In this document: positions 1 through 64,000 of the stretch, one piece after another | How the letters are laid out: each line of letters starts with the position of its first letter | How positions within the stretch are numbered: the first letter of the stretch is position 1 | Assembly: GCF_000397065.2 (NCBI RefSeq) | Contig: NZ_KE007326.1 | Coordinates: forward strand, 15,302 to 79,301 | Length of the DNA stretch: 64,000 nucleotides | Direction of reading: 5' to 3' | From: Marinobacter lipolyticus SM19 | Lineage (GTDB): Bacteria; Pseudomonadota; Gammaproteobacteria; Pseudomonadales; Oleiphilaceae | Program-made: the position numbers and the translations under genes | Notes under the pieces: generated by a model | The model's database searches: none | What the model was told of the DNA's origin: nothing | What the model saw: the letters and a program-made list of their open reading frames with translations, nothing else

Positions 1-26
1 CCGTCCAATATTGCCAATGGGCGAAG

Positions 27-383
27 CTACTCCTCCATACTCTCAAACTCATCCTGAGTAAGCTGACCATCACTGTCCCGATCCAGCTCCATCATCATGT
101 CGCGGGTTTCCTGACCTGACATTGGCTCGCTATCGGGGTTACCAGCTGCAGTACTACCGTATACGTTTAACTCGTCCTCGGTGAGAACGCCATCCTGATT
201 GGCATCAAGTTCGGCGAAGGACGGGGAAGACATACCCTGCTCCATGGTTTCGCTTTGCTGCATCTTTTCGCCGCCACCTTCCATTGCACCTTCTTCGGTT
301 CCGTAGGAACCGGCGGCGTAAACGGCCGGAATGCAGAGCGTCATGGACATCACGGTGGCAAGCCCCAGGGTTTTAATGCTCAT
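27..383 (-). CDS. Small secreted EF-hand protein
   Basis: A 118-residue protein with an N-terminal signal peptide (hydrophobic residues 7-22, likely cleavage after Ala-23/24), so probably periplasmic or secreted. A Met/Gln/Glu-rich linker precedes two canonical EF-hand loops: residues 60-71 (D60, N62, D64, G65, E71) and 101-112 (D101, D103, D105, G106, E112), each with the 12-residue DxDxDG pattern and terminal Glu. It should bind calcium; the biological role is not evident. The ATG at 383 follows a purine-rich AGGAGG-type site at about 390-395. It has its own upstream gap and no obvious operon partner: the next gene to the right ends at 495 on the same strand, and no clear terminator separates them. 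Family call is secure, function unknown. Confidence 0.85.
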   Translation of the reverse strand: MSIKTLGLATVMSMTLCIPAVYAAGSYGTEEGAMEGGGEKMQQSETMEQGMSSPSFAELDANQDGVLTEDELNVYGSTAAGNPDSEPMSGQETRDMMMELDRDSDGQLTQDEFESMEE

Positions 384-494
384 CAGACACCTCCTTGATC
401 ATTTTTTGATCTATGGTTGGCTGCATTTTCAATTAAGGACCCTATTTCCATAAAATGCCAATGACGCTTTAGTAACCTGAGGGGGTCGCTTAGT

Positions 495-1619
495 TCAGGA
501 CAGAATAGCGTCGTTATCTGCCCCCAGTTTCCTACCCACGTGCTTTGCGGAACAGGGGGTCTGGCTGAACTTGATGGGGTAGCCAATCTGTTTTTGCTCA
601 GTGCCATCTTCCCGATCCACACCGATCACCATGCCCCTGTCCTTTAACTGAGGGTGTTCCGCCGCTTCGGAGATGGTCAATACCGGTTCCACACACGCGT
701 CCTGATCCGCGAAAATCTCCTGCCATTGCACCAGTGATTTCTCGGCAATCTTTTCTTTCAGCGCGGCTTTCATCTTCTGCTGGTGTTCCGGATTCTGGCT
801 CAGGGCAAAGCTCTTCATCTCTGACAGGCCCAGGGTGTCGCACAGGCGGGATGAGAACTGGGGCTCCAGGCTGCCTACGGACAGCCAACGGCCATCACCG
901 GTCTGGTAGTAATCGTAGAAACTACCACCATTGAGGAGGCTGCTCTCCGGCTTCTGTTCCTGCCCTCCGGCCAAACAGGCAGCGCCGGACATGGCATTAA
1001 GGGCAAAGGCGGCGTCGGTCATGCTGATATCGACAAACTGCCCCTCTCCGGTCTGTTGCCGGTGGATAACTGCCGCAAGCACCCCCATGACTGCATGATG
1101 GGAGCCCCCGGCCACATCGGCAATCTGGATGCCCATGGGGGGCGGGCCACTGTCAGCCCTACCGCAATGGCTGGAGACACCGGCCAGAGACAGGTAATTG
1201 ATGTCGTGGCCCGCTCGGTCTTTATAGGGACCAGTCTGACCATAGCCGGTGATGGCACAGTAAATCAGCTTTGGATTAATTGCCTTGAGGGTGTCGTAAC
1301 CGATCCCCAGGCGATCCATAACACCCGGGCGGAATTGCTCGATGACGACGTCATAGTCCTTGACCAGCTCCTTGATAACGTCGGCGCTACCCTCTTTCTT
1401 GAGATCAAGCCCAAGGGAACGCTTACCACGGTTCAGGTAGGCGTGAGCGGTGCTCGTTCCACCATCGTGGGGTGGCATGACCCGGGTCAGCTCCATTCGG
1501 TCCGGTGCTTCCACGCGCAGTACATCCGCGCCCATATCCGCCAGGAGCATGGTGGCGTAGGGTCCGGGTAGCAGTGTGCTGAAGTCGAGAATTTTAAGGG
1601 ACGTCAGTGGGCCTGGCAT
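495..1619 (-). CDS. CaiB/BaiF CoA-transferase family, alpha-methylacyl-CoA racemase-like
   Basis: A 374-residue class III CoA-transferase-fold protein. The motif AGHDINYLSLAG puts a His at residue 138 and the motif QIADVAGG an Asp at 168. This His-Asp pair, 30 residues apart, matches the catalytic pair of alpha-methylacyl-CoA racemase (His126/Asp156 in the mycobacterial enzyme), so racemisation of 2-methyl-branched acyl-CoAs is a better guess than CoA transfer. That activity would let (2R)-methyl acyl-CoAs from branched alkanes or isoprenoids enter beta-oxidation. The ATG at 1619 follows AAGGAGAAAAAT. The gene is divergent from the AraC-type regulator at 1793, a natural candidate for its control. 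Length is typical for the racemase subgroup. Confidence 0.85.
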   Translation of the reverse strand: MPGPLTSLKILDFSTLLPGPYATMLLADMGADVLRVEAPDRMELTRVMPPHDGGTSTAHAYLNRGKRSLGLDLKKEGSADVIKELVKDYDVVIEQFRPGVMDRLGIGYDTLKAINPKLIYCAITGYGQTGPYKDRAGHDINYLSLAGVSSHCGRADSGPPPMGIQIADVAGGSHHAVMGVLAAVIHRQQTGEGQFVDISMTDAAFALNAMSGAACLAGGQEQKPESSLLNGGSFYDYYQTGDGRWLSVGSLEPQFSSRLCDTLGLSEMKSFALSQNPEHQQKMKAALKEKIAEKSLVQWQEIFADQDACVEPVLTISEAAEHPQLKDRGMVIGVDREDGTEQKQIGYPIKFSQTPCSAKHVGRKLGADNDAILS

Positions 1620-1792
1620 ATTTTTCTCCTTGTTGGTGATTGCTTCTATGCTGCCGTTTTTTTCCTATGGGGCCAACTGCGGGTTCCGTCATTCCAATTG
1701 GCCATTTCTTCCAGCGTTTGGCGCGCCTGCAGGTTGCATTGTGGCTGGGGGGTTTTATGATGGGCTTCGTTTTCCAAGGAATAGCGAGTGGC

Positions 1793-2812
1793 ATGTCAAA
1801 CCTGACGGTTTCCAGGCACTTTGTAGAGGCATCTCTGATCGGCGCTGCGCGCGCCGGCTATGACACCCGGGATATGCTGCGGGAAGCAGGTATCTCTCCC
1901 GACCTGTTGAAGATCGAGATGGCCCGTGTGAACAGTGACCAGTTCAGCCGGCTGATGCAGGTCATCTGGACCCGTATGAATGACGAATTCATGGGATTCG
2001 GGCCAAGACAATGCCGTGCCGGCACCTTCGCCACCATGTGCGCCCTGGTCATTGACTGCCCCAACCTGGAAGCGGTCTACCGGCAGGCATTCCAGTTTTC
2101 ACGTCTGTTCGAGCCCATGGTATCCATGGAACTTGAAGTCGATGATCAGGTAGCGCGACTGGTTACCGTTATCGAAGGTGACATATCCGACCCCATGTAC
2201 TTCATGCGGGAAAGTCTGTTGGTGATCTGGCACCGCCTTGGCAGTTGGCTTGTGGGCCAGCCGGTGGAGTTACTGAAGGCTGAGTTTGATTATCCACGTC
2301 CCATTCACGGCGACGAATACCGCCACATATTCCACTGCCCACTGGCGTTCGAAGCGGAACGCACGACGCTCACCTTCGACAAACGCTTTCTTTCTGCACC
2401 GGTGATCAGGGATCGGCCGGAAATGCACCAGTTCCTCAAGACTTCCCCGGCGGATCTTCTGTCGCGGCCGGATGAAAGTAACACTTTCACCGGCCGAATC
2501 CGTGCACTGATCGGTCGGGATTTCTCCAAACCTCTGCCGGATTTTGAGTGGATTGCCGCCGAACTGCACACCAGTCCACAAACCCTGCGCCGGCGGCTCA
2601 AACAAGAAAATACGTCGTTTCAGGAGATCAAGGATCTGCTCAGGCGCGACATGGCCATTTACTATCTGGGCCGCCAGGATCTGCCCATTAATGACATCGC
2701 CTCCAAAGTAGGCTTCACAGAACCCTCCACCTTCCACCGTGCGTTCAAGAAGTGGACAGGGGTTACCCCTGGCGCATACCGGGAAGGGGAACGAAGCAAT
2801 ATCGGAGAGTGA
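1793..2812 (+). CDS. AraC-family transcriptional regulator
   Basis: From the ATG at 1793 the protein is 339 residues: an N-terminal sensor region of the AraC-family OruR/ArgR-like type (about residues 20-210), then a C-terminal double helix-turn-helix with the signature around GFTEPSTFHRAFKKWTG and PGAYR. The open frame extends upstream to 1640, but that extension reads like untranslated sequence and an AAGGA site lies 12 bases before 1793, so I chose 1793. It is divergent from the racemase-like gene at 495-1619, and the shared 170-base gap probably holds both promoters. The ligand is unknown; relatives with this architecture often respond to lipids or amino acids. Confidence 0.85.
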   Translation: MSNLTVSRHFVEASLIGAARAGYDTRDMLREAGISPDLLKIEMARVNSDQFSRLMQVIWTRMNDEFMGFGPRQCRAGTFATMCALVIDCPNLEAVYRQAFQFSRLFEPMVSMELEVDDQVARLVTVIEGDISDPMYFMRESLLVIWHRLGSWLVGQPVELLKAEFDYPRPIHGDEYRHIFHCPLAFEAERTTLTFDKRFLSAPVIRDRPEMHQFLKTSPADLLSRPDESNTFTGRIRALIGRDFSKPLPDFEWIAAELHTSPQTLRRRLKQENTSFQEIKDLLRRDMAIYYLGRQDLPINDIASKVGFTEPSTFHRAFKKWTGVTPGAYREGERSNIGE

Positions 2813-2822
2813 GAGCTGCCGA

Positions 2823-3683
2823 TCAGCCGGGATTCTGAAGCGTTTTTATCAAGCGCCCCAGCGTGCCAGCAATTTCCTCTGCCCGGTCCCGGTTTGGACC
2901 AAGCTTTAACAATCGGGAGCCATCCCTTGGATCATACACCCAACAAGTTGCCGCCGAGGGTTGGCAATCCCATTGAACCCGGGGACTAATGCCGTATACG
3001 TTGATGGAATGGGTACTTTTGGTGACTCGCTCGCCTTCTTCCCTGCGGGATTCCTGAACTTCTATCCGACTTTCGACGGCAGCAATCTTGTAGCTCACAT
3101 CCGCAGGCACATCCAGCCTGACCACGCGTTGGTCGGCACGCCAGCCTGCCACTTCCAGCAAACTGTTCAGGTGTATAGTGAGCGCTTCGCGGTCAGAGTC
3201 TGCAAGGTACAGCTTACGCATACTGGTCATCGCCTGTTGGCCGGCGGGCTCAATGATGGCGACCGATTCCTGCTTACTGGCCCGGCTTTGATCCTGCATG
3301 GAACGCTGCTCCTTGCGGGACTTCTCGATAGCAGTGATCCTTGTAAGCGCGTCCCGATAATGCCTGCCTTCAGCACCGGCACGGGAAACATAGGCTTCCA
3401 GTGCAGATTGTGCTTCATTGAAATGGGACGATTCCTGCATGACACGCCCACGGAAATAATAATAATCCACGGGTTTTACGCCCTCGAGGCCTTGTAGCCG
3501 GTTAAGATATTCAGCGGCCTCCCCCCAGCTCTTGGCGGCGACGGCTTCCTCGGTAGCCAGCATAAGGCGGCGGACTTCATGCTCCTGGGCCAACGACGTG
3601 CCCTGGGCCACAGTGGTCACGAGCAACGAGGCAAAAACCAGGCTACAGGCCAGTTTATGCCCCTTTCGAGATGTTTTTACCAT
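2823..3683 (-). CDS. Secreted helical, TPR-like protein of unknown function
   Basis: A 286-residue protein with an N-terminal signal peptide (positive MVKTSRKGHK, hydrophobic core to about residue 30, cleavage near residues 29-32). Residues 35-120 are helical and read like one or two degenerate tetratricopeptide units (paired residues around DYYYFRGRVMQ and FNEAQSALEAYV). The C-terminal half (about 160-280) is probably beta-rich, with short CQPS and CWVY cysteine motifs. It ends 11 bases from the convergent AraC gene and starts 6 bases after the rmuC stop, so it is likely cotranscribed with rmuC. I do not recognise a family and assign no function. Confidence 0.7.
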   Translation of the reverse strand: MVKTSRKGHKLACSLVFASLLVTTVAQGTSLAQEHEVRRLMLATEEAVAAKSWGEAAEYLNRLQGLEGVKPVDYYYFRGRVMQESSHFNEAQSALEAYVSRAGAEGRHYRDALTRITAIEKSRKEQRSMQDQSRASKQESVAIIEPAGQQAMTSMRKLYLADSDREALTIHLNSLLEVAGWRADQRVVRLDVPADVSYKIAAVESRIEVQESRREEGERVTKSTHSINVYGISPRVQWDCQPSAATCWVYDPRDGSRLLKLGPNRDRAEEIAGTLGRLIKTLQNPG

Positions 3684-3688
3684 TGCCT

Positions 3689-5065
3689 CTACTCCTGCTG
3701 GTTGTCCGCAAATTCACCGGCGCTTGCGGATGCCGGGTCGGACGCTCTGAACTCTTCGTCGTCATCGGGATCCACTTCTGCCTGATCCATAATGACCTTG
3801 GGTAACTCTTTTTTAACACGAACCCCAAGCTCGACAAAGCGGTTCGCCTGGGACACGAGGTTTCCACGGCCCCGGGTCAACGTATTCATGGCAGCGTCAT
3901 AACTGCCTTGTGCCGTGTGGAGCTGCGCCCCGAGTTTCTCCATGGACTCCACGAAAACCCGAAGCTTGTCGTAAACCGCTCCGGCCCGGTCGGCAATACG
4001 CTGTGCGTTCTGGCTTTGCCGTTCGTAACGCCAGATATTCTCGATGGTCCGAAGCGTGGCCAACAAAGTGGTTGGTGTTACTACAATAATCTTTCGCTCA
4101 AACGCTTCTGCGAAGAGGTTCTCGTCCTGTTGGAAAGCTGCCACGAACGATGGCTCGATCGGCATGAACAGCAGCACAAAATCCGGCGAGTGGAGCCCGT
4201 TCAACTGACTGTAGTCTTTCTCACTCAGGGTTCGGATATGTGTGCGAACGGCCTCAACATGTTGTTGAAGTGCCTCCGCCTTTGCGCCCTCGTCTTCTTC
4301 GTTGATCCACTGTTGATATGCCACCAGTGAGACCTTGGAATCCACTACCAGATTACGGTTGTCGGGCAGATGCACCACCACATCCGGGCGCAGCAGCTGA
4401 TTATCATCATCGCGATAACTGCCCTGGGTTTCGTATTCCACTCCTTTGCGCAGCCCCGAGCGCTCCAGAACCCGTTCCAGTATCAACTCGCCCCAGTTAC
4501 CCTGGATTTTCTTATCGCCCTTCAGAGCGCGAGTAAGGCTAGCAGCCTCTTCAGTGATTTGTCGGTTAAGATCCTGTAAGGATTTGATTTCACTCCGCAA
4601 TGCCTGGCGGTCCCGGGTCTCGGAGGTATAAACGTCTTCCACACGTTTGCGGAAGTCCTGTAATTGATCTCGAAAGGGATTAAGCAAGCTGTCCAGACTG
4701 GTGCGGGTCTGCTGGCTGAAACGTTCACTTTTCTGATCGAAAATACGATTGGCCAGGTTCTCGAATTCCTGCTTCAGGGCATCCCGGTTATGCTCCAGCA
4801 ACGCCAGCTTCTCTGTACTGGAACGCCGTTCACTGGCCAGAGTCACTTCGTATTCACGTAACTCTATCCGTGCCTCTCCCAGCTCATTCGCCAGGGATTC
4901 AGACCGCCGTTGATACTCGGCTCTCTCCGATTCCAACTGAGCTATTCTCACGCGGCTGCTCCGGGCCATCACAATCACCAGCACACCAACCAGTAACAAA
5001 AGAGAGGCAACAACACTGAAAATCACGGGCTCATTCCGGACAATTTCTGCAACGGCCTCGGGCAC
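3689..5065 (-). CDS. rmuC: DNA recombination protein RmuC
   Basis: A 458-residue RmuC-family protein: an N-terminal membrane anchor (residues 15-33), a long coiled coil (about 35-190), then the conserved RmuC domain (about 195-430) with the GNWGELILERVLERSGL and VVDSKVSLVAY motifs. RmuC is known to restrict recombination at inverted repeats and its core resembles restriction-endonuclease folds. The start is GTG at 5065, supported by AGGAGG six bases upstream; no ATG fits better. The C-terminal tail (about 430-458) is acidic and low-complexity. The secreted protein at 2823-3683 follows after 5 bases and is probably in the same transcript. Confidence 0.93.
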   Translation of the reverse strand: MPEAVAEIVRNEPVIFSVVASLLLLVGVLVIVMARSSRVRIAQLESERAEYQRRSESLANELGEARIELREYEVTLASERRSSTEKLALLEHNRDALKQEFENLANRIFDQKSERFSQQTRTSLDSLLNPFRDQLQDFRKRVEDVYTSETRDRQALRSEIKSLQDLNRQITEEAASLTRALKGDKKIQGNWGELILERVLERSGLRKGVEYETQGSYRDDDNQLLRPDVVVHLPDNRNLVVDSKVSLVAYQQWINEEDEGAKAEALQQHVEAVRTHIRTLSEKDYSQLNGLHSPDFVLLFMPIEPSFVAAFQQDENLFAEAFERKIIVVTPTTLLATLRTIENIWRYERQSQNAQRIADRAGAVYDKLRVFVESMEKLGAQLHTAQGSYDAAMNTLTRGRGNLVSQANRFVELGVRVKKELPKVIMDQAEVDPDDDEEFRASDPASASAGEFADNQQE

Positions 5066-5295
5066 ACTTTCCTCCTGTTAACGGGAACCTTTTTTCATTT
5101 CTGGACGTCCTGTTGGATACCCTGAATATGCAAACCTCGACGGCTTGGCAAAACAGGCAAAGACGTTGCCTTCACTTATGGACTCAAGCCGTAATATAAA
5201 CTAAAAGAGTAATGTGTTCTGTCGCCACGATTGCATTAACGGTTTTTAACCGGGTCGCCGCGGTTCCGGAGCGATAGGAAGAACAGGATTTCATT

Positions 5296-5658
5296 ATGCT
5301 GAAAGAGCTCTGGAGAAAACTGGGATCGGAATTTTCCCAATCCGGCTACGCGGGTGGCCTGGGCTGCAGAAATAATGACGCCCGAGGCACCCGTTTTCGG
5401 CTACTGCCCCATATTACCCACACGGGTGAATTCCACCTTGAGCGACTGACCGCGCTGCTGAAAGGCCGGTATGGCAAGTCCTTCAGCGGCGCCGATGAAT
5501 CCCGAGACGAAAATATCCGGGCGCTGATTCACTTTGCTTCACGCATTCAGGATCAGGATATCCAAAGGGAATTGTTGCTGTTTTACCTGAACTGCTCCCC
5601 CGTCATTCAGGAATACCTGCGCTCCGAGGAAGTACTGGGGCAACAGCAATTTATTTAA
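5296..5658 (+). CDS. Small conserved-looking protein of unknown function
   Basis: A 120-residue soluble protein without signal peptide, membrane segment or cysteine pair. It begins with a basic amphipathic stretch (MLKELWRKLGSEF), has a glycine-rich segment near 19-26, and finishes with helices around residues 75-118 rich in Leu, Gln and Glu. An AGGA site sits 8-11 bases before the ATG at 5296, and codon use matches the neighbours, so it is probably real. It stands alone between the divergent rmuC and the retropepsin-like operon 180 bases downstream. I do not recognise the family. Confidence 0.65.
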   Translation: MLKELWRKLGSEFSQSGYAGGLGCRNNDARGTRFRLLPHITHTGEFHLERLTALLKGRYGKSFSGADESRDENIRALIHFASRIQDQDIQRELLLFYLNCSPVIQEYLRSEEVLGQQQFI

Positions 5659-5836
5659 CGAAGCCTGAATACCCCGCAAAACCGTAAAAATTTCTGACTC
5701 TTAACCAACTGTAAAGCAACCACACACATCGGTTGTTGTATACTCCTCCTGCGAGTATCTTACTGCGGATATTTGCAGGTCTTCATGGCGGGCCCAGATT
5801 GACAAACTGACGGGGTCGCAGGTTCAGGGGTTTTAG

Positions 5837-6628
5837 ATGTTCTCAACGCGTTTTCGATGCGGGAAGCCGCTGGCTATTCTCGTTATTCTGCTTGTAATGT
5901 CCGGTTGTTCAGCGGACCGTTATTTAATGGTGCCCAAGGAAAACCTGGACAAACTTAACGGTTCTGTTCAATCCCAGCGCGCCACCCTGGTTACCATGGA
6001 GGGAAACGCCACGGCCCGACACGACAAGCTGGTGGAGATCAACAACACCTCCACCCGGACTATCCTCGAAGCCATCGAACAGAAAATCGAAAAACCCGAG
6101 TGCCCTCCGGTCACCGCACAAGCATGCCCCTCAGTCACAAACCAGCCTTCGAAAGGCCGCGCTGACAGACTGAAAGGCAAGCTCATTGTCGGTGAGCTGG
6201 AAAAGTTCTACCTGGCGGGCCCCGGCATTGTGTATAACGCCCGCATAGACAGCGGCGCGGAAACGTCGTCCATTGACGCACGCAACATCACAAAGTTCGA
6301 ACGCGACAGCAATAACTGGGTTCGCTTTGAAGTCCCGGTTCCGGGTAGTGAAGAATACGTCACTATGGAAAAAGAAGTTTCCCGCCGCGTCAGAATCATC
6401 CAGTCCAGCGCGGACGAAGCAGACCGGCGGGTGGTGGTCGAGCTCCAGTTTGCCATAGGAGATCACCAGCAAGTCGCTGAATTCACCCTGACCGACCGCA
6501 GACACCTGTCACACAATGTCCTGATTGGGAGAAATATACTCCGGGACATGATGCTCATCGACGTTGGCAAAGAGTTTGCCACCGAACTGCCTTCATCACT
6601 CACCCAAAACAACGGGGATGACTCGTGA
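5837..6628 (+). CDS. Retropepsin-like lipoprotein (RimB/DUF785-type putative protease)
   Basis: A 263-residue predicted lipoprotein: signal peptide with lipobox MSGC, lipidated Cys at 24, then a linker (about 40-110) and a C-terminal domain of the DUF785/RimB-like retropepsin family (about 115-250). The aspartic-protease motif IDSG is at residues 137-140, with Asp138 as the expected catalytic residue of a dimeric retropepsin. The family is often mislabelled ATP-dependent zinc protease, and no HExxH zinc site is present. Its stop overlaps the GTG of the next gene by four bases (GTGA). The genomic partners, a membrane protein with a dead transglutaminase domain and an ATP-grasp ligase, suggest it trims or processes a product of that ligase at the envelope. 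The substrate is unknown. Confidence 0.85.
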   Translation: MFSTRFRCGKPLAILVILLVMSGCSADRYLMVPKENLDKLNGSVQSQRATLVTMEGNATARHDKLVEINNTSTRTILEAIEQKIEKPECPPVTAQACPSVTNQPSKGRADRLKGKLIVGELEKFYLAGPGIVYNARIDSGAETSSIDARNITKFERDSNNWVRFEVPVPGSEEYVTMEKEVSRRVRIIQSSADEADRRVVVELQFAIGDHQQVAEFTLTDRRHLSHNVLIGRNILRDMMLIDVGKEFATELPSSLTQNNGDDS

Positions 6629-8142
6629 CTTCCCGCTCCCGAATTCCATTTTTCACCGCTATTGCCCTGCTGATTTTAGCCGGAACGGCACTAGCTATCT
6701 GGCGCCATGTAGAATTGGGCATACCCTGGCTCACAGGAGAACAACGCCCGGTCTGGATGGTTGAAGCCAGGATCGATTTCAACGCCGCAAACGAACCAGT
6801 GCTGGCCAGCCTGAACATTCCTGAGCAGTCTCCGGGATTCCGTATCCTTTCAGAACAGGCAGCCTCTCCCGGCTATGGCTTTTCGGTCGTCGAAAAGGAA
6901 GGGAGCCGGAGAGCCGAATGGTCCAAACGTGACGTGATAGGACCGCAAACCCTCTACTTCAAGACTCAGTTCATTCCCGATCCGAATGCCAACCGGGACC
7001 GCCCTCGCAGAGCGCCAAAGCCGATTTCCGTCTTTTGGGAAGAACCACAGGCAACCGCCGTACGTGAAATACTCATGCAGGCTGAGGAACGTTCCAGCAC
7101 GCCTGAAAGCATGACGCGCGAGCTGATCCGGCTGATGCAACCGGATACCCAGGCACAGAACACAACACTGCTGGTCTCCGGAACCAACCACCTGGACCTC
7201 CTGGTCCGCATGCTAAACCATGCAGGCATTCCCGCGCGAACCGCCGATGGGCTCAAGCTCGAAGATGCCCGGCGACGCCAGGGACTGACGCCGTTCCTGC
7301 AGATCTATAACGGTGACGAGTGGCTTACTTTCGATCCCAAATCCGGGGAACAGGGGCTACCGGAAGACACACTTCTTTGGCGTCAGGGGGCGGCATCCCT
7401 GCTGGATGTTGTAGGTGGGGACGATTCCAGCGTCAGCTTTTCAATACTGAGGCAGACCATACCTGCCTTGCAGCTGGCTGCCATGCAATCCGAAGAGAAT
7501 GGCTTCGGGTTCCTGAGCCTCTACCAGCTTCCAGTAGAAGAACAGAGCATGTTCCGGATGCTGCTCCTGCTTCCGCTCGGCGCCCTCATGGTTGCCTTCA
7601 TGCGCATCGTGATCGGTATTCGAACCTCAGGCACCTTCATGCCAGTCCTGATTGCGGTGGCATTTGTTCAGACCAACCTGCTTCCAGGACTTATTGCCTT
7701 CACCTCGGTGGTTGCCATAGGCCTGCTGATGCGCGGTTACCTGTCCAGCCTGAACCTGCTACTGGTGTCACGAATATCCGCGTTGATCATCCTGGTGATA
7801 TTTATCACTGCGGGCCTGAGTATTGTCGGCTATCAGATGGGCTTCAATACCGGCATGACCGTAACCTTCTTCCCGATGGTCATCATTGCCTGGACGATTG
7901 AACGTATGTCCATACTCTGGGAAGAAGAAGGCGCCCATGAAGTCGTTGTGCAGGGAGCCGGCAGCCTGTTTGTGGCGGTATGTGCGTTCCTGGTGATGGA
8001 CGCGCCACTGTCCCGGCACCTGACCTTCAACTTCCCGGAGCTGCACTTCGTCGTGCTCGGCCTCATTCTGCTGATGGGTCAGTATACAGGCTACAAGCTG
8101 AGTGAACTTCGTCGCTTCACCCCGATGAAGGCTTACGACTGA
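6625..8142 (+). CDS. Inactive transglutaminase domain fused to seven transmembrane helices
   Basis: A 505-residue membrane protein. One N-terminal helix (about 8-28) leads into a periplasmic region (about 30-300) with a transglutaminase-like core at about 165-245. The segment GTNHLDLLVRMLNHAGIPAR has the helix that normally starts with the catalytic Cys, but no Cys is there, and the strand that normally carries His reads LQIYNGDEWLTFDP. This matches the known inactive transglutaminase / 7TM architecture. Seven hydrophobic helices follow (about 310-495). The start is GTG at 6625, overlapping the upstream stop, and its stop shares one base with the next ATG (TGATG), so translation of the trio is almost certainly coupled. 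It is probably the membrane scaffold or substrate-binding part of the system. Confidence 0.85.
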   Translation: MTSRSRIPFFTAIALLILAGTALAIWRHVELGIPWLTGEQRPVWMVEARIDFNAANEPVLASLNIPEQSPGFRILSEQAASPGYGFSVVEKEGSRRAEWSKRDVIGPQTLYFKTQFIPDPNANRDRPRRAPKPISVFWEEPQATAVREILMQAEERSSTPESMTRELIRLMQPDTQAQNTTLLVSGTNHLDLLVRMLNHAGIPARTADGLKLEDARRRQGLTPFLQIYNGDEWLTFDPKSGEQGLPEDTLLWRQGAASLLDVVGGDDSSVSFSILRQTIPALQLAAMQSEENGFGFLSLYQLPVEEQSMFRMLLLLPLGALMVAFMRIVIGIRTSGTFMPVLIAVAFVQTNLLPGLIAFTSVVAIGLLMRGYLSSLNLLLVSRISALIILVIFITAGLSIVGYQMGFNTGMTVTFFPMVIIAWTIERMSILWEEEGAHEVVVQGAGSLFVAVCAFLVMDAPLSRHLTFNFPELHFVVLGLILLMGQYTGYKLSELRRFTPMKAYD

Positions 8143-9092
8143 TGGACTGGATTTCTCCCCGCGCACTGACCCGGCTGGGCATGCTCAACATGAACCGGAG
8201 AAATGTCGATTATATCTCCCGGTACAACGACCGAACGTCTTATCCGTTAGTGGACAACAAGCTGAAAACCAAGCTGGTGGTAGCTGAATACGGTGTCAAA
8301 ACACCCAAGCTGCTGCAAGTTGTTCGACAGCAACACGAAATCCCGCACTTCCGGGAAATGGCGGAAGACCTGACAGGCTTTGCGATAAAGCCCGCCAAGG
8401 GTTCCGGCGGCAAGGGCATCACGGTCATCACTGGCCGTGACGGAGATGAGTTTATCAAGGCTTCTGGCGCCCGAGTGCCTGCCGCTTACCTTGAAAGGCA
8501 CCTGTCCAACATACTCGCGGGCTTGTACTCCCTGGCTGGAACACCAGACGTTGCTATTGTCGAAAATCTGGTGGAGTCAGTGCCGGGACTGGCCAAATAC
8601 TCGCATCAGGGTGTCCCTGACATTCGCATTATCATCTTCCAGGGCTATCCCGTCATGGCGATGCTTCGGCTGGCGACGACCGCCTCCGACGGCAAGGCCA
8701 ATCTTCACCAGGGTGCAGTCGGTGTAGGCCTGGACATCGGTACGGGAAAGAGCCTGAACTCCGTACAATTCAACCGACCGATCACATTGCACCCGGACAC
8801 AGGCCTTGCCCTGGAAAACATTGATATAGCTGACTGGGAAGAGATGCTGACCATGGCATCCCGGTGCTATGAAGCTACCGGCCTTGGCTATATGGGTGTG
8901 GATTTAGTGGTCGACATTAACGAGGGACCGTTGCTTCTGGAATTGAATGCACGCCCGGGACTGGCTATTCAGATGGCTAATGGTCGGGGGCTTGTACCAC
9001 GCCTGCGCGCCATTGAGGGCCTCAAGAGGCATCACTTTACCCCGGAGCAGCGCGCCCGCTTCGCCATGGATGCTTTCTCAAGCCAACAATAG
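8142..9092 (+). CDS. RimK-related ATP-grasp ligase (alpha-L-glutamate ligase-like)
   Basis: A 316-residue ATP-grasp enzyme. The glycine-rich nucleotide loop KPAKGSGGKGITVI lies at about residues 84-97, and the metal-binding motif LLLELNARPGLAIQMAN at about 265-281. ATP-grasp ligases activate a carboxylate as acyl phosphate and join it to an amine; this subgroup is annotated as alpha-L-glutamate ligase-like because of distant similarity to RimK. It is the last gene of the trio and is followed by an intrinsic terminator at 9118-9150. No signal peptide is seen, so it acts in the cytoplasm while its partners face the periplasm. The acceptor and the amino acid added cannot be read from sequence. 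Confidence 0.88.
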   Translation: MDWISPRALTRLGMLNMNRRNVDYISRYNDRTSYPLVDNKLKTKLVVAEYGVKTPKLLQVVRQQHEIPHFREMAEDLTGFAIKPAKGSGGKGITVITGRDGDEFIKASGARVPAAYLERHLSNILAGLYSLAGTPDVAIVENLVESVPGLAKYSHQGVPDIRIIIFQGYPVMAMLRLATTASDGKANLHQGAVGVGLDIGTGKSLNSVQFNRPITLHPDTGLALENIDIADWEEMLTMASRCYEATGLGYMGVDLVVDINEGPLLLELNARPGLAIQMANGRGLVPRLRAIEGLKRHHFTPEQRARFAMDAFSSQQ

Positions 9093-9117
9093 CGTCCTGC
9101 CCCGAAATGTAGGCAAA

Positions 9118-9150
9118 AAAAAACCGGAGCCCTTGAGCTCCGGTTTTTTA
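9118..9150. terminator. Bidirectional intrinsic terminator
   Basis: A hairpin with stem ACCGGAGC/GCTCCGGT and loop CCTTGA, flanked by A-run on the left and T-run on the right, so it ends transcription from both directions. It separates the convergent ATP-grasp operon (plus strand, ends 9092) from the BCCT gene (minus strand, ends 9163). Confidence 0.9.
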
Positions 9151-9162
9151 TTCAACCTAAAA

Positions 9163-10755
9163 CTATGACAGCTTGCCTTCGGCAATCAGCAGTTTCCGTT
9201 CATGGGTCAGGCCTTTCAACAGCCCCCACGTCATAATCAGCAATATGGCAGTGAACGGTAGACCTGCGGAAATGGCGCTTGCCTGAATGGCTCCAAGGGC
9301 ATCCTCACCGCCACCGAAGATCAGCGCCGCGGCAATCGCGCCTTCCATGATTACCCAGAAGACACGCTGGACAGTCGGGGCATCGGTTTTACCACCGGCG
9401 GTAATGCTGTCAACCACCAGGGAACCTGAATCCGACGAAGTCACAAAGAACACCAGCACCAGCACGATCCCGATAAAGGAGATAATGCCCGTCAGCGGCA
9501 GGTTGGCAAACATCTGGAACATGGCCAGGGACACATCGGTCAGGCCATTCTCTGCCAGCGCACCGATTCCCTGCTGGATCTGTTCCAGGGCAGAACCACC
9601 GAAAGCACTCATCCAGACAACCGTAATAACGGTGGGAATGATCAGCACTGCTGTCACGAATTCACGCACTGTGCGGCCCTTGGAAACACGGGCGATAAAC
9701 ATGCCGACGAACGGTGACCAGGAAATCCACCACGCCCAGTAGAACACCGTCCAGCCGTGGAACCAGGCTTCATCTTCACGGCCGAATGGATTACTCAACG
9801 GAATAATGTTGGCCACATAAGTGGATGAAGTCACCCACATAGTTTCAATGATGGTCATGGTGGGACCAGCAAAGATAATGAAGAATAGCAGGATGCCCGC
9901 CAGCGCCATGTTGAAGTTACTAAGAACTTTCACACCACCGTCAAGACCACGCAGAACCGAAACCAGAGCGACTGCGGTAACACCGGTGATGATGGCCATC
10001 TGGACATTGATACCGGACGAAACTCCGAACAGATACTCCAGGCCCGAGGCCGCTTGTTGGGCACCAAAACCCAGCGAAGTGGCAAGACCAAAAATAGTCG
10101 CAAGCACTGCCAGCACATCGATAATGTGACCGGGCCAACCCCAAACCTTATCACGCAGTAGCGGGAAAAACGCCGAGCGGATAGTCAGCGGCATCCCCTT
10201 ATTGTAGGCAAAAAACGCGAGGGAAAGAGCGACAATCGCATAGATGGCCCACGGGTGAAGACCCCAGTGATACATAGTGGCGCCCATCGCCATCTCACTC
10301 GCTGCGGGGGTATTCGCTTCCACATTGAAGGGCGTTTCGTACCACCCGGTGTAATAGGCCGTTGGTTCAGCTACCGCCCAGAACATCAGGCCAATCCCCA
10401 TACCAGCCGCAAACAGCATGGCGAACCAGGAGATGGTCGAAAACTCAGGCTTGGCATCCATACCGCCAATCCGAATCTTTCCTACCGGCATAAAGATAAG
10501 CGCCAGACATACCACCACAAAAACGTTGGCGCTGAGCAGGAAAAACCAGTCAAAGGTGCCAATGATGTTCCATTTCGCCCCATCGAGCATTTCTTTTGAC
10601 TCGGCCGGAAACATCAGCGTTCCGACAACAAAAAGCACCACCAATATCGCCGTAATCGGGAATACCGGTGCATGTAGGTCGAGGCCAAAAGGATTTACAT
10701 TATCCTGGCCCGCGACGTAATCCGTCTGGTACTCGTCTTTTACAACGTCGCCCAC
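9163..10755 (-). CDS. BCCT-family betaine/choline/carnitine transporter
   Basis: A 530-residue carrier with about 12 transmembrane helices. The family signature in helix 8 is visible as YWAWWISWSPFVGMFIAR followed by VSKGRTVREF. This aromatic box region coordinates the quaternary ammonium group in BetP and CaiT. The protein has short N- and C-terminal tails, unlike BetP's long osmosensing tail, so regulation by osmotic stress cannot be inferred. Uptake of glycine betaine or a related compound, driven by sodium or protons, is likely and fits a marine organism. The start is GTG at 10755 with GGGAG nine bases upstream. It is divergent from the FMN protein at 11002. The exact substrate is not determinable. 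Confidence 0.9.
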   Translation of the reverse strand: MGDVVKDEYQTDYVAGQDNVNPFGLDLHAPVFPITAILVVLFVVGTLMFPAESKEMLDGAKWNIIGTFDWFFLLSANVFVVVCLALIFMPVGKIRIGGMDAKPEFSTISWFAMLFAAGMGIGLMFWAVAEPTAYYTGWYETPFNVEANTPAASEMAMGATMYHWGLHPWAIYAIVALSLAFFAYNKGMPLTIRSAFFPLLRDKVWGWPGHIIDVLAVLATIFGLATSLGFGAQQAASGLEYLFGVSSGINVQMAIITGVTAVALVSVLRGLDGGVKVLSNFNMALAGILLFFIIFAGPTMTIIETMWVTSSTYVANIIPLSNPFGREDEAWFHGWTVFYWAWWISWSPFVGMFIARVSKGRTVREFVTAVLIIPTVITVVWMSAFGGSALEQIQQGIGALAENGLTDVSLAMFQMFANLPLTGIISFIGIVLVLVFFVTSSDSGSLVVDSITAGGKTDAPTVQRVFWVIMEGAIAAALIFGGGEDALGAIQASAISAGLPFTAILLIMTWGLLKGLTHERKLLIAEGKLS

Positions 10756-11001
10756 AGTTGGAATCTCCCGTTCAGAATGATTACTAACAATTAAGATTCA
10801 AAGCTTTACAGGGACGCCAGTCTAGTGATTTGAGTTCAAAACATCAAAGACGCATCCCACAGCCACTAACACTCTGAGCATAGACCAAATTGTCAGGTGT
10901 CGCCGTCAAAGCGAGATCGACTGACGGAGTTGATGGATCTGGCCCGTAAACAAGTACACTGGTCAGCAGCCGGAAAACAATAGAGGAACCGAGAGGACGC
11001 C

Positions 11002-12645
11002 ATGGAGAAAACCACGACCTTCCCCCTGAGGTACACCACCTATGCCTTGAGTATCGCGGGACTGCTGATCACCGCGCCGCTCAGCATCTTTCTGGAACGA
11101 TGGTACCTGCTGCCGGTCATTTTCGGTGCTCTTACCGCCATCGGCACCTGGGACATGGTGCAGCGCCGGCACACCGTGAGCCGTAACTACCCTATCCTCG
11201 CCAATTTCCGCTATATCCTGGAATCTATTGGCCCGGAAATACGCCAGTACTTTATTCAATCCGATACCGAAGAACGTCCTTTCTCGAGGGAACAACGAAG
11301 CATTGTCTATCAACGTGCCAAAAATGTGCTGGACAAGCGCCCATTCGGCTCCCAACTAAGCATGTATGAGCCAGGCTACGAGTGGATGAACCACTCCCTG
11401 ATCCCGACGCGACTGGACGGCAGCGATTTCCGGATTCTTATTGGTAAACAGTGCGATAAACCCTACAGTGCCAGCGTGTTCAACATCTCGGCCATGAGTT
11501 TTGGTTCTCTCTCCGCCAATGCCATTCTCAGCCTGAACACAGGCGCCAGAATGGGCCATTTCTACCACGATACCGGGGAAGGCTCGATTTCCCGATACCA
11601 CCGTGAGCCAGGCGGCGACCTGGTGTGGGAAATTGGTTCCGGTTATTTCGGTTGTCGCCATCCGGATGGCACGTTCAACGAAGACATGTTCGTTAAAAAC
11701 GCCACTCTGGATCAGGTGAAAATGATAGAGCTCAAACTGTCCCAAGGGGCAAAACCCGGCCATGGCGGCATCTTGCCCGGCGCCAAAGTAACACCGGAAA
11801 TCGCGGAAGCGAGAGGGGTGCCGGTTGGTGAAGATGTGGTGTCTCCGGCAAAACACTCGGCCTTCAGTACTCCCATAGAGATGCTGGAATTCATCGAACG
11901 ACTGAGGATTCTGTCGGGAGGCAAGCCAGTTGGCTTCAAACTCGCGATCGGACACCCATGGGAATGGTTTGCGATCGTCAAGGCCATGCTGGAAACCGGC
12001 AGGAGGCCGGATTTTATCGTCGTGGATGGCGGTGAAGGCGGCACCGGCGCTGCCCCGCTGGAATTCATCAACCGCCTGGGAATGCCCATGAAGGAAGCCT
12101 TGCTACTGGTACACAACACCCTCGTAGGCACCAATCTGCGCGAAGACATTGCCATTGGCGCCGCTGGCAAGATCACATCCGCCTTTAACATCGCCCGCAC
12201 TCTTGCCCTCGGCGCAGACTGGTGTAACGCCGCACGCGGCTATATGTTTTCCCTGGGGTGTATCCAGGCCCAGAACTGTCATACCGGTCGCTGCCCCAGC
12301 GGAGTTGCCACGCAGGATCCCCGTCGCGGCAACAAACTGGACGTAGCCGATAAGAGTCGCCGGGTTTACAACTATCATAAAAACACCCTGGACGCCCTCC
12401 AGAACCTCCTTGAAGCTTCCGGTCTGAACCATCCATCCGAACTGGGACCGGAGCACATCATTCAACGCACATCGAAGAGCGAGGTTCATTCCTATATGGA
12501 CATGCTGCCCTTTCTTGAGCCAGGGGCCTTGCTGAAAGGGAAAACCGGTCTCGGTGTATTCGATAAATACTGGCCGGAAGCTCAACCAGACACCTTCGGA
12601 CCACCGGAAATGATCATCAAGTTGCGAGAAACCAAGCTCCATTAA
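11002..12645 (+). CDS. Membrane-anchored FMN-binding glutamate synthase-family protein
   Basis: A 547-residue protein: two transmembrane helices (about residues 12-28 and 34-54), then a full-length FMN-binding glutamate-synthase barrel (about 120-480). Flavin-binding GGEGGTGAAPLEF is present, as is a Cx5Cx4C cluster (CIQAQNCHTGRC) that in GltB holds a 3Fe-4S centre. The glutaminase (amidotransferase class II) domain and the GltD-type NADPH domain are absent, so it cannot be a complete glutamate synthase; it belongs to the stand-alone GltB2-like family whose reaction is unsettled. A GAGAGGACGCC stretch precedes the ATG. No operon partner is apparent; the gene is divergent from the BCCT transporter. 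Confidence 0.85.
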   Translation: MEKTTTFPLRYTTYALSIAGLLITAPLSIFLERWYLLPVIFGALTAIGTWDMVQRRHTVSRNYPILANFRYILESIGPEIRQYFIQSDTEERPFSREQRSIVYQRAKNVLDKRPFGSQLSMYEPGYEWMNHSLIPTRLDGSDFRILIGKQCDKPYSASVFNISAMSFGSLSANAILSLNTGARMGHFYHDTGEGSISRYHREPGGDLVWEIGSGYFGCRHPDGTFNEDMFVKNATLDQVKMIELKLSQGAKPGHGGILPGAKVTPEIAEARGVPVGEDVVSPAKHSAFSTPIEMLEFIERLRILSGGKPVGFKLAIGHPWEWFAIVKAMLETGRRPDFIVVDGGEGGTGAAPLEFINRLGMPMKEALLLVHNTLVGTNLREDIAIGAAGKITSAFNIARTLALGADWCNAARGYMFSLGCIQAQNCHTGRCPSGVATQDPRRGNKLDVADKSRRVYNYHKNTLDALQNLLEASGLNHPSELGPEHIIQRTSKSEVHSYMDMLPFLEPGALLKGKTGLGVFDKYWPEAQPDTFGPPEMIIKLRETKLH

Positions 12646-12671
12646 AATCCAGCCTAATCGCCAAAAGCCTG

Positions 12672-12700
12672 TTTATTTTTGGTTTGGGCTGGTGTAGACT
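12672..12700 (+). promoter_or_regulatory. Possible promoter of tRNA-Pro
   Basis: A TAGACT -10 hexamer at 12695-12700, with an extended TG just before it (TGGTG), is followed by a GC-rich discriminator (TCGCTCCCGC) typical of stable-RNA genes. The -35 region 17 bases upstream (TTTATT) is weak. Read as the likely but unproven promoter of the tRNA starting at 12758. Confidence 0.4.
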
Positions 12701-12757
12701 TCGCTCCCGCTAAGCCACTGAGATTTCTCCCAAGTTTCTCTCTGGCTAACAGCGTTT

Positions 12758-12834
12758 CGGGGCGTAGCGCAGCTTGGTAGCGCATCTGCATGGGGTGCAG
12801 AGGGTCGCAGGTTCAAATCCTGCCGTCCCGACCA
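12758..12834 (+). tRNA. tRNA-Pro (anticodon GGG)
   Basis: A 77-base cloverleaf with encoded CCA. The acceptor arms CGGGGCG and CGTCCCG pair with one G-U. The anticodon stem TCTGC/GCAGA encloses the loop ATGGGGT, giving anticodon GGG for CCC/CCU codons. The T arm GCAGG-TTCAAAT-CCTGC is standard. In pseudomonads, as I recall, this tRNA lies just downstream of the merR-like gene that ends the pheT-ihfA operon; here it is 3.3 kb away and on the other strand. Confidence 0.97.
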
Positions 12835-12844
12835 ATTCCTCAAA

Positions 12845-12878
12845 CAAAGCCCGGGCCGAAAGGTCCGGGCTTTGTTTT
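12845..12878 (+). terminator. Intrinsic terminator after tRNA-Pro
   Basis: A 13-bp stem (CAAAGCCCGGGCC / GGTCCGGGCTTTG, one G-U) with a GAAA tetraloop, followed by TTTT. It begins ten bases after the tRNA's CCA and clearly ends that transcript. Confidence 0.9.
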
Positions 12879-12991
12879 ATCTGAATGCAAGTCAGACTTT
12901 CAGAGTCCACCATCTTGTAATTCATTTCATTTCCGGCAACACTCAGAATCCTTAACAAAAACACCAATGCGTTCTAATTGCTGGCGCCCTC

Positions 12992-13834
12992 ATGTCCATT
13001 ATTGACTATGTCGCACCCTACGATTTCTCAGCATTAACCGTTCTGAGCTATATGCTGGTGCTGGCCTTCTACGGCTATGGTGTTCTGCGCATGCCAGAAG
13101 GTGACCGACCGGGCACCGGTCGAACCATGACCTTTATACTGGGCGTGATGCTGTGCTACGGCGTTATGCAGACCCGATTTGATTACTACTCCCAGTACAT
13201 GTTTTTCGTTCACCGGGGCCAACACCTGATTCTTCACCACCTCGGCCCCTTCCTGATTGCTCTGTCCAACCCGTTACCGGTGATGCGCTTCTGGTACGAC
13301 CGGATAAGCCCCGGACTCAAAGGTGCCCTGCAACCGGTGGGATTTGTGTATCGTGGCCTCCAGCAGCCGTTAATCGCCTCCGCACTGTTCGTGGGACTGA
13401 TCTATTTCTGGTTATGGCCACCAATCCACTTTGACGCGATGCTGAGCCGCAATCTCTACTGGATCATGAACTGGAGCATGCTGCTTGATGGCCTGCTCTT
13501 CTGGTGGCTGATCTTTGACCCCCGCTCTCCCGCTCTCAGCTCCTCTCTGGGCTATGGCAAGCGCATGCTGATCCTTGCGTTGGTCGCGATACCTCAGATG
13601 ATTCTAGGGGCCATCATCGTCTTTTCCCGGGGCATGGTTTACGACGTCTACGAAGTGTGTGGCCGGGCATGGCCCATGGAACCGGCAACCGACCAACTGA
13701 TCGGAGGACTGATTACCTGGATTCCGCCCGCCATGATGAGCATTCTGGGTATTCTGATCATTTTGCGACGGGCGATGCACGAAGATGGCAAATACTCGAC
13801 TCGATCCACCTCGATCAAGGTAACAACTTCATGA
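12992..13834 (+). CDS. CtaG-like cytochrome oxidase assembly membrane protein
   Basis: A 280-residue integral membrane protein of the caa3_CtaG type with about seven helices. Several His residues sit at helix ends (for instance in FFVHRGQHLILHHLGPFLIAL), the expected pattern for a copper- or haem-related role in assembling cytochrome c oxidase. It is the first gene of a two-gene operon: its stop overlaps the ATG of the SCO1-like gene (ATGA at 13831-13834). That pairing supports a role in building the CuA/CuB centres. This caa3_CtaG family is distinct from the Cox11 family, which is also called CtaG. Confidence 0.85.
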   Translation: MSIIDYVAPYDFSALTVLSYMLVLAFYGYGVLRMPEGDRPGTGRTMTFILGVMLCYGVMQTRFDYYSQYMFFVHRGQHLILHHLGPFLIALSNPLPVMRFWYDRISPGLKGALQPVGFVYRGLQQPLIASALFVGLIYFWLWPPIHFDAMLSRNLYWIMNWSMLLDGLLFWWLIFDPRSPALSSSLGYGKRMLILALVAIPQMILGAIIVFSRGMVYDVYEVCGRAWPMEPATDQLIGGLITWIPPAMMSILGILIILRRAMHEDGKYSTRSTSIKVTTS

Positions 13835-14451
13835 ATTCCCACTTTCCCGCTAACTTTCGGTCATGGCTGAATCTGCCCCTGATCCTGATCGCGACAATCG
13901 TGCTGAGTGGTTGCCTGGGAGAAGACAGTTCGTGGCATGGCAAAGATATTCAGGGCCTGATGCCAGAGCTGGCGTTTGAGCTGACCGGCACCTCGGGCGA
14001 AACTGTCACGGCGAGCGATTTGGACGGGCAGATACGGTTACTGTTTTTTGGCTTCACTTCCTGCCCGGATGTCTGTCCAACGACACTCCAGAAGCTCAGC
14101 CAGGCGATAAAGGCCATGCCACCTGAACTACAGTCTCAAACACAGACCCTGTTTGTCAGCGTCGATCCTCAAAGAGACACCCCGGAACGTCTGGCCCGTT
14201 ACGTTGATTTTTTCGATAAGCGGATCGTAGGCCTGACCGGCAACGAGCCAGAACTACGGGAACTTGCCAAACGCTATCGCACCACCTTCGGTTATGACGA
14301 GCCCGATGCTGACGGCAACTACGCGGTCTCTCACAGCAGCGCTGTGTATGTATTTGACCGGGACGGCAAAGCTCGCCTGTTACTCAGACCTGACCTGAGC
14401 ACAGACGAGATTCGCCAGGACCTTATAGCACTGGCCAGGGAAAACTCCTGA
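13831..14451 (+). CDS. SCO1/SenC-family copper chaperone lipoprotein
   Basis: A 206-residue thioredoxin-fold protein. The signal peptide ends in a lipobox LSGC with the lipidated Cys at 28. The copper site is CPDVC (Cys78, Cys82) with the distal His at 168 (AVSHSSAVYVF). SCO proteins deliver copper to, or keep reduced, the CuA site of cytochrome oxidase. The open frame runs further upstream inside ctaG, but the ATG at 13831 starts the signal peptide and overlaps the ctaG stop, so translation is coupled. It is convergent with the pirin gene. Confidence 0.92.
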   Translation: MNSHFPANFRSWLNLPLILIATIVLSGCLGEDSSWHGKDIQGLMPELAFELTGTSGETVTASDLDGQIRLLFFGFTSCPDVCPTTLQKLSQAIKAMPPELQSQTQTLFVSVDPQRDTPERLARYVDFFDKRIVGLTGNEPELRELAKRYRTTFGYDEPDADGNYAVSHSSAVYVFDRDGKARLLLRPDLSTDEIRQDLIALARENS

Positions 14452-14463
14452 CGCCCTGCTGAG

Positions 14464-14478
14464 AACCGGGCGCCGGTT
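14464..14478. terminator. Weak hairpin between convergent genes
   Basis: Stem AACCGG/CCGGTT with loop GCG. T-richness is modest on either side. It lies between the SCO1 stop and the pirin stop, so may end both transcripts weakly. Confidence 0.35.
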
Positions 14479-14483
14479 TCCTC

Positions 14484-15404
14484 TCATTTGTGGGGCAACG
14501 GAATAAACTCCACCTCATCCCCGGGCACTTTATCAAACCGGCCCTCCGTCCAGTCATTTTTGGCCTGCTCAATGCGCTCCTTACGACTGGACACGAAATT
14601 CCATTCGATAAACCGCTTGCCCACTGGAGCACCGCCGATCAGCGCAATCCGTGATTCTTCCACTGCTGTAATCGTAATACCCGGCTGATTGGCGAAGATC
14701 GTCATAGACTGGGCGGGCATATCGGTATCCTGAGCCCTCAGGGAACCGCTGGCGACGTATACCCCTCGCTCTTCTGCCTCAGGCAGAGTCAGGCTCTGTC
14801 CAGGCTGCAAATGGGCTTCTACATAGAGGGTATCGGAGAACAGTCGGACCGGGGATGTCCTGCCGTAGGCACTCCCCATCATCACCCTCACGGGTACGCC
14901 GTCGACATCTACCGCTGGCACGTCATTGCTCGGGTAGTGATGAAACGACGGTTCAATCTCCTCGTCTTGCTCTGGCAGGGCGAGCCAGAGTTGAAGGCCA
15001 TGGAGGGTATGATCTGTCGCCGTGACTTCCGGGCGCTCCCGTTCGGAATGCACCATGCCACTTCCCGTAACCATCAGGTTGATATCCCCCGGACGAATGG
15101 GTTGCAGGCTTCCCAGAGAATCCCTGTGCAGGATCTCCCCTTCGAACAGGTACGTGACGGTCGCGATACCAATGTGTGGATGAGGTCGCACATTGATACC
15201 CTGCCCTGCGGGGAAATGTGCCGGTCCCATGTGATCAAAGAAAATCCAGGGGCCAACCATTTTCCGTTTCGCTGTGGGCAACAAACGCCTGACGGAGAAG
15301 CCACCGAGATCGGTCTCTCTTGGCGTCAGAATCAGCTCAACAGCACTGCAAGGGGAAACGGTCACATCACACGTCTGCCCCGCTTCTGCCAATATATTAC
15401 TCAC
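14484..15404 (-). CDS. Pirin-family cupin protein
   Basis: A 306-residue bicupin. The N-terminal cupin has the metal-binding pattern RPHPHIG (His75, His77) followed by TVTYLFEGE and HRDSLG, the signature of pirins that bind iron and, in bacteria, can act as quercetinases. The C-terminal pirin domain follows (about 180-290). The GTG start at 15404 has AGGAG seven bases upstream, in the gap after the reductase gene. The spacing of 21 bases from the FMN reductase stop indicates a two-gene operon, fitting a redox or stress role; the substrate is unknown. Confidence 0.88.
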   Translation of the reverse strand: MSNILAEAGQTCDVTVSPCSAVELILTPRETDLGGFSVRRLLPTAKRKMVGPWIFFDHMGPAHFPAGQGINVRPHPHIGIATVTYLFEGEILHRDSLGSLQPIRPGDINLMVTGSGMVHSERERPEVTATDHTLHGLQLWLALPEQDEEIEPSFHHYPSNDVPAVDVDGVPVRVMMGSAYGRTSPVRLFSDTLYVEAHLQPGQSLTLPEAEERGVYVASGSLRAQDTDMPAQSMTIFANQPGITITAVEESRIALIGGAPVGKRFIEWNFVSSRKERIEQAKNDWTEGRFDKVPGDEVEFIPLPHK

Positions 15405-15425
15405 GGCATCACTCCTTTCATTGAT

Positions 15426-15989
15426 TCAACGCATGGTCTTGAGAGCCTGCGCCCATTTGGCCATTTCTTCCAGCATGGCCTTACCCGAGCTTTCGTGGTG
15501 CTCAGAGGCCTTGAAGGTTTTATTCTCGTCTATTAACTCCCACGGCATCTGCACCATGACACCTTCGACCATCGGCATCATTTTCAGGGTCGTGACCAGT
15601 TGCTTTGAGACCTGTGCCGACCTCAAACCGCCAGACACACCGCCGTAACTGACAAAGCCACAGGGCTTGTAGTTCCATTCGCTGTAAACATAATCAAGTG
15701 CGTTGATAAAGGCCGGAGACGGGCAGTAATTGTATTCGGGAATCACAAACGCGTAGGCATCAGCCGCGGCAACACTCCGGGACCACGCTTTCGTGTGTTC
15801 ATGCTCGTATTGCTGCATACGCGGATGCCTGGGCTCATCGTAGACTGGCAGGTTGAAGTCAGCCAGGTCCACCAGGCTGCTTTCAAACTGCCCCTGACTG
15901 TTGGCAAAGTCATTGAACCAGGTAGCGACCGCAGGGCCAACACGCCCCGGGCGGGTACTGCAAACAATAGTGTGAAGTTTCAAGGCCAT
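15426..15989 (-). CDS. NADPH-dependent FMN reductase / flavoprotein
   Basis: A 187-residue flavodoxin-fold protein of the NADPH-dependent FMN reductase family. The phosphate-binding loop is CSTRPGRVG near the N-terminus, and the typical FVIPEYNYCPSPAFINALDY and YGGVSGGLRS segments form the flavin and partner contacts. Relatives reduce quinones, azo dyes or chromate with NADPH. I chose the ATG at 15989, preceded by AGGGACAGGAT; an upstream ATG at 16031 gives an unlikely extension. The pirin gene follows in the same operon. Confidence 0.88.
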   Translation of the reverse strand: MALKLHTIVCSTRPGRVGPAVATWFNDFANSQGQFESSLVDLADFNLPVYDEPRHPRMQQYEHEHTKAWSRSVAAADAYAFVIPEYNYCPSPAFINALDYVYSEWNYKPCGFVSYGGVSGGLRSAQVSKQLVTTLKMMPMVEGVMVQMPWELIDENKTFKASEHHESSGKAMLEEMAKWAQALKTMR

Positions 15990-16062
15990 ATCCTGTCCCT
16001 GTGTTTCGGTTAGTAGACGCAACAACATCAATCAGCATAGTCGATACTTATTGCAGACATAA

Positions 16063-16090
16063 AAAAACCGAAGGCGAACCTTCGGTTTTT
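16063..16090 (-). terminator. Intrinsic terminator of the pheST-ihfA-merR operon
   Basis: Stem AAAAACCGAAGG / CCTTCGGTTTTT with a four-base loop CGAA and a T-run on the minus strand. It lies 18 bases beyond the stop of the MerR-like gene. The symmetrical A and T tracts would let it also work on the plus strand. Confidence 0.88.
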
Positions 16091-16107
16091 CGACCGACCC
16101 GCGCGGA

Positions 16108-16473
16108 TCAACGCAATGGCGCGTTCAACACGTCGAGCACGTCTTCCAGCTCGGTTATCATTTGCCGGATCAGCTGCTTGTACTGTGAGGTGTCATCTTT
16201 CACCTCATGGCTGCTCAGCTTCTGCTTGGCGCCGCCAATGGTATAGCCCTGATCGTAGAGTAAGCTCCGGATCTGGCGGATGGTAATCACGTCCGCTCTT
16301 TGATAGTAACGGCGATTCCCACGGCGCTTGACCGGCGATAACTGAGGAAATTCCTGCTCCCAATAACGGAGTACGTGCGCTTTTACGGCACACAACTCCG
16401 CCACTTCACCAATGGTGAAATAGCGCTTACCCGGGATAACGGGTAATTCGTTGTTATGACTCGGTTCCAACAT
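16108..16473 (-). CDS. MerR-family transcriptional regulator
   Basis: A 121-residue MerR-type protein. The winged helix-turn-helix starts at residue 18 ([22 protein letters not shown]), followed by the wing and a short helix, but no C-terminal metal- or ligand-binding Cys cluster. It is the last gene of the pheS-pheT-ihfA group. It overlaps the end of ihfA by 20 bases, so the two are translationally coupled. This ihfA-merR pairing is very widespread in gammaproteobacteria, but its targets are not known to me. The intrinsic terminator at 16063-16090 follows. Confidence 0.9.
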
Positions 16474-16756
16474 ACGTTTCTACTTTCTGTTTTAATTTCT
16501 GCCCTGGACGAAACGTAACGACCCGCCGTGCACTGATCGGTATTTCCTCACCGGTTTTCGGGTTCCGTCCCGGCCGCTGCTTCTTGTCACGCAGATCGAA
16601 GTTGCCGAATCCGGAGAGCTTCACCTGCTCGTTATGGCTGAGTGCGCCTCTGATTTCATCGAAAAAAGCTTCAACCATTTCCTTGGCTTCGCGTTTGTTC
16701 AAGCCCAGTTCCTCGTACAAGCGCTCAGCCATTTCCGCTTTCGTCAACGCCGCCAT
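16454..16756 (-). CDS. ihfA: Integration host factor subunit alpha
   Basis: A 100-residue DNA-bending protein of the HU/IHF family. The beta-arm region carries [20 protein letters not shown], with the Pro that intercalates in the minor groove in the segment [10 protein letters not shown], then [18 protein letters not shown]. It works as a heterodimer with IhfB, not encoded in this window. The ATG at 16756 has GAGGAG upstream and starts three bases from the pheT stop, so it is cotranscribed with pheT; in E. coli ihfA is also in the pheT operon and is autoregulated. Confidence 0.97.
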
Positions 16757-16759
16757 CTG

Positions 16760-19132
16760 TTAACTCCTCAGTGTTGCCCCCAACTCTTCCTTCAACGCAT
16801 CAATGACACCGTTAAAGAGCGAGTGCACCTCTTCTTCGTTGAGCGTGCGATCAGGATGCTGCCAGAAAAGGCTGAGGGCAAGGCTGCGGTTACCTTCACC
16901 CAGGCTTTCGCCTTCATAGACATCAAACGCACGCAACGCCGTCAGGCGCTCACCAGCATGTTTTTTGGCTACACGCTCCACATCGGCAAACGCCACATCG
17001 TTTCCGATAATAATAGCCAAATCTCGCCGAACTTCAGGGAATTTTGAAATTTCTTTGAAATTAGGCACATATCCGGAGACGATCGAATTCAAGGATAGCT
17101 CAAACATTAGGATCGCGCCATTAAGTTCAAGATTTTTCTGAACTTGTGGGTGCAATGTGCCGAGCCAGCCAACATGTTCACCGTCGCGTACCAGCTCCGC
17201 CGTTTGCCCCGGATGTAGTGCCGGATGCTGACTGGCCAGAAACTGAATGTCGATACCCAGGAGACGGAACAGGCTTTCAAGCTCTCCTTTGACATCGAAG
17301 AAGTCAGCGGCCCTGCGGCCATTCACCCAGTTTTCAGGCAGTTGCGAGCCCACCACAACGCCCGCCAGCATTGGCTGCTGGTCAATGGCATCGCCATTCT
17401 TCAGGAAGCGCAGGCCTGTTTCAAACAAGCGGATACGAGGCTGTTGCCGGTTCTGGTTATGGGCGACGGTCTTCAGCAAGCCACTCCACAGGCTTGTACG
17501 CATGACCGACAGATCCGAGGAAATCGGATTCGCCAATTCAATGCCTTCACGTTCAGGATCAACCAGTTGCTGAACTTTGGGATCTACAAAACTGTAGGTC
17601 ACGGCTTCCTGATAGCCACGGGCAACAAAGTAGTTCTGAATGGCAGACACCGGGCGAACGGCCTCCTCCTCAGGGCGCAGCCCCAGGGAACCTACAGGCT
17701 CGGTGACCGGCAGGTTGTTGTATCCGTAGATCCGGCCAATCTCTTCAATCAGATCTTCCTCAATAGAGATGTCCGGGCGGAACGTCGGCACGTGCACACA
17801 CCAGCCATCCTTCAGCAGCTTGTCGATATGCAAACCGAGACGGGTCAGGATTTCCTCTACCGTGGTGCGGTCAATAGCCAGGCCCAGTACGTCGGCCACG
17901 CGCTGCTCACGCAGGTCGATAGTTCGATCCGCTGGCAAGTGTTCATCGCTGACCACTTCAACAATATCTCCGGGTTCACCGCCCACGATATCCATCAGCA
18001 ACGCCGTGCAACGCTCCATGGCGTCACGGGCGAGCTCATAATCCACACCCCGCTCGAAACGATGGGAGGCATCCGTATGCAGACCATAATGACGGGCCTT
18101 GCCTGCCAGAGAAATGGGATCGAAATAGGCGGACTCCAGCACCAGATCACGGGTTGCCGTACTCACACCAGAATGCTCGCCGCCCATGACACCGGCGATG
18201 GCCACCGGTTTTTCATGATCCGCAATGATCAGTGTTTCGGCTGTCAGCTCCACTTCCTGACCGTCCAGCAACACCAGCTTTTCGCTCTGCTCCGCCATCC
18301 GTACCACAATCCCGCCCTTGATCTCATCACGATCAAAGGCGTGCATCGGCTGGCCCAGCTCCAGCATGACGTAATTGGTAACGTCCACTGCTGCATCAAT
18401 GGAACGGATACCAGAGCGCCGGAGTTTTTCCTGCATCCACAACGGAGATTCGACCTGCAGGTTCACATTGCGAAGAATGCGACCCAGATAACGGGGGCAA
18501 CCAGACGGAGCCTTTACAGCGATATCCGGTACTTCAGAGTGGACCGCTTCCACCGGTTCAATTTCCGGCGCATCAACCACCATGCTGTTCAGCACGCCCA
18601 CTTCCCGGGCAATTCCTTTGATGGAAAGGCAGTCCGCCCGATTGGGTGTCAGGTCGACATCAATCGTCACATCGTTGAGCTTGAGGTAATCCCCCAGATC
18701 CTGACCAGTAGGCGCATCCGCAGGCAATTCCATCAATCCGTCGTGGCTATCCGACAACCCCAGCTCTGACTCGGCACATAACATGCCTTCGGAAGGCTGC
18801 CCGCGCAGCTTGGCTTTCTTGATCCTGAAATCACCGGGGAGCACCGCACCCACCACAGCAAACGGAACCTTGAGCCCGTCACGCACATTCGGCGCGCCGC
18901 AGACCACCTGCACCGTGTCCTGGCCATTGCTGACCTGACATACGCGAAGCTTGTCAGCATCCGGGTGCGGCTCGACGGAGATCACTTCCCCGACAACCAC
19001 ACCGCTGAATTGCCCCGCAACCGGTTCGAAGCCGTCCACTTCCAGCCCAGCCATGGTGATCTGATCCATTAATTCCTGGGTGTTGAGTGCCGGGTTAACC
19101 CATTCGCGCAGCCACTGTTCACTGAATTTCAT
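16760..19132 (-). CDS. pheT: Phenylalanyl-tRNA synthetase beta subunit
   Basis: A 790-residue protein of normal length. Domains in order: the N-terminal tRNA-binding OB-fold (about 40-148), B3/B4 editing domain (about 210-380), B5 DNA-binding-like domain (about 400-475), catalytic-like core, and the C-terminal ferredoxin-fold anticodon-binding domain (about 700-790, beginning near ISKFPEVRRDLAI). The B3/B4 region hydrolyses Tyr-tRNA(Phe). It forms the alpha2-beta2 enzyme with PheS. The pheS-pheT spacing is 61 bases, and the ATG at 19132 has a Shine-Dalgarno in that gap. Confidence 0.98.
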   Translation of the reverse strand: MKFSEQWLREWVNPALNTQELMDQITMAGLEVDGFEPVAGQFSGVVVGEVISVEPHPDADKLRVCQVSNGQDTVQVVCGAPNVRDGLKVPFAVVGAVLPGDFRIKKAKLRGQPSEGMLCAESELGLSDSHDGLMELPADAPTGQDLGDYLKLNDVTIDVDLTPNRADCLSIKGIAREVGVLNSMVVDAPEIEPVEAVHSEVPDIAVKAPSGCPRYLGRILRNVNLQVESPLWMQEKLRRSGIRSIDAAVDVTNYVMLELGQPMHAFDRDEIKGGIVVRMAEQSEKLVLLDGQEVELTAETLIIADHEKPVAIAGVMGGEHSGVSTATRDLVLESAYFDPISLAGKARHYGLHTDASHRFERGVDYELARDAMERCTALLMDIVGGEPGDIVEVVSDEHLPADRTIDLREQRVADVLGLAIDRTTVEEILTRLGLHIDKLLKDGWCVHVPTFRPDISIEEDLIEEIGRIYGYNNLPVTEPVGSLGLRPEEEAVRPVSAIQNYFVARGYQEAVTYSFVDPKVQQLVDPEREGIELANPISSDLSVMRTSLWSGLLKTVAHNQNRQQPRIRLFETGLRFLKNGDAIDQQPMLAGVVVGSQLPENWVNGRRAADFFDVKGELESLFRLLGIDIQFLASQHPALHPGQTAELVRDGEHVGWLGTLHPQVQKNLELNGAILMFELSLNSIVSGYVPNFKEISKFPEVRRDLAIIIGNDVAFADVERVAKKHAGERLTALRAFDVYEGESLGEGNRSLALSLFWQHPDRTLNEEEVHSLFNGVIDALKEELGATLRS

Positions 19133-19193
19133 GGTATTTGCCTTGTCCTGATGCGGTTTTGCCTGTTAATTGAATTGCCTGTCGATCGCTGTG

Positions 19194-20222
<1,029 letters not shown>

Positions 20223-20240
20223 CTAAAACAAGTATCTGTA

Positions 20241-20276
20241 AACAAAAATAGGGGAAGAGCGCGCCCTTCCCCTATT
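20241..20276 (-). terminator. Terminator or attenuator ahead of pheS
   Basis: On the minus strand, an 11-bp stem (AATAGGGGAAG / CTTCCCCTATT) with a loop of eight and then TTTTTG. It sits 69 bases after the rplT stop and about 50 bases before pheS. The same position carries an attenuator in E. coli pheST, but no Phe-rich leader peptide is visible here. Confidence 0.88.
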
Positions 20277-20344
20277 AGAGGACGTCACCATGAAATCATG
20301 GGAACGCCCGGATCGATGAGTAATCGATGAAAGAGCTTAAGCGA

Positions 20345-20698
20345 TCACAGGGACGCTTTGGCCTTCTCAACTACGGCAGCAAATGCCTGCTGCTCGTTCA
20401 TGGCCAGATCGGCCAGAACCTTACGATCGATCTCAACGTTAGCCTTCTTCAGACCAGCGATCAGACGGCTGTAGGACAGGCCGTTGGCACGGGCACCCGC
20501 GTTGATACGAGCAATCCACAGTGCACGGAATGCGCGCTTACGGTTGCGACGGTCGCGGTATGCGTACTGACCGGCCTTGATGACCGCCTGTTTGGCTACA
20601 CGATAGACGCGGCTACGCGCTCCGTAATAACCCTTGGCCTGACTGAGAATCTTCTTGTGACGACGACGTGCTACCACGCCACGCTTTACACGAGCCAT
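20345..20698 (-). CDS. rplT: 50S ribosomal protein L20
   Basis: A 117-residue L20: a basic N-terminal tail ([18 protein letters not shown]) and the globular part with [20 protein letters not shown]. It binds 23S rRNA early in 50S assembly and, in E. coli, represses its own operon by binding the infC-rpmI leader region. The gap to rpmI is 50 bases. The ATG start has a Shine-Dalgarno AAGG upstream. Confidence 0.98.
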
Positions 20699-20748
20699 AC
20701 TTTAATCCTTCTACCTTTAAACCTTTGCAGGAATGGTTAGCGGCTGAA

Positions 20749-20940
20749 TCAGCACGCTGTCATACGCTTGATGGAAGCCACATCAGACTTGGCAATCAGC
20801 TTGGTACCACGGAGCTGACGCTTACGCTTGGGGCTCTTCTTGGTCAAGATATGACTGGTGAAGGACTGCTTGTGCTTGAAGCCAGTGGCGGTTTTCTTGA
20901 ACCGCTTGGTGGCTCCGCTTTTGGTTTTCATCTTAGGCAT
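20749..20940 (-). CDS. rpmI: 50S ribosomal protein L35
   Basis: A 63-residue L35 from the ATG at 20940: [20 protein letters not shown], the invariant family opening, with the basic [11 protein letters not shown] segment in the middle and the C-terminal [10 protein letters not shown]-like end (visible as [11 protein letters not shown]). A longer frame to 20976 has no ribosome-binding site and adds non-homologous residues. The order infC-rpmI-rplT is universal. Confidence 0.97.
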
Positions 20941-20996
20941 TTTTAAAACTCCGCATTCTATTTTTAAATAAAACAAAATGTGTCCCTGAACGACAA

Positions 20997-21017
20997 ATCC
21001 CCCGCTTCGCGGGGGAT
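20997..21017 (-). promoter_or_regulatory. Hairpin in the infC-rpmI gap
   Basis: Stem ATCCCCCGC / GCGGGGGAT, nine pairs with a three-base loop, between the infC stop and rpmI. After the hairpin the minus strand reads TTTGTCG, too short a T-run for a strong terminator. In E. coli the equivalent region takes part in L20-mediated control, so it could be an attenuator or regulatory structure. Confidence 0.4.
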
Positions 21018-21033
21018 CATCACCCGATCAGGT

Positions 21034-21576
21034 TCACTTCTTCTTGCGGGGAGCCACAATCATGGTCATCTGCCGGCCTTCCATTTTCGGCCGCATCTCA
21101 ACCGTTGCAAGCTCTTCAATATCTGCCTCGATCCGGCCCATGAGCTTCATACCAATTTCCTGGTGTGCCATCTCACGTCCACGAAAGCGAATAGTGATCT
21201 TGCCGCGGTCCCCGTTTTCAAGGAAACGTACCAGGTTGCGTAGTTTGACCTGATAATCCCCTTCTTCAGTTCCTGGACGGAACTTAAGCTCTTTGACCTG
21301 CGTCTGCTTCTGTTTTTTCTTGGCAGCCGCCTTGGCCTTCTTCTCTTCGAAGACCTTCTTGCCGTAGTCCATTATCTTACAGACGATCGGATCGGAATCC
21401 GTAACCTGTACCAGATCAAGAGTGGCCTCTTCAGCCCGCTTGAGAGCATCTTCGATCGGAACAATTCCGACCTGATTGCCTTCGGCATCTATCAGGCGGA
21501 CTTCAGTTGCGTCAATATTCTCATTGATCGGCGCTTTAGGTGTGCGCCCACCCCGATTCGCTCGCTGTTTAATAAT
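21034..21576 (-). CDS. infC: Translation initiation factor IF-3, ATT start
   Basis: A 180-residue IF-3. Only the C-terminal two-thirds begin at an ATG (21372, [10 protein letters not shown]), but the same frame runs unbroken upstream through KAPINENI and [15 protein letters not shown], the N-terminal domain consensus. It starts at ATT (21576-21574). The ATT shares its A with the thrS stop: the minus strand reads TGATT. GGAG lies eight bases before. ATT is the unusual conserved start of infC in E. coli and pseudomonads; it underlies autoregulation, since IF-3 discriminates against such starts. Residues 1-80 form the N-domain, 90-175 the C-domain. Its length equals that of E. coli IF-3. Confidence 0.96.
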
Positions 21577-23501
21577 CAGATCTCCGTTTTGGTTCTGCCC
21601 TTGCGTTGAATGTCATCAGCCAGCAGCTGTTCGAACGCTTCAAGCGACATAGTTCCCAGATCTTCACCTTTGCGGGTTCTCACTGCAACGGCGCTGTTCT
21701 CGATTTCCTTGTCACCGACAACAACCAAAAAAGGAACTTTATTAATAGTGTGCTCGCGGATTTTAAAGCCGATCTTCTCGTTTCTCAAGTCAGCATTAAC
21801 CCTATAGCCCAAAGAATCCCACTTTTTCGCCAGATTCTGACAATAATCACGCTGATTATCGGTGATATTGAGGACCGCTACCTGGGTTGGTGCCAGCCAG
21901 GTCGGAAATGCGCCTTCGTATTCCTCGATGAGGATACCAATGAAACGCTCAAACGACCCGAGGACCGCCCTGTGCAGCATGACAGGCGTCTTGCGCTCGG
22001 AATTATCGGCCACATACTGGGCGCCAAGGCGGCCCGGCATGGAAAAATCGACCTGAATGGTACCGCATTGCCATACCCGACCGATACAGTCTTTCAGAGA
22101 GAATTCAATTTTCGGACCGTAGAACGCGCCCTCACCAGGCAACAATTCCCAATCCACACCTTCCCGATTCAATGCTTCTTCCAGGGCCGCTTCTGACTTG
22201 TCCCATACTTCGTCGGATCCTACACGCTTCTCCGGACGGGTCGACAGCTTGTAGAGGATCTGATCAAAACCGAAATCCTTGTACACCTCGTGAAGCAGAT
22301 CGATGAAGCGGGACACTTCCTGCTGGATAGCATCTTCTTCGCAGAATATGTGGGCATCGTCCTGGGTAAACCCGCGAACGCGCATCAACCCGTGCAACGC
22401 TCCGGAGGCCTCGTTACGGTGACAGGAGCCGAATTCCGCCAGGCGCAGCGGCAGGTCCTTATAGCTCTTCAGACCCTGGTTGAATACCTGGATATGGCAC
22501 GGGCAATTCATCGGTTTGATAGCAAAGTCGTGCTTTTCAGACTCGGTGGTAAACATGTCATCATGGAATTTGTCCCAGTGACCGGACTTTTCCCACAACG
22601 CCCGTGAAACGACCTGAGGCGTTTTGATTTCCTTGTAGTCGTGACGACGCAGGATATCGCGCATGTACTGCTCGATTTCCTGGTAAAGCGACCAGCCATC
22701 CGGATGCCAGAATACCATCCCCGGGGCCTCTTCCTGCATATGGAACAGGCGCAATTTCTTGCCGATCTTGCGATGGTCCCGTTTCTCGGCCTCTTCCAGG
22801 CGATGCAGATAGGCCTTGAGGTCTTTCTTGTTACCCCAGGCTGTACCGTACACGCGCTGGAGCTGTTCGTTACCGGTATCGCCCCGCCAGTAGGCGCCAG
22901 CCACCTTGGTCAGCTTGAACGCTTTGAGCTTGCCGGTGTTGGGTACGTGAGGCCCGCGGCACAGGTCAATGAAATCACCCTGGCGGTAGAAAGACAGGTC
23001 TTCATCACCAGGGATATCCTCAATGATTCGGACCTTGTATTCCTCACCCATACCTTCAAAGAGCTTGACCGCTTCATCCCGGGACATCACCGAACGCGAC
23101 ACGGGAATGTCCTGCTTGGCCAACTCCTCCATGCGCTTTTCAATACGCGCCAGATCTTCGTTGGTAAACGGGCGATCAAACTTGAAATCGTAGTAGAAGC
23201 CGTTATCGACCACGGGGCCGATAGTCACCTGGGCCGAAGGGAACAATTCCTTGACGGCCATTGCCAGCAGATGGGCTGTGGAATGGCGGATAATATCAAC
23301 GCCGTCTTCATCCCGCTCGGTCACAATGGCGAGATCAACGTCATCTTCAATCTGGTAACTGGTATCCACCAATGTGCCGTTAACTCGGCCAGCAATAGCG
23401 GCCTTGGCGAGACCTGCGCCGATATCAGCGGCCACGTCGTGAACGGTGACGGCTTCGGCAAAACTGCGGTGACTGCCATCTGGCAGGGTAACTACGGGCA
23501 T
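21576..23501 (-). CDS. thrS: Threonyl-tRNA synthetase
   Basis: A 641-residue class II synthetase with the standard layout: TGS domain (about 1-62), editing domain with [16 protein letters not shown] (about 75-220) that hydrolyses Ser-tRNA(Thr), catalytic core (about 240-540) with zinc ligands including Cys near [10 protein letters not shown], and C-terminal anticodon-binding domain (about 545-640). The ATG at 23501 follows CAGGAGAAGATAATC. It heads the thrS-infC-rpmI-rplT-pheS-pheT-ihfA operon. Upstream (to 23610) the leader is about 100 bases; in E. coli ThrRS binds tRNA-like structures there, not evident here. Confidence 0.98.
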
Positions 23502-23607
23502 GATTATCTTCTCCTGTGGGACTCAGCGGTGATCCGTACCAAAGATCACATGTTGGTGGCCATCCGCGATACAAACCGCGGGCCACATTCGCAGCGGAGT
23601 TTAACAG

Positions 23608-23638
23608 AAAAAAACCCGGCGGGTTAATGCCGGGTTTT
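23608..23638 (-). terminator. Intrinsic terminator of the TRAP operon
   Basis: Minus strand stem AAAACCCGGC / GCCGGGTTTT with an eight-base loop, followed by TTTTTT. It lies 18 bases beyond the TRAP permease stop and upstream of thrS on the same strand, so insulates thrS. Confidence 0.9.
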
Positions 23639-23655
23639 GCTAACCGCAGGAACCG

Positions 23656-26256
23656 TCAGGCCGTTGTAGCAGCTGCGTCTTCCCTGCTTTTTCGGCGCAG
23701 CTGCCCGAACGCCACAAGGCCAAGCAGAATCAGTGCGGGAATAAACATCAACTCCCTGGGCGGGCGATCAAGTTCTACCTGTACAGCTTCAATAGTCCAG
23801 CCGAAGTCAATGCCGGCATCCTGGGCCGGGCTACCAAACTCGACGAAGTCCACAGACATTACGTCACCATCGGGTCGCAACTCCATGCCTGCAGCGATCA
23901 ACCTCTCTTCCGGCGTCTCCCCGGCCGGAATCTCCAGCTTGAGGTACTTGGAAACCTCACTACCGTCCAGCGACATACCCGAAGCTTTCAACACAATGGT
24001 TTTATCAGCCGGAATACTCTCGACATACTCCATGATCTCCACCCCCGGACGGTCTTCAGTGGGCGGATAAATCATGTCCCACCAGAAACCAGGCCGGAAC
24101 ATGGTGAAGGTTATAAGAATGAGGAGCAGTGACTCCCACTTGTAGCTCTTGGTAAACCAGAACCCCTGAGTGGCCGCCGAGAACACCAACATCGCCGTCA
24201 CCGCACTGAAGATGGTAATCAGCAAGTCCAGCCAACCACTCAGCCCGATCAGCAATAACTGCGTATTGAAGATAAACATGAATGGCAGGATGGCCGTCCG
24301 GATATCGTAGGTAAAACCCTGAATCCCCGTTCGGATCGGATCAGCCCCGGAAATTGCAGCGGCGGCGTAGGCCGCCAGCCCTACAGGCGGCGTATCATCC
24401 GCCAGGATGCCGAAGTAGAACACAAACAGGTGAACGGCGATCAGGGGAACGAGCAACCCGTTCTGGGCCCCCAGAGTAACGATGACCGGTGCCATCAGGG
24501 TCGACACCACGATATAGTTTGCGGTGGTGGGCAACCCCATCCCCAGAATCAGACTGATAATCGCGGTGAAGATCAGCATCAACAGAAGATTGCCGCCGGA
24601 CAGAAATTCCACGAACTCTGTCATCACCAGACCAATCCCTGTAAGGGTAACTGTACCGACCACAATACCCGCTGTTGCGGTTGCGACACCGATCCCGACC
24701 ATGTTGCGCGCACCGGTGACAAGAGAATGACCAAGATCGAAAAACCCGGTCTTGAAGCTGTCAAAAAAGGCGCCCTGCTTGTGGAAGAATGCTTTCAGAG
24801 GGCGTTGGGTCAGCACAATGAAAATCATGAAAGCGGTCGCCCAGAACGCTGACAACTGGGGCGAGAAACGCTCTACGGTCAGACACCATACCAGCACAAC
24901 AACCGGCAGCAGAAAATACAGCCCCGTCTTTACAGTGGGACCAACCGGAGGCAGATCACCCATTTCCTTGTTCGGGTCGTCAATCTCAAGTTCGGGGAAG
25001 CGGGTGGCGTATCCGACCAACCCGACATAAACCAGAACAAGCAGAGGGCCCAGAACCCAGGGCGCCCCTTCACCCAGCCAATCTTTGATCCAGCCAATAC
25101 CGTAATAGACGATAAGCGTCAGGGCGATCAGACCAATCAGCAGAACCACCCAGTTCAGCATTCGCTGAGGAAGCGTTGGACGATCCAGTCGTTCGACGCC
25201 TTTCATCTTCAGCTTGCAGGCTTCGAGGTGAACGATGTAAATCAGGGCAACATAGGAGATCAACGCCGGCAGGATGGCGTGCTTGATCACTTCCAGATAG
25301 GAAATGCCAACGTATTCCACCATCAGGAATGCAGCGGCACCCATAATCGGGGGTGTAAGCTGGCCATTTGTGGACGCTGCCACCTCAACGGCACCCGCCT
25401 TTGTGGCAGGAAATCCGACCCGCTTCATCAAAGGGATGGTAAACGTGCCGGTGGTCACAACATTCGCTATCGAAGACCCCGAAATCACACCACTCAAGCC
25501 ACTGGACACAACCGCAGCCTTGGCCGGGCCACCACGCATATGCCCCAGTAATGCATAGGCAACTTTAATAAAATAATTACCGGCTCCGGCCCGCTCAAGC
25601 AAGGCGCCAAACAGAACAAACAGGAAAACGAAACTGGTAGAAACGCCTAATGCGACACCAAAGACGCCTTCAGTGCCCAACCATTGATGGGATGCCAGCT
25701 TGCTGAGACTGACTCCCTTGTGGGCAATCACATCGGGCATATAGGGCCCGGCGATGGAATAGGTGATAAAAACAGCGGCAACAATGGTCAGGGGAAGGCC
25801 GAGGGCTCGACGGGTTGCTTCCAACAGCAACACCAGGCCAATCATCGCGACCCATAGGTCTGTCGTTGTTGGCGCTCCGGGCCGGCTGGCCAATTCCCTG
25901 TAAAAAACATACAGGTAGGACGCACAAAACGCGGCTACCAGAGCCAGAACCCAATCATAAACCGGGACACAGTGCAGGTTCCGTCCCTTGATCATAGGAA
26001 AGGCAGTAAATGACAGAAACACGGCAAAGGCCAGGTGAATGGAACGCGCTTCCGTGGAGTTGAAGATTCCGATATTGAAAATAAATGGCAGTGGCGACGC
26101 AATCCAGAGTTGAAACAATGACCACGCCAGAGGGACGATAAAGAGAAGAATGGCCGTATTTCCGCTGCCTACCCTGCCCCCGGTTTCTGTCTGCAGAATC
26201 TGATTTACTTTTCCGCCATCCATGCCAGTCCCGCTTTCCGGGTCGCTTGTTGCCAT
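23656..26256 (-). CDS. TAXI-TRAP transporter, fused small and large permease subunits
   Basis: An 866-residue protein combining the TRAP DctQ-like (four helices, about residues 30-160) and DctM-like (twelve helices, about 170-700) parts as in the 4TM/12TM fusion family that works with TAXI binding proteins. Conserved large-subunit segments include FGALLERAG, SGSSIANVVTTGTF and GMGLPTTANYIVVS. The C-terminal 150 residues form a soluble extension resembling DUF3394 (about 715-850) whose role is unknown, ending in a last helix. Uptake is secondary, driven by sodium or protons. It follows the TAXI binding protein after an 84-base gap. The substrate is not predictable from sequence; the family includes dicarboxylate and glutamate carriers. 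Confidence 0.9.
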   Translation of the reverse strand: MATSDPESGTGMDGGKVNQILQTETGGRVGSGNTAILLFIVPLAWSLFQLWIASPLPFIFNIGIFNSTEARSIHLAFAVFLSFTAFPMIKGRNLHCVPVYDWVLALVAAFCASYLYVFYRELASRPGAPTTTDLWVAMIGLVLLLEATRRALGLPLTIVAAVFITYSIAGPYMPDVIAHKGVSLSKLASHQWLGTEGVFGVALGVSTSFVFLFVLFGALLERAGAGNYFIKVAYALLGHMRGGPAKAAVVSSGLSGVISGSSIANVVTTGTFTIPLMKRVGFPATKAGAVEVAASTNGQLTPPIMGAAAFLMVEYVGISYLEVIKHAILPALISYVALIYIVHLEACKLKMKGVERLDRPTLPQRMLNWVVLLIGLIALTLIVYYGIGWIKDWLGEGAPWVLGPLLVLVYVGLVGYATRFPELEIDDPNKEMGDLPPVGPTVKTGLYFLLPVVVLVWCLTVERFSPQLSAFWATAFMIFIVLTQRPLKAFFHKQGAFFDSFKTGFFDLGHSLVTGARNMVGIGVATATAGIVVGTVTLTGIGLVMTEFVEFLSGGNLLLMLIFTAIISLILGMGLPTTANYIVVSTLMAPVIVTLGAQNGLLVPLIAVHLFVFYFGILADDTPPVGLAAYAAAAISGADPIRTGIQGFTYDIRTAILPFMFIFNTQLLLIGLSGWLDLLITIFSAVTAMLVFSAATQGFWFTKSYKWESLLLILITFTMFRPGFWWDMIYPPTEDRPGVEIMEYVESIPADKTIVLKASGMSLDGSEVSKYLKLEIPAGETPEERLIAAGMELRPDGDVMSVDFVEFGSPAQDAGIDFGWTIEAVQVELDRPPRELMFIPALILLGLVAFGQLRRKSREDAAATTA

Positions 26257-26340
26257 AAATAGTTCCTGTTACGTGAAAGATTAATCCCCGGAGAGACAAC
26301 ACAGCGGGCACGTGGCCCGCTGTGTTGAGACGCAGACAGA

Positions 26341-27324
26341 TCAGTCGATCAGGCCAGCTTCCTTGTAGTACTTCACAGCACCCGGGTGCAGCGGGGCACT
26401 CAGCGCATCAGAAACCATTTCTTCCTTGTTCAGGTTCCCGAAAGCCGGATGCAGGCGCTTGAAGCTGTCGAAGTTCTCGAAGACAGCCTTGACGACCGCA
26501 TACACAACGTCGTCCGGCACATCGGTGGAAGAGACGAAGGTCGCCGCAACACCAAAGGTCGTTACGTCATCATCACTGCCACGGTACATGCCACCCGGAA
26601 CAACCGCCTTACGATAGTATGGGTTCTCGTCGATCAGCTTCTTGGTCGCGGCATTATCCACATTGACCAGGACACTGTCACAGGAAGTGGTCGCTTCCTT
26701 GATCGCACCAGATGGGTGGCCAACCGTGTAGAAGAAGGCATCGATATTGCCATCACACAGGGCCTGGGACTGCTCTGCGGCCTTGATTTCGGCTGCCAGG
26801 GAGAACTTATCCTGGTCCCAGCCCATTTCCTTCATCAGCACTTCCGCAGTGGCTCGCTGACCGGAGCCGGGGTTACCAATGGAGACGCGCTTGCCTTCCA
26901 GGTCCTCAAAGGTCTTGATGCCGGAACCCTTGCTCGCAACGACAGTGAATGGCTCGGGGTGCAGCGAGAATACCGCCCGCAGCTTTTCATTCTTGCCAGC
27001 GTCTTCAAATTCACTGGTGCCGTTATAGGCGTGGTACTGCCAGTCAGATTGGGCGACCGCCAGATCCAGCTCACCTTCACGGATGGCATTCAGGTTATAG
27101 ACAGAACCACCGGTGCTCTCTACAGAACAACGAATGCCATGCTCCTTCCGATCCATGTTGACCAGGCGGCAGATCGCACCACCGGCCGGGTAGTAAACGC
27201 CGGTTACCCCACCAGTACCAATGGTGACAAACCGCTGCTCCTGAGCGGAGACGGCTGAGGAGGCGGCACCAAGGCTGACTGCGGCAGCAAGCGCGAAAAC
27301 GGAGCTTCTAATTTTTAGTGTCAT
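26341..27324 (-). CDS. TAXI-family TRAP solute-binding protein
   Basis: A 327-residue periplasmic binding protein of the TAXI family. It has a signal peptide (residues 1-27, cleavage after SAVSA), then the family start [22 protein letters not shown] with the ligand loop near residues 35-50. The chosen ATG at 27324 has GGAAG eight bases upstream. Two longer upstream Met codons exist (27345-27408), but they lack a Shine-Dalgarno and break the signal peptide. It captures the solute for the fused permease downstream; TAXI proteins bind one small acid per cleft. The gene is first in the operon. Confidence 0.92.
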
Positions 27325-27460
27325 GGGATCTTCCTTTTTCATCATTATCATATGATGCCCGCATCCACATACGGACAAACTTCCGGTTCGTTTTGAAACA
27401 TAGACCACTTCGCACCATAAATAAAGGTTGCATTAGCTGGCTAACCAGTTGACCGGGAAA

Positions 27461-27489
27461 CAAAAAAGCCCGCAATGCGGGCTTTTTTG
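27461..27489 (-). terminator. Intrinsic terminator of the RND operon
   Basis: Stem CAAAAAAGCCCGC / GCGGGCTTTTTTG with loop AAT, symmetrical A and T tracts. It lies 16 bases past the RND exporter stop and upstream of the TAXI gene. Confidence 0.9.
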
Positions 27490-27504
27490 TCGGGCGGAGG
27501 GCGC

Positions 27505-29889
27505 TTACTCTTTAGACCGCGCCTTGGCAAGCATGTGGTCCGGGCGCAGCAAGAATCTCGCCAGCGCCGGCAGCAGCCAAATGGCCCCAACCATGTTCCA
27601 CAGGAACATGAAGAACAACAGGAAGCCCATGTCCGCCTGGAACTTGATTGGAGAGAAAATCCAGGTGACCACCCCAAGACCCAGGGTTACGCCGGTAAAG
27701 ATAACCGCCTTACCGGTTGAACGCAGGGTCTCGTAATACGCCTCCTGAAGCGCCTTGCCTTCCAGTATGAACTTCTCCAGTTTCGTGTAGATATAGATAC
27801 CGTAGTCCACACCAATGCCGACGCCCAGTGCAATGACTGGCAAGGTCGCTACCTTGATACCAATTCCGGACGTCGCCATGATCGCTTCACACAGGATCGA
27901 GGTAAGACCCAGCGGAGTCACAATACAGATCACCGCGCGGATCGAACGGAACGTCAGGAGACACAGAAAACTGACCACACCATAAACAAAGGCCAGCATC
28001 ATGTTCTTGGCACTGGAAATGACTTCGTTGGTGGCGGCCTCCACACCGGCATTACCAGCCGCCAGCAGGAAGGTGTGCTCTTCGTTGCTGTTGTTCTCCG
28101 CGAATTTCTCAACACGGTCTACGACGGTCTGCAGCGTTTCGGCCTTATGGTCTTCGAGGAACACCAGTACCGGCGTCAGATCGCAGTTGGTGTTGATCAG
28201 GCCCGCCGGGGCCTCACGAATGGACGCGTTGATAATGGTCTGGTTACGGGAAATTTCGTACCACTTCCAGTTACCCTCGTTGAGCGCCTTGGTAACGATT
28301 TTCGACACATCCGCCAGCGACGCGGACGATTGGACTCCCGGTGTGTTCTGGAGCTCCCACTGCAGGCTATCCATGGCACGCAGAACGTTATACTGAGTGC
28401 ATTGTTCTTCAGGCGTCTTCACCATAACCACCAGCACATCAGCACTGGTCGAGTAGTTGTCGATGATGTAGGCGTTGTCCTTGTTATAACGGGAATCCGC
28501 ACGCAGCTCTGGTGCCCCCTGATCCAGATCCCCTACTTTCAGCCCCTGCTTAAAGTAAAGACCAGCGCCCAGGCCAATGACCGCAATCAGCAGTGACACT
28601 GGCGCGACACCAGGATGGGCGAAGTAAGACATGACCCGCCATTTACGATCCTGTTTCTCACCATGACTCTGCACATGACGGATACCACCCTTGGTGATAC
28701 CGATGTAGGACATAATCAACGGATGCAGAACCAGATTCGTGATGATCACGATGGCAACACCCAGACCAGCAGCGACTGCCAGATCCTTGATGACGTCAAT
28801 CTGGATAAAGAGCAAAGTCAGGAAGCCGAAGGCATCGGAAATCAGCGCCAGCATGCCCGGGATATACAAAGCCCGGAATGCAAGCCGCGCAGCGGTAATC
28901 GGATCGAATCCCTTGGAGGCCTCGATCGCCATGGCGTTTACCACCTGAACCCCATGACTGATACCAATGGCAAACACCAGGAACGGCACCAGCACCGAGT
29001 AGGGATCCAGACCATAGCCGAGAAGCTTGAGGATACCCAACTGCCAGAACACCGCTACGATGGACGAAAACACCGGCACCAATGTGCCCGATATACAGCG
29101 GGAGTAGCCATACAGTAGCAGCGTCGTCAGCAGAATCGTGATGCCGGCAAAGTAGGCAATCGAACCAATACCCTCAATCAGGTCACCCACTTTCTTGGCA
29201 AAGCCAACAATATGGATCTCAATATTGGGATTACTCGCGCCATACTTGTCACGAATTTTCTCTTCCAGTTGACGGGAGAACGTACCGTAATCCAGCGGTT
29301 CACCGGTCTCCGGGTTATTCTCATACAATGGCGCATACACGATGGTGGAACGGAAGTTGTCCGAAATCAGACGGCCAACCTCGTTTGAGCGCAGAACGTT
29401 CTGGCGCAATGCTTCCAGACTGTCACGGGATCCGTCATAGCCATCGGGGATCACAGTCCCCCCCTGGAAGCCCTGCTCAGTCACTTCGACCCAACGCACA
29501 TTAGAGGTCCACAGAGACTTCAGCCCCGAGCGATCAACACCGTTCAGGTAGAACACCTCATCGGTGATCTGTTTCAGAGTTTCCATGTACTCCTTGGTAA
29601 AAATGTCGCCTTCTTTCACCTCGACGGCAATACGCACAAAGTTCCCCAGGTTCTCCAGGTCGTCTCTGTGGTCCAGCATGTTCACGATGTATGGATGCTC
29701 AAGCGGAATCATCCGCTCGAAACTGGCATCCGGCTGTATTTTGATGGCGTTATAGCCAAGAAACAGCGTCAGGAAAAAGAATACAATCAGGATGATAGCC
29801 CGATTGTTGAAGATCAGCCGTTCAAGAAACGGTTCTGCCTTCGGTGTCGTCAGGTAATGTTCGCCCTTGTCGTGCTTCGGGTTCGACAT
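27505..29889 (-). CDS. RND/MMPL-superfamily exporter
   Basis: A 794-residue membrane protein with about 12 transmembrane helices in two repeats, each with a large periplasmic loop. The fourth-helix equivalents are visible as ISHGVQVVNAMAIE and GVGIGVDYGIYIYT. It resembles the RND exporters of the predicted-exporter (MMPL/sterol-sensing) group, not the AcrB-like pumps. No periplasmic adaptor or TolC-like gene is nearby; instead the neighbours are YCF48-like and DUF1329 genes, spaced 43 and 59 bases, giving a probable three-gene operon. Such clusters are often near lipid, hydrophobic or steroid metabolism genes, so transport of a lipid-like compound is a fair guess. Confidence 0.85.
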   Translation of the reverse strand: MSNPKHDKGEHYLTTPKAEPFLERLIFNNRAIILIVFFFLTLFLGYNAIKIQPDASFERMIPLEHPYIVNMLDHRDDLENLGNFVRIAVEVKEGDIFTKEYMETLKQITDEVFYLNGVDRSGLKSLWTSNVRWVEVTEQGFQGGTVIPDGYDGSRDSLEALRQNVLRSNEVGRLISDNFRSTIVYAPLYENNPETGEPLDYGTFSRQLEEKIRDKYGASNPNIEIHIVGFAKKVGDLIEGIGSIAYFAGITILLTTLLLYGYSRCISGTLVPVFSSIVAVFWQLGILKLLGYGLDPYSVLVPFLVFAIGISHGVQVVNAMAIEASKGFDPITAARLAFRALYIPGMLALISDAFGFLTLLFIQIDVIKDLAVAAGLGVAIVIITNLVLHPLIMSYIGITKGGIRHVQSHGEKQDRKWRVMSYFAHPGVAPVSLLIAVIGLGAGLYFKQGLKVGDLDQGAPELRADSRYNKDNAYIIDNYSTSADVLVVMVKTPEEQCTQYNVLRAMDSLQWELQNTPGVQSSASLADVSKIVTKALNEGNWKWYEISRNQTIINASIREAPAGLINTNCDLTPVLVFLEDHKAETLQTVVDRVEKFAENNSNEEHTFLLAAGNAGVEAATNEVISSAKNMMLAFVYGVVSFLCLLTFRSIRAVICIVTPLGLTSILCEAIMATSGIGIKVATLPVIALGVGIGVDYGIYIYTKLEKFILEGKALQEAYYETLRSTGKAVIFTGVTLGLGVVTWIFSPIKFQADMGFLLFFMFLWNMVGAIWLLPALARFLLRPDHMLAKARSKE

Positions 29890-29932
29890 TCAAAGCCCCT
29901 CTATTTCGTTTTGTTGATGCCACATCAGGGCG

Positions 29933-31081
29933 TTATTGAAGGTTCTTGCCACGAGCGTCGGTGAACTTAACGCCACCCTCGCCAACAATCAGAAGGTTGG
30001 TTCCCGAAACAGGAACAACCGCCATGACGCTTTCCCGGTCATCGCGGAAATATGAACGGAAGGATCGACCACCATCTGTGCTTAGCAGAACAGCGCCGCC
30101 GTTTCCGACCAGAGTAATTCGCCCATCGTCCGCAACCATGCCACTATTCAGGGTTGCCCCTGCGTCATTAGGGATCATTTCCCAGGACTGCCCCAGGTCC
30201 GTTGAGAGCATCTTGTTGCCACGGAGGCCGAATGCGAGCATTTCGTTGGCCTTACCGGTACCGATAACGCCAAAGAGCGACCCCGAATAAGGGCTTTCAC
30301 GACGCTCCCAGGTATCCCCGCCATCAGCGGATACGTGAATATTGCCTGCCTCACCAACGATCACGATGGCGCCACCGCTCACCTGAGTGATGCTGTTGAG
30401 ATGGAAACTTTGCGGGTTATCAATCCGCGCTGACCAGTCACGCCAGGTTTCGCCACCATCGTTGGTACGCAAAATCATACCGTAGGCACCGATGACAAAG
30501 CCGTGGTCCTCGTTTTCAAACCATACGTCCAGCAGCGGATTCACCGGGCCGACATCAAGATCGGCCTCCAGGTTTCCCATGGTAAAAAACAGGTCGTCCA
30601 AGGCCCATTCAAGATCCGCTTTTTCTTCTTCAGGCGCCTCTTCGATCTGCTCTTCAAGCTCGGCAATCTGTTCCTGCTTGGTCTCAATAGCCAGTTTTGC
30701 TGCTTCGATACCGGTCAACTGGAGTTCCCAGGTTTCGCCAGCATCGCCTGAGTGCAATACGACCCCACTGTGGCCCACGGCCCAGCCATGCTGCTCAGTA
30801 CCAAAATCAATACCCGTCATGGTGACAGATACGGGCACTTGCCCCTGCTCCCAGGTCTGCCCCTCATCATCCGAGTAGATAATATGGCCCCGCTCACCTG
30901 TCGCCACGATCCTGTCACCCGCTTTGGTCACATCGTTAAGCAGTGACTGGGGCGCCAGATCGGTTGGCCGTGATGGAGTTTCGATGATATCTGCAAGCGC
31001 AAACACCGAGGGAGCGGACAGTGCCATGGATACTCCAAGACAAGCCGCACCCAGAGTCTTGCACATCAACCTTGTAGCCAT
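29933..31081 (-). CDS. YCF48/BNR-repeat periplasmic protein
   Basis: A 382-residue protein with a signal peptide (1-28, cleavage near VFA) and at least six BNR-type Asp-box repeats of the form S/T-x-D-x-G-x-S/T-W, for example SDDEGQTWEQG, TNDGGETWRD and STDGGRSFRSY. These make a beta propeller like the YCF48 photosystem II assembly factor, but here the context is an RND exporter, not photosynthesis. Residues about 145-185 hold an extra acidic coiled-coil insertion (EEQIEEAPEEEKADLE) between the propeller blades. It is in the middle of the DUF1329-YCF48-RND operon and may act as its periplasmic partner. Confidence 0.85.
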   Translation of the reverse strand: MATRLMCKTLGAACLGVSMALSAPSVFALADIIETPSRPTDLAPQSLLNDVTKAGDRIVATGERGHIIYSDDEGQTWEQGQVPVSVTMTGIDFGTEQHGWAVGHSGVVLHSGDAGETWELQLTGIEAAKLAIETKQEQIAELEEQIEEAPEEEKADLEWALDDLFFTMGNLEADLDVGPVNPLLDVWFENEDHGFVIGAYGMILRTNDGGETWRDWSARIDNPQSFHLNSITQVSGGAIVIVGEAGNIHVSADGGDTWERRESPYSGSLFGVIGTGKANEMLAFGLRGNKMLSTDLGQSWEMIPNDAGATLNSGMVADDGRITLVGNGGAVLLSTDGGRSFRSYFRDDRESVMAVVPVSGTNLLIVGEGGVKFTDARGKNLQ

Positions 31082-31140
31082 TCAGATTGCCTATTTATGT
31101 TGTTTGAACTGTGTCTCTGTAGTGCCGAGGCAATAAACCC

Positions 31141-32529
31141 TCAGCGTACACTCCGGCGACGTAGCGACGCGGGTGAGAAGTAACGCCTGTTGGGAACTTC
31201 ATCCGAAAAGATCCGGGTATTCGGTTCTTCGGTATCCAGACCCAGAACGTGATAACGACGTGCCTGTAGGTCATGATAGACATCCAACACTGTCCACACG
31301 CCCGGAAGCTCATAATAGTTCTTGGGAAGGCCCATGGTGACACGCCAGAGTTCTCCCCGACCGTCGTACTGATCCACCAGAACGATGTTCCAGCTGTCTT
31401 CATCAATATAGAAACGACGCTTGGCGTAGATGTGGCGCTCACCGTCCTTCAGGTTGGCTTCCACAACGTGCACACGGTGAAGTTCCCAACGGGTAAGATC
31501 CGGATTGACATGAGACACGCCCAGAATTTCAGAGTAAGGCGTGCCTTTTTCACCAATGCGGTAGTTGTTATAGGGAATGTAGATTTCCCGCATGCCCTCG
31601 TATTTCCAGTTATACCGATCCAGGGCACCGTTGAAAATATCGGTATCATCCGCCGTACGAAGATTGTCAGAAGCTGCAATTGGAGAATCGTAACCCAGGT
31701 TCGGAGCCCTGCGCACACGACGCTGACCGGCATTATATCCCCAGCCATTGCGCGGATTGATGATCTGATTCAGGGTTTCGTGGATCAGGATTGCACCACC
31801 CGCCAGACGAGGCGGTGACTGGGTAAACGAGAGGTAGTAGAAAATGACGTTGTCGAGATCTTCTTCACCGCCTTCCGGGTTGTAAAAATTAAAGAAGGCT
31901 TCCTGCTGGGATGTAACGAGAGAGTAATCGCCATCGGTCTGGACCGCCACCTCACTGGAACGGCGAGTGACACTGACTCCACGCCACCGGGTCAGGTGAT
32001 TCCAGATCGCCTGCCATGCCTTTTCTTCATTATTACCATGCAATATGGGGAACGGGTAGCCGCCAAATGCGCCGTCGAGACCTTCACCCTCGCCAACGAT
32101 CTCCGCGTTCACGGCATTTTCCCTTGTGTTCTCGGCAACCCAGTCCGGAACGGCATGGGTACGGCGAGTCTTGTAGACAGGGATCCGAAAGGTAGAGGGG
32201 TAAGCCTCAACCATTGCCTTTACACCATCAGTAAGGTGCTCACTGTACTGATCCACGTTGGATTCATTGATCGTAAACAGCACTTCATCATCCGGGAACG
32301 GATTGATGTGGTGCTGGCCGCTGCCTTTGTATCCATCCGGCGGGGTGGTCAGACCGCCATCCCAGGCGGGAATGGTCCCTGCCCCATTGCCCGCCTTGAT
32401 TGAACCAAATGGCGTCAGATCCTGCCCCAACCGGGCAGCCTCACTGGATGAAACGGCGGCCAACGCCGGAACAGAAGCCACGGAAAGTGCAAGCATGCTG
32501 CCCAGTAAAAAGTTCTTGTTATAGATCAT
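31141..32529 (-). CDS. DUF1329 domain secreted protein
   Basis: A 462-residue protein with a clear signal peptide (1-25, ASVPALA|AV) and the DUF1329 fold over most of its length (starting near LGQDLTPFGSIKAGNGAG). This family is related in shape to outer-membrane lipoprotein-sorting proteins (LolA/LolB-like beta barrels) and may bind hydrophobic ligands. In relatives it usually lies with a DUF1302 outer-membrane protein; none is seen here. It opens the operon and the other genes follow at 59 and 43 bases. The ATG at 32529 has GGAAGTAAGG upstream. Confidence 0.88.
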   Translation of the reverse strand: MIYNKNFLLGSMLALSVASVPALAAVSSSEAARLGQDLTPFGSIKAGNGAGTIPAWDGGLTTPPDGYKGSGQHHINPFPDDEVLFTINESNVDQYSEHLTDGVKAMVEAYPSTFRIPVYKTRRTHAVPDWVAENTRENAVNAEIVGEGEGLDGAFGGYPFPILHGNNEEKAWQAIWNHLTRWRGVSVTRRSSEVAVQTDGDYSLVTSQQEAFFNFYNPEGGEEDLDNVIFYYLSFTQSPPRLAGGAILIHETLNQIINPRNGWGYNAGQRRVRRAPNLGYDSPIAASDNLRTADDTDIFNGALDRYNWKYEGMREIYIPYNNYRIGEKGTPYSEILGVSHVNPDLTRWELHRVHVVEANLKDGERHIYAKRRFYIDEDSWNIVLVDQYDGRGELWRVTMGLPKNYYELPGVWTVLDVYHDLQARRYHVLGLDTEEPNTRIFSDEVPNRRYFSPASLRRRSVR

Positions 32530-32615
32530 TTGAAACCTTACTTCCGTCTGGAAGCCCTTAGAAGGGCCTTTTATTGTCGTTTTATGGTTTATCGACTATT
32601 CAACACAGATTAGAC

Positions 32616-32625
32616 GATTGGCCAA
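32616..32625. promoter_or_regulatory. Palindrome in the DUF1329 promoter region
   Basis: A perfect ten-base palindrome ATTGGCCAAT within the 143-base gap between pepN and DUF1329, nearly 90 bases upstream of the DUF1329 start. It could be a repressor operator for the exporter operon; no regulator gene is adjacent. Confidence 0.25.
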
Positions 32626-32672
32626 TATTGTCTATCGACCGAAAGTGCGATTTTGGCCTTCGCGGGCCTTCC

Positions 32673-35315
32673 CTAGCCCGCAAGGCTCTTGTGAACCACC
32701 TCATACACGTCCCGTGACAACCCTTGCTTGTCGCGAATCTGCTCTAGAGCAGCTTTCATTTGGTCACCATGAACCGGCGCAAACTTTTTCCAGCGGGTCA
32801 ACGGTGTCACCAGGCGCGCCGCAATCTGCGGGTTGCTGTCATCCAGCCGCGATACCTGATCCGCCAGGAAACGGTACCCGGAACCATCCGCCGCGTGGAA
32901 CGTCGCCAGGTTCTGACCGGCAAACACGCCGATAACCGAACGCACTTTGTTGGGATTTTTCCAATCGAACGCCTCGTGCGCCATCAACTGCCGGATCTGA
33001 TCAAGGCCTCCGGTCGCAGGGCTCGAAGACTGCACCGAGAACCACTGCTCTACGACCTGTGGATCATCGGAGAACTGCTGGTAGAACGCCTCCAGCACCT
33101 GATCACGGTCCGCCGCAAAACCGGAGTTCACCAACGCCCGTAGCGCTCCCATGCGGTCGGTCATATTATCCGCTTCCCGGAACTGGTTTACGGCCAGATC
33201 CCTGCCCTCCTCATCATCAATGTGCAGCAGCCAGGCCAGCGCCGTATTTCGCAGGCTGCGACCAGCAATGGCTACTGGTGTCAATTCATAGACCCCCGTG
33301 CAGTCGATACGACGGTAACACGCCAACAGATCTTCCCTGAGGGAAATCGCGAGGTGAGTAAGCACCCTCTCCCTCGCCCGGTGTATTGCCTGCACATCCG
33401 GACTGTCAGCCAGCTCAATCAGGTAGGCTTCCGACGGCAGCTGCAACATCTTGGCCACCAGAGCCTGGTCCAGAGAGGGATCCGACATCAGATGGCGATA
33501 GGCAGCCACCAGCCGGGGCTCAATCTCGGCCTTGTCCGGGGCGCCAACCAGAGATGAGATCACATCCACCGCCAGCCGCTGGCCGGCATCCCAACGGTTG
33601 AATCCGTCGGAGTCGTGACTCATCAGGAACTGCAGTTGCTCCCTGGTCCAGGGATAAGTCACCCGCACGGGCGCAGAGAATTGCCTCAGTAACGAGGGAA
33701 CCGGCCGCTCACTGACGTCATTGAATTCGAATGTGTGGCTTGTCTCCGTCAACTCCAGCACCCGCTCGGCAGGCGCGTCATCGTCACCGTCGGCCATCTT
33801 CAATGGCATATCGTTTCCGCTGCCATCAAGCAGGCCCAGCGCAAATGGGATATGCTGGGGCCGCTTATCTTCCTGACCAGGCGTATCAGGAATGGCCTGC
33901 TCAACAGTCAGATTATAAGTACCGGCCTGCTCATCGTAACGGTCGCTGATGTTGAGCACCGGAGTGCCTGCCTGTTCATACCAGAGACGGAATTGTGAGA
34001 GATCACGACCGCTGGCGTCTTCCATGGCTTTGACAAAATCATCCGTGGTAACGGCCTGCCCATCATGACGCTCGAAATAAAGATCACTGCCTTTTCGGAA
34101 CAACTCGGGGCCCAACAAGGTATGAATCATCCGTACCACTTCCGCCCCTTTTTCATAAATGGTCAGGGTGTAGAAGTTGGAAATTTCCATGTACGACGCC
34201 GGGCGCACCGGGTGTGCCATGGGGCCGCCATCCTCGGCGAACTGCGCCGTTCTCAACAGGGTGACGTCCTCGATACGTTTGACCGTGGGCGAGCCCATGT
34301 CTGACGAAAACTGCGAATCCCGGAAGACCGTAAAGCCTTCCTTCAGGCTGAGCTGGAACCAGTCGCGACAGGTGACACGGTTGCCGGACCAGTTATGGAA
34401 GTACTCATGAGCCACAATTGCTTCAATACGCTGGAACGCCAGATCCGTCGCGGTCTCCTGGCTGGCAAGAACGCACGAGGAGTTGAAAATGTTCAGCCCC
34501 TTGTTTTCCATCGCCCCCATGTTGAAGTCATCCACGGCAACGATCATGAAAATATCCAGGTCGTATTCCCGCCCGTAGACTTCTTCATCCCAGCGCATGG
34601 AGCGCTTGAGGGAATCCATCGCGTGTTCGCATTTCTCTGAGTTGCGTGGTTCCACGTACATCCGCAGATCGATATCGCGACCAGAAATGGTCGAGAAGTT
34701 GTCCCGCTTTTCCACCAGGTCGCCAGCCACCAGTGCAAACAGGTAGCAAGGCTTTGGGAACGGATCTTCCCAGGTCACAAAGTGTCGGCCGTCCGCCAGG
34801 TCACCACGTTCAATATCGTTACCGTTGGACAGCAGGATCGGGTAGCTGGACTTGTCTGCTTCTATCCGCGTACGGAACCGAGCCATCACGTCTGGCCGGT
34901 CCGGGAAGAAAGTGATGCAACGGAAGCCCTCGGCCTCGCACTGGGTGCAAAACATTCCCGAGGACTTATATAGCCCCTCAAGACGGGTGTTGTTGTGGGG
35001 TTCAATCCAGGTGACCACCTGAAGCTCAAAGGCATCGGGTACATCGGCAATCACCAGCAAATCACCGAGATCCTCGTATTGCGCCGTATCCAGGGCATCG
35101 CCATCGAGGGCCACGGATTCCAATTTCAGACTGTCACCATCCAGTTCCAGGGCTCCACGGCTGTCGACCGACTCCGGATTCCGTCGCATGGATAACGTGC
35201 TGTGGACGCGGGCACCGTCTTCGTACAGCTCGAACCTGAGATCAACGTGATCCACCAGAAAATCCGGTACTCGATAATCCTTCAGGTAAGTAGTCTTTGG
35301 CTGGTTGGTACGCAT
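32673..35315 (-). CDS. pepN: Aminopeptidase N (M1 zinc metallopeptidase)
   Basis: An 880-residue M1 aminopeptidase from the ATG at 35315, with GGAG upstream. The substrate-binding motif GAMEN is in NMGAMENKGL, and the zinc site is HEYFHNW with the downstream Glu, giving the HExxH-x18-E pattern near residue 295. The long all-helical C-terminal domain follows. The enzyme removes N-terminal amino acids from peptides in the cytoplasm. A longer open frame to 35384 has no ribosome-binding site. The order pepN-DUF2797-DUF1315 on one strand matches what I recall from pseudomonads. Confidence 0.96.
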   Translation of the reverse strand: MRTNQPKTTYLKDYRVPDFLVDHVDLRFELYEDGARVHSTLSMRRNPESVDSRGALELDGDSLKLESVALDGDALDTAQYEDLGDLLVIADVPDAFELQVVTWIEPHNNTRLEGLYKSSGMFCTQCEAEGFRCITFFPDRPDVMARFRTRIEADKSSYPILLSNGNDIERGDLADGRHFVTWEDPFPKPCYLFALVAGDLVEKRDNFSTISGRDIDLRMYVEPRNSEKCEHAMDSLKRSMRWDEEVYGREYDLDIFMIVAVDDFNMGAMENKGLNIFNSSCVLASQETATDLAFQRIEAIVAHEYFHNWSGNRVTCRDWFQLSLKEGFTVFRDSQFSSDMGSPTVKRIEDVTLLRTAQFAEDGGPMAHPVRPASYMEISNFYTLTIYEKGAEVVRMIHTLLGPELFRKGSDLYFERHDGQAVTTDDFVKAMEDASGRDLSQFRLWYEQAGTPVLNISDRYDEQAGTYNLTVEQAIPDTPGQEDKRPQHIPFALGLLDGSGNDMPLKMADGDDDAPAERVLELTETSHTFEFNDVSERPVPSLLRQFSAPVRVTYPWTREQLQFLMSHDSDGFNRWDAGQRLAVDVISSLVGAPDKAEIEPRLVAAYRHLMSDPSLDQALVAKMLQLPSEAYLIELADSPDVQAIHRARERVLTHLAISLREDLLACYRRIDCTGVYELTPVAIAGRSLRNTALAWLLHIDDEEGRDLAVNQFREADNMTDRMGALRALVNSGFAADRDQVLEAFYQQFSDDPQVVEQWFSVQSSSPATGGLDQIRQLMAHEAFDWKNPNKVRSVIGVFAGQNLATFHAADGSGYRFLADQVSRLDDSNPQIAARLVTPLTRWKKFAPVHGDQMKAALEQIRDKQGLSRDVYEVVHKSLAG

Positions 35316-35402
35316 GGGCTGTCTCCAGAAATTCGTGTCAGTCGGCGCGAGTTGAAAAGTGCCGATGCAAATTGGTTCTCGCAATGTGACTCTCGAACGG
35401 GC

Positions 35403-36245
35403 TCAGGTCTTGGGAAATACCCGGAAGCGGACATCATATCCGGTGTATTTACGAATATTGATCACTCCAGTATCAAGCATCAGGTACTGCCCCTTGATGC
35501 CCTGGAGCGTGCCTTCCGCAGAAGGCTCTTTGTCCAGGTTATGGGTTTTGACTTTCTGCGGCCAGACCTGGACCGGATAACTGAGCCCCAGTCCCCGCTC
35601 ATCCACTGCTTGTAACGCACCCTCTCCGTGGGCTGCTTTCAGTTGTTCAAGATCGTCGGCGATCAATGCCAGCAACCTGTCGCGCTCGGCCGCCAGATCC
35701 GTTTCAGGCACATCACCTTTGAGCATGGCGCGCCAGTTAGTCCGGTCAGATACGTGTTCCTTACAGGCCACTTCAACGAATCCTGCCAACTGACGGGTGG
35801 CAACACGCAATATGGGGATAGCCTCAACCGCACCTTGATCGATCCACCGCGTCGGCACCTGGGAAGCCCTGGTAATACCGACTTTCAGACCCGATGAGTT
35901 TGCCAGATACACCACGTGCTCCACCATGCAATGGGTCTCACCCCATTCCGGCTCGCGACACGTGCCCTCGTGATAATGGCATTTCTCCGGGCTCATGATG
36001 CAGCTGTCGCAAGCCGCAAGCTTGCGGAAACAAGGGTAGCAGTAGCCCTGACCAAAACTCTTTTTGGTGACACGATCACAGTGGATACAACGGATAATCC
36101 CGTCATAGTCTATCTGTACCGGGTACCCGATCATGTCGTTAAGGGGAACCCGCGTATCGCCAACCTGAATCACATAATCGACCGGCTGGCCAGCCTCAGC
36201 CGGCATCTTCCGGAGCCTGCCACTAACATCCACCAATGCCTTCAA
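35403..36245 (-). CDS. DUF2797 protein with Cys clusters
   Basis: A 280-residue cytoplasmic protein of the DUF2797 family. Several Cys pairs (CIHC, CYPC, CDSC, then CHYHEGTC, residues about 52-95) look like zinc-binding knuckles, followed by a GIY-YIG-like or nuclease-like segment near HMVYLANSSGLKVGITR (here VVYLANSSGLKVGITR). The function is not established. Its ATG overlaps the stop of the DUF1315 gene (ATGA), so translation is coupled. Confidence 0.8.
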   Translation of the reverse strand: MKALVDVSGRLRKMPAEAGQPVDYVIQVGDTRVPLNDMIGYPVQIDYDGIIRCIHCDRVTKKSFGQGYCYPCFRKLAACDSCIMSPEKCHYHEGTCREPEWGETHCMVEHVVYLANSSGLKVGITRASQVPTRWIDQGAVEAIPILRVATRQLAGFVEVACKEHVSDRTNWRAMLKGDVPETDLAAERDRLLALIADDLEQLKAAHGEGALQAVDERGLGLSYPVQVWPQKVKTHNLDKEPSAEGTLQGIKGQYLMLDTGVINIRKYTGYDVRFRVFPKT

Positions 36246-36532
36246 GACTTGACCTCGACAAACTGCGATGGATCCACATCACTGGCGGCAGATGCCTGTT
36301 TCACCGATGGGTCGCAAGCGGTTCCGGCCTTGCTTCCGCGATCCAGGTAGCCGACCCGTTCGGTCTCGGGAATGCCGTGTGTATTCTCGTAATAGATAAC
36401 CGCTTCCAGGCAGATCTCGCGCTGCTCTGGCGTTAGCGCGCGGCCATCCGGCCATTTGCCCAGCTCAATAGAACGGCGCAGATTCTGGTAAACCGCTGGA
36501 TCCAGCCGCTCAATCAGCTCTTCGTATGTCAT
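36242..36532 (-). CDS. DUF1315 (YeaC-like) protein
   Basis: A 96-residue protein of the YeaC/DUF1315 family: TYEELIERLDPAVYQNLRRS followed by ELGKWPDGRALTPEQRE, which are the conserved family blocks. The ATG at 36532 has AGGAG seven bases upstream; the five-residue longer version lacks this. The function of YeaC is unknown. It is first of the DUF1315-DUF2797 pair on the minus strand. A Fur box lies 61-79 bases upstream; it may control this gene, the divergent small RNA candidate, or both. Confidence 0.85.
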   Translation of the reverse strand: MTYEELIERLDPAVYQNLRRSIELGKWPDGRALTPEQREICLEAVIYYENTHGIPETERVGYLDRGSKAGTACDPSVKQASAASDVDPSQFVEVKS

Positions 36533-36577
36533 GGTCTTCTCCTGCAAAACACTTCTGATAAAAATAGTTGCAACGGG

Positions 36578-36607
36578 TTGACAGACGCAAATGATAATGA
36601 TTATTAT
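36578..36607 (+). promoter_or_regulatory. Predicted sigma-70 promoter for the small RNA candidate
   Basis: A perfect TTGACA at 36578-36583 and TATTAT (five of six to TATAAT) at 36602-36607, spacer 18. Start expected near 36614, where the 5' hairpin of the candidate RNA begins. No plus-strand gene begins downstream. Confidence 0.6.
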
Positions 36608-36611
36608 TACC
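36593..36611. promoter_or_regulatory. Fur box overlapping the promoter
   Basis: The 19 bases beginning GATAATGAT match the classical Fur consensus GATAATGATAATCATTATC at 16 of 19 positions (differences at 10, 13 and 18). It covers the -10 region and the distal spacer of the plus-strand promoter, so iron-loaded Fur would block transcription. It is also 61-79 bases upstream of the DUF1315 start on the other strand. Confidence 0.75.
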
Positions 36612-36613
36612 TC

Positions 36614-36700
36614 ACCAAATGACGAAGGTCGTATTCATTTGGTCTCTCTCATCAGGAGCTATAAGCTCTCTTAATGCCCCACCGTGGTGGGGCTTTTTTA
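36614..36700 (+). ncRNA. Candidate Fur-regulated small RNA, about 87 nt
   Basis: Three-part layout: (1) a 5' hairpin, outer stem ACCAAATGA / TCATTTGGT and inner stem ACGA/TCGT with loop AGG, starting at the predicted start site; (2) an unstructured middle at about 36644-36674, CU-rich at first, with a small GAGCT/AGCTC hairpin; (3) a terminator GCCCCAC-CGTG-GTGGGGC plus six T at 36676-36699. An ATG at 36619 opens a frame, but it has no leader or Shine-Dalgarno and its codons run through the terminator, so a peptide is unlikely. The 3' end overlaps the glpG stop codon antisense. Not recognised as RyhB or PrrF by sequence. Existence is inferred, not shown. Confidence 0.6.
36676..36699 (+). terminator. 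Intrinsic terminator of the candidate small RNA
   Basis: A seven-pair GC stem with a CGTG tetraloop followed on the plus strand by TTTTTT. On the minus strand the hairpin is followed by ATTAAG, so it does not suit glpG (minus strand, stop at 36698); it only makes sense for plus-strand transcription. Confidence 0.85.
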
Positions 36701-37558
36701 TGTTCTCTCCGTTCGAACAGGCAACACCAGCGCCAGTGCGATACCGGCAATGAAACCGCCGAGATGTGCTTCATTTGCCATTCGCCCCAACCCCAGCACT
36801 TCGGGTAACGGCGTGAAACCGATGACCATCCAAACCACCGCAAACGTGACCAAAGCCGGCGGGAACTGAAATCTGGGTACACGCCGCTGACTCAACCAGC
36901 AATACCCGAGAATGCCGTAAACCACACCGGACAAGCCACCAAACAGGGGGCCGGACACAAAATACTGCAGCCCGTTGGACACCAGGCTGGTGAAAACAAA
37001 CAGCCCCGCCAACCTCGCTTTACCATCAAACCATTCGACCTGGCTGCCCAGGAACCAGAGCATGACCGAGTTGAAGATAATATGAGTCCAGCTGAAGTGC
37101 AGGAAATCCGGTGAAATCAGACGCCAGATCTGTCCGCCGGCAAGGGTTTCCCGTAAGGCATACACCCTTGATGACAGGGTATGCCAGTCAAACTGCTGGG
37201 GATCGACCATCATCAACAGCGTGGAAACCTGGTTGCGCCCCATCCCGGTGACCCAAGCCATCAGCAAAGCAAATACAATCACGCCCAGTACCAGTGGAGC
37301 ATGACCGGGTGATGGCTGCCATCGCCCGCCACGGTACACCGGAGATTGGCTTTTGTAGTTCACCGCTTCACGTAACTCCGGTTCGGACAGAAAACGCTCC
37401 AGTGCCTTCAGAACCGGCTCGGCATGATCCGGATGCTCCAGCCACAGCACCTGAAATTCACCCTCTTCGGTAATCCGGTGCTCGACGCCCTGTTCACGTA
37501 GCCAGCGACTGAACCCCGCCAGGTTGACACTGGTATCAATCTGTTTGACCCGATACAC
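36698..37558 (-). CDS. glpG: Rhomboid intramembrane serine protease GlpG
   Basis: A 286-residue rhomboid with a cytoplasmic N-domain (1-70) as in GlpG and six helices. The catalytic dyad is Ser210 in GGLSGVVYG and His265 in NEAHLGGF, matching Ser201/His254 in E. coli; Asn163 in HIIFNSVMLW gives the oxyanion contribution. It cuts type I transmembrane substrates inside the membrane. It lies directly before the phosphoesterase gene on the minus strand, with a 3-base gap. The stop at 36698 falls in the T-tract of the plus-strand terminator, so its 3' end overlaps that candidate RNA antisense. Confidence 0.93.
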   Translation of the reverse strand: MYRVKQIDTSVNLAGFSRWLREQGVEHRITEEGEFQVLWLEHPDHAEPVLKALERFLSEPELREAVNYKSQSPVYRGGRWQPSPGHAPLVLGVIVFALLMAWVTGMGRNQVSTLLMMVDPQQFDWHTLSSRVYALRETLAGGQIWRLISPDFLHFSWTHIIFNSVMLWFLGSQVEWFDGKARLAGLFVFTSLVSNGLQYFVSGPLFGGLSGVVYGILGYCWLSQRRVPRFQFPPALVTFAVVWMVIGFTPLPEVLGLGRMANEAHLGGFIAGIALALVLPVRTERT

Positions 37559-37561
37559 GAA

Positions 37562-38575
37562 CTACCTCGCCACGCTGTCTTCGCTGGTTGGGTAGTCGGG
37601 CTGCTCTGGCCGATCCACATCCACCCAAACGAATTTGTCTTTGCACAAGGTACGTTCGCCATCCATCCGATAAGCCACCAGTTTGCCGTATTTAACGGCG
37701 CTGTAATCAATGCAGGCAACGTTAGGCTTCAGTGGCGCGGGACTGCTATCCATCCAGTAATGCCCCACAAATACCGGCGGCTCACTCAGCGGGTAGGAAA
37801 TCAGTTGGCGCCGTTCATCATCGGACAACTCCATCCGTGCTACTTCCGGAGGCAGTGGGTCGGGCTGGAACACAACGTCGGCATAAGTTTGTGGATCTTC
37901 GGCCCAGAACTTGGTGCGGAAGAACTCACGCACATAACCATCCTTGCCGGTAATCTTCACACCCTCCGGCAATCGCAGGTCGGTCCCACGTAGCAGGGTA
38001 TCCATCACCTGGCCGGCAAACGACTCAATTGCGGATGAGGCATGGAGAAAGTCCTCATCGATGCAGGCGCCGCCCTGGGCATGCTTGAACTTTTCGATCA
38101 GCTCACCATCCCAGCATGCATGCACGACACGGAATCCTTCCTCCTCAATAAACAATGGAATGGTGTAAAACCATTCGAGGAATTCGTTCCACTCATGGGG
38201 GTAGTGTTCAAATTGATCCAGAGTTTCCCGGATCAGGCGATCGTGGCGGGCATTATGCTCCCTCAACCACTGCTTGCCGCTGCCAGGCCGGGCCCGGGTG
38301 CAATAACCCAGAGCATTGTACTCGTGGTTTCCCATCACAATACGGGCTGAGCCGTGGTCCACCATATCCCGAACCAGATGCAACGCCTCACGAATTCGTG
38401 GGCCGCGATCAATGATGTCACCAATAAAAATGGCCTGACGCCGAGGGTGCTCATAGATTCCGTTCACTTTGCGGTAGCCCATCTGCTCCAACAAATGGAT
38501 CAGTGTGTGGGCACACCCGTGAATATCGCCGATGATATCGTAACCACGGTTCGCGGTTTTTATCTGTCCTGACAT
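37562..38575 (-). CDS. Metallophosphoesterase
   Basis: A 337-residue calcineurin-like phosphoesterase. All five core motifs are visible near the N-terminus: GDIHG, GDIIDRGP, GNHE and later GHYW, with metal ligands Asp, His and Asn. The fold suits hydrolysis of phosphodiesters or diadenosine compounds, but no single substrate can be chosen. I use the ATG at 38575 rather than the TTG at 38581: the TTG lies inside the nadK stop region. It is close to the nadK stop (38578) and likely cotranscribed with nadK and glpG. Confidence 0.88.
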   Translation of the reverse strand: MSGQIKTANRGYDIIGDIHGCAHTLIHLLEQMGYRKVNGIYEHPRRQAIFIGDIIDRGPRIREALHLVRDMVDHGSARIVMGNHEYNALGYCTRARPGSGKQWLREHNARHDRLIRETLDQFEHYPHEWNEFLEWFYTIPLFIEEEGFRVVHACWDGELIEKFKHAQGGACIDEDFLHASSAIESFAGQVMDTLLRGTDLRLPEGVKITGKDGYVREFFRTKFWAEDPQTYADVVFQPDPLPPEVARMELSDDERRQLISYPLSEPPVFVGHYWMDSSPAPLKPNVACIDYSAVKYGKLVAYRMDGERTLCKDKFVWVDVDRPEQPDYPTSEDSVAR

Positions 38576-38577
38576 GC

Positions 38578-39462
38578 TCAACTCGCTGCAATCTCACTGG
38601 CCCAGCCCAGCTTACCGCGGCATGTGGCGTAAAAATTGTGATCCGTAGGATGAATAAGACGGATCTTGAACGGTTTCTTGGTGATTCGGATGATATCGCC
38701 GGGAGCACAAGCAACATTCATCTGCCCGTCGAAACTGATCTGCGGATAGGTCTCGTTGGTCTCACCGATAACCAGCTTGATCTCACTCTTACCGTCTACC
38801 ACGATGGGCCGGCTACTCAAGGTATGGGGGAACATGGGCACAAGCACGATGGCATCCAGCTTGGGGTGCATGATCGGCCCACCAGCGGATAACGAATACG
38901 CGGTCGACCCCGTGGGAGTAGACACAATAAGGCCATCCGAACGCTGGCTATATACGAAATGTCCGTCAATAAACAGGTCGAAGCCGATCATCCGGGTAGA
39001 CTTGCCGGGATGCAGTACCACGTCATTCAGCGCGGTTCCAAACCCCAACGGCTGACCGTTACGCTCCACATTACCGTCCAGCAGAAAGCGGGTTTCCTCA
39101 ATGTACTCGCCCTGAAGCACCTTACCCAGGCGCTCTTCAAGATCCGACGGGGAGATATCGGTCAGAAATCCCAGGCGACCACGATTAACGCCGAGCAGCG
39201 GAATCTTGGATTTGGCCAACTCCCGTGCTGCGCCAAGCAGGCTGCCATCACCGCCAACCACAATCACCAGATCACAGATCTCACCCAACAGCTTCTTGCT
39301 GGCCACTTGCAGACCATGGCCGGGGAGCATACTGGCCGTGTCTTCCTCGATAATGACATGGTAGTGGTTATTCACCAGGTACTGTTTGAGCTGGCGCAGG
39401 GATTCCACCACCTTGACGCTGCCCATACGGCCAATGACGCCGATATTCCTGAATTGATCCAT
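38578..39462 (-). CDS. nadK: NAD kinase
   Basis: A 294-residue NAD kinase. The GGDG motif is at residues 70-73 (VVVGGDGSLLGAAR), with catalytic Asp72, and the TPTGSTAYSLSAGGP substrate loop follows near 170-185. It phosphorylates NAD to NADP using ATP or polyphosphate. The size and the lack of inserts match the gammaproteobacterial type. It starts at ATG 39462 and the phosphoesterase ATG lies just after its stop. Confidence 0.97.
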   Translation of the reverse strand: MDQFRNIGVIGRMGSVKVVESLRQLKQYLVNNHYHVIIEEDTASMLPGHGLQVASKKLLGEICDLVIVVGGDGSLLGAARELAKSKIPLLGVNRGRLGFLTDISPSDLEERLGKVLQGEYIEETRFLLDGNVERNGQPLGFGTALNDVVLHPGKSTRMIGFDLFIDGHFVYSQRSDGLIVSTPTGSTAYSLSAGGPIMHPKLDAIVLVPMFPHTLSSRPIVVDGKSEIKLVIGETNETYPQISFDGQMNVACAPGDIIRITKKPFKIRLIHPTDHNFYATCRGKLGWASEIAAS

Positions 39463-39589
39463 GTAACTTCCTGTGGTGTCGGGAATGGAGCCGGGCCTGT
39501 GTCATGGCAAGACCCGGTGACGTTCTGGGACAGTTTAACGAAAGTTACACCGATACTGAAAAAAGAGTCAGGCCAGGGGGAAGATCCAC

Positions 39590-40840
39590 TCAGGCTGTGA
39601 TCGATTCACGGTGTTTCTCGCAACGATCATCCTTCCCTGCCCGGAATTCCGCTGGCTGGCTTACCCTCATAACGGGTTCGCTACAGGCATTACCGGCGTC
39701 ATCTTTATGAAAACATACCGGGTTCTCGTAATGCTCAAGCCACTCGCGGTACGCCGGCTCGTTGAGGCCGCAACGCTCAGCCGCGTAGGCCATAGGGTTG
39801 TTGAAATAGGGTTCGATATCGTCATATGGCAGGGTGATGTGACCAACACCAGCGTGGTAGGCGACCAGGAATACCGATTGACGCCGCAGATGATCCATCA
39901 CGGAGTTCTCCGAAGGTTCCCGGTGCCTCAGTTCGTGGTTTTCCTGTTCGAGGGCCACCAACTTCTGGTCCCGCAGCTCAAGTTCACGCTGCTTACGGTC
40001 CAGTTGCTCCCGGAGCAACACCAACTCCGCATCGGAATTGGCCCCCTTACGGACATCCTGCTCCTCACCCCGGGCTACCTGCTCCTGCATGGTCAGGTAC
40101 TGCTCATTTCGCTCCGCCAGCCGCGTCTTGAGCTGCTCATTACTCAGGCGCTGACGCTCATACTTCTGCTCAAGCGCCGACATTTCACTGCGCAGGGCCT
40201 TCATTTCCAGTCGATGTTCACGCTGGATGTCAGACAATGAATCCCGATGAACGCTTTGAAGGGTTTTGATGCGAAGACGCTGCTCCCGGATCAGCTGGGC
40301 CAACCTGGCACGATCACGAGCGTCTGACGGTGTGTCCGAAGACTTCGATTCCGCCACCAGTACCGGAATATCCGCTTCCCGGGACGGTTCGATTTTGCGG
40401 AACTTGAGGGTATTGGCGTCCACCGCTTTGCGAATGGACTGGAAATGATTGCTCCCCGGCGTCATATCCGGGTCCCAGAGTTCCTCCGCAAACGCCGGAT
40501 CCGGGCACTGGCTGCGGCAGACCAGACGTATGGGGCCAGCCCCCATGTCCGGTCCTTTTGCGCCGTTCAGGGCCAGCTTTTCAATGGGAACATTCCAATG
40601 ACTGTCAGCGCGCCCTTCCTCATCGAAATAAATCCGGAAGAACACCAGTGACTGCACCTGAAGATCCCCACCCAGATCCACCAGGACTGCCTTTACATCG
40701 GTTTCCGCCAGGTCGGAAAGACCTACGTAGCCATCTAGGAAGGCACCGAACTCCGTCGCACGCATTTGCCGCGACACATTGCTGCCATCCATAAAAAACA
40801 CCGCCGAATAACCATCACTCACCTGGTCGGCAGATACCAT
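39590..40840 (-). CDS. Coiled-coil protein of unknown function
   Basis: A 416-residue cytoplasmic protein in three parts: an N-terminal globular region (1-150), a long coiled coil rich in Glu, Arg and Gln (about 175-310), and a C-terminal domain (about 320-416) with GVGHITLPYDDIEPY and three or four Cys near the end (CFH, CSEP, CEKH) that might bind zinc. The start at 40840 has GGGGAG upstream; an ATG at 40882 would add residues with no ribosome-binding site. Its position between fadH and nadK matches the gene order I recall from pseudomonads. The function is unknown; a structural or partitioning role has been guessed in similar proteins but I do not adopt it. Confidence 0.75.
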   Translation of the reverse strand: MVSADQVSDGYSAVFFMDGSNVSRQMRATEFGAFLDGYVGLSDLAETDVKAVLVDLGGDLQVQSLVFFRIYFDEEGRADSHWNVPIEKLALNGAKGPDMGAGPIRLVCRSQCPDPAFAEELWDPDMTPGSNHFQSIRKAVDANTLKFRKIEPSREADIPVLVAESKSSDTPSDARDRARLAQLIREQRLRIKTLQSVHRDSLSDIQREHRLEMKALRSEMSALEQKYERQRLSNEQLKTRLAERNEQYLTMQEQVARGEEQDVRKGANSDAELVLLREQLDRKQRELELRDQKLVALEQENHELRHREPSENSVMDHLRRQSVFLVAYHAGVGHITLPYDDIEPYFNNPMAYAAERCGLNEPAYREWLEHYENPVCFHKDDAGNACSEPVMRVSQPAEFRAGKDDRCEKHRESITA

Positions 40841-40924
40841 TGTTGACTCCCCGCTATTCTGAAACCCGACCTCAACACGTGTCATACCCCGAAGGTGTTC
40901 CACTGGTGATTGATGCCGGCGCCC

Positions 40925-40953
40925 TTACCCCGGAGCCCTCAGGCCCGGGGTAA
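40925..40953. repeat. Perfect nine-pair inverted repeat in the fadH to coiled-coil gap
   Basis: Stem TTACCCCGG / CCGGGGTAA with an 11-base loop. It is followed by AATTTG on the plus strand and not by a T-run on the minus strand. It could be a terminator for fadH aided by a protein factor, or an operator. Confidence 0.4.
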
Positions 40954-41034
40954 AATTTGAAACTGACAGACTTCTGAATAATAGTCTAGCCAGACTGACG
41001 GCGGGGAACAGCGAAAAACTGAAACGTTTTGTGA

Positions 41035-43167
<2,133 letters not shown>

Positions 43168-43186
43168 CTAAACTACCGATGCACCT

Positions 43187-43239
43187 TGCAATGAACAATA
43201 TCCCTGGACTACATTTTGATATCCTAAAACAACATTGCA
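43187..43239. promoter_or_regulatory. Inverted repeat in the fadH-AraC divergent promoter region
   Basis: Arms TGCAATG (43187-43193) and CATTGCA (43233-43239), separated by 39 bases that include likely promoter elements. The arms sit symmetrically between fadH and the AraC gene. Candidate binding site for the AraC regulator or a fatty-acid responsive factor. Confidence 0.35.
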
Positions 43240-43251
43240 GGGAAAGCGATC

Positions 43252-44313
43252 ATGGAATCCACATCAGCCCGACGCCGTAACTCGCTAGGTGACATCAGTG
43301 TCCTCTACGTTTCGGTGCTGATGAGAGCCGTTGCCGCCGAGGGCAAAAAAACCGATTCACTGATGGAGCGCTTCCGGCTCAACGACGAAAGCCTGGCGTC
43401 CCCGGACGCCCGCATCAGCATTCCCCGCTTCATGCGCCTGGGGCAAGCAGCCATTGAACTGACCGGCCAACCCGCTATTGGCTTGACCATGGGTAGCCTG
43501 AGCCGCCCGGTAGACGCCGGTATCGCGGGCCTGGCTGGCCACAGCGCCGCCACCGCCGGTGAGGCTCTGACCACATTGATCCGCTATAGCCTGCTGACCA
43601 GCCACAACAGCCGAGGTGCCTCACACACCAGCCACAATGGGCGACAGGCACACTTTTACTCCATACGCCCTTACAATGTGTTCAACTTCTTTGTGGTGGA
43701 TTCGGTGTTGGCCGCCTGGACCCAGTTCGTACGTACGATCAGCGGCCAACAGGCGGTAGTTGAGCGGGTAACCATTGAATACCCGTCCATTGGCCTGGAT
43801 GAGCAATTTGAAGACTGGTTTGGCTGTCCGGTTACCTTCGGCGCCGAAAGTAATGGCATCACCCTCGCCCCAGACGTACCTCGCCTTCCATCAACGGGTG
43901 CACAAAGCGCCGTTCATGCCGCTCTGATCAGGCAATGCGACGACGCGCTACGGAAAATACGCCAAGGCTGGACTACGGGAGACAAGGTCAGGGATCTGCT
44001 AACCCCACTGCTGCAAGGGGAAACCCCATCACTGGAAACCATCGCAACACGTCTTGGGACAACCCCCTGGACCCTGCAACGGCAACTGGCGGAGGAGCAA
44101 ACGGGGTTCCGGGACCTGGTGGATGAAACACGGAAGGATCTGGCGACTGACTATATCCGGGAAACCAGGACATCCCTGGCGGAGATTGCCTGGCTTCTCG
44201 GCTTTGCCAATCCGGCAGCCTTTCACAAAGCTTACAAACGCTGGTTTGGCATCAGCCCGGGCGAACATCGCAAGCAGTTCTATGAGGAACAGAAAATCAA
44301 AGGCATACGCTGA
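43252..44313 (+). CDS. AraC-family transcriptional regulator
   Basis: A 353-residue regulator: an N-terminal sensor region (about 20-220) and a C-terminal AraC HTH with the signature LGFANPAAFHKAYKRWFG and ISPGEHRK. The ATG at 43252 follows CAGGGAAAGCGATC. The divergent neighbour is fadH, so control of fatty-acid reductase expression, possibly by a fatty acyl or fatty acid ligand, is a plausible inference from position alone. Confidence 0.87.
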   Translation: MESTSARRRNSLGDISVLYVSVLMRAVAAEGKKTDSLMERFRLNDESLASPDARISIPRFMRLGQAAIELTGQPAIGLTMGSLSRPVDAGIAGLAGHSAATAGEALTTLIRYSLLTSHNSRGASHTSHNGRQAHFYSIRPYNVFNFFVVDSVLAAWTQFVRTISGQQAVVERVTIEYPSIGLDEQFEDWFGCPVTFGAESNGITLAPDVPRLPSTGAQSAVHAALIRQCDDALRKIRQGWTTGDKVRDLLTPLLQGETPSLETIATRLGTTPWTLQRQLAEEQTGFRDLVDETRKDLATDYIRETRTSLAEIAWLLGFANPAAFHKAYKRWFGISPGEHRKQFYEEQKIKGIR

Positions 44314-44374
44314 GACGACATCCCAGGGGTTGCAGATAACAGATAAAAATGGAGATCAAATCAGGGAAGGAAAA

Positions 44375-44451
44375 TGGCGGAGCGGACGGGACTCGAACCC
44401 GCGACCCCCGGCGTGACAGGCCGGTATTCTAACCAGCTGAACTACCGCTCC
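44375..44451 (-). tRNA. tRNA-Asp (anticodon GTC)
   Basis: A 77-base cloverleaf with encoded CCA on the minus strand. Acceptor GGAGCGG pairs with CCGCTCC. The anticodon loop CTGTCAC gives GTC, reading GAC/GAU codons. The T arm TTCGAGT lies in the CGGGTTCGAGTCCCG context. It lies after a strong promoter and between two AraC genes. Confidence 0.97.
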
Positions 44452-44556
44452 GCGTTGGCTACCACCTTCAGAACTGAACACCGCTTTCTCGTTTGAGATC
44501 AGGCTGTTCCGCTCACCGCAATCAGGGGCCTGAGTGCTTGGTGACAACGAGGGCGC

Positions 44557-44584
44557 ATTATAAAGACGCCCCCAATTATGTCAA
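44557..44584 (-). promoter_or_regulatory. Consensus promoter of tRNA-Asp
   Basis: On the minus strand TTGACA (44584-44579), 16-base spacer, TATAAT (44562-44557), both fully consensus, followed by a GC-rich discriminator GCGCCC. That combination is typical of stringently controlled stable-RNA promoters. The predicted start is about 100 bases upstream of the mature tRNA. Confidence 0.85.
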
Positions 44585-44621
44585 CGATTTTTTCCAAAAA
44601 ACTTTCCACACACTCATTGCC

Positions 44622-45653
44622 CTACATGGCATCAATCATCGCATCCTTGCCCTGCGCGGTTTTGCGGTATTCGATCGGCGTCATACCCGACCAGCGCTTG
44701 AACGCACGGTAAAAGGTACTGGGCTCGGAAAAACCGGTCAGGTAGACAATCTCATCAATGGATTCATCCGTGGTTGCCAGCAACTGACGTGCCAGTCGGT
44801 AGCGGAAATCCGCCAGCACCTGGTTAAAGCTGGTTTCGGCTTCGGTCAGCCTGGTTCTGAGCGTTCTGGGCTTGATACCCAGCCGTTCGGCAACGGCATC
44901 CAGTGTCACCTCACCGCTGTCCAGAAGTTCCGCAACAATACGCTCGACCTGACCGACGATGTCTTTCTTCTCCAGGCGGGCCACCTGCTCACTGGCAAAG
45001 CGCTCATGGAGATCCAGCAGCTCTGGCTCAGCGTGGGGAGACGCATGGGAAAGCATCTCGACCGGGAAATAAAGGCGATTTTCATCCGCGCCAAACACGA
45101 CTTTACAGCCCAGAACTTCCTCGGCGTGCTCCAGGCCATGGTCACGCTGATGCTCGAACTCAATACGTGAAGGTTTGAACTCTCCGTCAGTGATCGACTG
45201 GAAGAAGATGACCAGTCCCTGAACGAAACATTCATTGAAATGCCTGAGACGGCTGATCTCTTCCGAGGCGGCATCCAGTACCATGCAGGCGTTGTCACCT
45301 TCAATGAAAAAGTCGGTATTGGCGGCGTCGCTTAACAGGCGCTGATAGTTTTGAGCGCGGCGCAGTCCCTCACCAAAAGTCGGGCTGCTTAAAAAGAGAT
45401 ACTCAAGCACCTGCCCCTTGTATGCGGGGAGCAGCTGCCCAAGGTGCAAACCTATGTCAGGATCACCGGAGACATCCTCCACTGCCTGCCAAAAGTACAC
45501 CTGTGCGCTGTGGGGTGTTCTTAACTGCTCGGTGTAAACATATTTTTCATCTACACCCAACCGGCTGAATATTGCATCTGTGTCGATACCCTTCCGTTTC
45601 ATCGCCTCATAGATCAGGCGCAACATCACTCCTGCGTCACGAAGTTCCTGCAT
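44622..45653 (-). CDS. AraC-family transcriptional regulator
   Basis: A 343-residue AraC protein starting at the ATG at 45653 (MQELRDAGVML); an extended frame starts at TTG 45704 and is unlikely. The C-terminal HTH carries TGFSEPSTFYRAFKRWSG and TPIEYRK. The N-terminal region (about 20-210) is the arabinose-like or lipid-binding type seen in the AraC-family regulators of fatty and hydroxy acids. The divergent neighbour at 45885 encodes a MaoC-type hydratase, and a palindrome lies between them. Confidence 0.87.
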   Translation of the reverse strand: MQELRDAGVMLRLIYEAMKRKGIDTDAIFSRLGVDEKYVYTEQLRTPHSAQVYFWQAVEDVSGDPDIGLHLGQLLPAYKGQVLEYLFLSSPTFGEGLRRAQNYQRLLSDAANTDFFIEGDNACMVLDAASEEISRLRHFNECFVQGLVIFFQSITDGEFKPSRIEFEHQRDHGLEHAEEVLGCKVVFGADENRLYFPVEMLSHASPHAEPELLDLHERFASEQVARLEKKDIVGQVERIVAELLDSGEVTLDAVAERLGIKPRTLRTRLTEAETSFNQVLADFRYRLARQLLATTDESIDEIVYLTGFSEPSTFYRAFKRWSGMTPIEYRKTAQGKDAMIDAM

Positions 45654-45755
45654 AACATCCCGCTTTATAGTTGTGTTTAGAAACCGCCTTGGCCCACCGG
45701 ACAAGCGCCCATGGGAACCAAGTCAATGTCGAATCCAGCCGGGTTTGCCAGACTT

Positions 45756-45771
45756 TAAGACCTTGGTCTTA
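45756..45771. promoter_or_regulatory. Palindrome between the AraC and MaoC genes
   Basis: TAAGACC-TT-GGTCTTA, seven perfect pairs around a two-base centre, in the 231-base divergent gap. It is a good candidate operator shared by both genes. Confidence 0.45.
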
Positions 45772-45884
45772 TATTAGAGCATATCAGGCCAGACACGCAC
45801 AGTTGTACCAGAATGTTTACACATCTCACCTTTTTGGTCACAAAGCAGCTTCTAACTGTTTCAAAGTGTTGGAGATTTCTCAAT

Positions 45885-46757
45885 ATGTCCGATGTGCCTA
45901 TCTACCGCAGCCATCCGCCGTCACTCTGGTCACTGTACGGCAAAGCCGTACTACCCAAAGGCAAAACAACCCCTGGTGACCTGACAATACCTGGCCTCAG
46001 CGCCGGCCTGGTTGGCGTCAGTACGGCCAACAATAACCTGAAACGCTACCAAAAGGTATGTGGTTTTTCTCAGCAAACTCATGCACCAATTACCTGGCCC
46101 CACATACTGGCATTTCCACTCCACCTCAAACTCCTGACTGAAAAGGCCTTTCCGCTACCATTGCTGGGGCTGGTTCACTTGCGCAACACCATCACCCAAC
46201 ACAGGCCCATCGGCATTGGAGAAACGCTGGATATCGATGTTCGGCTGGATGGACAAACGCAGGGGACCAAAGGACTGGAGTTTGATCTGGTAACCGAGGC
46301 CTACTCAGCAGGAAAACTGGTTTGGGAAGAAGTCAGCACAAACCTGTTCCGCCAACCCCAACAAGGTGACAAGGGCAAGCCCGGAAAACCGCCGGAGTTG
46401 GAGCGCTACCCCAACACCCTGAGCATCAATGCGCCTGAGTCCATCGGTCGTCAGTACGCCAAGGTATCCGGGGACCGCAACCCGATCCACTTGCATGCAT
46501 TAACCGCCAAGGCGTTCGGATTTCCGCGGGCTATCGCCCATGGCATGTGGAGTAAAGCACAGGTTCTGGCATTGCTTGAACAGCAAGCAGGCTGGAAAAA
46601 TGAGTCGGTATCGGTGTCCTGCCAATTCAAGAAACCGCTGTTTCTACCGGGCACGGCCCAACTTAACTGGCGAGCCGGGGAGGGAGACTGGGATTACCAG
46701 TTGCTGAACGCAAAGGGCGATGCGCCTCACCTGACCGGAAACATCACCTGGGGCTAA
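45885..46757 (+). CDS. MaoC-type (R)-hydratase / acyl dehydratase
   Basis: A 290-residue protein with a double hot-dog arrangement. The C-terminal half holds the hydratase 2 motif SGDRNPIHLHA: catalytic Asp and His five residues apart (SGDRNPIH), the pair used by R-specific enoyl-CoA hydratases. The N-terminal half (about 20-150) is a degenerate hot-dog fold. The ATG at 45885 is preceded by GGAG ten bases upstream, with the longer open frame back to 45813 rejected. It likely acts on enoyl-CoA or acyl-ACP in the (R)-branch, connected to polyhydroxyalkanoate or beta-oxidation; divergent from an AraC gene. Confidence 0.82.
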   Translation: MSDVPIYRSHPPSLWSLYGKAVLPKGKTTPGDLTIPGLSAGLVGVSTANNNLKRYQKVCGFSQQTHAPITWPHILAFPLHLKLLTEKAFPLPLLGLVHLRNTITQHRPIGIGETLDIDVRLDGQTQGTKGLEFDLVTEAYSAGKLVWEEVSTNLFRQPQQGDKGKPGKPPELERYPNTLSINAPESIGRQYAKVSGDRNPIHLHALTAKAFGFPRAIAHGMWSKAQVLALLEQQAGWKNESVSVSCQFKKPLFLPGTAQLNWRAGEGDWDYQLLNAKGDAPHLTGNITWG

Positions 46758-48322
46758 TCAGCCCCACAGGGATTGCCCTCGGCGCCTGCTACAGGCAACG
46801 TGAAGAAAAAGCGGGCGCCACCGTCTTCCGGTCTTTCAAACCCGATATCTCCGCCCTGAGCCTGGATCAGCGAACGGCACATGGAAAGACCAATGCCCAT
46901 GCCATCTTCCTTCGTTGAGTAGAAAGGCAGGAATAGCTTCTCTTCCGCACCCTCCGGCAGTCCCGTGCCATGATCCCTCACCTCAATCCGCACACAGCGG
47001 CTGCCAGACATGGCCGCGGATACTTCCACTGGCGCCGAGGCGCCAGCGCTGCCTGTAGCCTCCAGGGCGTTACGGATCAGGTTCAGCGCTACCTGTTGCA
47101 CCTGGATCGGGTCTGCCAGCACGTCGGGAACACCCTCAGCCACCTTGACTTCAATCCCCCCCTCATTGTTACGCATGTCCACCTCAGCAAACTGCCGGGT
47201 GTCTTCCAGCAGGGCAGGCACAGACAGGATTTCCTTACCAGTGGCAGGTTTTTTCATAAAGCGGCGGATACGGCGAATAATCTCGCTGGCACGATGAGAC
47301 TGCGCCTCAATCTTATCGAGGGTTTCCTGCAACAGATCACGGTCCAGTACGTCCTTTGCCATCAGTCGCTTGGCGACTCGGGCGTAATTGGTTATGGCGG
47401 TTAGCGGCTGATTGACTTCATGGGCAAAACCGGCAGCCATTTCACCCATCGTGGATAGCCTTGACGCGTGCGCAAGCTGATCCCGTTGCTCTTGTACAAT
47501 GGCCCTGGCATCTTCCAGCGCCTGCTCGTTTTCCAGTTCCGCGGTAATATCCCGGAATACGACGACGGCACCACGAAGTTCGTCACCATCCAGCTTGGGG
47601 GTGGAACGGCATTCGGCGGGGAAGGAGGTTCCATCCGGCCGCCCCATGACGATATCCCTCTGGTTCTCGGGAATACCCTCGCTACAGGTTGACCGCACCG
47701 GATGCTGACTGGTGCCCGCATCATCGTTGGCGGTGCAGTGAAGTTCAAAGAAATTACGACCAATCAGTTCTTCCGTCGGGGCCCGCATGATCAGTGCGGC
47801 AGCGGGGTTGGCAAAAACAATGTTGCCGTCGGCATCCAGGCCGTAAATGCCCTCACTGATAGAGTTCAGGATACGTGCCTGGTCACTTTCCAGTTGCCGG
47901 TTGCGCTCCTGGAGTTCCCGCTCAAGGCGGATAACGCGGGCGTGAGTTTTTACCCGTGCGATGACCTCCTGGGCCTGGAACGGCTTGGAAATATAGTCTG
48001 CACCACCGAGGGAAAACCCCCTGACCTTTGCCTGCACATCATCCAGAGCAGACAGGAACACGACCGCACAGTCAGAAGTGACCGGATCGGCTTTCAATCG
48101 CTCACACACCTGATAGCCATCCAGTTCTGGCATCATGATATCCAGCAGAATGACTTCTGGCTGGTGGCGGTGGGCCAGGTCCAGGGCCTTTTCGCCGTCA
48201 TTGGCAATCAGCAGGCGGTAGCCTTTGTCCTTCAGGGTTTCATAGAGGACTTTGAGGTTCTGCGGATTATCATCCACAAGCAGAACCGTCACCTCTGCAG
48301 TCTCGCTGACAGCTTCAGTCAT
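46754..48322 (-). CDS. Hybrid histidine kinase: receiver, PAS and kinase domains
   Basis: A 522-residue cytoplasmic protein with a receiver at the N-terminus (about 10-125, phospho-acceptor Asp61 in LLDIMMPELDG), a linker coiled coil, a PAS domain (about 150-265), a HisKA dimerisation helix (His301 in FAHEVNQPLTAI) and a C-terminal ATPase (to about 510, with GHGTGLPEGA and DGMGIGLSMCRS). The order REC-PAS-HK, with no membrane segment, suggests a relay that senses a soluble or cofactor-linked signal. It precedes a FixJ-like regulator on the same strand, 45 bases away, which is probably its output. Confidence 0.9.
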   Translation of the reverse strand: MTEAVSETAEVTVLLVDDNPQNLKVLYETLKDKGYRLLIANDGEKALDLAHRHQPEVILLDIMMPELDGYQVCERLKADPVTSDCAVVFLSALDDVQAKVRGFSLGGADYISKPFQAQEVIARVKTHARVIRLERELQERNRQLESDQARILNSISEGIYGLDADGNIVFANPAAALIMRAPTEELIGRNFFELHCTANDDAGTSQHPVRSTCSEGIPENQRDIVMGRPDGTSFPAECRSTPKLDGDELRGAVVVFRDITAELENEQALEDARAIVQEQRDQLAHASRLSTMGEMAAGFAHEVNQPLTAITNYARVAKRLMAKDVLDRDLLQETLDKIEAQSHRASEIIRRIRRFMKKPATGKEILSVPALLEDTRQFAEVDMRNNEGGIEVKVAEGVPDVLADPIQVQQVALNLIRNALEATGSAGASAPVEVSAAMSGSRCVRIEVRDHGTGLPEGAEEKLFLPFYSTKEDGMGIGLSMCRSLIQAQGGDIGFERPEDGGARFFFTLPVAGAEGNPCGAD

Positions 48323-48367
48323 ATAAACAGGACCGGTTGAAAAGTTGACCGTATCATGCCGGCCAAT

Positions 48368-48994
48368 TCAGCGGGCGTCGATAAGGTCCTTTACTGACAG
48401 GACCATGCGAACCAAGTGCGCCAGCGAATGGGTCCCCATTTTATGCATCACCCGCGAACGGTGGATCTCTACCGTGCGCTGACTGATTTCCAGCTCAATG
48501 GCGATCACCTTGTTGGCCTGACCGGCGATCATCCGATCCATGATTTCATGCTCCCTCGGCGTCAGGCTTTTGATTCGCTTGATGATCTCCTGCTTCTCAT
48601 CCAACGACTTACGCTGTTCCAGGTCCTGTTTCAGGGCAGCCTCAATCTTCTCCAGCAACGCCTCTTCACGGTATGGCTTCTGAATAAAGTCCACCGCACC
48701 TTCTTTCATGGCATCAACGGCCATAGGCACATCACCGTGACCGGTCACAAAAATAATCGGCAGAATGGAGTGTTTGTCATTGAGCTTTTTCTGGAGCTCC
48801 ATGCCATCCATCCCTGGCATGCGGATATCCAGCACAATACAGCCGGCCATTTTCTCGGAGTAATCCCGCAGAAAAGCCGTCGCGTTCTCGTAGGTTTTTA
48901 CCGGCTTGCCATCAGACTTGAGCAACAGCTCCAGTGAATCACGGACGGCTTCGTCATCTTCTACCACGTACACGGTTTGCTGGATATCAGTCAT
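48368..48994 (-). CDS. FixJ/LuxR-family response regulator
   Basis: A 208-residue regulator: receiver domain (1-125) with the phosphorylation site Asp56 in VLDIRMPGMDG and switch residues, then a LuxR-type HTH (about 140-205) with SLTPREHEIMDRMIAGQANK and VEIHRSRVMHKMG. It is upstream of the kinase in the same operon orientation. As with FixJ, phosphorylation should free the HTH to activate transcription. Target genes are not evident; the flanking Lon-family gene is in the same orientation and might be controlled by it. Confidence 0.92.
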   Translation of the reverse strand: MTDIQQTVYVVEDDEAVRDSLELLLKSDGKPVKTYENATAFLRDYSEKMAGCIVLDIRMPGMDGMELQKKLNDKHSILPIIFVTGHGDVPMAVDAMKEGAVDFIQKPYREEALLEKIEAALKQDLEQRKSLDEKQEIIKRIKSLTPREHEIMDRMIAGQANKVIAIELEISQRTVEIHRSRVMHKMGTHSLAHLVRMVLSVKDLIDAR

Positions 48995-49031
48995 GTGATC
49001 TTGTTCTCCTGTCCTTTATTATCGTTGCCGG

Positions 49032-51440
49032 TCAGTGAATTGACGGGTCTTTCTGCTCATCCCGAGCGTGTTCCTGGCGCTCATGCTCGCGCATTTTTTC
49101 CAGGCGTTGCTGGATAATGCCAAAAACACTCTGCTTCGGGTACCGGCCCTTTGCGTCGGCCTTGCCCGCAGGCTTACCCAGCAGCAATGTGATCGCCTCC
49201 TCCGCACGACTTACGGAATAAACCGCAAACTGGTCTTTACGCACAGCCTGGACCACCTCACTGTCCAACATCAGGTTCTGCACGTTAGTAGCCGGGAGGA
49301 TGGCCCCCTGGGTGCCTGTCAGGCCGCCCTTGAGCTGACAGGTGTGGAAAAAACCTTCAACCTTCTCGTTGACACCCCCAATGGGCTGCACCTCGCCAAA
49401 CTGGTTCACCGAACCGGTGATCGCCAGATCCTGACGAACCGGCAGTCCGGATAAGGTGGACACCAGGGCACACAACTCCGCCAGAGACGCACTGTCGCCA
49501 TCCACTTCTCCGTAGTTCTGCTCGAAGGTCAGACTGGCAGACAAGTGCATGGGATCATTTACGGCAAAATGAGCCGCCAGCCAGGAGCTGAGAATCATCA
49601 CGCCTTTGGAGTGAATATTCCCACCCAGTTTGACATCCCGCTCGATGTCCATGACGGCGCCATCACCATAATAGCAGGTGGCTGTGATACGGTTTGACAG
49701 CCCGAATTCAAAGCCGCCGGTGGAAAGTACCGACAGGGCATTGACCTGCCCGACACAGGCACCTTCAGTGGATACGAGTGTGGAGCCATCACGGATGGAA
49801 TCATAGAACTGGTCGCGAATGCGGCTGCTGCGATACCTGGCACTTTCCAGCGCACGCTCCACATGAATATCCTGAATCAGCCTGGCCCCCGCCTGACGCG
49901 CCCAGAAATCGGATTCCCGCAGCAGGTTGGCAATATCCGCCGCGTGCAGGGAAAGGCGATCCTGATGATCGGCCATGCGGGCACTGTATTCGATAATCCG
50001 CGCCACAGCCTTATTGCTGCAGTGCAGCAACTGCTTTTCGCTGACCAGGCTGGCAATAAACTTTGCATACAAGAACTGACTGTCATCCGTCCGGTACATT
50101 TCATTCTCGAAATCCGCGGTCACCCGGAACAGCTCGGAAAACTCCGAATCGTAATCCTGCAGGAGCATCCAGGTTTCACGGTCACCGAACAGGACAATCT
50201 TGACGTCCAGGGGGACAGCCTCAGGTTCGATGGATATGGTCCCGGACAACGTCATTTCCCGTTCCAGGGAATTGATCTGAATCGACTTGGACCGTAACGC
50301 CCGCTTCAGTCCATCCCAGACAAACGGCTGCTCCAGCACCTTGATCGCATCCATCAACAGGTAGCCGCCGTTGGCCCGGTGCAGGCTGCCCGGACGAATC
50401 AGGGAGAAATCGGTAAACACGGTTCCCTTGTAGGTCACGTTCTCCACATAACCGAACAGGTTGTGATAGGTCGGGTTGTCCTCTACCACCACCGGTACCT
50501 CATCCGTTTTCTGGTGCACCAGGACATTGACCAGATACCGGCGGGGCATTTTCTTGTCCAGGGACGCGTAAGCAATCGCCGCCTGCTCTTCGTTATCTTC
50601 CAGAAAAATATCCAGGCTATCCGCAAGATCCGTCCTTACCGCCTCGAAATAAGCCACCACGTCCGGCAAGTCTTTGTACTTGGCGATCAGCTCGTCCAGT
50701 TGGTGCCCGGAAATTCCTTCCAGAGTTTCCTGGTTAAGCGCCTGTTGTTTCTCGGCATACTCCTGCTCCCAATCCGCCAGCTTGCGCAGGGCCTGGCGCA
50801 GCTTTTTCTCCAGCTTATTGATGGAGTCCTCGAACTTTTCCCGCTCCTCGTCAGTCAGTGCCTGGAACGTCTCAGCGGTATGCGGCTCCTCGCCGTTCAT
50901 AGCCACCAGTCGGTAGCCGCCCGGTGTTGTCACCGTCAGGCTGACCTTCTTGCGTTTCGCCTGATTGGCCACTTTCTCCAGCTCGTCTTCCTGCTTCTTT
51001 CCGTACTCATTCTTGAGCTGTTCAGAACGCTCCAGAAAGCTGTCGCTATCAAAGGTCTGGGGGATCATTTTCATGAGCCGCCCCATTAAACGTTCCATGT
51101 CCTGCTTCAGGGCGTTGCCTTTACCCGCCGGCAAACGAAGCAGCTTCGGTATTCGTGGCTCCTCGAAATTAGCGACATAACACCAGTCGTGACTACTGTG
51201 CTCGGTGTCCACATGATGTTCGAGGTAACGGAGCATCATGGTGCGCTTGCCCAAACCGTTACGGCCAACGGCATAGACATTGTAACCGCTGTGGGGCATG
51301 GCCAACGCAAAACGGACGGCTTCCTGGGCCCGGTTCTGGCCAACGATTTCAGCCAACGGCTCCAGTTGCCGGGTGGTTTTGAATGGCAAATCTTTTAGGA
51401 CACAGGCTTTGTATAGCTGATGCAGGGACAGTGACTTCAA
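49032..51440 (-). CDS. Lon-family AAA+ protease (LonB-like)
   Basis: An 802-residue protein of the AAA_32/Lon-protease family: an N-terminal ATPase fragment with Walker A NGLGKRT (about 61-67), a helical middle, then a C-terminal Lon proteolytic domain with the catalytic dyad Ser650 (GDSASLAE) and Lys693 (GGVNEKVEGFF). This type is shorter than LonA and lacks its large N-terminal substrate domain. It probably degrades regulatory or damaged proteins in the cytoplasm. A promoter-like pair (51523-51551) lies 83-111 bases upstream on the minus strand. Downstream is the response regulator after a 37-base gap. Confidence 0.9.
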   Translation of the reverse strand: MKSLSLHQLYKACVLKDLPFKTTRQLEPLAEIVGQNRAQEAVRFALAMPHSGYNVYAVGRNGLGKRTMMLRYLEHHVDTEHSSHDWCYVANFEEPRIPKLLRLPAGKGNALKQDMERLMGRLMKMIPQTFDSDSFLERSEQLKNEYGKKQEDELEKVANQAKRKKVSLTVTTPGGYRLVAMNGEEPHTAETFQALTDEEREKFEDSINKLEKKLRQALRKLADWEQEYAEKQQALNQETLEGISGHQLDELIAKYKDLPDVVAYFEAVRTDLADSLDIFLEDNEEQAAIAYASLDKKMPRRYLVNVLVHQKTDEVPVVVEDNPTYHNLFGYVENVTYKGTVFTDFSLIRPGSLHRANGGYLLMDAIKVLEQPFVWDGLKRALRSKSIQINSLEREMTLSGTISIEPEAVPLDVKIVLFGDRETWMLLQDYDSEFSELFRVTADFENEMYRTDDSQFLYAKFIASLVSEKQLLHCSNKAVARIIEYSARMADHQDRLSLHAADIANLLRESDFWARQAGARLIQDIHVERALESARYRSSRIRDQFYDSIRDGSTLVSTEGACVGQVNALSVLSTGGFEFGLSNRITATCYYGDGAVMDIERDVKLGGNIHSKGVMILSSWLAAHFAVNDPMHLSASLTFEQNYGEVDGDSASLAELCALVSTLSGLPVRQDLAITGSVNQFGEVQPIGGVNEKVEGFFHTCQLKGGLTGTQGAILPATNVQNLMLDSEVVQAVRKDQFAVYSVSRAEEAITLLLGKPAGKADAKGRYPKQSVFGIIQQRLEKMREHERQEHARDEQKDPSIH

Positions 51441-51522
51441 GGTTCGGTCCTGTAACGGTCAGAATGCTTTGGCGATTCCAGTTTCGGGATAAAACGCCAA
51501 CCGGTTAGTTCGATAGCCGGTC

Positions 51523-51551
51523 ATTGTAGAATCTGCAGCCCGCTATGTCGC
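51523..51551 (-). promoter_or_regulatory. Possible promoter of the Lon-family gene
   Basis: On the minus strand GCGACA (four of six to TTGACA), spacer 17, TACAAT (five of six to TATAAT). The predicted start is about 76 bases upstream of the coding start. No sigma-32 or LexA-like element is seen. Confidence 0.4.
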
Positions 51552-51717
51552 GTTCCCACTGAAGATTTCTCGTATGCGGTAGGACAATCCTGTTTATGTT
51601 ATTCAGTTCACAATTTCAGGAGTGGTCATTTTTCAGACAGCCGAACCGGAACTAGACTTTCCCTCCCGGCGGACGCCCGGAAACAGAATAATCATAAGAC
51701 TCGCAACGGATGCACCT

Positions 51718-52092
51718 ATGACGAATGATTCCGCAGACCGCAGAATCAAGGACCGCTACCCAGCCATGTGCCTCAGGGTTCGGTTACGTGAACGGCGCTT
51801 TTTCGGCCGGAGCCGGAAGCCTGTGGCGGTTACCTGCCTGGACATGAATCGTTACGGCATGGCGGTTCTGTGCCCCCGCCCAGTGGACCCGGGAACCACC
51901 CTGCACCTGGACTTTGATGGCAAATACATTTCTGAATCCCGGGTCATTGCGGAAGTGGTAAGCTGCCAACCGTTCCAGACCGGGTACCGGCTCAGCCTTC
52001 ATTTCAGCTATTGCTGTGATCGAAAGCGATATTCCAGGACTGTGGACAATGCCCTGTCCCGGATTGAAGGCTTTTACAATCGTTGCGCCTAG
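51718..52092 (+). CDS. PilZ domain protein
   Basis: A 124-residue PilZ-like protein from the ATG at 51718: RRIKDRYPAMCLRVRLRERR gives the Arg-rich N-terminal part and CLDMNRYGMAVL is the degenerate (D/N)-x-(S/N)-x-x-G strand. The Arg and the middle residues are conserved enough to make c-di-GMP binding plausible but not certain, since the N-terminal RxxxR pair is only partly visible as RRIKDR. A GTG at 51622 lies too close to AGGAG to be used, so I favour 51718. Convergent with the flavodoxin-like gene at 52099. Confidence 0.65.
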   Translation: MTNDSADRRIKDRYPAMCLRVRLRERRFFGRSRKPVAVTCLDMNRYGMAVLCPRPVDPGTTLHLDFDGKYISESRVIAEVVSCQPFQTGYRLSLHFSYCCDRKRYSRTVDNALSRIEGFYNRCA

Positions 52093-52098
52093 TGCCCG

Positions 52099-52560
52099 CT
52101 ATAGCAGACCGGCATCCAGACTTGCCGCCACGTACATCCCCAATTCCCGACACTGCTCCTCGAATTCATCCCTGTACTCACCGCGGCAGATCAGCGGTTC
52201 CTGGATCAGTTTCCAGCGCAAGCCGGTGGTGATGCTTTCGATGGCGCGATTGGTGCCGGTGCCGTCGTGGCCGGCGCGGATGTAGTAGGTAAAGGGAAGG
52301 CCCTGGGTCAGTTCCAGGCAGGGGTAGTAGCTGCGGTCGAAAAAGTCTTTGAGGGCGCCGCTCATATAACCGAGGTTTTCGGTGGTACCGAGGATGATGG
52401 CGTCGCAGTTGAGGATGTCATCGGGGCCGGCCTCCAGCGGTGCTTTGACCACCACCTCGACGGCCTCGATGTCTTCATGGCAAGCGCCGTCTTTAACGGC
52501 GTCGCGCAATCGGAGGGTATTTGGGGAAGGCGCATGGGCGACGATTAGCAGTCGTTTCAT
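52099..52560 (-). CDS. Flavodoxin-like NAD(P)H-quinone reductase family protein
   Basis: A 153-residue flavodoxin-fold protein. It has the N-terminal FMN phosphate loop HAPSPNTLRL and the second FMN segment LGTTENLGYMSG followed by DFFDRSYY. Members reduce quinones or act as electron carriers. It follows recA where recX usually stands, separated by 27 bases. No function in recombination is implied by its sequence. Confidence 0.8.
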   Translation of the reverse strand: MKRLLIVAHAPSPNTLRLRDAVKDGACHEDIEAVEVVVKAPLEAGPDDILNCDAIILGTTENLGYMSGALKDFFDRSYYPCLELTQGLPFTYYIRAGHDGTGTNRAIESITTGLRWKLIQEPLICRGEYRDEFEEQCRELGMYVAASLDAGLL

Positions 52561-52587
52561 TGCGTCCTCCCCCGAAAGGCTAAAACC

Positions 52588-53640
52588 TTAAAGCAGTTCA
52601 CCGTTGGCTTCCGCCGGCTCTTTTGCTGCTTCCGCTTCTTTCTTGGAAACCGGCTTGGGCATCAGCTTCTCACGCACCTTGGCTTCGATTTCGTGGGCGA
52701 TTTCCAGGTTTTCTTCAAGATACTTGCAGGCATTGGCCTTGCCCTGGCCGATCTTGTCACCGTTGTAGGCGTACCAGGCGCCGGACTTGTCCACGAAACC
52801 TTCCTTCACGCCCATGTCCAGCACTTCGGCCATGTGGTAAATACCCTTGCCGTACATGATCTGGAACTCGGCCTGCTTGAACGGCGGGGATACCTTGTTC
52901 TTGACAACTTTAACGCGGGTTTCGTTGCCCACGACTTCGTCGCCGTCTTTAACGGCACCGATACGACGGATGTCGAGACGTACAGAGGAATAGAATTTCA
53001 GGGCGTTACCACCGGTGGTGGTTTCCGGAGAGCCGAACATAACGCCGATCTTCATGCGGATCTGGTTGATAAACACCAACAGGCAGCTGGCGTGCTTGAC
53101 GTTACCGGTCAGCTTACGCAAGGCCTGGGACATCAGGCGGGCCTGCAGGCCGACGTGGCTGTCACCCATTTCGCCTTCGATTTCCGCTTTTGGTGTGAGG
53201 GCCGCGACTGAGTCGACGATGATGACGTCCACCGCATTGGAGCGCACCAGCATATCGGCAATTTCCAGGGCTTGCTCACCGGTGTCTGGCTGGGAAACCA
53301 GCAGGTCGTCGACATTCACGCCCAGCTTTTCAGCATACACAGGATCCAGGGCATGCTCGGCGTCCACAAAGGCGCAGGTTTTGCCCTGCTTCTGGGCTTC
53401 CGCAATCACCTGCAGGGTCAGCGTGGTTTTACCGGAGCTTTCCGGGCCGTAGATTTCGACAATCCGACCGTATGGCAGGCCACCAATACCGAGGGCAACA
53501 TCCAGCCCAAGGGAACCGGTGGAAACCGCAGGGATGGCCTCACGGGGCTGATCGCCCATTTTCATGACGGCGCCCTTACCGAACTGACGCTCGATCTGGC
53601 TTAATGCTGCGCTCAATGCTTTCTTGCGGTTGTCTTCCAT
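52588..53640 (-). CDS. recA: RecA recombinase
   Basis: A 350-residue RecA with Walker [11 protein letters not shown] (about residues 66-74), the L2 loop region and the acidic C-terminal tail. It forms filaments on single-stranded DNA, mediates homologous pairing and triggers LexA cleavage. The ATG at 53640 is 20 bases downstream of a LexA box (53660-53675). recX, normally downstream in relatives, is not present in the window; a flavodoxin gene takes its place. cinA lies upstream on the same strand. Confidence 0.99.
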
Positions 53641-53659
53641 CGGTGCGAAATCCTCATTC

Positions 53660-53675
53660 CTGTATATTTGAACAG
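53660..53675 (-). promoter_or_regulatory. LexA (SOS) box of recA
   Basis: CTGT-N8-ACAG, centred 27 bases before the recA ATG, fits the LexA consensus with AT-rich inner bases (ATATTTGA). This places recA under SOS control as in most gammaproteobacteria. Confidence 0.85.
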
Positions 53676-53714
53676 TATTAAAACATAACCCGTCGGCGAG
53701 ACCAACCCCTGTTT

Positions 53715-54215
53715 TCAGGCTGACTCGACAAACCCTGTAACACCCTGAAGTGCATACAAAACGGCCTGTCTTCGGACCTCATGCCGGTCGCCCGGGAAAC
53801 ATTCCACTCTGGCCACTGTATTGTCCAGGCTACTGCCCCAGGCAAACCAGACGGTGCCCACGGGCTTATCCTCGCTGCCGCCTCCGGGGCCTGCAACACC
53901 GCTGATCGCCACCGCCACACTGGCGCCGGTGGCGGCCAGCGCACCAGCGACCATTTCCCGCACCACCGGTTCGCTGACGGCACCATGCTCTTCCAACGAT
54001 TTTCCGGTAACACCAAGCAGCTTTCTTTTGGCGTCGTTACTGTAGGTCACCAGACCGGCCTCTACATAGGCGGACGAACCGGCCCGATCAGTCAGCACCT
54101 TGGCGACCCAACCGCCTGTGCAGCTTTCGGCGGTAGCTATGGTGCGGCCGTGCCGGATCAGATGGTCACCCAACCGATTCGCGGCACTCTCAAGTTGCTC
54201 ATCGGTAACAGACAT
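53715..54215 (-). CDS. pncC: CinA-type nicotinamide-nucleotide amidohydrolase
   Basis: A 166-residue stand-alone CinA C-terminal domain: [12 protein letters not shown] motif near residue 30, then [21 protein letters not shown] and [22 protein letters not shown], all strongly conserved. It deamidates nicotinamide mononucleotide to nicotinate mononucleotide, recycling NMN from DNA ligase. It is divergent from mutS (82 bases) and precedes recA by 74 bases, in the well-known cinA-recA order. Length matches the short PncC version. Confidence 0.95.
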
Positions 54216-54296
54216 AATCCTTTTCCTCGTTTCATCCGGGACGTTATTTTCTTACAATCCCCGACTCTGTTTAAAGCCAATGATCCGGACGTCTTC

Positions 54297-56906
54297 ATGT
54301 CAGTAGCTCAGACCGACCTATCCCAGCACACCCCGATGATGAGGCAGTACCTCAAAATCAAGGGCGAACACCCGAATGAACTGGTGTTCTATCGCATGGG
54401 CGATTTTTACGAGCTGTTCTACGAAGACGCCAAAAAGGCCGCGGAGCTGATGGACATCACGCTCACGGCCCGAGGCCAGTCCGGTGGCAACCCGATTCCC
54501 ATGGCCGGGATTCCGTACCATTCCGCTGAAGGATACATTGCACGGCTGGTCAGAGCAGGTCAATCCATCGCCATCTGTGAACAGATTGGTGATCCGGCAA
54601 CGAGCAAAGGCCCGGTGGAGCGACAGGTGGTCCGCATCGTCACCCCCGGCACCCTGAGCGACGATGCCTTCCTGGAGGACCGCCGGGACAACCTGCTGGT
54701 GGCGATATTCAACCACCGGGAGCAGTTCGGCTTTGCCTCCCTGGACATCTCAAGCGGTCGCTTCGCGGTGTCCGAACTGGAGAACCCGGAAGCCCTGCAG
54801 GGGGAGCTCCAGCGCCTCCGCCCGGCGGAAATCCTGATCAGTGAGGATTTCCCCTATCAGGAGCTGCTCGAAGGCTTCACCGGCATTCGCAGGCAGGGCC
54901 CCTGGCTGTTCGAGTCCGATACCGCACGCCGGGTCATTACCCAGCAACTCCAGGTACGGGACCTGACCGGCTTCGGCTGTGAGGAACTGACACTGGCCAT
55001 CTGCGCCGCTGGCTGCCTGCTGCAATACGCCCGGGAAACCCAGCGTACCGCCCTGCCCCATATTCGTAAGCTGACCCGGGAACGCCGTGAAGAAGCCGTG
55101 ATCCTGGACGCCACCAGTCGTCGCAACCTGGAAATCGACACCAACCTGATGGGCGGCCACCAGCACACGCTCGCCTGGGTAATGGACAGAACCGCCACCT
55201 CCATGGGTGGCCGCGAACTGCGCCGCTGGCTCAATCGACCGCTGCGTGACGTGGACGTGGTACAACAGCGCCAACAAGCGGTCTCCGCCCTACTGGACGG
55301 TTTTCACTACGAGCCGGTTCATGACCTGCTGAAAACCGTGGGGGATATTGAACGGGTGCTTGCCCGGGTCGCACTACGCTCGGCCAGGCCCCGGGACCTG
55401 GCCCGACTGAGGGATGCGTTTCAGGCGCTGCCAGATTTGCAGGAAACCCTGAAACCGGTCAACTCTGATCACGTCCTCAAACTGGCGTCCATCATCGGGG
55501 AATACCCGGAACTGGCCGATATGCTGGAACGGGCTATCATCGACAATCCTCCCGTGGTGATCCGCGACGGCGGTGTGATTCGCGAAGGGTTCGATGAAGA
55601 ATTGGACGAACTGCGCAACATCAGCGAAAACGCCGGCCAGTATCTACTGGACGTGGAAACCCGGGAAAAAGAGCGCACCGGCATCTCCACCCTGAAAGTC
55701 GGCTACAACCGGGTTCACGGCTATTACATCGAGATCAGCCGCGCTCAGTCCGACCAGGCGCCGGTGGATTACATACGCCGTCAGACTCTGAAAAATGCCG
55801 AGCGTTTTATCACCCCGGAACTGAAGGAGTTCGAGGACAAGGCCCTGAGCGCCAAGAGCCGCGCCCTGGCCCGGGAAAAATCCCTCTATGATGACGTGCT
55901 GGAAACCGTCGCCGCAGAACTGGCCCCTTTGCAGGATGCCGCACAGGCCCTTGCTGAGCTGGACGTACTGAGCAACTTTGCCGAGCGCGCCACCAGCCTG
56001 CGCTTCTGTGCGCCGGAATTCAGCGAAATGCCGGGCTTTGATATAGAGGAAGGCCGCCACCCGGTCGTAGAACAGCTCCTCAGCGAGCCCTACGTCCCCA
56101 ACGACCTGCTGATGGACACCCAGCGTCGCATGCTGGTGATTACCGGCCCGAACATGGGCGGTAAGTCCACCTACATGCGCCAGGCGGCACTGATTGCCCT
56201 GCTGGCCTATACCGGCAGTTTTGTCCCGGCCAACCGCGCTATCGTGGGGCCGGTGGACCGCATCTTTACCCGCATGGGCTCCTCCGATGACATTGCCGGC
56301 GGCCGCTCCACTTTTATGGTGGAAATGACGGAAACCGCGAACATTCTCCACAATGCCACTGAGTACAGCCTGGTGCTGATGGACGAGGTGGGGCGTGGTA
56401 CCAGCACCTTCGACGGCCTGTCCCTGGCCTGGGCCACGGCCGAACACCTAGCGAAAGAAACCCGCTGCTATACGCTGTTCGCCACCCATTACTTCGAGCT
56501 GACACAACTGGCCGAAGAGCTGCGGCATGCGATCAATGTGCACCTGACTGCCACCGAGCACGATGACAGCATTGTGTTCCTCCACAATGTCCACGACGGC
56601 CCGGCCAGCCAGAGCTACGGCCTGCAGGTGGCCAAACTCGCAGGTGTACCCCAGGATGTCATCCGCAATGCCAGGGCTCAGCTGGCCCACCTGGAAGGCA
56701 ACAGCACGCCGGCGGACCCGGTGGCACCGACGCAGCAAATTGCCAGAGAACCGCAGGTGAATGAAGCCGTCTGGCAAGGGGATATGTTCGCCAGTCTGGA
56801 GCCGAGCGCAGTGGAGGAAGCCCTGAAAAAACTCGACGTGGACGACCTGACACCCCGGGAAGCGCTCAATCAACTGTACGAACTAAAAGAACTGACCAAA
56901 AAATAG
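54297..56906 (+). CDS. mutS: DNA mismatch repair protein MutS
   Basis: An 869-residue MutS from the ATG at 54297: mismatch-recognition domain with the Phe-Xaa-Glu motif FYELF (residues 38-42), connector, core and clamp domains, and C-terminal ABC ATPase with Walker [11 protein letters not shown] and the signature region near [10 protein letters not shown]. It binds mispairs and recruits MutL. The open frame runs further upstream, but only this ATG begins the conserved N-terminus. The order mutS-fdxA matches what I recall from pseudomonads. Confidence 0.98.
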
Positions 56907-56963
56907 ACAGCAAAACCGGCCGGATTGATCTATGTAATAAGTTTATAGCGGCCTGACGCTTGC

Positions 56964-56982
56964 GGGAGCGGGGGTCGCTCCC
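56964..56982. repeat. REP-like hairpin upstream of fdxA
   Basis: Stem GGGAGCG / CGCTCCC with loop GGGGT in the mutS-fdxA gap. The motif, read on the minus strand as GTAGGGAGCGACC, resembles gammaproteobacterial REP units. No second copy was noticed in the window, so this is a tentative call. It may also affect the promoter at 56960-56988 (TTGCGG, spacer 17, TACAAT). Confidence 0.35.
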
Positions 56983-57045
56983 TACAATATCGCGCACTTC
57001 ATATTATAAACTGATGAGACTGACCACTGGACCAGGAATCAAACT

Positions 57046-57369
57046 ATGGCCTTTATCGTTACTGATAACTGTATCAAGTGTAAATACACCGACTGCGTAG
57101 AGGTATGTCCGGTTGACTGCTTTTACGAAGGCCCGAACTTTCTGGTGATCGACCCGGACGAGTGTATTGACTGCGCCCTGTGCGAACCGGAATGCCCTGC
57201 TGAGGCGATTTTCTCCGAAGACGAACTGCCCGCCGATCAGGTCCAGTTTGTTGAGATCAACGCTGACCTGGCTGGCAAATGGCCGAACATCACCGAAAAG
57301 AAAGACCCGCTTCCAGAAGCGGAAGAGTGGGATGGCAAGCCCAACAAGCTCCAGTATCTGGAGAAGTGA
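57046..57369 (+). CDS. fdxA: 7Fe-8S ferredoxin
   Basis: A 107-residue ferredoxin of the Azotobacter FdI type. Nine Cys residues (9, 12, 17, 21, 25, 40, 43, 46, 50) form the pattern that holds one 3Fe-4S and one 4Fe-4S cluster; the order matches FdI. The rest is a compact acidic C-terminal tail. It carries low-potential electrons in the cytoplasm. The intrinsic terminator at 57398-57425 follows. Confidence 0.96.
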
Positions 57370-57397
57370 TGCCGTTTCGTCCCATGACGTGAACCAG

Positions 57398-57425
57398 AAA
57401 AGGGAAGCTTCGGCTTCCCTTTTTC
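57398..57425. terminator. Bidirectional terminator between fdxA and the LysE gene
   Basis: Stem AAAAGGGAAGC / GCTTCCCTTTT with a TTCG tetraloop, A-tract on one side and T-tract on the other. It lies 28 bases after fdxA and 22 bases after the LysE stop on the minus strand. Confidence 0.92.
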
Positions 57426-57447
57426 TTTGCCCTCAAACGAAAGGCGA

Positions 57448-58080
57448 TCAGTTCACCGCGAGCTTCGCACCCATGGCCACAAAGAACCCACCGGTCAGAG
57501 CGTTCAATACCCTTTTTACCCATGCACTCGCCCCCAGGCCTTTGAAGCGGACAACAACCCACGCCAGCCCACATTGCCAGAACATCGCCAACAGAAAGTG
57601 CACGCCTGCCAGAATCAACGATTGCTGGAATGCATGGCCGGAGGGGTCAACAAACTGAGGCAAAAGCGCCATGTAGAACAGCGCGGTCTTAGGGTTAAGA
57701 ACGTTGGATAGCAGACCTTCCTGAAAGGATTCCCGATGGGAAACGACCCGCCTGATAACAGGGGAATCGGTGGTACGGGGCAGGTCTCCCCGCCTCATGG
57801 CCTGCCGTAGAGATCCAATGCCCAGCCACACCAGATAACAGGCACCTGCCCACTTGAGTGCGGAGAATGCCCAGGTTGTTTCCACCAGAAGTATGGAAAT
57901 GCCCAAGGCGGACAATGTCGCATGGATGAAGAGACCACTGCATATACCCACACTGGTCACGCAACCGTCCCTCAGACCGCCCCGACCGGTGTTGCGCATG
58001 ACCAGCAGAGTATCGACGCCCGGGCTCACCGTCAGCAGAGTTATGGCGACCAGATAGGCCCAGAACAGTTCCGAAAACAC
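57448..58080 (-). CDS. LysE-family amino-acid exporter
   Basis: A 210-residue membrane protein with six helices of the RhtB/LysE family, beginning LFWAYLVAITLLTVSPGVDTL with the conserved GVDTL/PG-x-D motif, and LNPKTALFYMALLPQF in the fourth segment. It exports basic or neutral amino acids or related compounds. I chose the GTG at 58080 with GGAGG five bases upstream; a further GTG at 58092 lacks a site. Convergent with fdxA. Confidence 0.87.
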   Translation of the reverse strand: MFSELFWAYLVAITLLTVSPGVDTLLVMRNTGRGGLRDGCVTSVGICSGLFIHATLSALGISILLVETTWAFSALKWAGACYLVWLGIGSLRQAMRRGDLPRTTDSPVIRRVVSHRESFQEGLLSNVLNPKTALFYMALLPQFVDPSGHAFQQSLILAGVHFLLAMFWQCGLAWVVVRFKGLGASAWVKRVLNALTGGFFVAMGAKLAVN

Positions 58081-58114
58081 AATTGCCTCCACTCAGACGC
58101 GAAGGCCCCTGTGA

Positions 58115-59149
58115 TCAGGCCTCCTGCTGGAGAATATTTCGTGCCGCGGCGGATTTATAGAACGGCGACAGACGGCGACGAACCAGGGCCTCAACATAAC
58201 CCTCTTCCCTCAAAACGTCCACAACCGGCAGGATGAAGCCATCAATTTCCGCCATGATCACGTCCCTGGTAACGCCGACGTCATTCAGCAGATCGGTGAT
58301 GGGCCGGTCGCCGTATTTGGCAAACAGATGAGACACCACCGCCCTGACACATCCCTCAAAATACGGCGTTTGGCGGAACTGCAGCCAGAACTCGTACCCC
58401 ATGACGACGAATTCCTGCAACTGGATGTCACCCAGCCCTTCGTGCAGGTCTTCAATGGTGCGATCCTCCACTGCCACCCAGGCCGCCATCACACTGTCTC
58501 GCAGCTCACTGTCGGACAAGGCACGATGCAGAAACTGTTCGCTGCGGTTGATCAGCCCGGGCAGGCTGTCGGAGAGCCAGGCCTTGATGCGCCTCTCGAA
58601 AGTTTCGTCCAGGCCAGGCACCGCCCTATTGGCCATGCGCTTGCCAAATTTCATCACCGAGCCCACCCCCGGGACAGACTTGGTGATCAGATTGTCTTCA
58701 TAGAGGTAGTTCACCAGACCGTGATAAACCACGTTGGAAACCAGCTCCTGATACACCGGGTGAGCCATGATTTCGCTGATGATACGCTCACGCTGCTGCC
58801 GCAACTCCAGCGCTTCCTCAAGAAAACCGGTGGCCTGTTCGCGGGTAAAGATCTCGCCCAGAGTTGTCTCGGCCTGTACCGAAGCATTCAGCACTTCCGT
58901 GGCCATTTCCGCAGCCATTTCAGGGAGCCCGTCACCCAATTCCATATCCACGACAATACGCTGAATCACCCCCATCACCTGCTCTTCCGAGGTAATCCGG
59001 CCCAGAGTAACGTCTTCGGCGTAGTTCAGCAGTTCACCGACTTCATTCTCTACAAACTTGCGCAGCTTTGCGCCTTTCAGTGCCGCCAGTTCGAATTTTA
59101 CATGCTGCTCAAGCAGCTCATTGGCGAGATCCGTGTTGGCTTTTGTCAT
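58115..59149 (-). CDS. Helical protein of unknown function, 344 residues
   Basis: No signal peptide. Residues 1-120 and 220-330 are dominated by helices with regular Leu/Glu/Ala; a central hydrophobic stretch (about 150-175, near VVYHGLVNYLYEDN) might be a membrane-associated helix. Repeated acidic motifs suggest a helical bundle. The LysE gene ends 35 bases beyond its stop. I do not recognise a family; it may be a conserved hypothetical of the group. Confidence 0.7.
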   Translation of the reverse strand: MTKANTDLANELLEQHVKFELAALKGAKLRKFVENEVGELLNYAEDVTLGRITSEEQVMGVIQRIVVDMELGDGLPEMAAEMATEVLNASVQAETTLGEIFTREQATGFLEEALELRQQRERIISEIMAHPVYQELVSNVVYHGLVNYLYEDNLITKSVPGVGSVMKFGKRMANRAVPGLDETFERRIKAWLSDSLPGLINRSEQFLHRALSDSELRDSVMAAWVAVEDRTIEDLHEGLGDIQLQEFVVMGYEFWLQFRQTPYFEGCVRAVVSHLFAKYGDRPITDLLNDVGVTRDVIMAEIDGFILPVVDVLREEGYVEALVRRRLSPFYKSAAARNILQQEA

Positions 59150-59287
59150 GGTGTCAGCTGTCCTGTTTCTGGAATGAGATCCGATGACCAGAGGCTAACA
59201 TGAAGACTGATGGGAAAGGTTTGCCAAAATTACCGGTAGGCGGGTGCGGCCGGGTCAGTTGCCACCGGCCGCACTGTCGAATGGTTA

Positions 59288-60238
59288 CTACTGAAAATCC
59301 TTGAAATGATGAGGATCCGCAGCAAGAGACAGGCAAAGGCTGCCAGGCCCCACATAGATACTACTGGTGATCCCCATCTGGGACAGCAGTAACTCCACAC
59401 CGTGACGCTCGCAGACATCCCGAAGATTATTAAGGCCGGGCAGGGCCTCAATCTCGGTCCAGGACAACCCACAGGAAAGACTCACATAAGGCGTCAACAG
59501 CCCAGCCTCCACCCTCGCCGCAGCATAGTTCATCACTTTTTCAACCGCGACATTGAAATCCCGCGTTTTTGCCACCGGTTCGCCAATGGCCCCCTGGCCG
59601 AAAATTATCGGAGTAATGTTCAAAGCCTTACCCAGAAATGCCACCAGGGCGGACACACTCTTGTCGCCACGGCGACGGGCACGCTCCCGGATATAGTGCA
59701 AATCCCGGGGGATAACACAGGTGTATATTTTGTCCGTAAAACTGTCCACTTGATGACGCAAAGCATTTTTCGACAAATTCTGACCGATCAACCGGACCGT
59801 ATGCGCTGCGAGCAACCCTTGCCCTGCGAATATCTGTTTGCTGTCAATGACACGCATGGAAAACCGGCCTTCCCGTCCAGCGGCCTTCCGGGGTTCATGG
59901 TAATGCGCCATGACACTGTTCATTGCTTCGGTCGCGTTCTGGAAAATCAGGCTTCTCGTTCTGGTAACCGATTCACAGATTGCCAAATCATACTGTGTCA
60001 CTATTTTTTCCATGAACAGGTCATGAATCTGTTCTGCGGTGAATGCCTGAGTCTCGGCGTGGTGCCCTCGCTGCAGCAGCCCACTCTGATAGAACTCCTG
60101 GGTAAGAACAGGATCGTGTTCATCAACGTAGGTCTGGCCATCTATCACGGCGGTGACGGGGAGTATAAACAGACCATGCTTGCGACTGAACTCATAGGGT
60201 AAGTCGCACGCAGAATCCACGATTAATCCAACTCGCAT
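59288..60238 (-). CDS. DegV-family fatty-acid-binding protein
   Basis: A 316-residue DegV-fold protein: N-terminal VDSACDLPYEF motif (residues 7-17) and central RVIDSKQIFAGQGL matching the fatty-acid-binding fold. DegV/FakB proteins bind a fatty acid in a closed cleft and, in firmicutes, present it to a kinase; whether this member has such a partner in gammaproteobacteria is unknown. It stands alone in the window; the downstream gene starts 139 bases further and differs in content. Confidence 0.85.
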   Translation of the reverse strand: MRVGLIVDSACDLPYEFSRKHGLFILPVTAVIDGQTYVDEHDPVLTQEFYQSGLLQRGHHAETQAFTAEQIHDLFMEKIVTQYDLAICESVTRTRSLIFQNATEAMNSVMAHYHEPRKAAGREGRFSMRVIDSKQIFAGQGLLAAHTVRLIGQNLSKNALRHQVDSFTDKIYTCVIPRDLHYIRERARRRGDKSVSALVAFLGKALNITPIIFGQGAIGEPVAKTRDFNVAVEKVMNYAAARVEAGLLTPYVSLSCGLSWTEIEALPGLNNLRDVCERHGVELLLSQMGITSSIYVGPGSLCLSLAADPHHFKDFQ

Positions 60239-60358
60239 TGGTGCCTCCAGGTAAGGGATATTCCAGCAATGGAATTCCGTTTTTTATTGTCGTTGTTTTT
60301 GGCAGCGGTCGGTCCTGCACAGAGTGATCACTGGTTCAGCAATCACCTGTTACGACGC

Positions 60359-61183
60359 TCACACCACGTTTTCCAGCTCCCTCAGATTGTCCTCCAAAAG
60401 TGAACGGTTATCCTGCTGCCACGGGTGAAACCCTTTCCGGAAATAGGCCAGGAAATCCGGCAGACACTTGCGCAACACCCCCGGTTTTCCCCATAGGAAA
60501 TTCAGGCCGCCAAGCCAGGTCCGGAGATTCCAGAGTTCGCCATCGGTTTTCAGCAGGCTGCAGGTATTAATAAAGGTGTACTTGAAGAAATTCCAGGTCA
60601 CGAACAGGAAGACAATGCGTCGCAGCCGTTCGTTGCCAATGCAGTGACGGTAGACATCAAAAGCCACGGATTTGTGTTCGGTTTCCTCAATGGCATGCCA
60701 GCGCCAGAGGGCTCTCATGGTCGGGGTTGCCCCGTCCATCCATTCCGGGTGGCTCAGAATCGCATTGGCCAACACGGCGGTGTAATGCTCCGCACCGCAG
60801 GTGCCTGCGAGCTGTCGGCTCGCGGGAAGGCGGGCCACCCAGTCCATATGTTTGCGGAATCGGCGATCCAGCCCATCAATATCATAGCCACGGGCTTTCA
60901 GAGCCTCGTTATAGCTCTTGTGTTCACGGCTGTGCAGCGCTTCCTGGCCGATGAATCCGCGGATTTCTTCCGCCAGCTTGGGGTCATCAATCCTGTCCCG
61001 GTAATGGCGCACGGCATTGATAAATTGCTGCTCACCGTCCGGAAACTGCAGGGATAGAGCGTTGAAAAACGCGGTACGAAAGGCATCGTTACCGTGCCAC
61101 AAAGTCTTGAGGTCCTCGGCGACGTCAAACCGCAGGTGCCGGGGAGCAACGCTCACGTCGTCGGGCGTAGAGCTGATGGTCAT
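60359..61183 (-). CDS. PF10118-type metal-dependent hydrolase-like protein
   Basis: A 274-residue soluble, helical protein of the PF10118 family. Two di-iron-like motifs stand out: GQEALHSREH (about 88-97) and IEETEHKSVA (about 170-180), giving the E-x-x-H pairs of ferritin-like carboxylate di-iron proteins. The family is named metal-dependent hydrolase but the chemistry is uncertain. No operon partner is visible. A TGTCA-N5-TGACA palindrome lies about 115 bases upstream. Confidence 0.85.
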   Translation of the reverse strand: MTISSTPDDVSVAPRHLRFDVAEDLKTLWHGNDAFRTAFFNALSLQFPDGEQQFINAVRHYRDRIDDPKLAEEIRGFIGQEALHSREHKSYNEALKARGYDIDGLDRRFRKHMDWVARLPASRQLAGTCGAEHYTAVLANAILSHPEWMDGATPTMRALWRWHAIEETEHKSVAFDVYRHCIGNERLRRIVFLFVTWNFFKYTFINTCSLLKTDGELWNLRTWLGGLNFLWGKPGVLRKCLPDFLAYFRKGFHPWQQDNRSLLEDNLRELENVV

Positions 61184-61297
61184 GATTGCCTCCGGTTTTT
61201 ATGATTATGAGATGGCGGACGAAAAACAATCAGCCACATCAGTTTAAACCTGAAAAGCAAAGGGAAGGAAGTCGATAAAGGGTAAAATCAGACAAAT

Positions 61298-61312
61298 TGT
61301 CACGAAATGACA
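61298..61312. promoter_or_regulatory. Palindrome upstream of the PF10118 gene
   Basis: TGTCA-CGAAA-TGACA, five-base arms with a five-base centre, 115 bases before the coding start. It fits the length of several repressor operators but no regulator is adjacent. Weak evidence. Confidence 0.3.
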
Positions 61313-61373
61313 TTTAGTCAAAAAAGGGAGGTACGGCTATACCTATACCCCCCGAAGGACACACAGGGGTTGA

Positions 61374-61401
61374 TCGCCTCCAGCCATTGCAGCGGAGGCG
61401 A
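61374..61401 (-). terminator. Hairpin downstream of the permease
   Basis: Stem TCGCCTCC / GGAGGCGA enclosing 12 bases that themselves can fold. It is not followed by a T-run on the minus strand, so termination here would need another factor. Confidence 0.35.
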
Positions 61402-61406
61402 CCGGT

Positions 61407-62783
61407 TTAGTGCTCTTCCGCGACTTTCGCGCCCGGCGCTTCCGGGTCTGCGGTGAAGCCAAGCAATTTGGTGCGCTCAATCAGAAAATAAAGAACCGCC
61501 CCGGTAGCCAGCCCCCAACCCGCGCCATAGACCGCCAGCACCACACCCATGGTGCCGGCTATTCCACGCTCGGTGTTATTCTCCAGCTGCTCCAGCCCCA
61601 CCATCAGGCAGATGTAACCGGTCAGCAACAGGGTCAGGGATAGCGCAATGGGCAGCACCGGCTGGAAGAAACTCACCAGCGGCAGCATAAACAGCGCGAT
61701 AAAGCCGGTAATCCAGAAGGTGCCACCGCCACTGTAGATTGAATCCATGGCATTGCGACCGTACTTGTAGCGCTCGGCCATGGTCGCAGTAACGGCTGTC
61801 CAGATCGGTCCGGCCAGCCCCGGGTATGGTGCGAAGAACGCATGACCGCCGTTGCGGATAGCAGTCACCAGGTGAACCCGGTCAATGCTGTTGTCGATGT
61901 CTTCGTCCTTGCGCAGGTGATCCACCCGATTCATCAGCGACTGCCCCACTACGATGTCGCCGAAAGCGATGACGTAGGCAATCACCGCGGTCGGCACGGC
62001 GTACATGAACACCTCGGCATCCGGGAACCCAACCGCAAACGGCAGATAGTTCCAAAGCTCGTCAAAGGCCGGTTTGGTAATGCCCCACTCGACATTCGGC
62101 ACCTCATACTCGCCGGTGGCAAAACCCACAAGAATGGCAACCACCATCCCCGGCACCATGCCGTAGTTGGCGATCTTGCGGGCAAGATTACTGGTATCCA
62201 CAAAGCCCTTGAAAGACACGGAAAACATCAGATACAGGCACACCAGACCACCCACAATCAGCGAGATCGGTGTTTCTGCCAACCGTCCACCCGCTTCGAT
62301 TTCCCCCATCAACGCGGCGATACCGGCACCGATGATGATGCCGCCTTTCATCGAACGGGGAATCAGCTCCACCAGTTTACTGCCCAGGCGGGTTACTCCC
62401 AGCACAAGGAAGATAATGAACACCAGGAACTGCAGCGCGAACAGGGCCTGAATGGCTTCGGGACCAGGTTCATAGTCACCCAGAAACAGCAACACCACCG
62501 GAATGCCCGGGGTGATCCAGCCCGGCACCAATGGCACGCCCAACAACGCCGGCAGCATGAAACCGATACCGCAGATCACCACATAGGCCAGGGCCACGTC
62601 ATAGGGCACGCCCAGGTATTTCTCCAGCAGCGGAATCATCGCCAGACTGACCACGAACATGATCAGTGCCTGGACCATCTCCGCGAATTCCCAGCGATAA
62701 TGGACAAACGGCAAGCGAACCTTAAAGGGGCCGGCGGGCCAGTACGGCTGCTCTTCCCCGTTGTTTCTATGAAAAATTTGCAT
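61407..62783 (-). CDS. Solute carrier family 23-like permease
   Basis: A 458-residue membrane protein with about 12-14 helices that resembles the nucleobase-cation symporter 2 / SulP-related fold. Starting at the ATG at 62783 (MQIFHRNNGEE) with GGAGG nine bases upstream; longer frames begin in sequence unlike coding DNA. Segments such as PALLGVPLVPGWITPGIPVV and GIAGTMGVVLAVYGAG match the duplicated transmembrane topology. The substrate is not determinable: xanthine, uracil or an organic anion are possible. It is 95 bases from the acyl-CoA synthetase gene on the same strand. Confidence 0.75.
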   Translation of the reverse strand: MQIFHRNNGEEQPYWPAGPFKVRLPFVHYRWEFAEMVQALIMFVVSLAMIPLLEKYLGVPYDVALAYVVICGIGFMLPALLGVPLVPGWITPGIPVVLLFLGDYEPGPEAIQALFALQFLVFIIFLVLGVTRLGSKLVELIPRSMKGGIIIGAGIAALMGEIEAGGRLAETPISLIVGGLVCLYLMFSVSFKGFVDTSNLARKIANYGMVPGMVVAILVGFATGEYEVPNVEWGITKPAFDELWNYLPFAVGFPDAEVFMYAVPTAVIAYVIAFGDIVVGQSLMNRVDHLRKDEDIDNSIDRVHLVTAIRNGGHAFFAPYPGLAGPIWTAVTATMAERYKYGRNAMDSIYSGGGTFWITGFIALFMLPLVSFFQPVLPIALSLTLLLTGYICLMVGLEQLENNTERGIAGTMGVVLAVYGAGWGLATGAVLYFLIERTKLLGFTADPEAPGAKVAEEH

Positions 62784-62878
62784 AATAAGGCCTCCGGGTG
62801 CATGCCAATGCATGCACCTGATGTTGTTTTTGTGGGGTTTAGTTAGAGGGGCGAGCGCCAGACCAGAAAGGCGCCGGG

Positions 62879-64000
62879 TTATTCCAGCTCTTTCGCCTGG
62901 TCACGCAGCACAAACTTCTGGATCTTGCCGGTGGATGTCTTGGGCAATTCCGAGAAAACCACTGTCTTGGGCACCTTGAAGCGGGCCAGGTGCTCACGAC
63001 AGAAGCTGATGATGTCTTCTTCGCTGACATCGCCTGCTTCCGGCTTGAGGGTGACGAAAGCGCAGGGCGTTTCGCCCCATTTCTCGTCCGGGCGGGCGAC
63101 CACCGCAGCCTCAAGCACAGCAGGATGACGATACAGGGTGTCCTCCACTTCAATGGTGGAGATGTTCTCGCCGCCGGAAATGATGATGTCTTTCAGGCGG
63201 TCCTTGATTTCCATGTAGCCGTCTTCATGCCATACCGCCAGATCCCCGGTGTGGAACCAGCCGCCACGGAAAGCTTCTTCGGTGGCTTTCGGATTCTTCA
63301 GGTAACCCTTCATCACGGTATTGCCGCGCAGGAATATTTCACCGATGGTTTTGCCATCCTTCGGCACCGGTGCCATGTTATTGGGATCGCCCACCATGGT
63401 GCCGGCCAGAGTGTGATAACGAACGCCCTGACGAGCCTTCTTTCTGGCGCGATCATGCAATGGCAAGGCATCCCACTCGGATTTCCACGCGCAGACCGTG
63501 ACCGGGCCATAGACTTCGGTCAGGCCGTAGACGTGAGTCACCTGGATACCCATCTCTTCGATGGCACCAATCACCTGGGCGGGAGGTGCAGCGCCGGCGG
63601 TCATGGACTTCACTTCGTGATCAATACCGGTTTTGGCTGATTCGGGCACGTTCAGCAGCGCATTAAGCACTATCGGCGCGCCGCACATGTGGGTAACCTG
63701 ATGATCCCGGATCAGCTGCAGGATCTTTTCCGGATCCACCCGACGCAGGCACACGTGGGTGCCGGCCATGGCAGTAACGGTCCACGGGAAACACCAGCCG
63801 TTGCAGTGAAACATCGGCAGGGTCCAGAGGTACACCGGGTGCATGTCCATGGACCACACCGCCTGGTTGCCCAGGGCGTTGAGGTAGGCGCCACGGTGGT
63901 GATACACCACCCCCTTGGGGTTGCCGGTGGTGCCAGAGGTGTAATTCAGGGAGATCGCATCCCACTCGTTTTCCGGGAAACGCCACGCATAGTTCGGATC
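62879..64000 (-). CDS. Acyl-CoA synthetase, 5' end cut by window
   Basis: The C-terminal 373 residues of an AMP-forming ligase; the beginning lies beyond 64000. The P-loop YTSGTTGNPKG is visible near residue 15 of the fragment (about 63920-63955 on the minus strand), followed by YGLTEVYGP, then GWFHTGDLAV, KDRLKDIIISGGENIS and the catalytic Lys in TSTGKIQKFVLR. These are the A3-A10 motifs of ANL ligases. The enzyme joins a carboxylic acid, probably a fatty acid or a medium-chain or sulfur-containing acid, to CoA. The ATG-like start seen at 63910 is internal and only a GTG codon in the frame. Partial at the 5' side. Confidence 0.93.
   Translation of the reverse strand, partial: DPNYAWRFPENEWDAISLNYTSGTTGNPKGVVYHHRGAYLNALGNQAVWSMDMHPVYLWTLPMFHCNGWCFPWTVTAMAGTHVCLRRVDPEKILQLIRDHQVTHMCGAPIVLNALLNVPESAKTGIDHEVKSMTAGAAPPAQVIGAIEEMGIQVTHVYGLTEVYGPVTVCAWKSEWDALPLHDRARKKARQGVRYHTLAGTMVGDPNNMAPVPKDGKTIGEIFLRGNTVMKGYLKNPKATEEAFRGGWFHTGDLAVWHEDGYMEIKDRLKDIIISGGENISTIEVEDTLYRHPAVLEAAVVARPDEKWGETPCAFVTLKPEAGDVSEEDIISFCREHLARFKVPKTVVFSELPKTSTGKIQKFVLRDQAKELE

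Follow-up and report, generated by a model that had tools for sequence, protein, structure and literature searches.

A Marinobacter version of the rlo operon, recognized by sequence, with a probable role in making, handling and trimming a glutamate-rich polymer of the cell envelope

Introduction

ATP-grasp genes with transglutaminase-like partners were reportedly treated as predicted amidoligase systems by Iyer et al. in 2009. An operon of the kind studied here is already known, namely rlo, which was described recently in Pseudomonas aeruginosa (PMC12239564). According to that report, RloA of P. aeruginosa is a secreted retropepsin that in vitro cuts runs of at least eight glutamates, it cleaves poly-glutamate within proteins as well as at C-termini, and it is blocked by arginines. 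Cells that have lost the three RloAs together die in low salt, and deletion of rloB or rloC suppresses this effect. Furthermore, rlo mutants have cell-shape and cell-wall antibiotic phenotypes, and the operon bears on envelope stress, biofilm and antibiotic tolerance in this species (PMC12239564). RimK, which shares the ATP-grasp domain with RloC, is reported to produce poly-alpha-glutamate (PMC11957791).

Results and Discussion

Three overlapping genes match the rlo operon

The window, i.e., the whole analyzed stretch of 64,000 nucleotides from Marinobacter lipolyticus SM19, carries at 5837-9092 three open reading frames on the plus strand, which overlap by GTGA at 6625-6628 and by TGATG at 8140-8144, as the original prediction had stated. 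The features are:

5837..6628, plus strand: rloA, retropepsin-like lipoprotein, 263 aa (PF05618, 109 bits; PDB relatives 9g58, 9g59 and 2pma by sequence)
5837..5908, plus strand: rloA lipoprotein signal, ending at Cys24 (MSGC; sequence)
6185..6580, plus strand: rloA retropepsin domain, residues 117-248, without cysteine (PF05618; sequence)
6248..6250, plus strand: rloA codon of the catalytic Asp138 (IDSG), aligned with the DTG-motif Asp of 9g58
6625..8142, plus strand: rloB, dead transglutaminase fused to a membrane domain, 505 aa, GTG start (PF14400, PF14402, model)
6727..7479, plus strand: rloB outside domain with a transglutaminase-like fold and no cysteine, about residues 35-285 (model, fold comparison, alignment)
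7510..8139, plus strand: rloB membrane domain, about residues 296-505 (PF14402; models)
8142..9092, plus strand: rloC, RimK-related ATP-grasp ligase, 316 aa (PF14397, TIGR02291, conserved residues)
9124..9149, no strand assigned: hairpin (7 bp, loop of 6) with a T-run, likely terminator, in the gap between rloC and the convergent BCCT gene (by eye)

The hairpin was absent from the terminator list of a pattern scan, which in total yielded one promoter versus 1.9 expected and five terminators versus 3.9 expected. The order A-B-C was found in all 80 relatives among the matches listed (in L105 with RloC as a short match only), and it is more than chance.

The first protein is a retropepsin-like lipoprotein, as predicted. 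Its lipobox-like MSGC was read from the sequence, and a simple pattern detected such a site 70-160 residues upstream of the catalytic motif in 74 of the 80 relatives among the matches listed. No cysteine is present past residue 117 in the window RloA, and 77 of 80 relatives among the matches listed have fewer than two cysteines in the domain; the domain cysteine pair is a trait of the described RloAs and does not define the operon. The positions of the poly-glutamate-binding residues K46, R92, R114 and R137, the numbering of which was transferred from 9g58 by spacing, correspond to R136, R183, R198 and R221 in the window RloA, all of which are basic.

The second protein, RloB, matched PF14400 with 185.7 bits and PF14402 with 343.7 bits. 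No cysteine was found in residues 35-285 of the window protein, and two RloB alignments (30 and 48 rows, each with the window) showed the same in 76 of their 78 rows. A search for PDB sequence relatives yielded a single weak transglutaminase match (E 0.53). Structure prediction, for which the original prediction had named a different fold as the refuting outcome, gave an AlphaFold model (pLDDT 81.7, pTM 0.64) with a helical membrane domain and an outside domain resembling the transglutaminase-like 3isr_A (Z 13.3, rmsd 4.2, 219 residues), and the predicted seven-helix protein with a transglutaminase domain devoid of the catalytic cysteine was thus recovered. In the dead domain of the window clade an arginine-rich loop, LEDARRRQ (about residues 212-219), keeps E213 and R216 in every one of 48 rows and is, judged by its sequence, a possible candidate for an acid-binding site.

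A resemblance of the RloB membrane domain to PgsC/CapC was considered. Comparison by hhalign gave no significant match (P about 0.03-0.17, few CapC sequences in the profile); CapC was not matched by Pfam in 30 RloBs, and the NCBIfam CapC family was not matched by 31 membrane domains. CapC itself matched in 6 of 299 genomes of the phylum (five above cut-off) and 5 of 78 genomes of one class, while no relatives were seen in a scan of viral contigs and no PDB chain matched, so that the CapC profile is thin. The top fold for the membrane helices in two models was NqrD/RnfA (Z about 8, rmsd 3.1-3.6, 117-124 residues), which is within the chance range for helical proteins, and the profile comparison, with P values of 0.35-0.42, gave no support for it. 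Profile and structure comparisons revealed no significant kinship of RloB to known exporters.

The third protein, RloC, was confirmed as a RimK-related ligase by PF14397 (295 bits) and TIGR02291 (403 bits, cut-off 314). Among sequences of at least 280 aa (n = 79), K83, D254, E267 and N269 are invariant and E141 is present in 78; we take these five to have ATP-grasp roles.

The operon test thus found a retropepsin-like peptidase that has both a signal peptide and the catalytic Asp, an inactive transglutaminase joined to seven transmembrane helices, and, encoded alongside them, a cytosolic ATP-grasp protein. Judged by sequence, the three genes are the Marinobacter version of the rlo operon. The curated NCBIfam cut-offs were missed, as RloA reached at best 97.7 of 210 bits, well under the RloA, RloA2 and RloA3 cut-offs, and RloB 332.6 of 900 bits. 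NCBIfam assigns the type "exception" to two of its RloA models and to its RloB model, which are therefore read as narrow; the missed cut-offs concern the subtype and not the membership in the operon family. The window lies within a clade with Vibrio, Aeromonas and Shewanella, in which most RloAs are lipoproteins with a stalk and lack the pair of domain cysteines.

The predicted arrangement, with the ligase inside, the scaffold in the membrane and the protease outside, agrees with the sequence and the predicted fold, and also with the genetics published for the orthologous rlo genes (PMC12239564). The system is of a known kind, and its substrate can be narrowed further than in the original prediction, because the genes match an operon whose RloA cuts poly-glutamate in vitro and whose RloB and RloC make the loss of RloA toxic (same source).

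A proposed polymer model for the operon

The operon probably serves survival in low salt by producing, handling and trimming a polymer rich in glutamate at the cell envelope. Cytoplasmic RloC, bound to RloB, would join glutamates through alpha linkages into a chain that is either free or attached to a carrier, the RloB membrane domain would pass or present this chain to the periplasm, and RloA on its lipid-anchored stalk would trim it. Anionic chains left untrimmed would build up and, in low salt, overload the envelope. The dead RloB domain would be the leftover of a periplasmic enzyme that is still active in some relatives; RloA would have assumed the step of this former transglutaminase, and the dead domain would now only dock the chain. 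For the model in which RloC makes, RloB passes or presents and RloA trims the chain, with the dead transglutaminase as a remnant, we estimate a probability of roughly 0.55.

A separate rimB-rimK pair (G000:C20, 413-415 kb) and a third, free RloA-like gene are present in the same genome, and thus the roles may overlap. A genome-encoded poly-glutamate was also considered as RloA substrate. A search for pure Glu runs found no six consecutive Glu codons in the 4.02 Mb assembly, which makes such an encoded substrate unlikely.

Relatives with a live transglutaminase have no RloA nearby

For comparison, 95 stretches were selected from the matches, of which 94 RloB-like loci were compared (L221 is without RloB). 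An intact Cys-His-Asp transglutaminase is encoded in nine loci; since these were all taken when noticed and dead ones only partly, the ratio of 9 to 84 is not a frequency. RloC is present in all nine intact-triad loci, and in two of them it is fused to RloB, which shows that the two proteins function as a unit. RloA was nearby in none of the nine intact-triad loci versus 78 of the 84 dead loci, although stretches reaching contig ends, e.g., L212, L260 and L288, can hide partners. This inverse pattern is new in this analysis, and searches of open-licence PMC papers listed none recognized as describing the active form. Some active loci have flaws: RloB is in two pieces in L258, the match in L257 contains one stop, and L219 has masked or unknown bases. 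G756, which has in-frame stops, was left out. In a tree with 94 tips, the window included, which lost one locus through short coverage, the nine active loci form one clade, and therefore the contrast may reflect a single event. The active-type operons are accompanied by TPR and outer-membrane-like partners, as is the case with polymer exporters.

A comparison of the relatives suggests that a task once done by a transglutaminase, now dead, passed to the protease. We infer that B and C are the core for making and handling the polymer, and that RloA replaced the periplasmic step of the transglutaminase; the pattern predicts the role of RloA. More tentatively, as a possibility to which we give less than even chances, RloB and RloC may form the centre of a larger family of polypeptide synthase-exporters of the ATP-grasp type, which would be separate from PgsBC. 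In the older form, an active periplasmic transglutaminase would cut, transfer or cross-link the chain as it emerges, TPR and outer-membrane partners would serve secretion, and in the rlo branch the transglutaminase would have died once or twice, an unrelated retropepsin taking over and the dead enzyme being kept for docking. The RloB-RloC fusion offers one polypeptide to express and to supply with glutamate and ATP, and the live catalytic cysteine of the active relatives could trap the product, while their partners predict secretion.

The dead-type operons L277, L294, L314 and L324 have RloC and lack RloA, and genomes G120, G167 and G676 showed no RloA-like gene that encodes a signal peptide. 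Conversely, six loci (L216, L259-L263) have a dead RloB, with RloA at most a few kb away, and no RloC in the retrieved stretch. Such pairs, together with the outward orientation of the dead enzyme domain, would suit a system with RloB as the sensor, in which RloB or a partner is cut or released by RloA and RloC acts as an effector and not as a chain maker; yet RloB has no poly-glutamate run, the assembly being without six Glu codons in a row, and RloC keeps its ATP-grasp residues, which makes this reading highly improbable.

The remote relative L220, which was excluded from the table of dead and active loci, has no transglutaminase domain, and its membrane domain is fused to a D-Ala-D-Ala-ligase-like ATP-grasp domain. 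This fusion, like the cell-shape and antibiotic phenotypes given in PMC12239564, would fit RloC putting glutamate on peptidoglycan or another envelope precursor, with RloB carrying or sensing the precursor and RloA trimming the finished wall. However, the length of at least eight consecutive glutamates required by RloA in vitro and the block by arginines (PMC12239564) speak against this proposal. It appears improbable. To our knowledge, ordinary stem peptides offer no such run, which also counts against it.

Gene neighborhood

BCCT and RmuC genes flank 17 of 17 Marinobacter loci and 0 of 63 others among the matches listed, some flanks being short. This restriction to Marinobacter indicates lineage synteny, and a functional tie to the neighboring betaine transporter was rejected. 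No window neighbor recurred outside Marinobacter in the retrieved flanks, bar one weak CtaG match in L064. Thus, no gene for an acceptor accompanies the operon, as might be wanted if RloC glutamylated one specific protein or lipid presented by the RloB scaffold, with RloA removing the tag after export and no free polymer being made. The export-like partners of the active-type operons likewise argue against a specific acceptor. Precedents are RimK, which puts glutamate on RpsF and the product of which is removed by RimB (PMC11957791), and the RloA cleavage inside proteins and at C-termini (PMC12239564). We regard such an acceptor as rather unlikely. The original proposal of an amino-acid tag added inside and trimmed outside may hold, but a free or carrier-bound polymer, as in the model preferred here, fits the relatives better.

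Comparison with known systems

The RimB-RimK system for polyglutamylation of ribosomal protein S6 also combines a retropepsin with an ATP-grasp ligase. In contrast to the window, both proteins are cytoplasmic and RloB is missing, whereas the first gene of the window encodes a lipoprotein. The poly-gamma-glutamate synthase PgsBCA/CapBCA, which combines a ligase and a small membrane protein for poly-glutamate export, is alike only as an idea of how the system works, and it differs in that RloB has no significant match to the CapC profile (P about 0.03-0.17). The P. aeruginosa rlo operon has the same gene order as the window, with a signal-bearing retropepsin, a dead transglutaminase joined to seven transmembrane helices and an ATP-grasp ligase, and the basic pocket residues of its RloA are kept in the window. 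Unlike the P. aeruginosa RloAs, the window RloA is a lipoprotein whose stalk comprises about 90 residues, and it has DSG in place of DTG and no domain cysteine pair.

The operon and its surroundings

The operon consists of three overlapping genes, which encode a retropepsin-like lipoprotein (RloA), a seven-helix membrane protein with a dead transglutaminase domain (RloB) and a RimK-related ATP-grasp ligase (RloC). The same three genes were described in 2025 as the rlo operon of Pseudomonas aeruginosa (PMC12239564).

Features of the rlo operon in the window
5837-6628, + strand, rloA, overlaps rloB head to tail
6625-8142, + strand, rloB, overlaps both rloA and rloC
8142-9092, + strand, rloC, last of the three overlapping genes
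9124-9149, hairpin with T-run, read by eye

The junctions read GTGA and then TGATG. The operon probably ends at the hairpin, which was absent from the list of a pattern scan for terminators. The RloB protein is 71-89% identical to those of 17 Marinobacter contigs, its closest relatives among the matches listed. The operon is followed by a convergent BCCT transporter gene (9163-10755) and a gene for a glutamate-synthase-domain protein (11002-12645); the BCCT gene was a neighbour at all 17 Marinobacter loci and, among the matches listed, in Marinobacter only.

The three proteins

RloA begins with a lipoprotein signal up to Cys24; a stalk of about 90 residues links this to a PF05618 domain (109 bits) without any cysteine. 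By sequence, its PDB relatives are 9g58, 9g59 and 2pma, the first two of which are presumably structures from the P. aeruginosa rlo study. The Pfam name of PF05618 is "zinc protease", yet its members are described as retropepsin-like aspartic peptidases (PMC12239564). By alignment, Asp138 is the counterpart of the catalytic Asp. Placed by spacing from this residue, the polyGlu-binding residues K46, R92, R114 and R137 of P. aeruginosa RloA correspond to R136, R183, R198 and R221, and K95 to Arg186, while K97 and R99 fall on non-basic residues.

RloB contains the domains PF14400 and PF14402. In the AlphaFold model (48 sequences, pLDDT 81.7, pTM 0.64) the outside part resembles the transglutaminase-like structure 3isr (Z 13.3, rmsd 4.2, 219 residues) and TgpA 6g49 (Z 6.7, 169 residues), and the rest is a helical membrane part. 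Residues 35-285 are free of cysteine in 76 of 78 alignment rows. Folded alone, the membrane part reached a pLDDT of 75.2 and a pTM of 0.70; a Foldseek search with it returned nothing under E 1, and a second look gave RnfA/NqrD chains as best structure matches (Z about 8), a modelled likeness that serves as a lead only. A Halobacterium plasmid (CP007061.1:107121-107624) matched the 7TM domain in part, over 31% of the query (E 2e-7), and thus this domain may be present in archaea, too.

RloC matched PF14397 and scored above the TIGR02291 cut-off. Residues K83, R162, R176, N187, D254, E267 and N269 were invariant in 79/79 sequences and E141 was kept in 78/79, from which we infer a working ATP-grasp ligase. 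RloC is not RimK, because the same genome has a separate rimB-rimK pair (locus L001). A third RloA-like gene of this genome stands free (L002); its product has a signal peptide and two cysteines in the domain.

A clade-wide subtype

Among the best 80 relatives listed, which included Vibrio, Aeromonas and Shewanella loci, the gene order A-B-C was found in all 80. Simple patterns classified RloA as stalked-lipoprotein-like at 74 and as having fewer than two domain cysteines at 77 of these loci. In a separate genome sample, the partner RloA of a TSGTF-type RloB protein had at most one domain cysteine in 16/17 cases and a stalk in 12/17, and TFGTF-type proteins had stalkless partners in 47/49 cases and partners with at least two cysteines in 46/49. 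In the membrane-domain tree the 18 TSGTF-type proteins, including that of the window, formed one clade together with three others (support 1.0). Judged by this clade and the RloA counts, the window is an example of a clade-wide rlo subtype.

In four Gilvimarinus RloAs (L066, L068, L072, L086) the Ala after DTG is substituted, and in L114 ([16 protein letters not shown]) the motif is VDDEA; RloB and RloC are still present in these operons, the proteases of which may be altered or inactive. Operons of the rlo type with 52-59% RloB identity were also seen in MAG contigs labelled Desulfobacterales or Desulfuromonas/Desulfuromonadales (L061, L070, L074), which would reflect either transfer or mis-binning.

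Relatives with an active transglutaminase

PF14402 was present in 47 of 229 genomes searched in the class and 67 of 115 in the order. The triad is intact in some divergent members (ASCNG...SHQWVE...PFD). When a profile built from them was run against 369 genomes of the class, 131 matched, many of these solely via other transglutaminase domains; eight of the 131 carry the active form, as does G592 from the order search. Of 95 neighbourhoods fetched, 94 contained an RloB-like protein, nine with the Cys-His-Asp triad. At these nine loci RloC adjoined in seven and was fused to the RloB-like protein in two, and RloA was found in none of the nine fetched stretches. At the dead-domain loci RloA lay within the stretch in 78/84 cases, and in 71/75 of those with RloC (Fisher p = 5e-9 for the contrast, uncorrected for kinship, the nine active loci being one clade with support 0.97).

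The two fusions (L211:2976-5492 and L212:195-2636; 838 and 813 aa) unite an active-type transglutaminase, the 7TM domain and an RloC-type ATP-grasp domain in one protein. A TPR protein after RloC was confirmed by Pfam in all four active operons scanned (L211-L214), and others have genes of similar size. In L213, L214, L215, L257 and L258 the next gene encodes an exported, outer-membrane-like protein of 390-412 aa; the one scanned had no Pfam match and a weak EpsL resemblance (25.5 bits versus a cut-off of 275).

Whole-genome checks revealed no PF05618 gene in the active-form genomes G071, G197 and G705 (97-99% complete). G101, G181 and G719 each have a single one, without visible signal peptide and RimB-like by eye, and in G033, G592 and G702 RloA adjoins a separate dead-transglutaminase locus. 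Four dead operons with RloC and without RloA (L277, L294, L314, L324) count against a strict rule. In the whole genomes, G120 (L314) and G167 (L277) had a RimB-like gene only, with no signal-bearing RloA-like gene seen, no RloA-like gene was seen in G676 (L294), and RloA is present at the other locus of G517 (L324). For L217, RloA lies about 5 kb away, beyond the fetched stretch, and the L218 genome has it elsewhere. In L216 and L259-L263 the gene for a dead RloB-like protein lies no more than about 3 kb from an oppositely oriented rloA, and the stretch contains no RloC; this is possibly an RloA-RloB pair minus its ligase.

In L220 (2802-6471) a 7TM domain lacking the transglutaminase was joined to a D-Ala-D-Ala-ligase-like ATP-grasp domain; the genes on either side encode an HlyD-type protein and an Asp/Asn-hydroxylase-like protein. 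If L220 is taken as the far branch of the membrane-domain tree, the lone dead forms diverge ahead of the active and rlo forms, and therefore two losses of the triad would be needed; rooting on the active clade would require one. The rlo branch as a single clade had a support of just 0.67.

Proposed role and comparison with published systems

This analysis established the anatomy, the gene order, the fusions of RloB with RloC and, exceptions included, the pattern of triad and RloA. RloC and RloB may form one machine, the product of which would be rich in Glu and pass across the membrane. RloA would then trim it, a step that the transglutaminase may formerly have performed.

PolyGlu cleavage and the genetics have been established for P. 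aeruginosa. According to the published account, RloA cut reporters with 8 or 10 Glu and left those with up to 6 uncut. A triple RloA deletion did not grow without salt and had shape, biofilm and antibiotic defects; deletion of rloB or rloC restored low-salt growth. That account reports no encoded periplasmic proteins with at least 8 consecutive Glu (PMC12239564). Likewise, no run of six Glu codons was present in the 4.02 Mb assembly that contains the window. An exopolysaccharide study of P. aeruginosa reported suppressor insertions in three genes that are presumably rlo, PA1766, PA1767 and PA1768 (PMC7314104), and in Shewanella a mutant of an inactive-transglutaminase gene was reported to over-produce membrane vesicles (PMC12096838). 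For RimK, poly-alpha-glutamate has been reported as the product in vitro and in vivo (PMC11957791).
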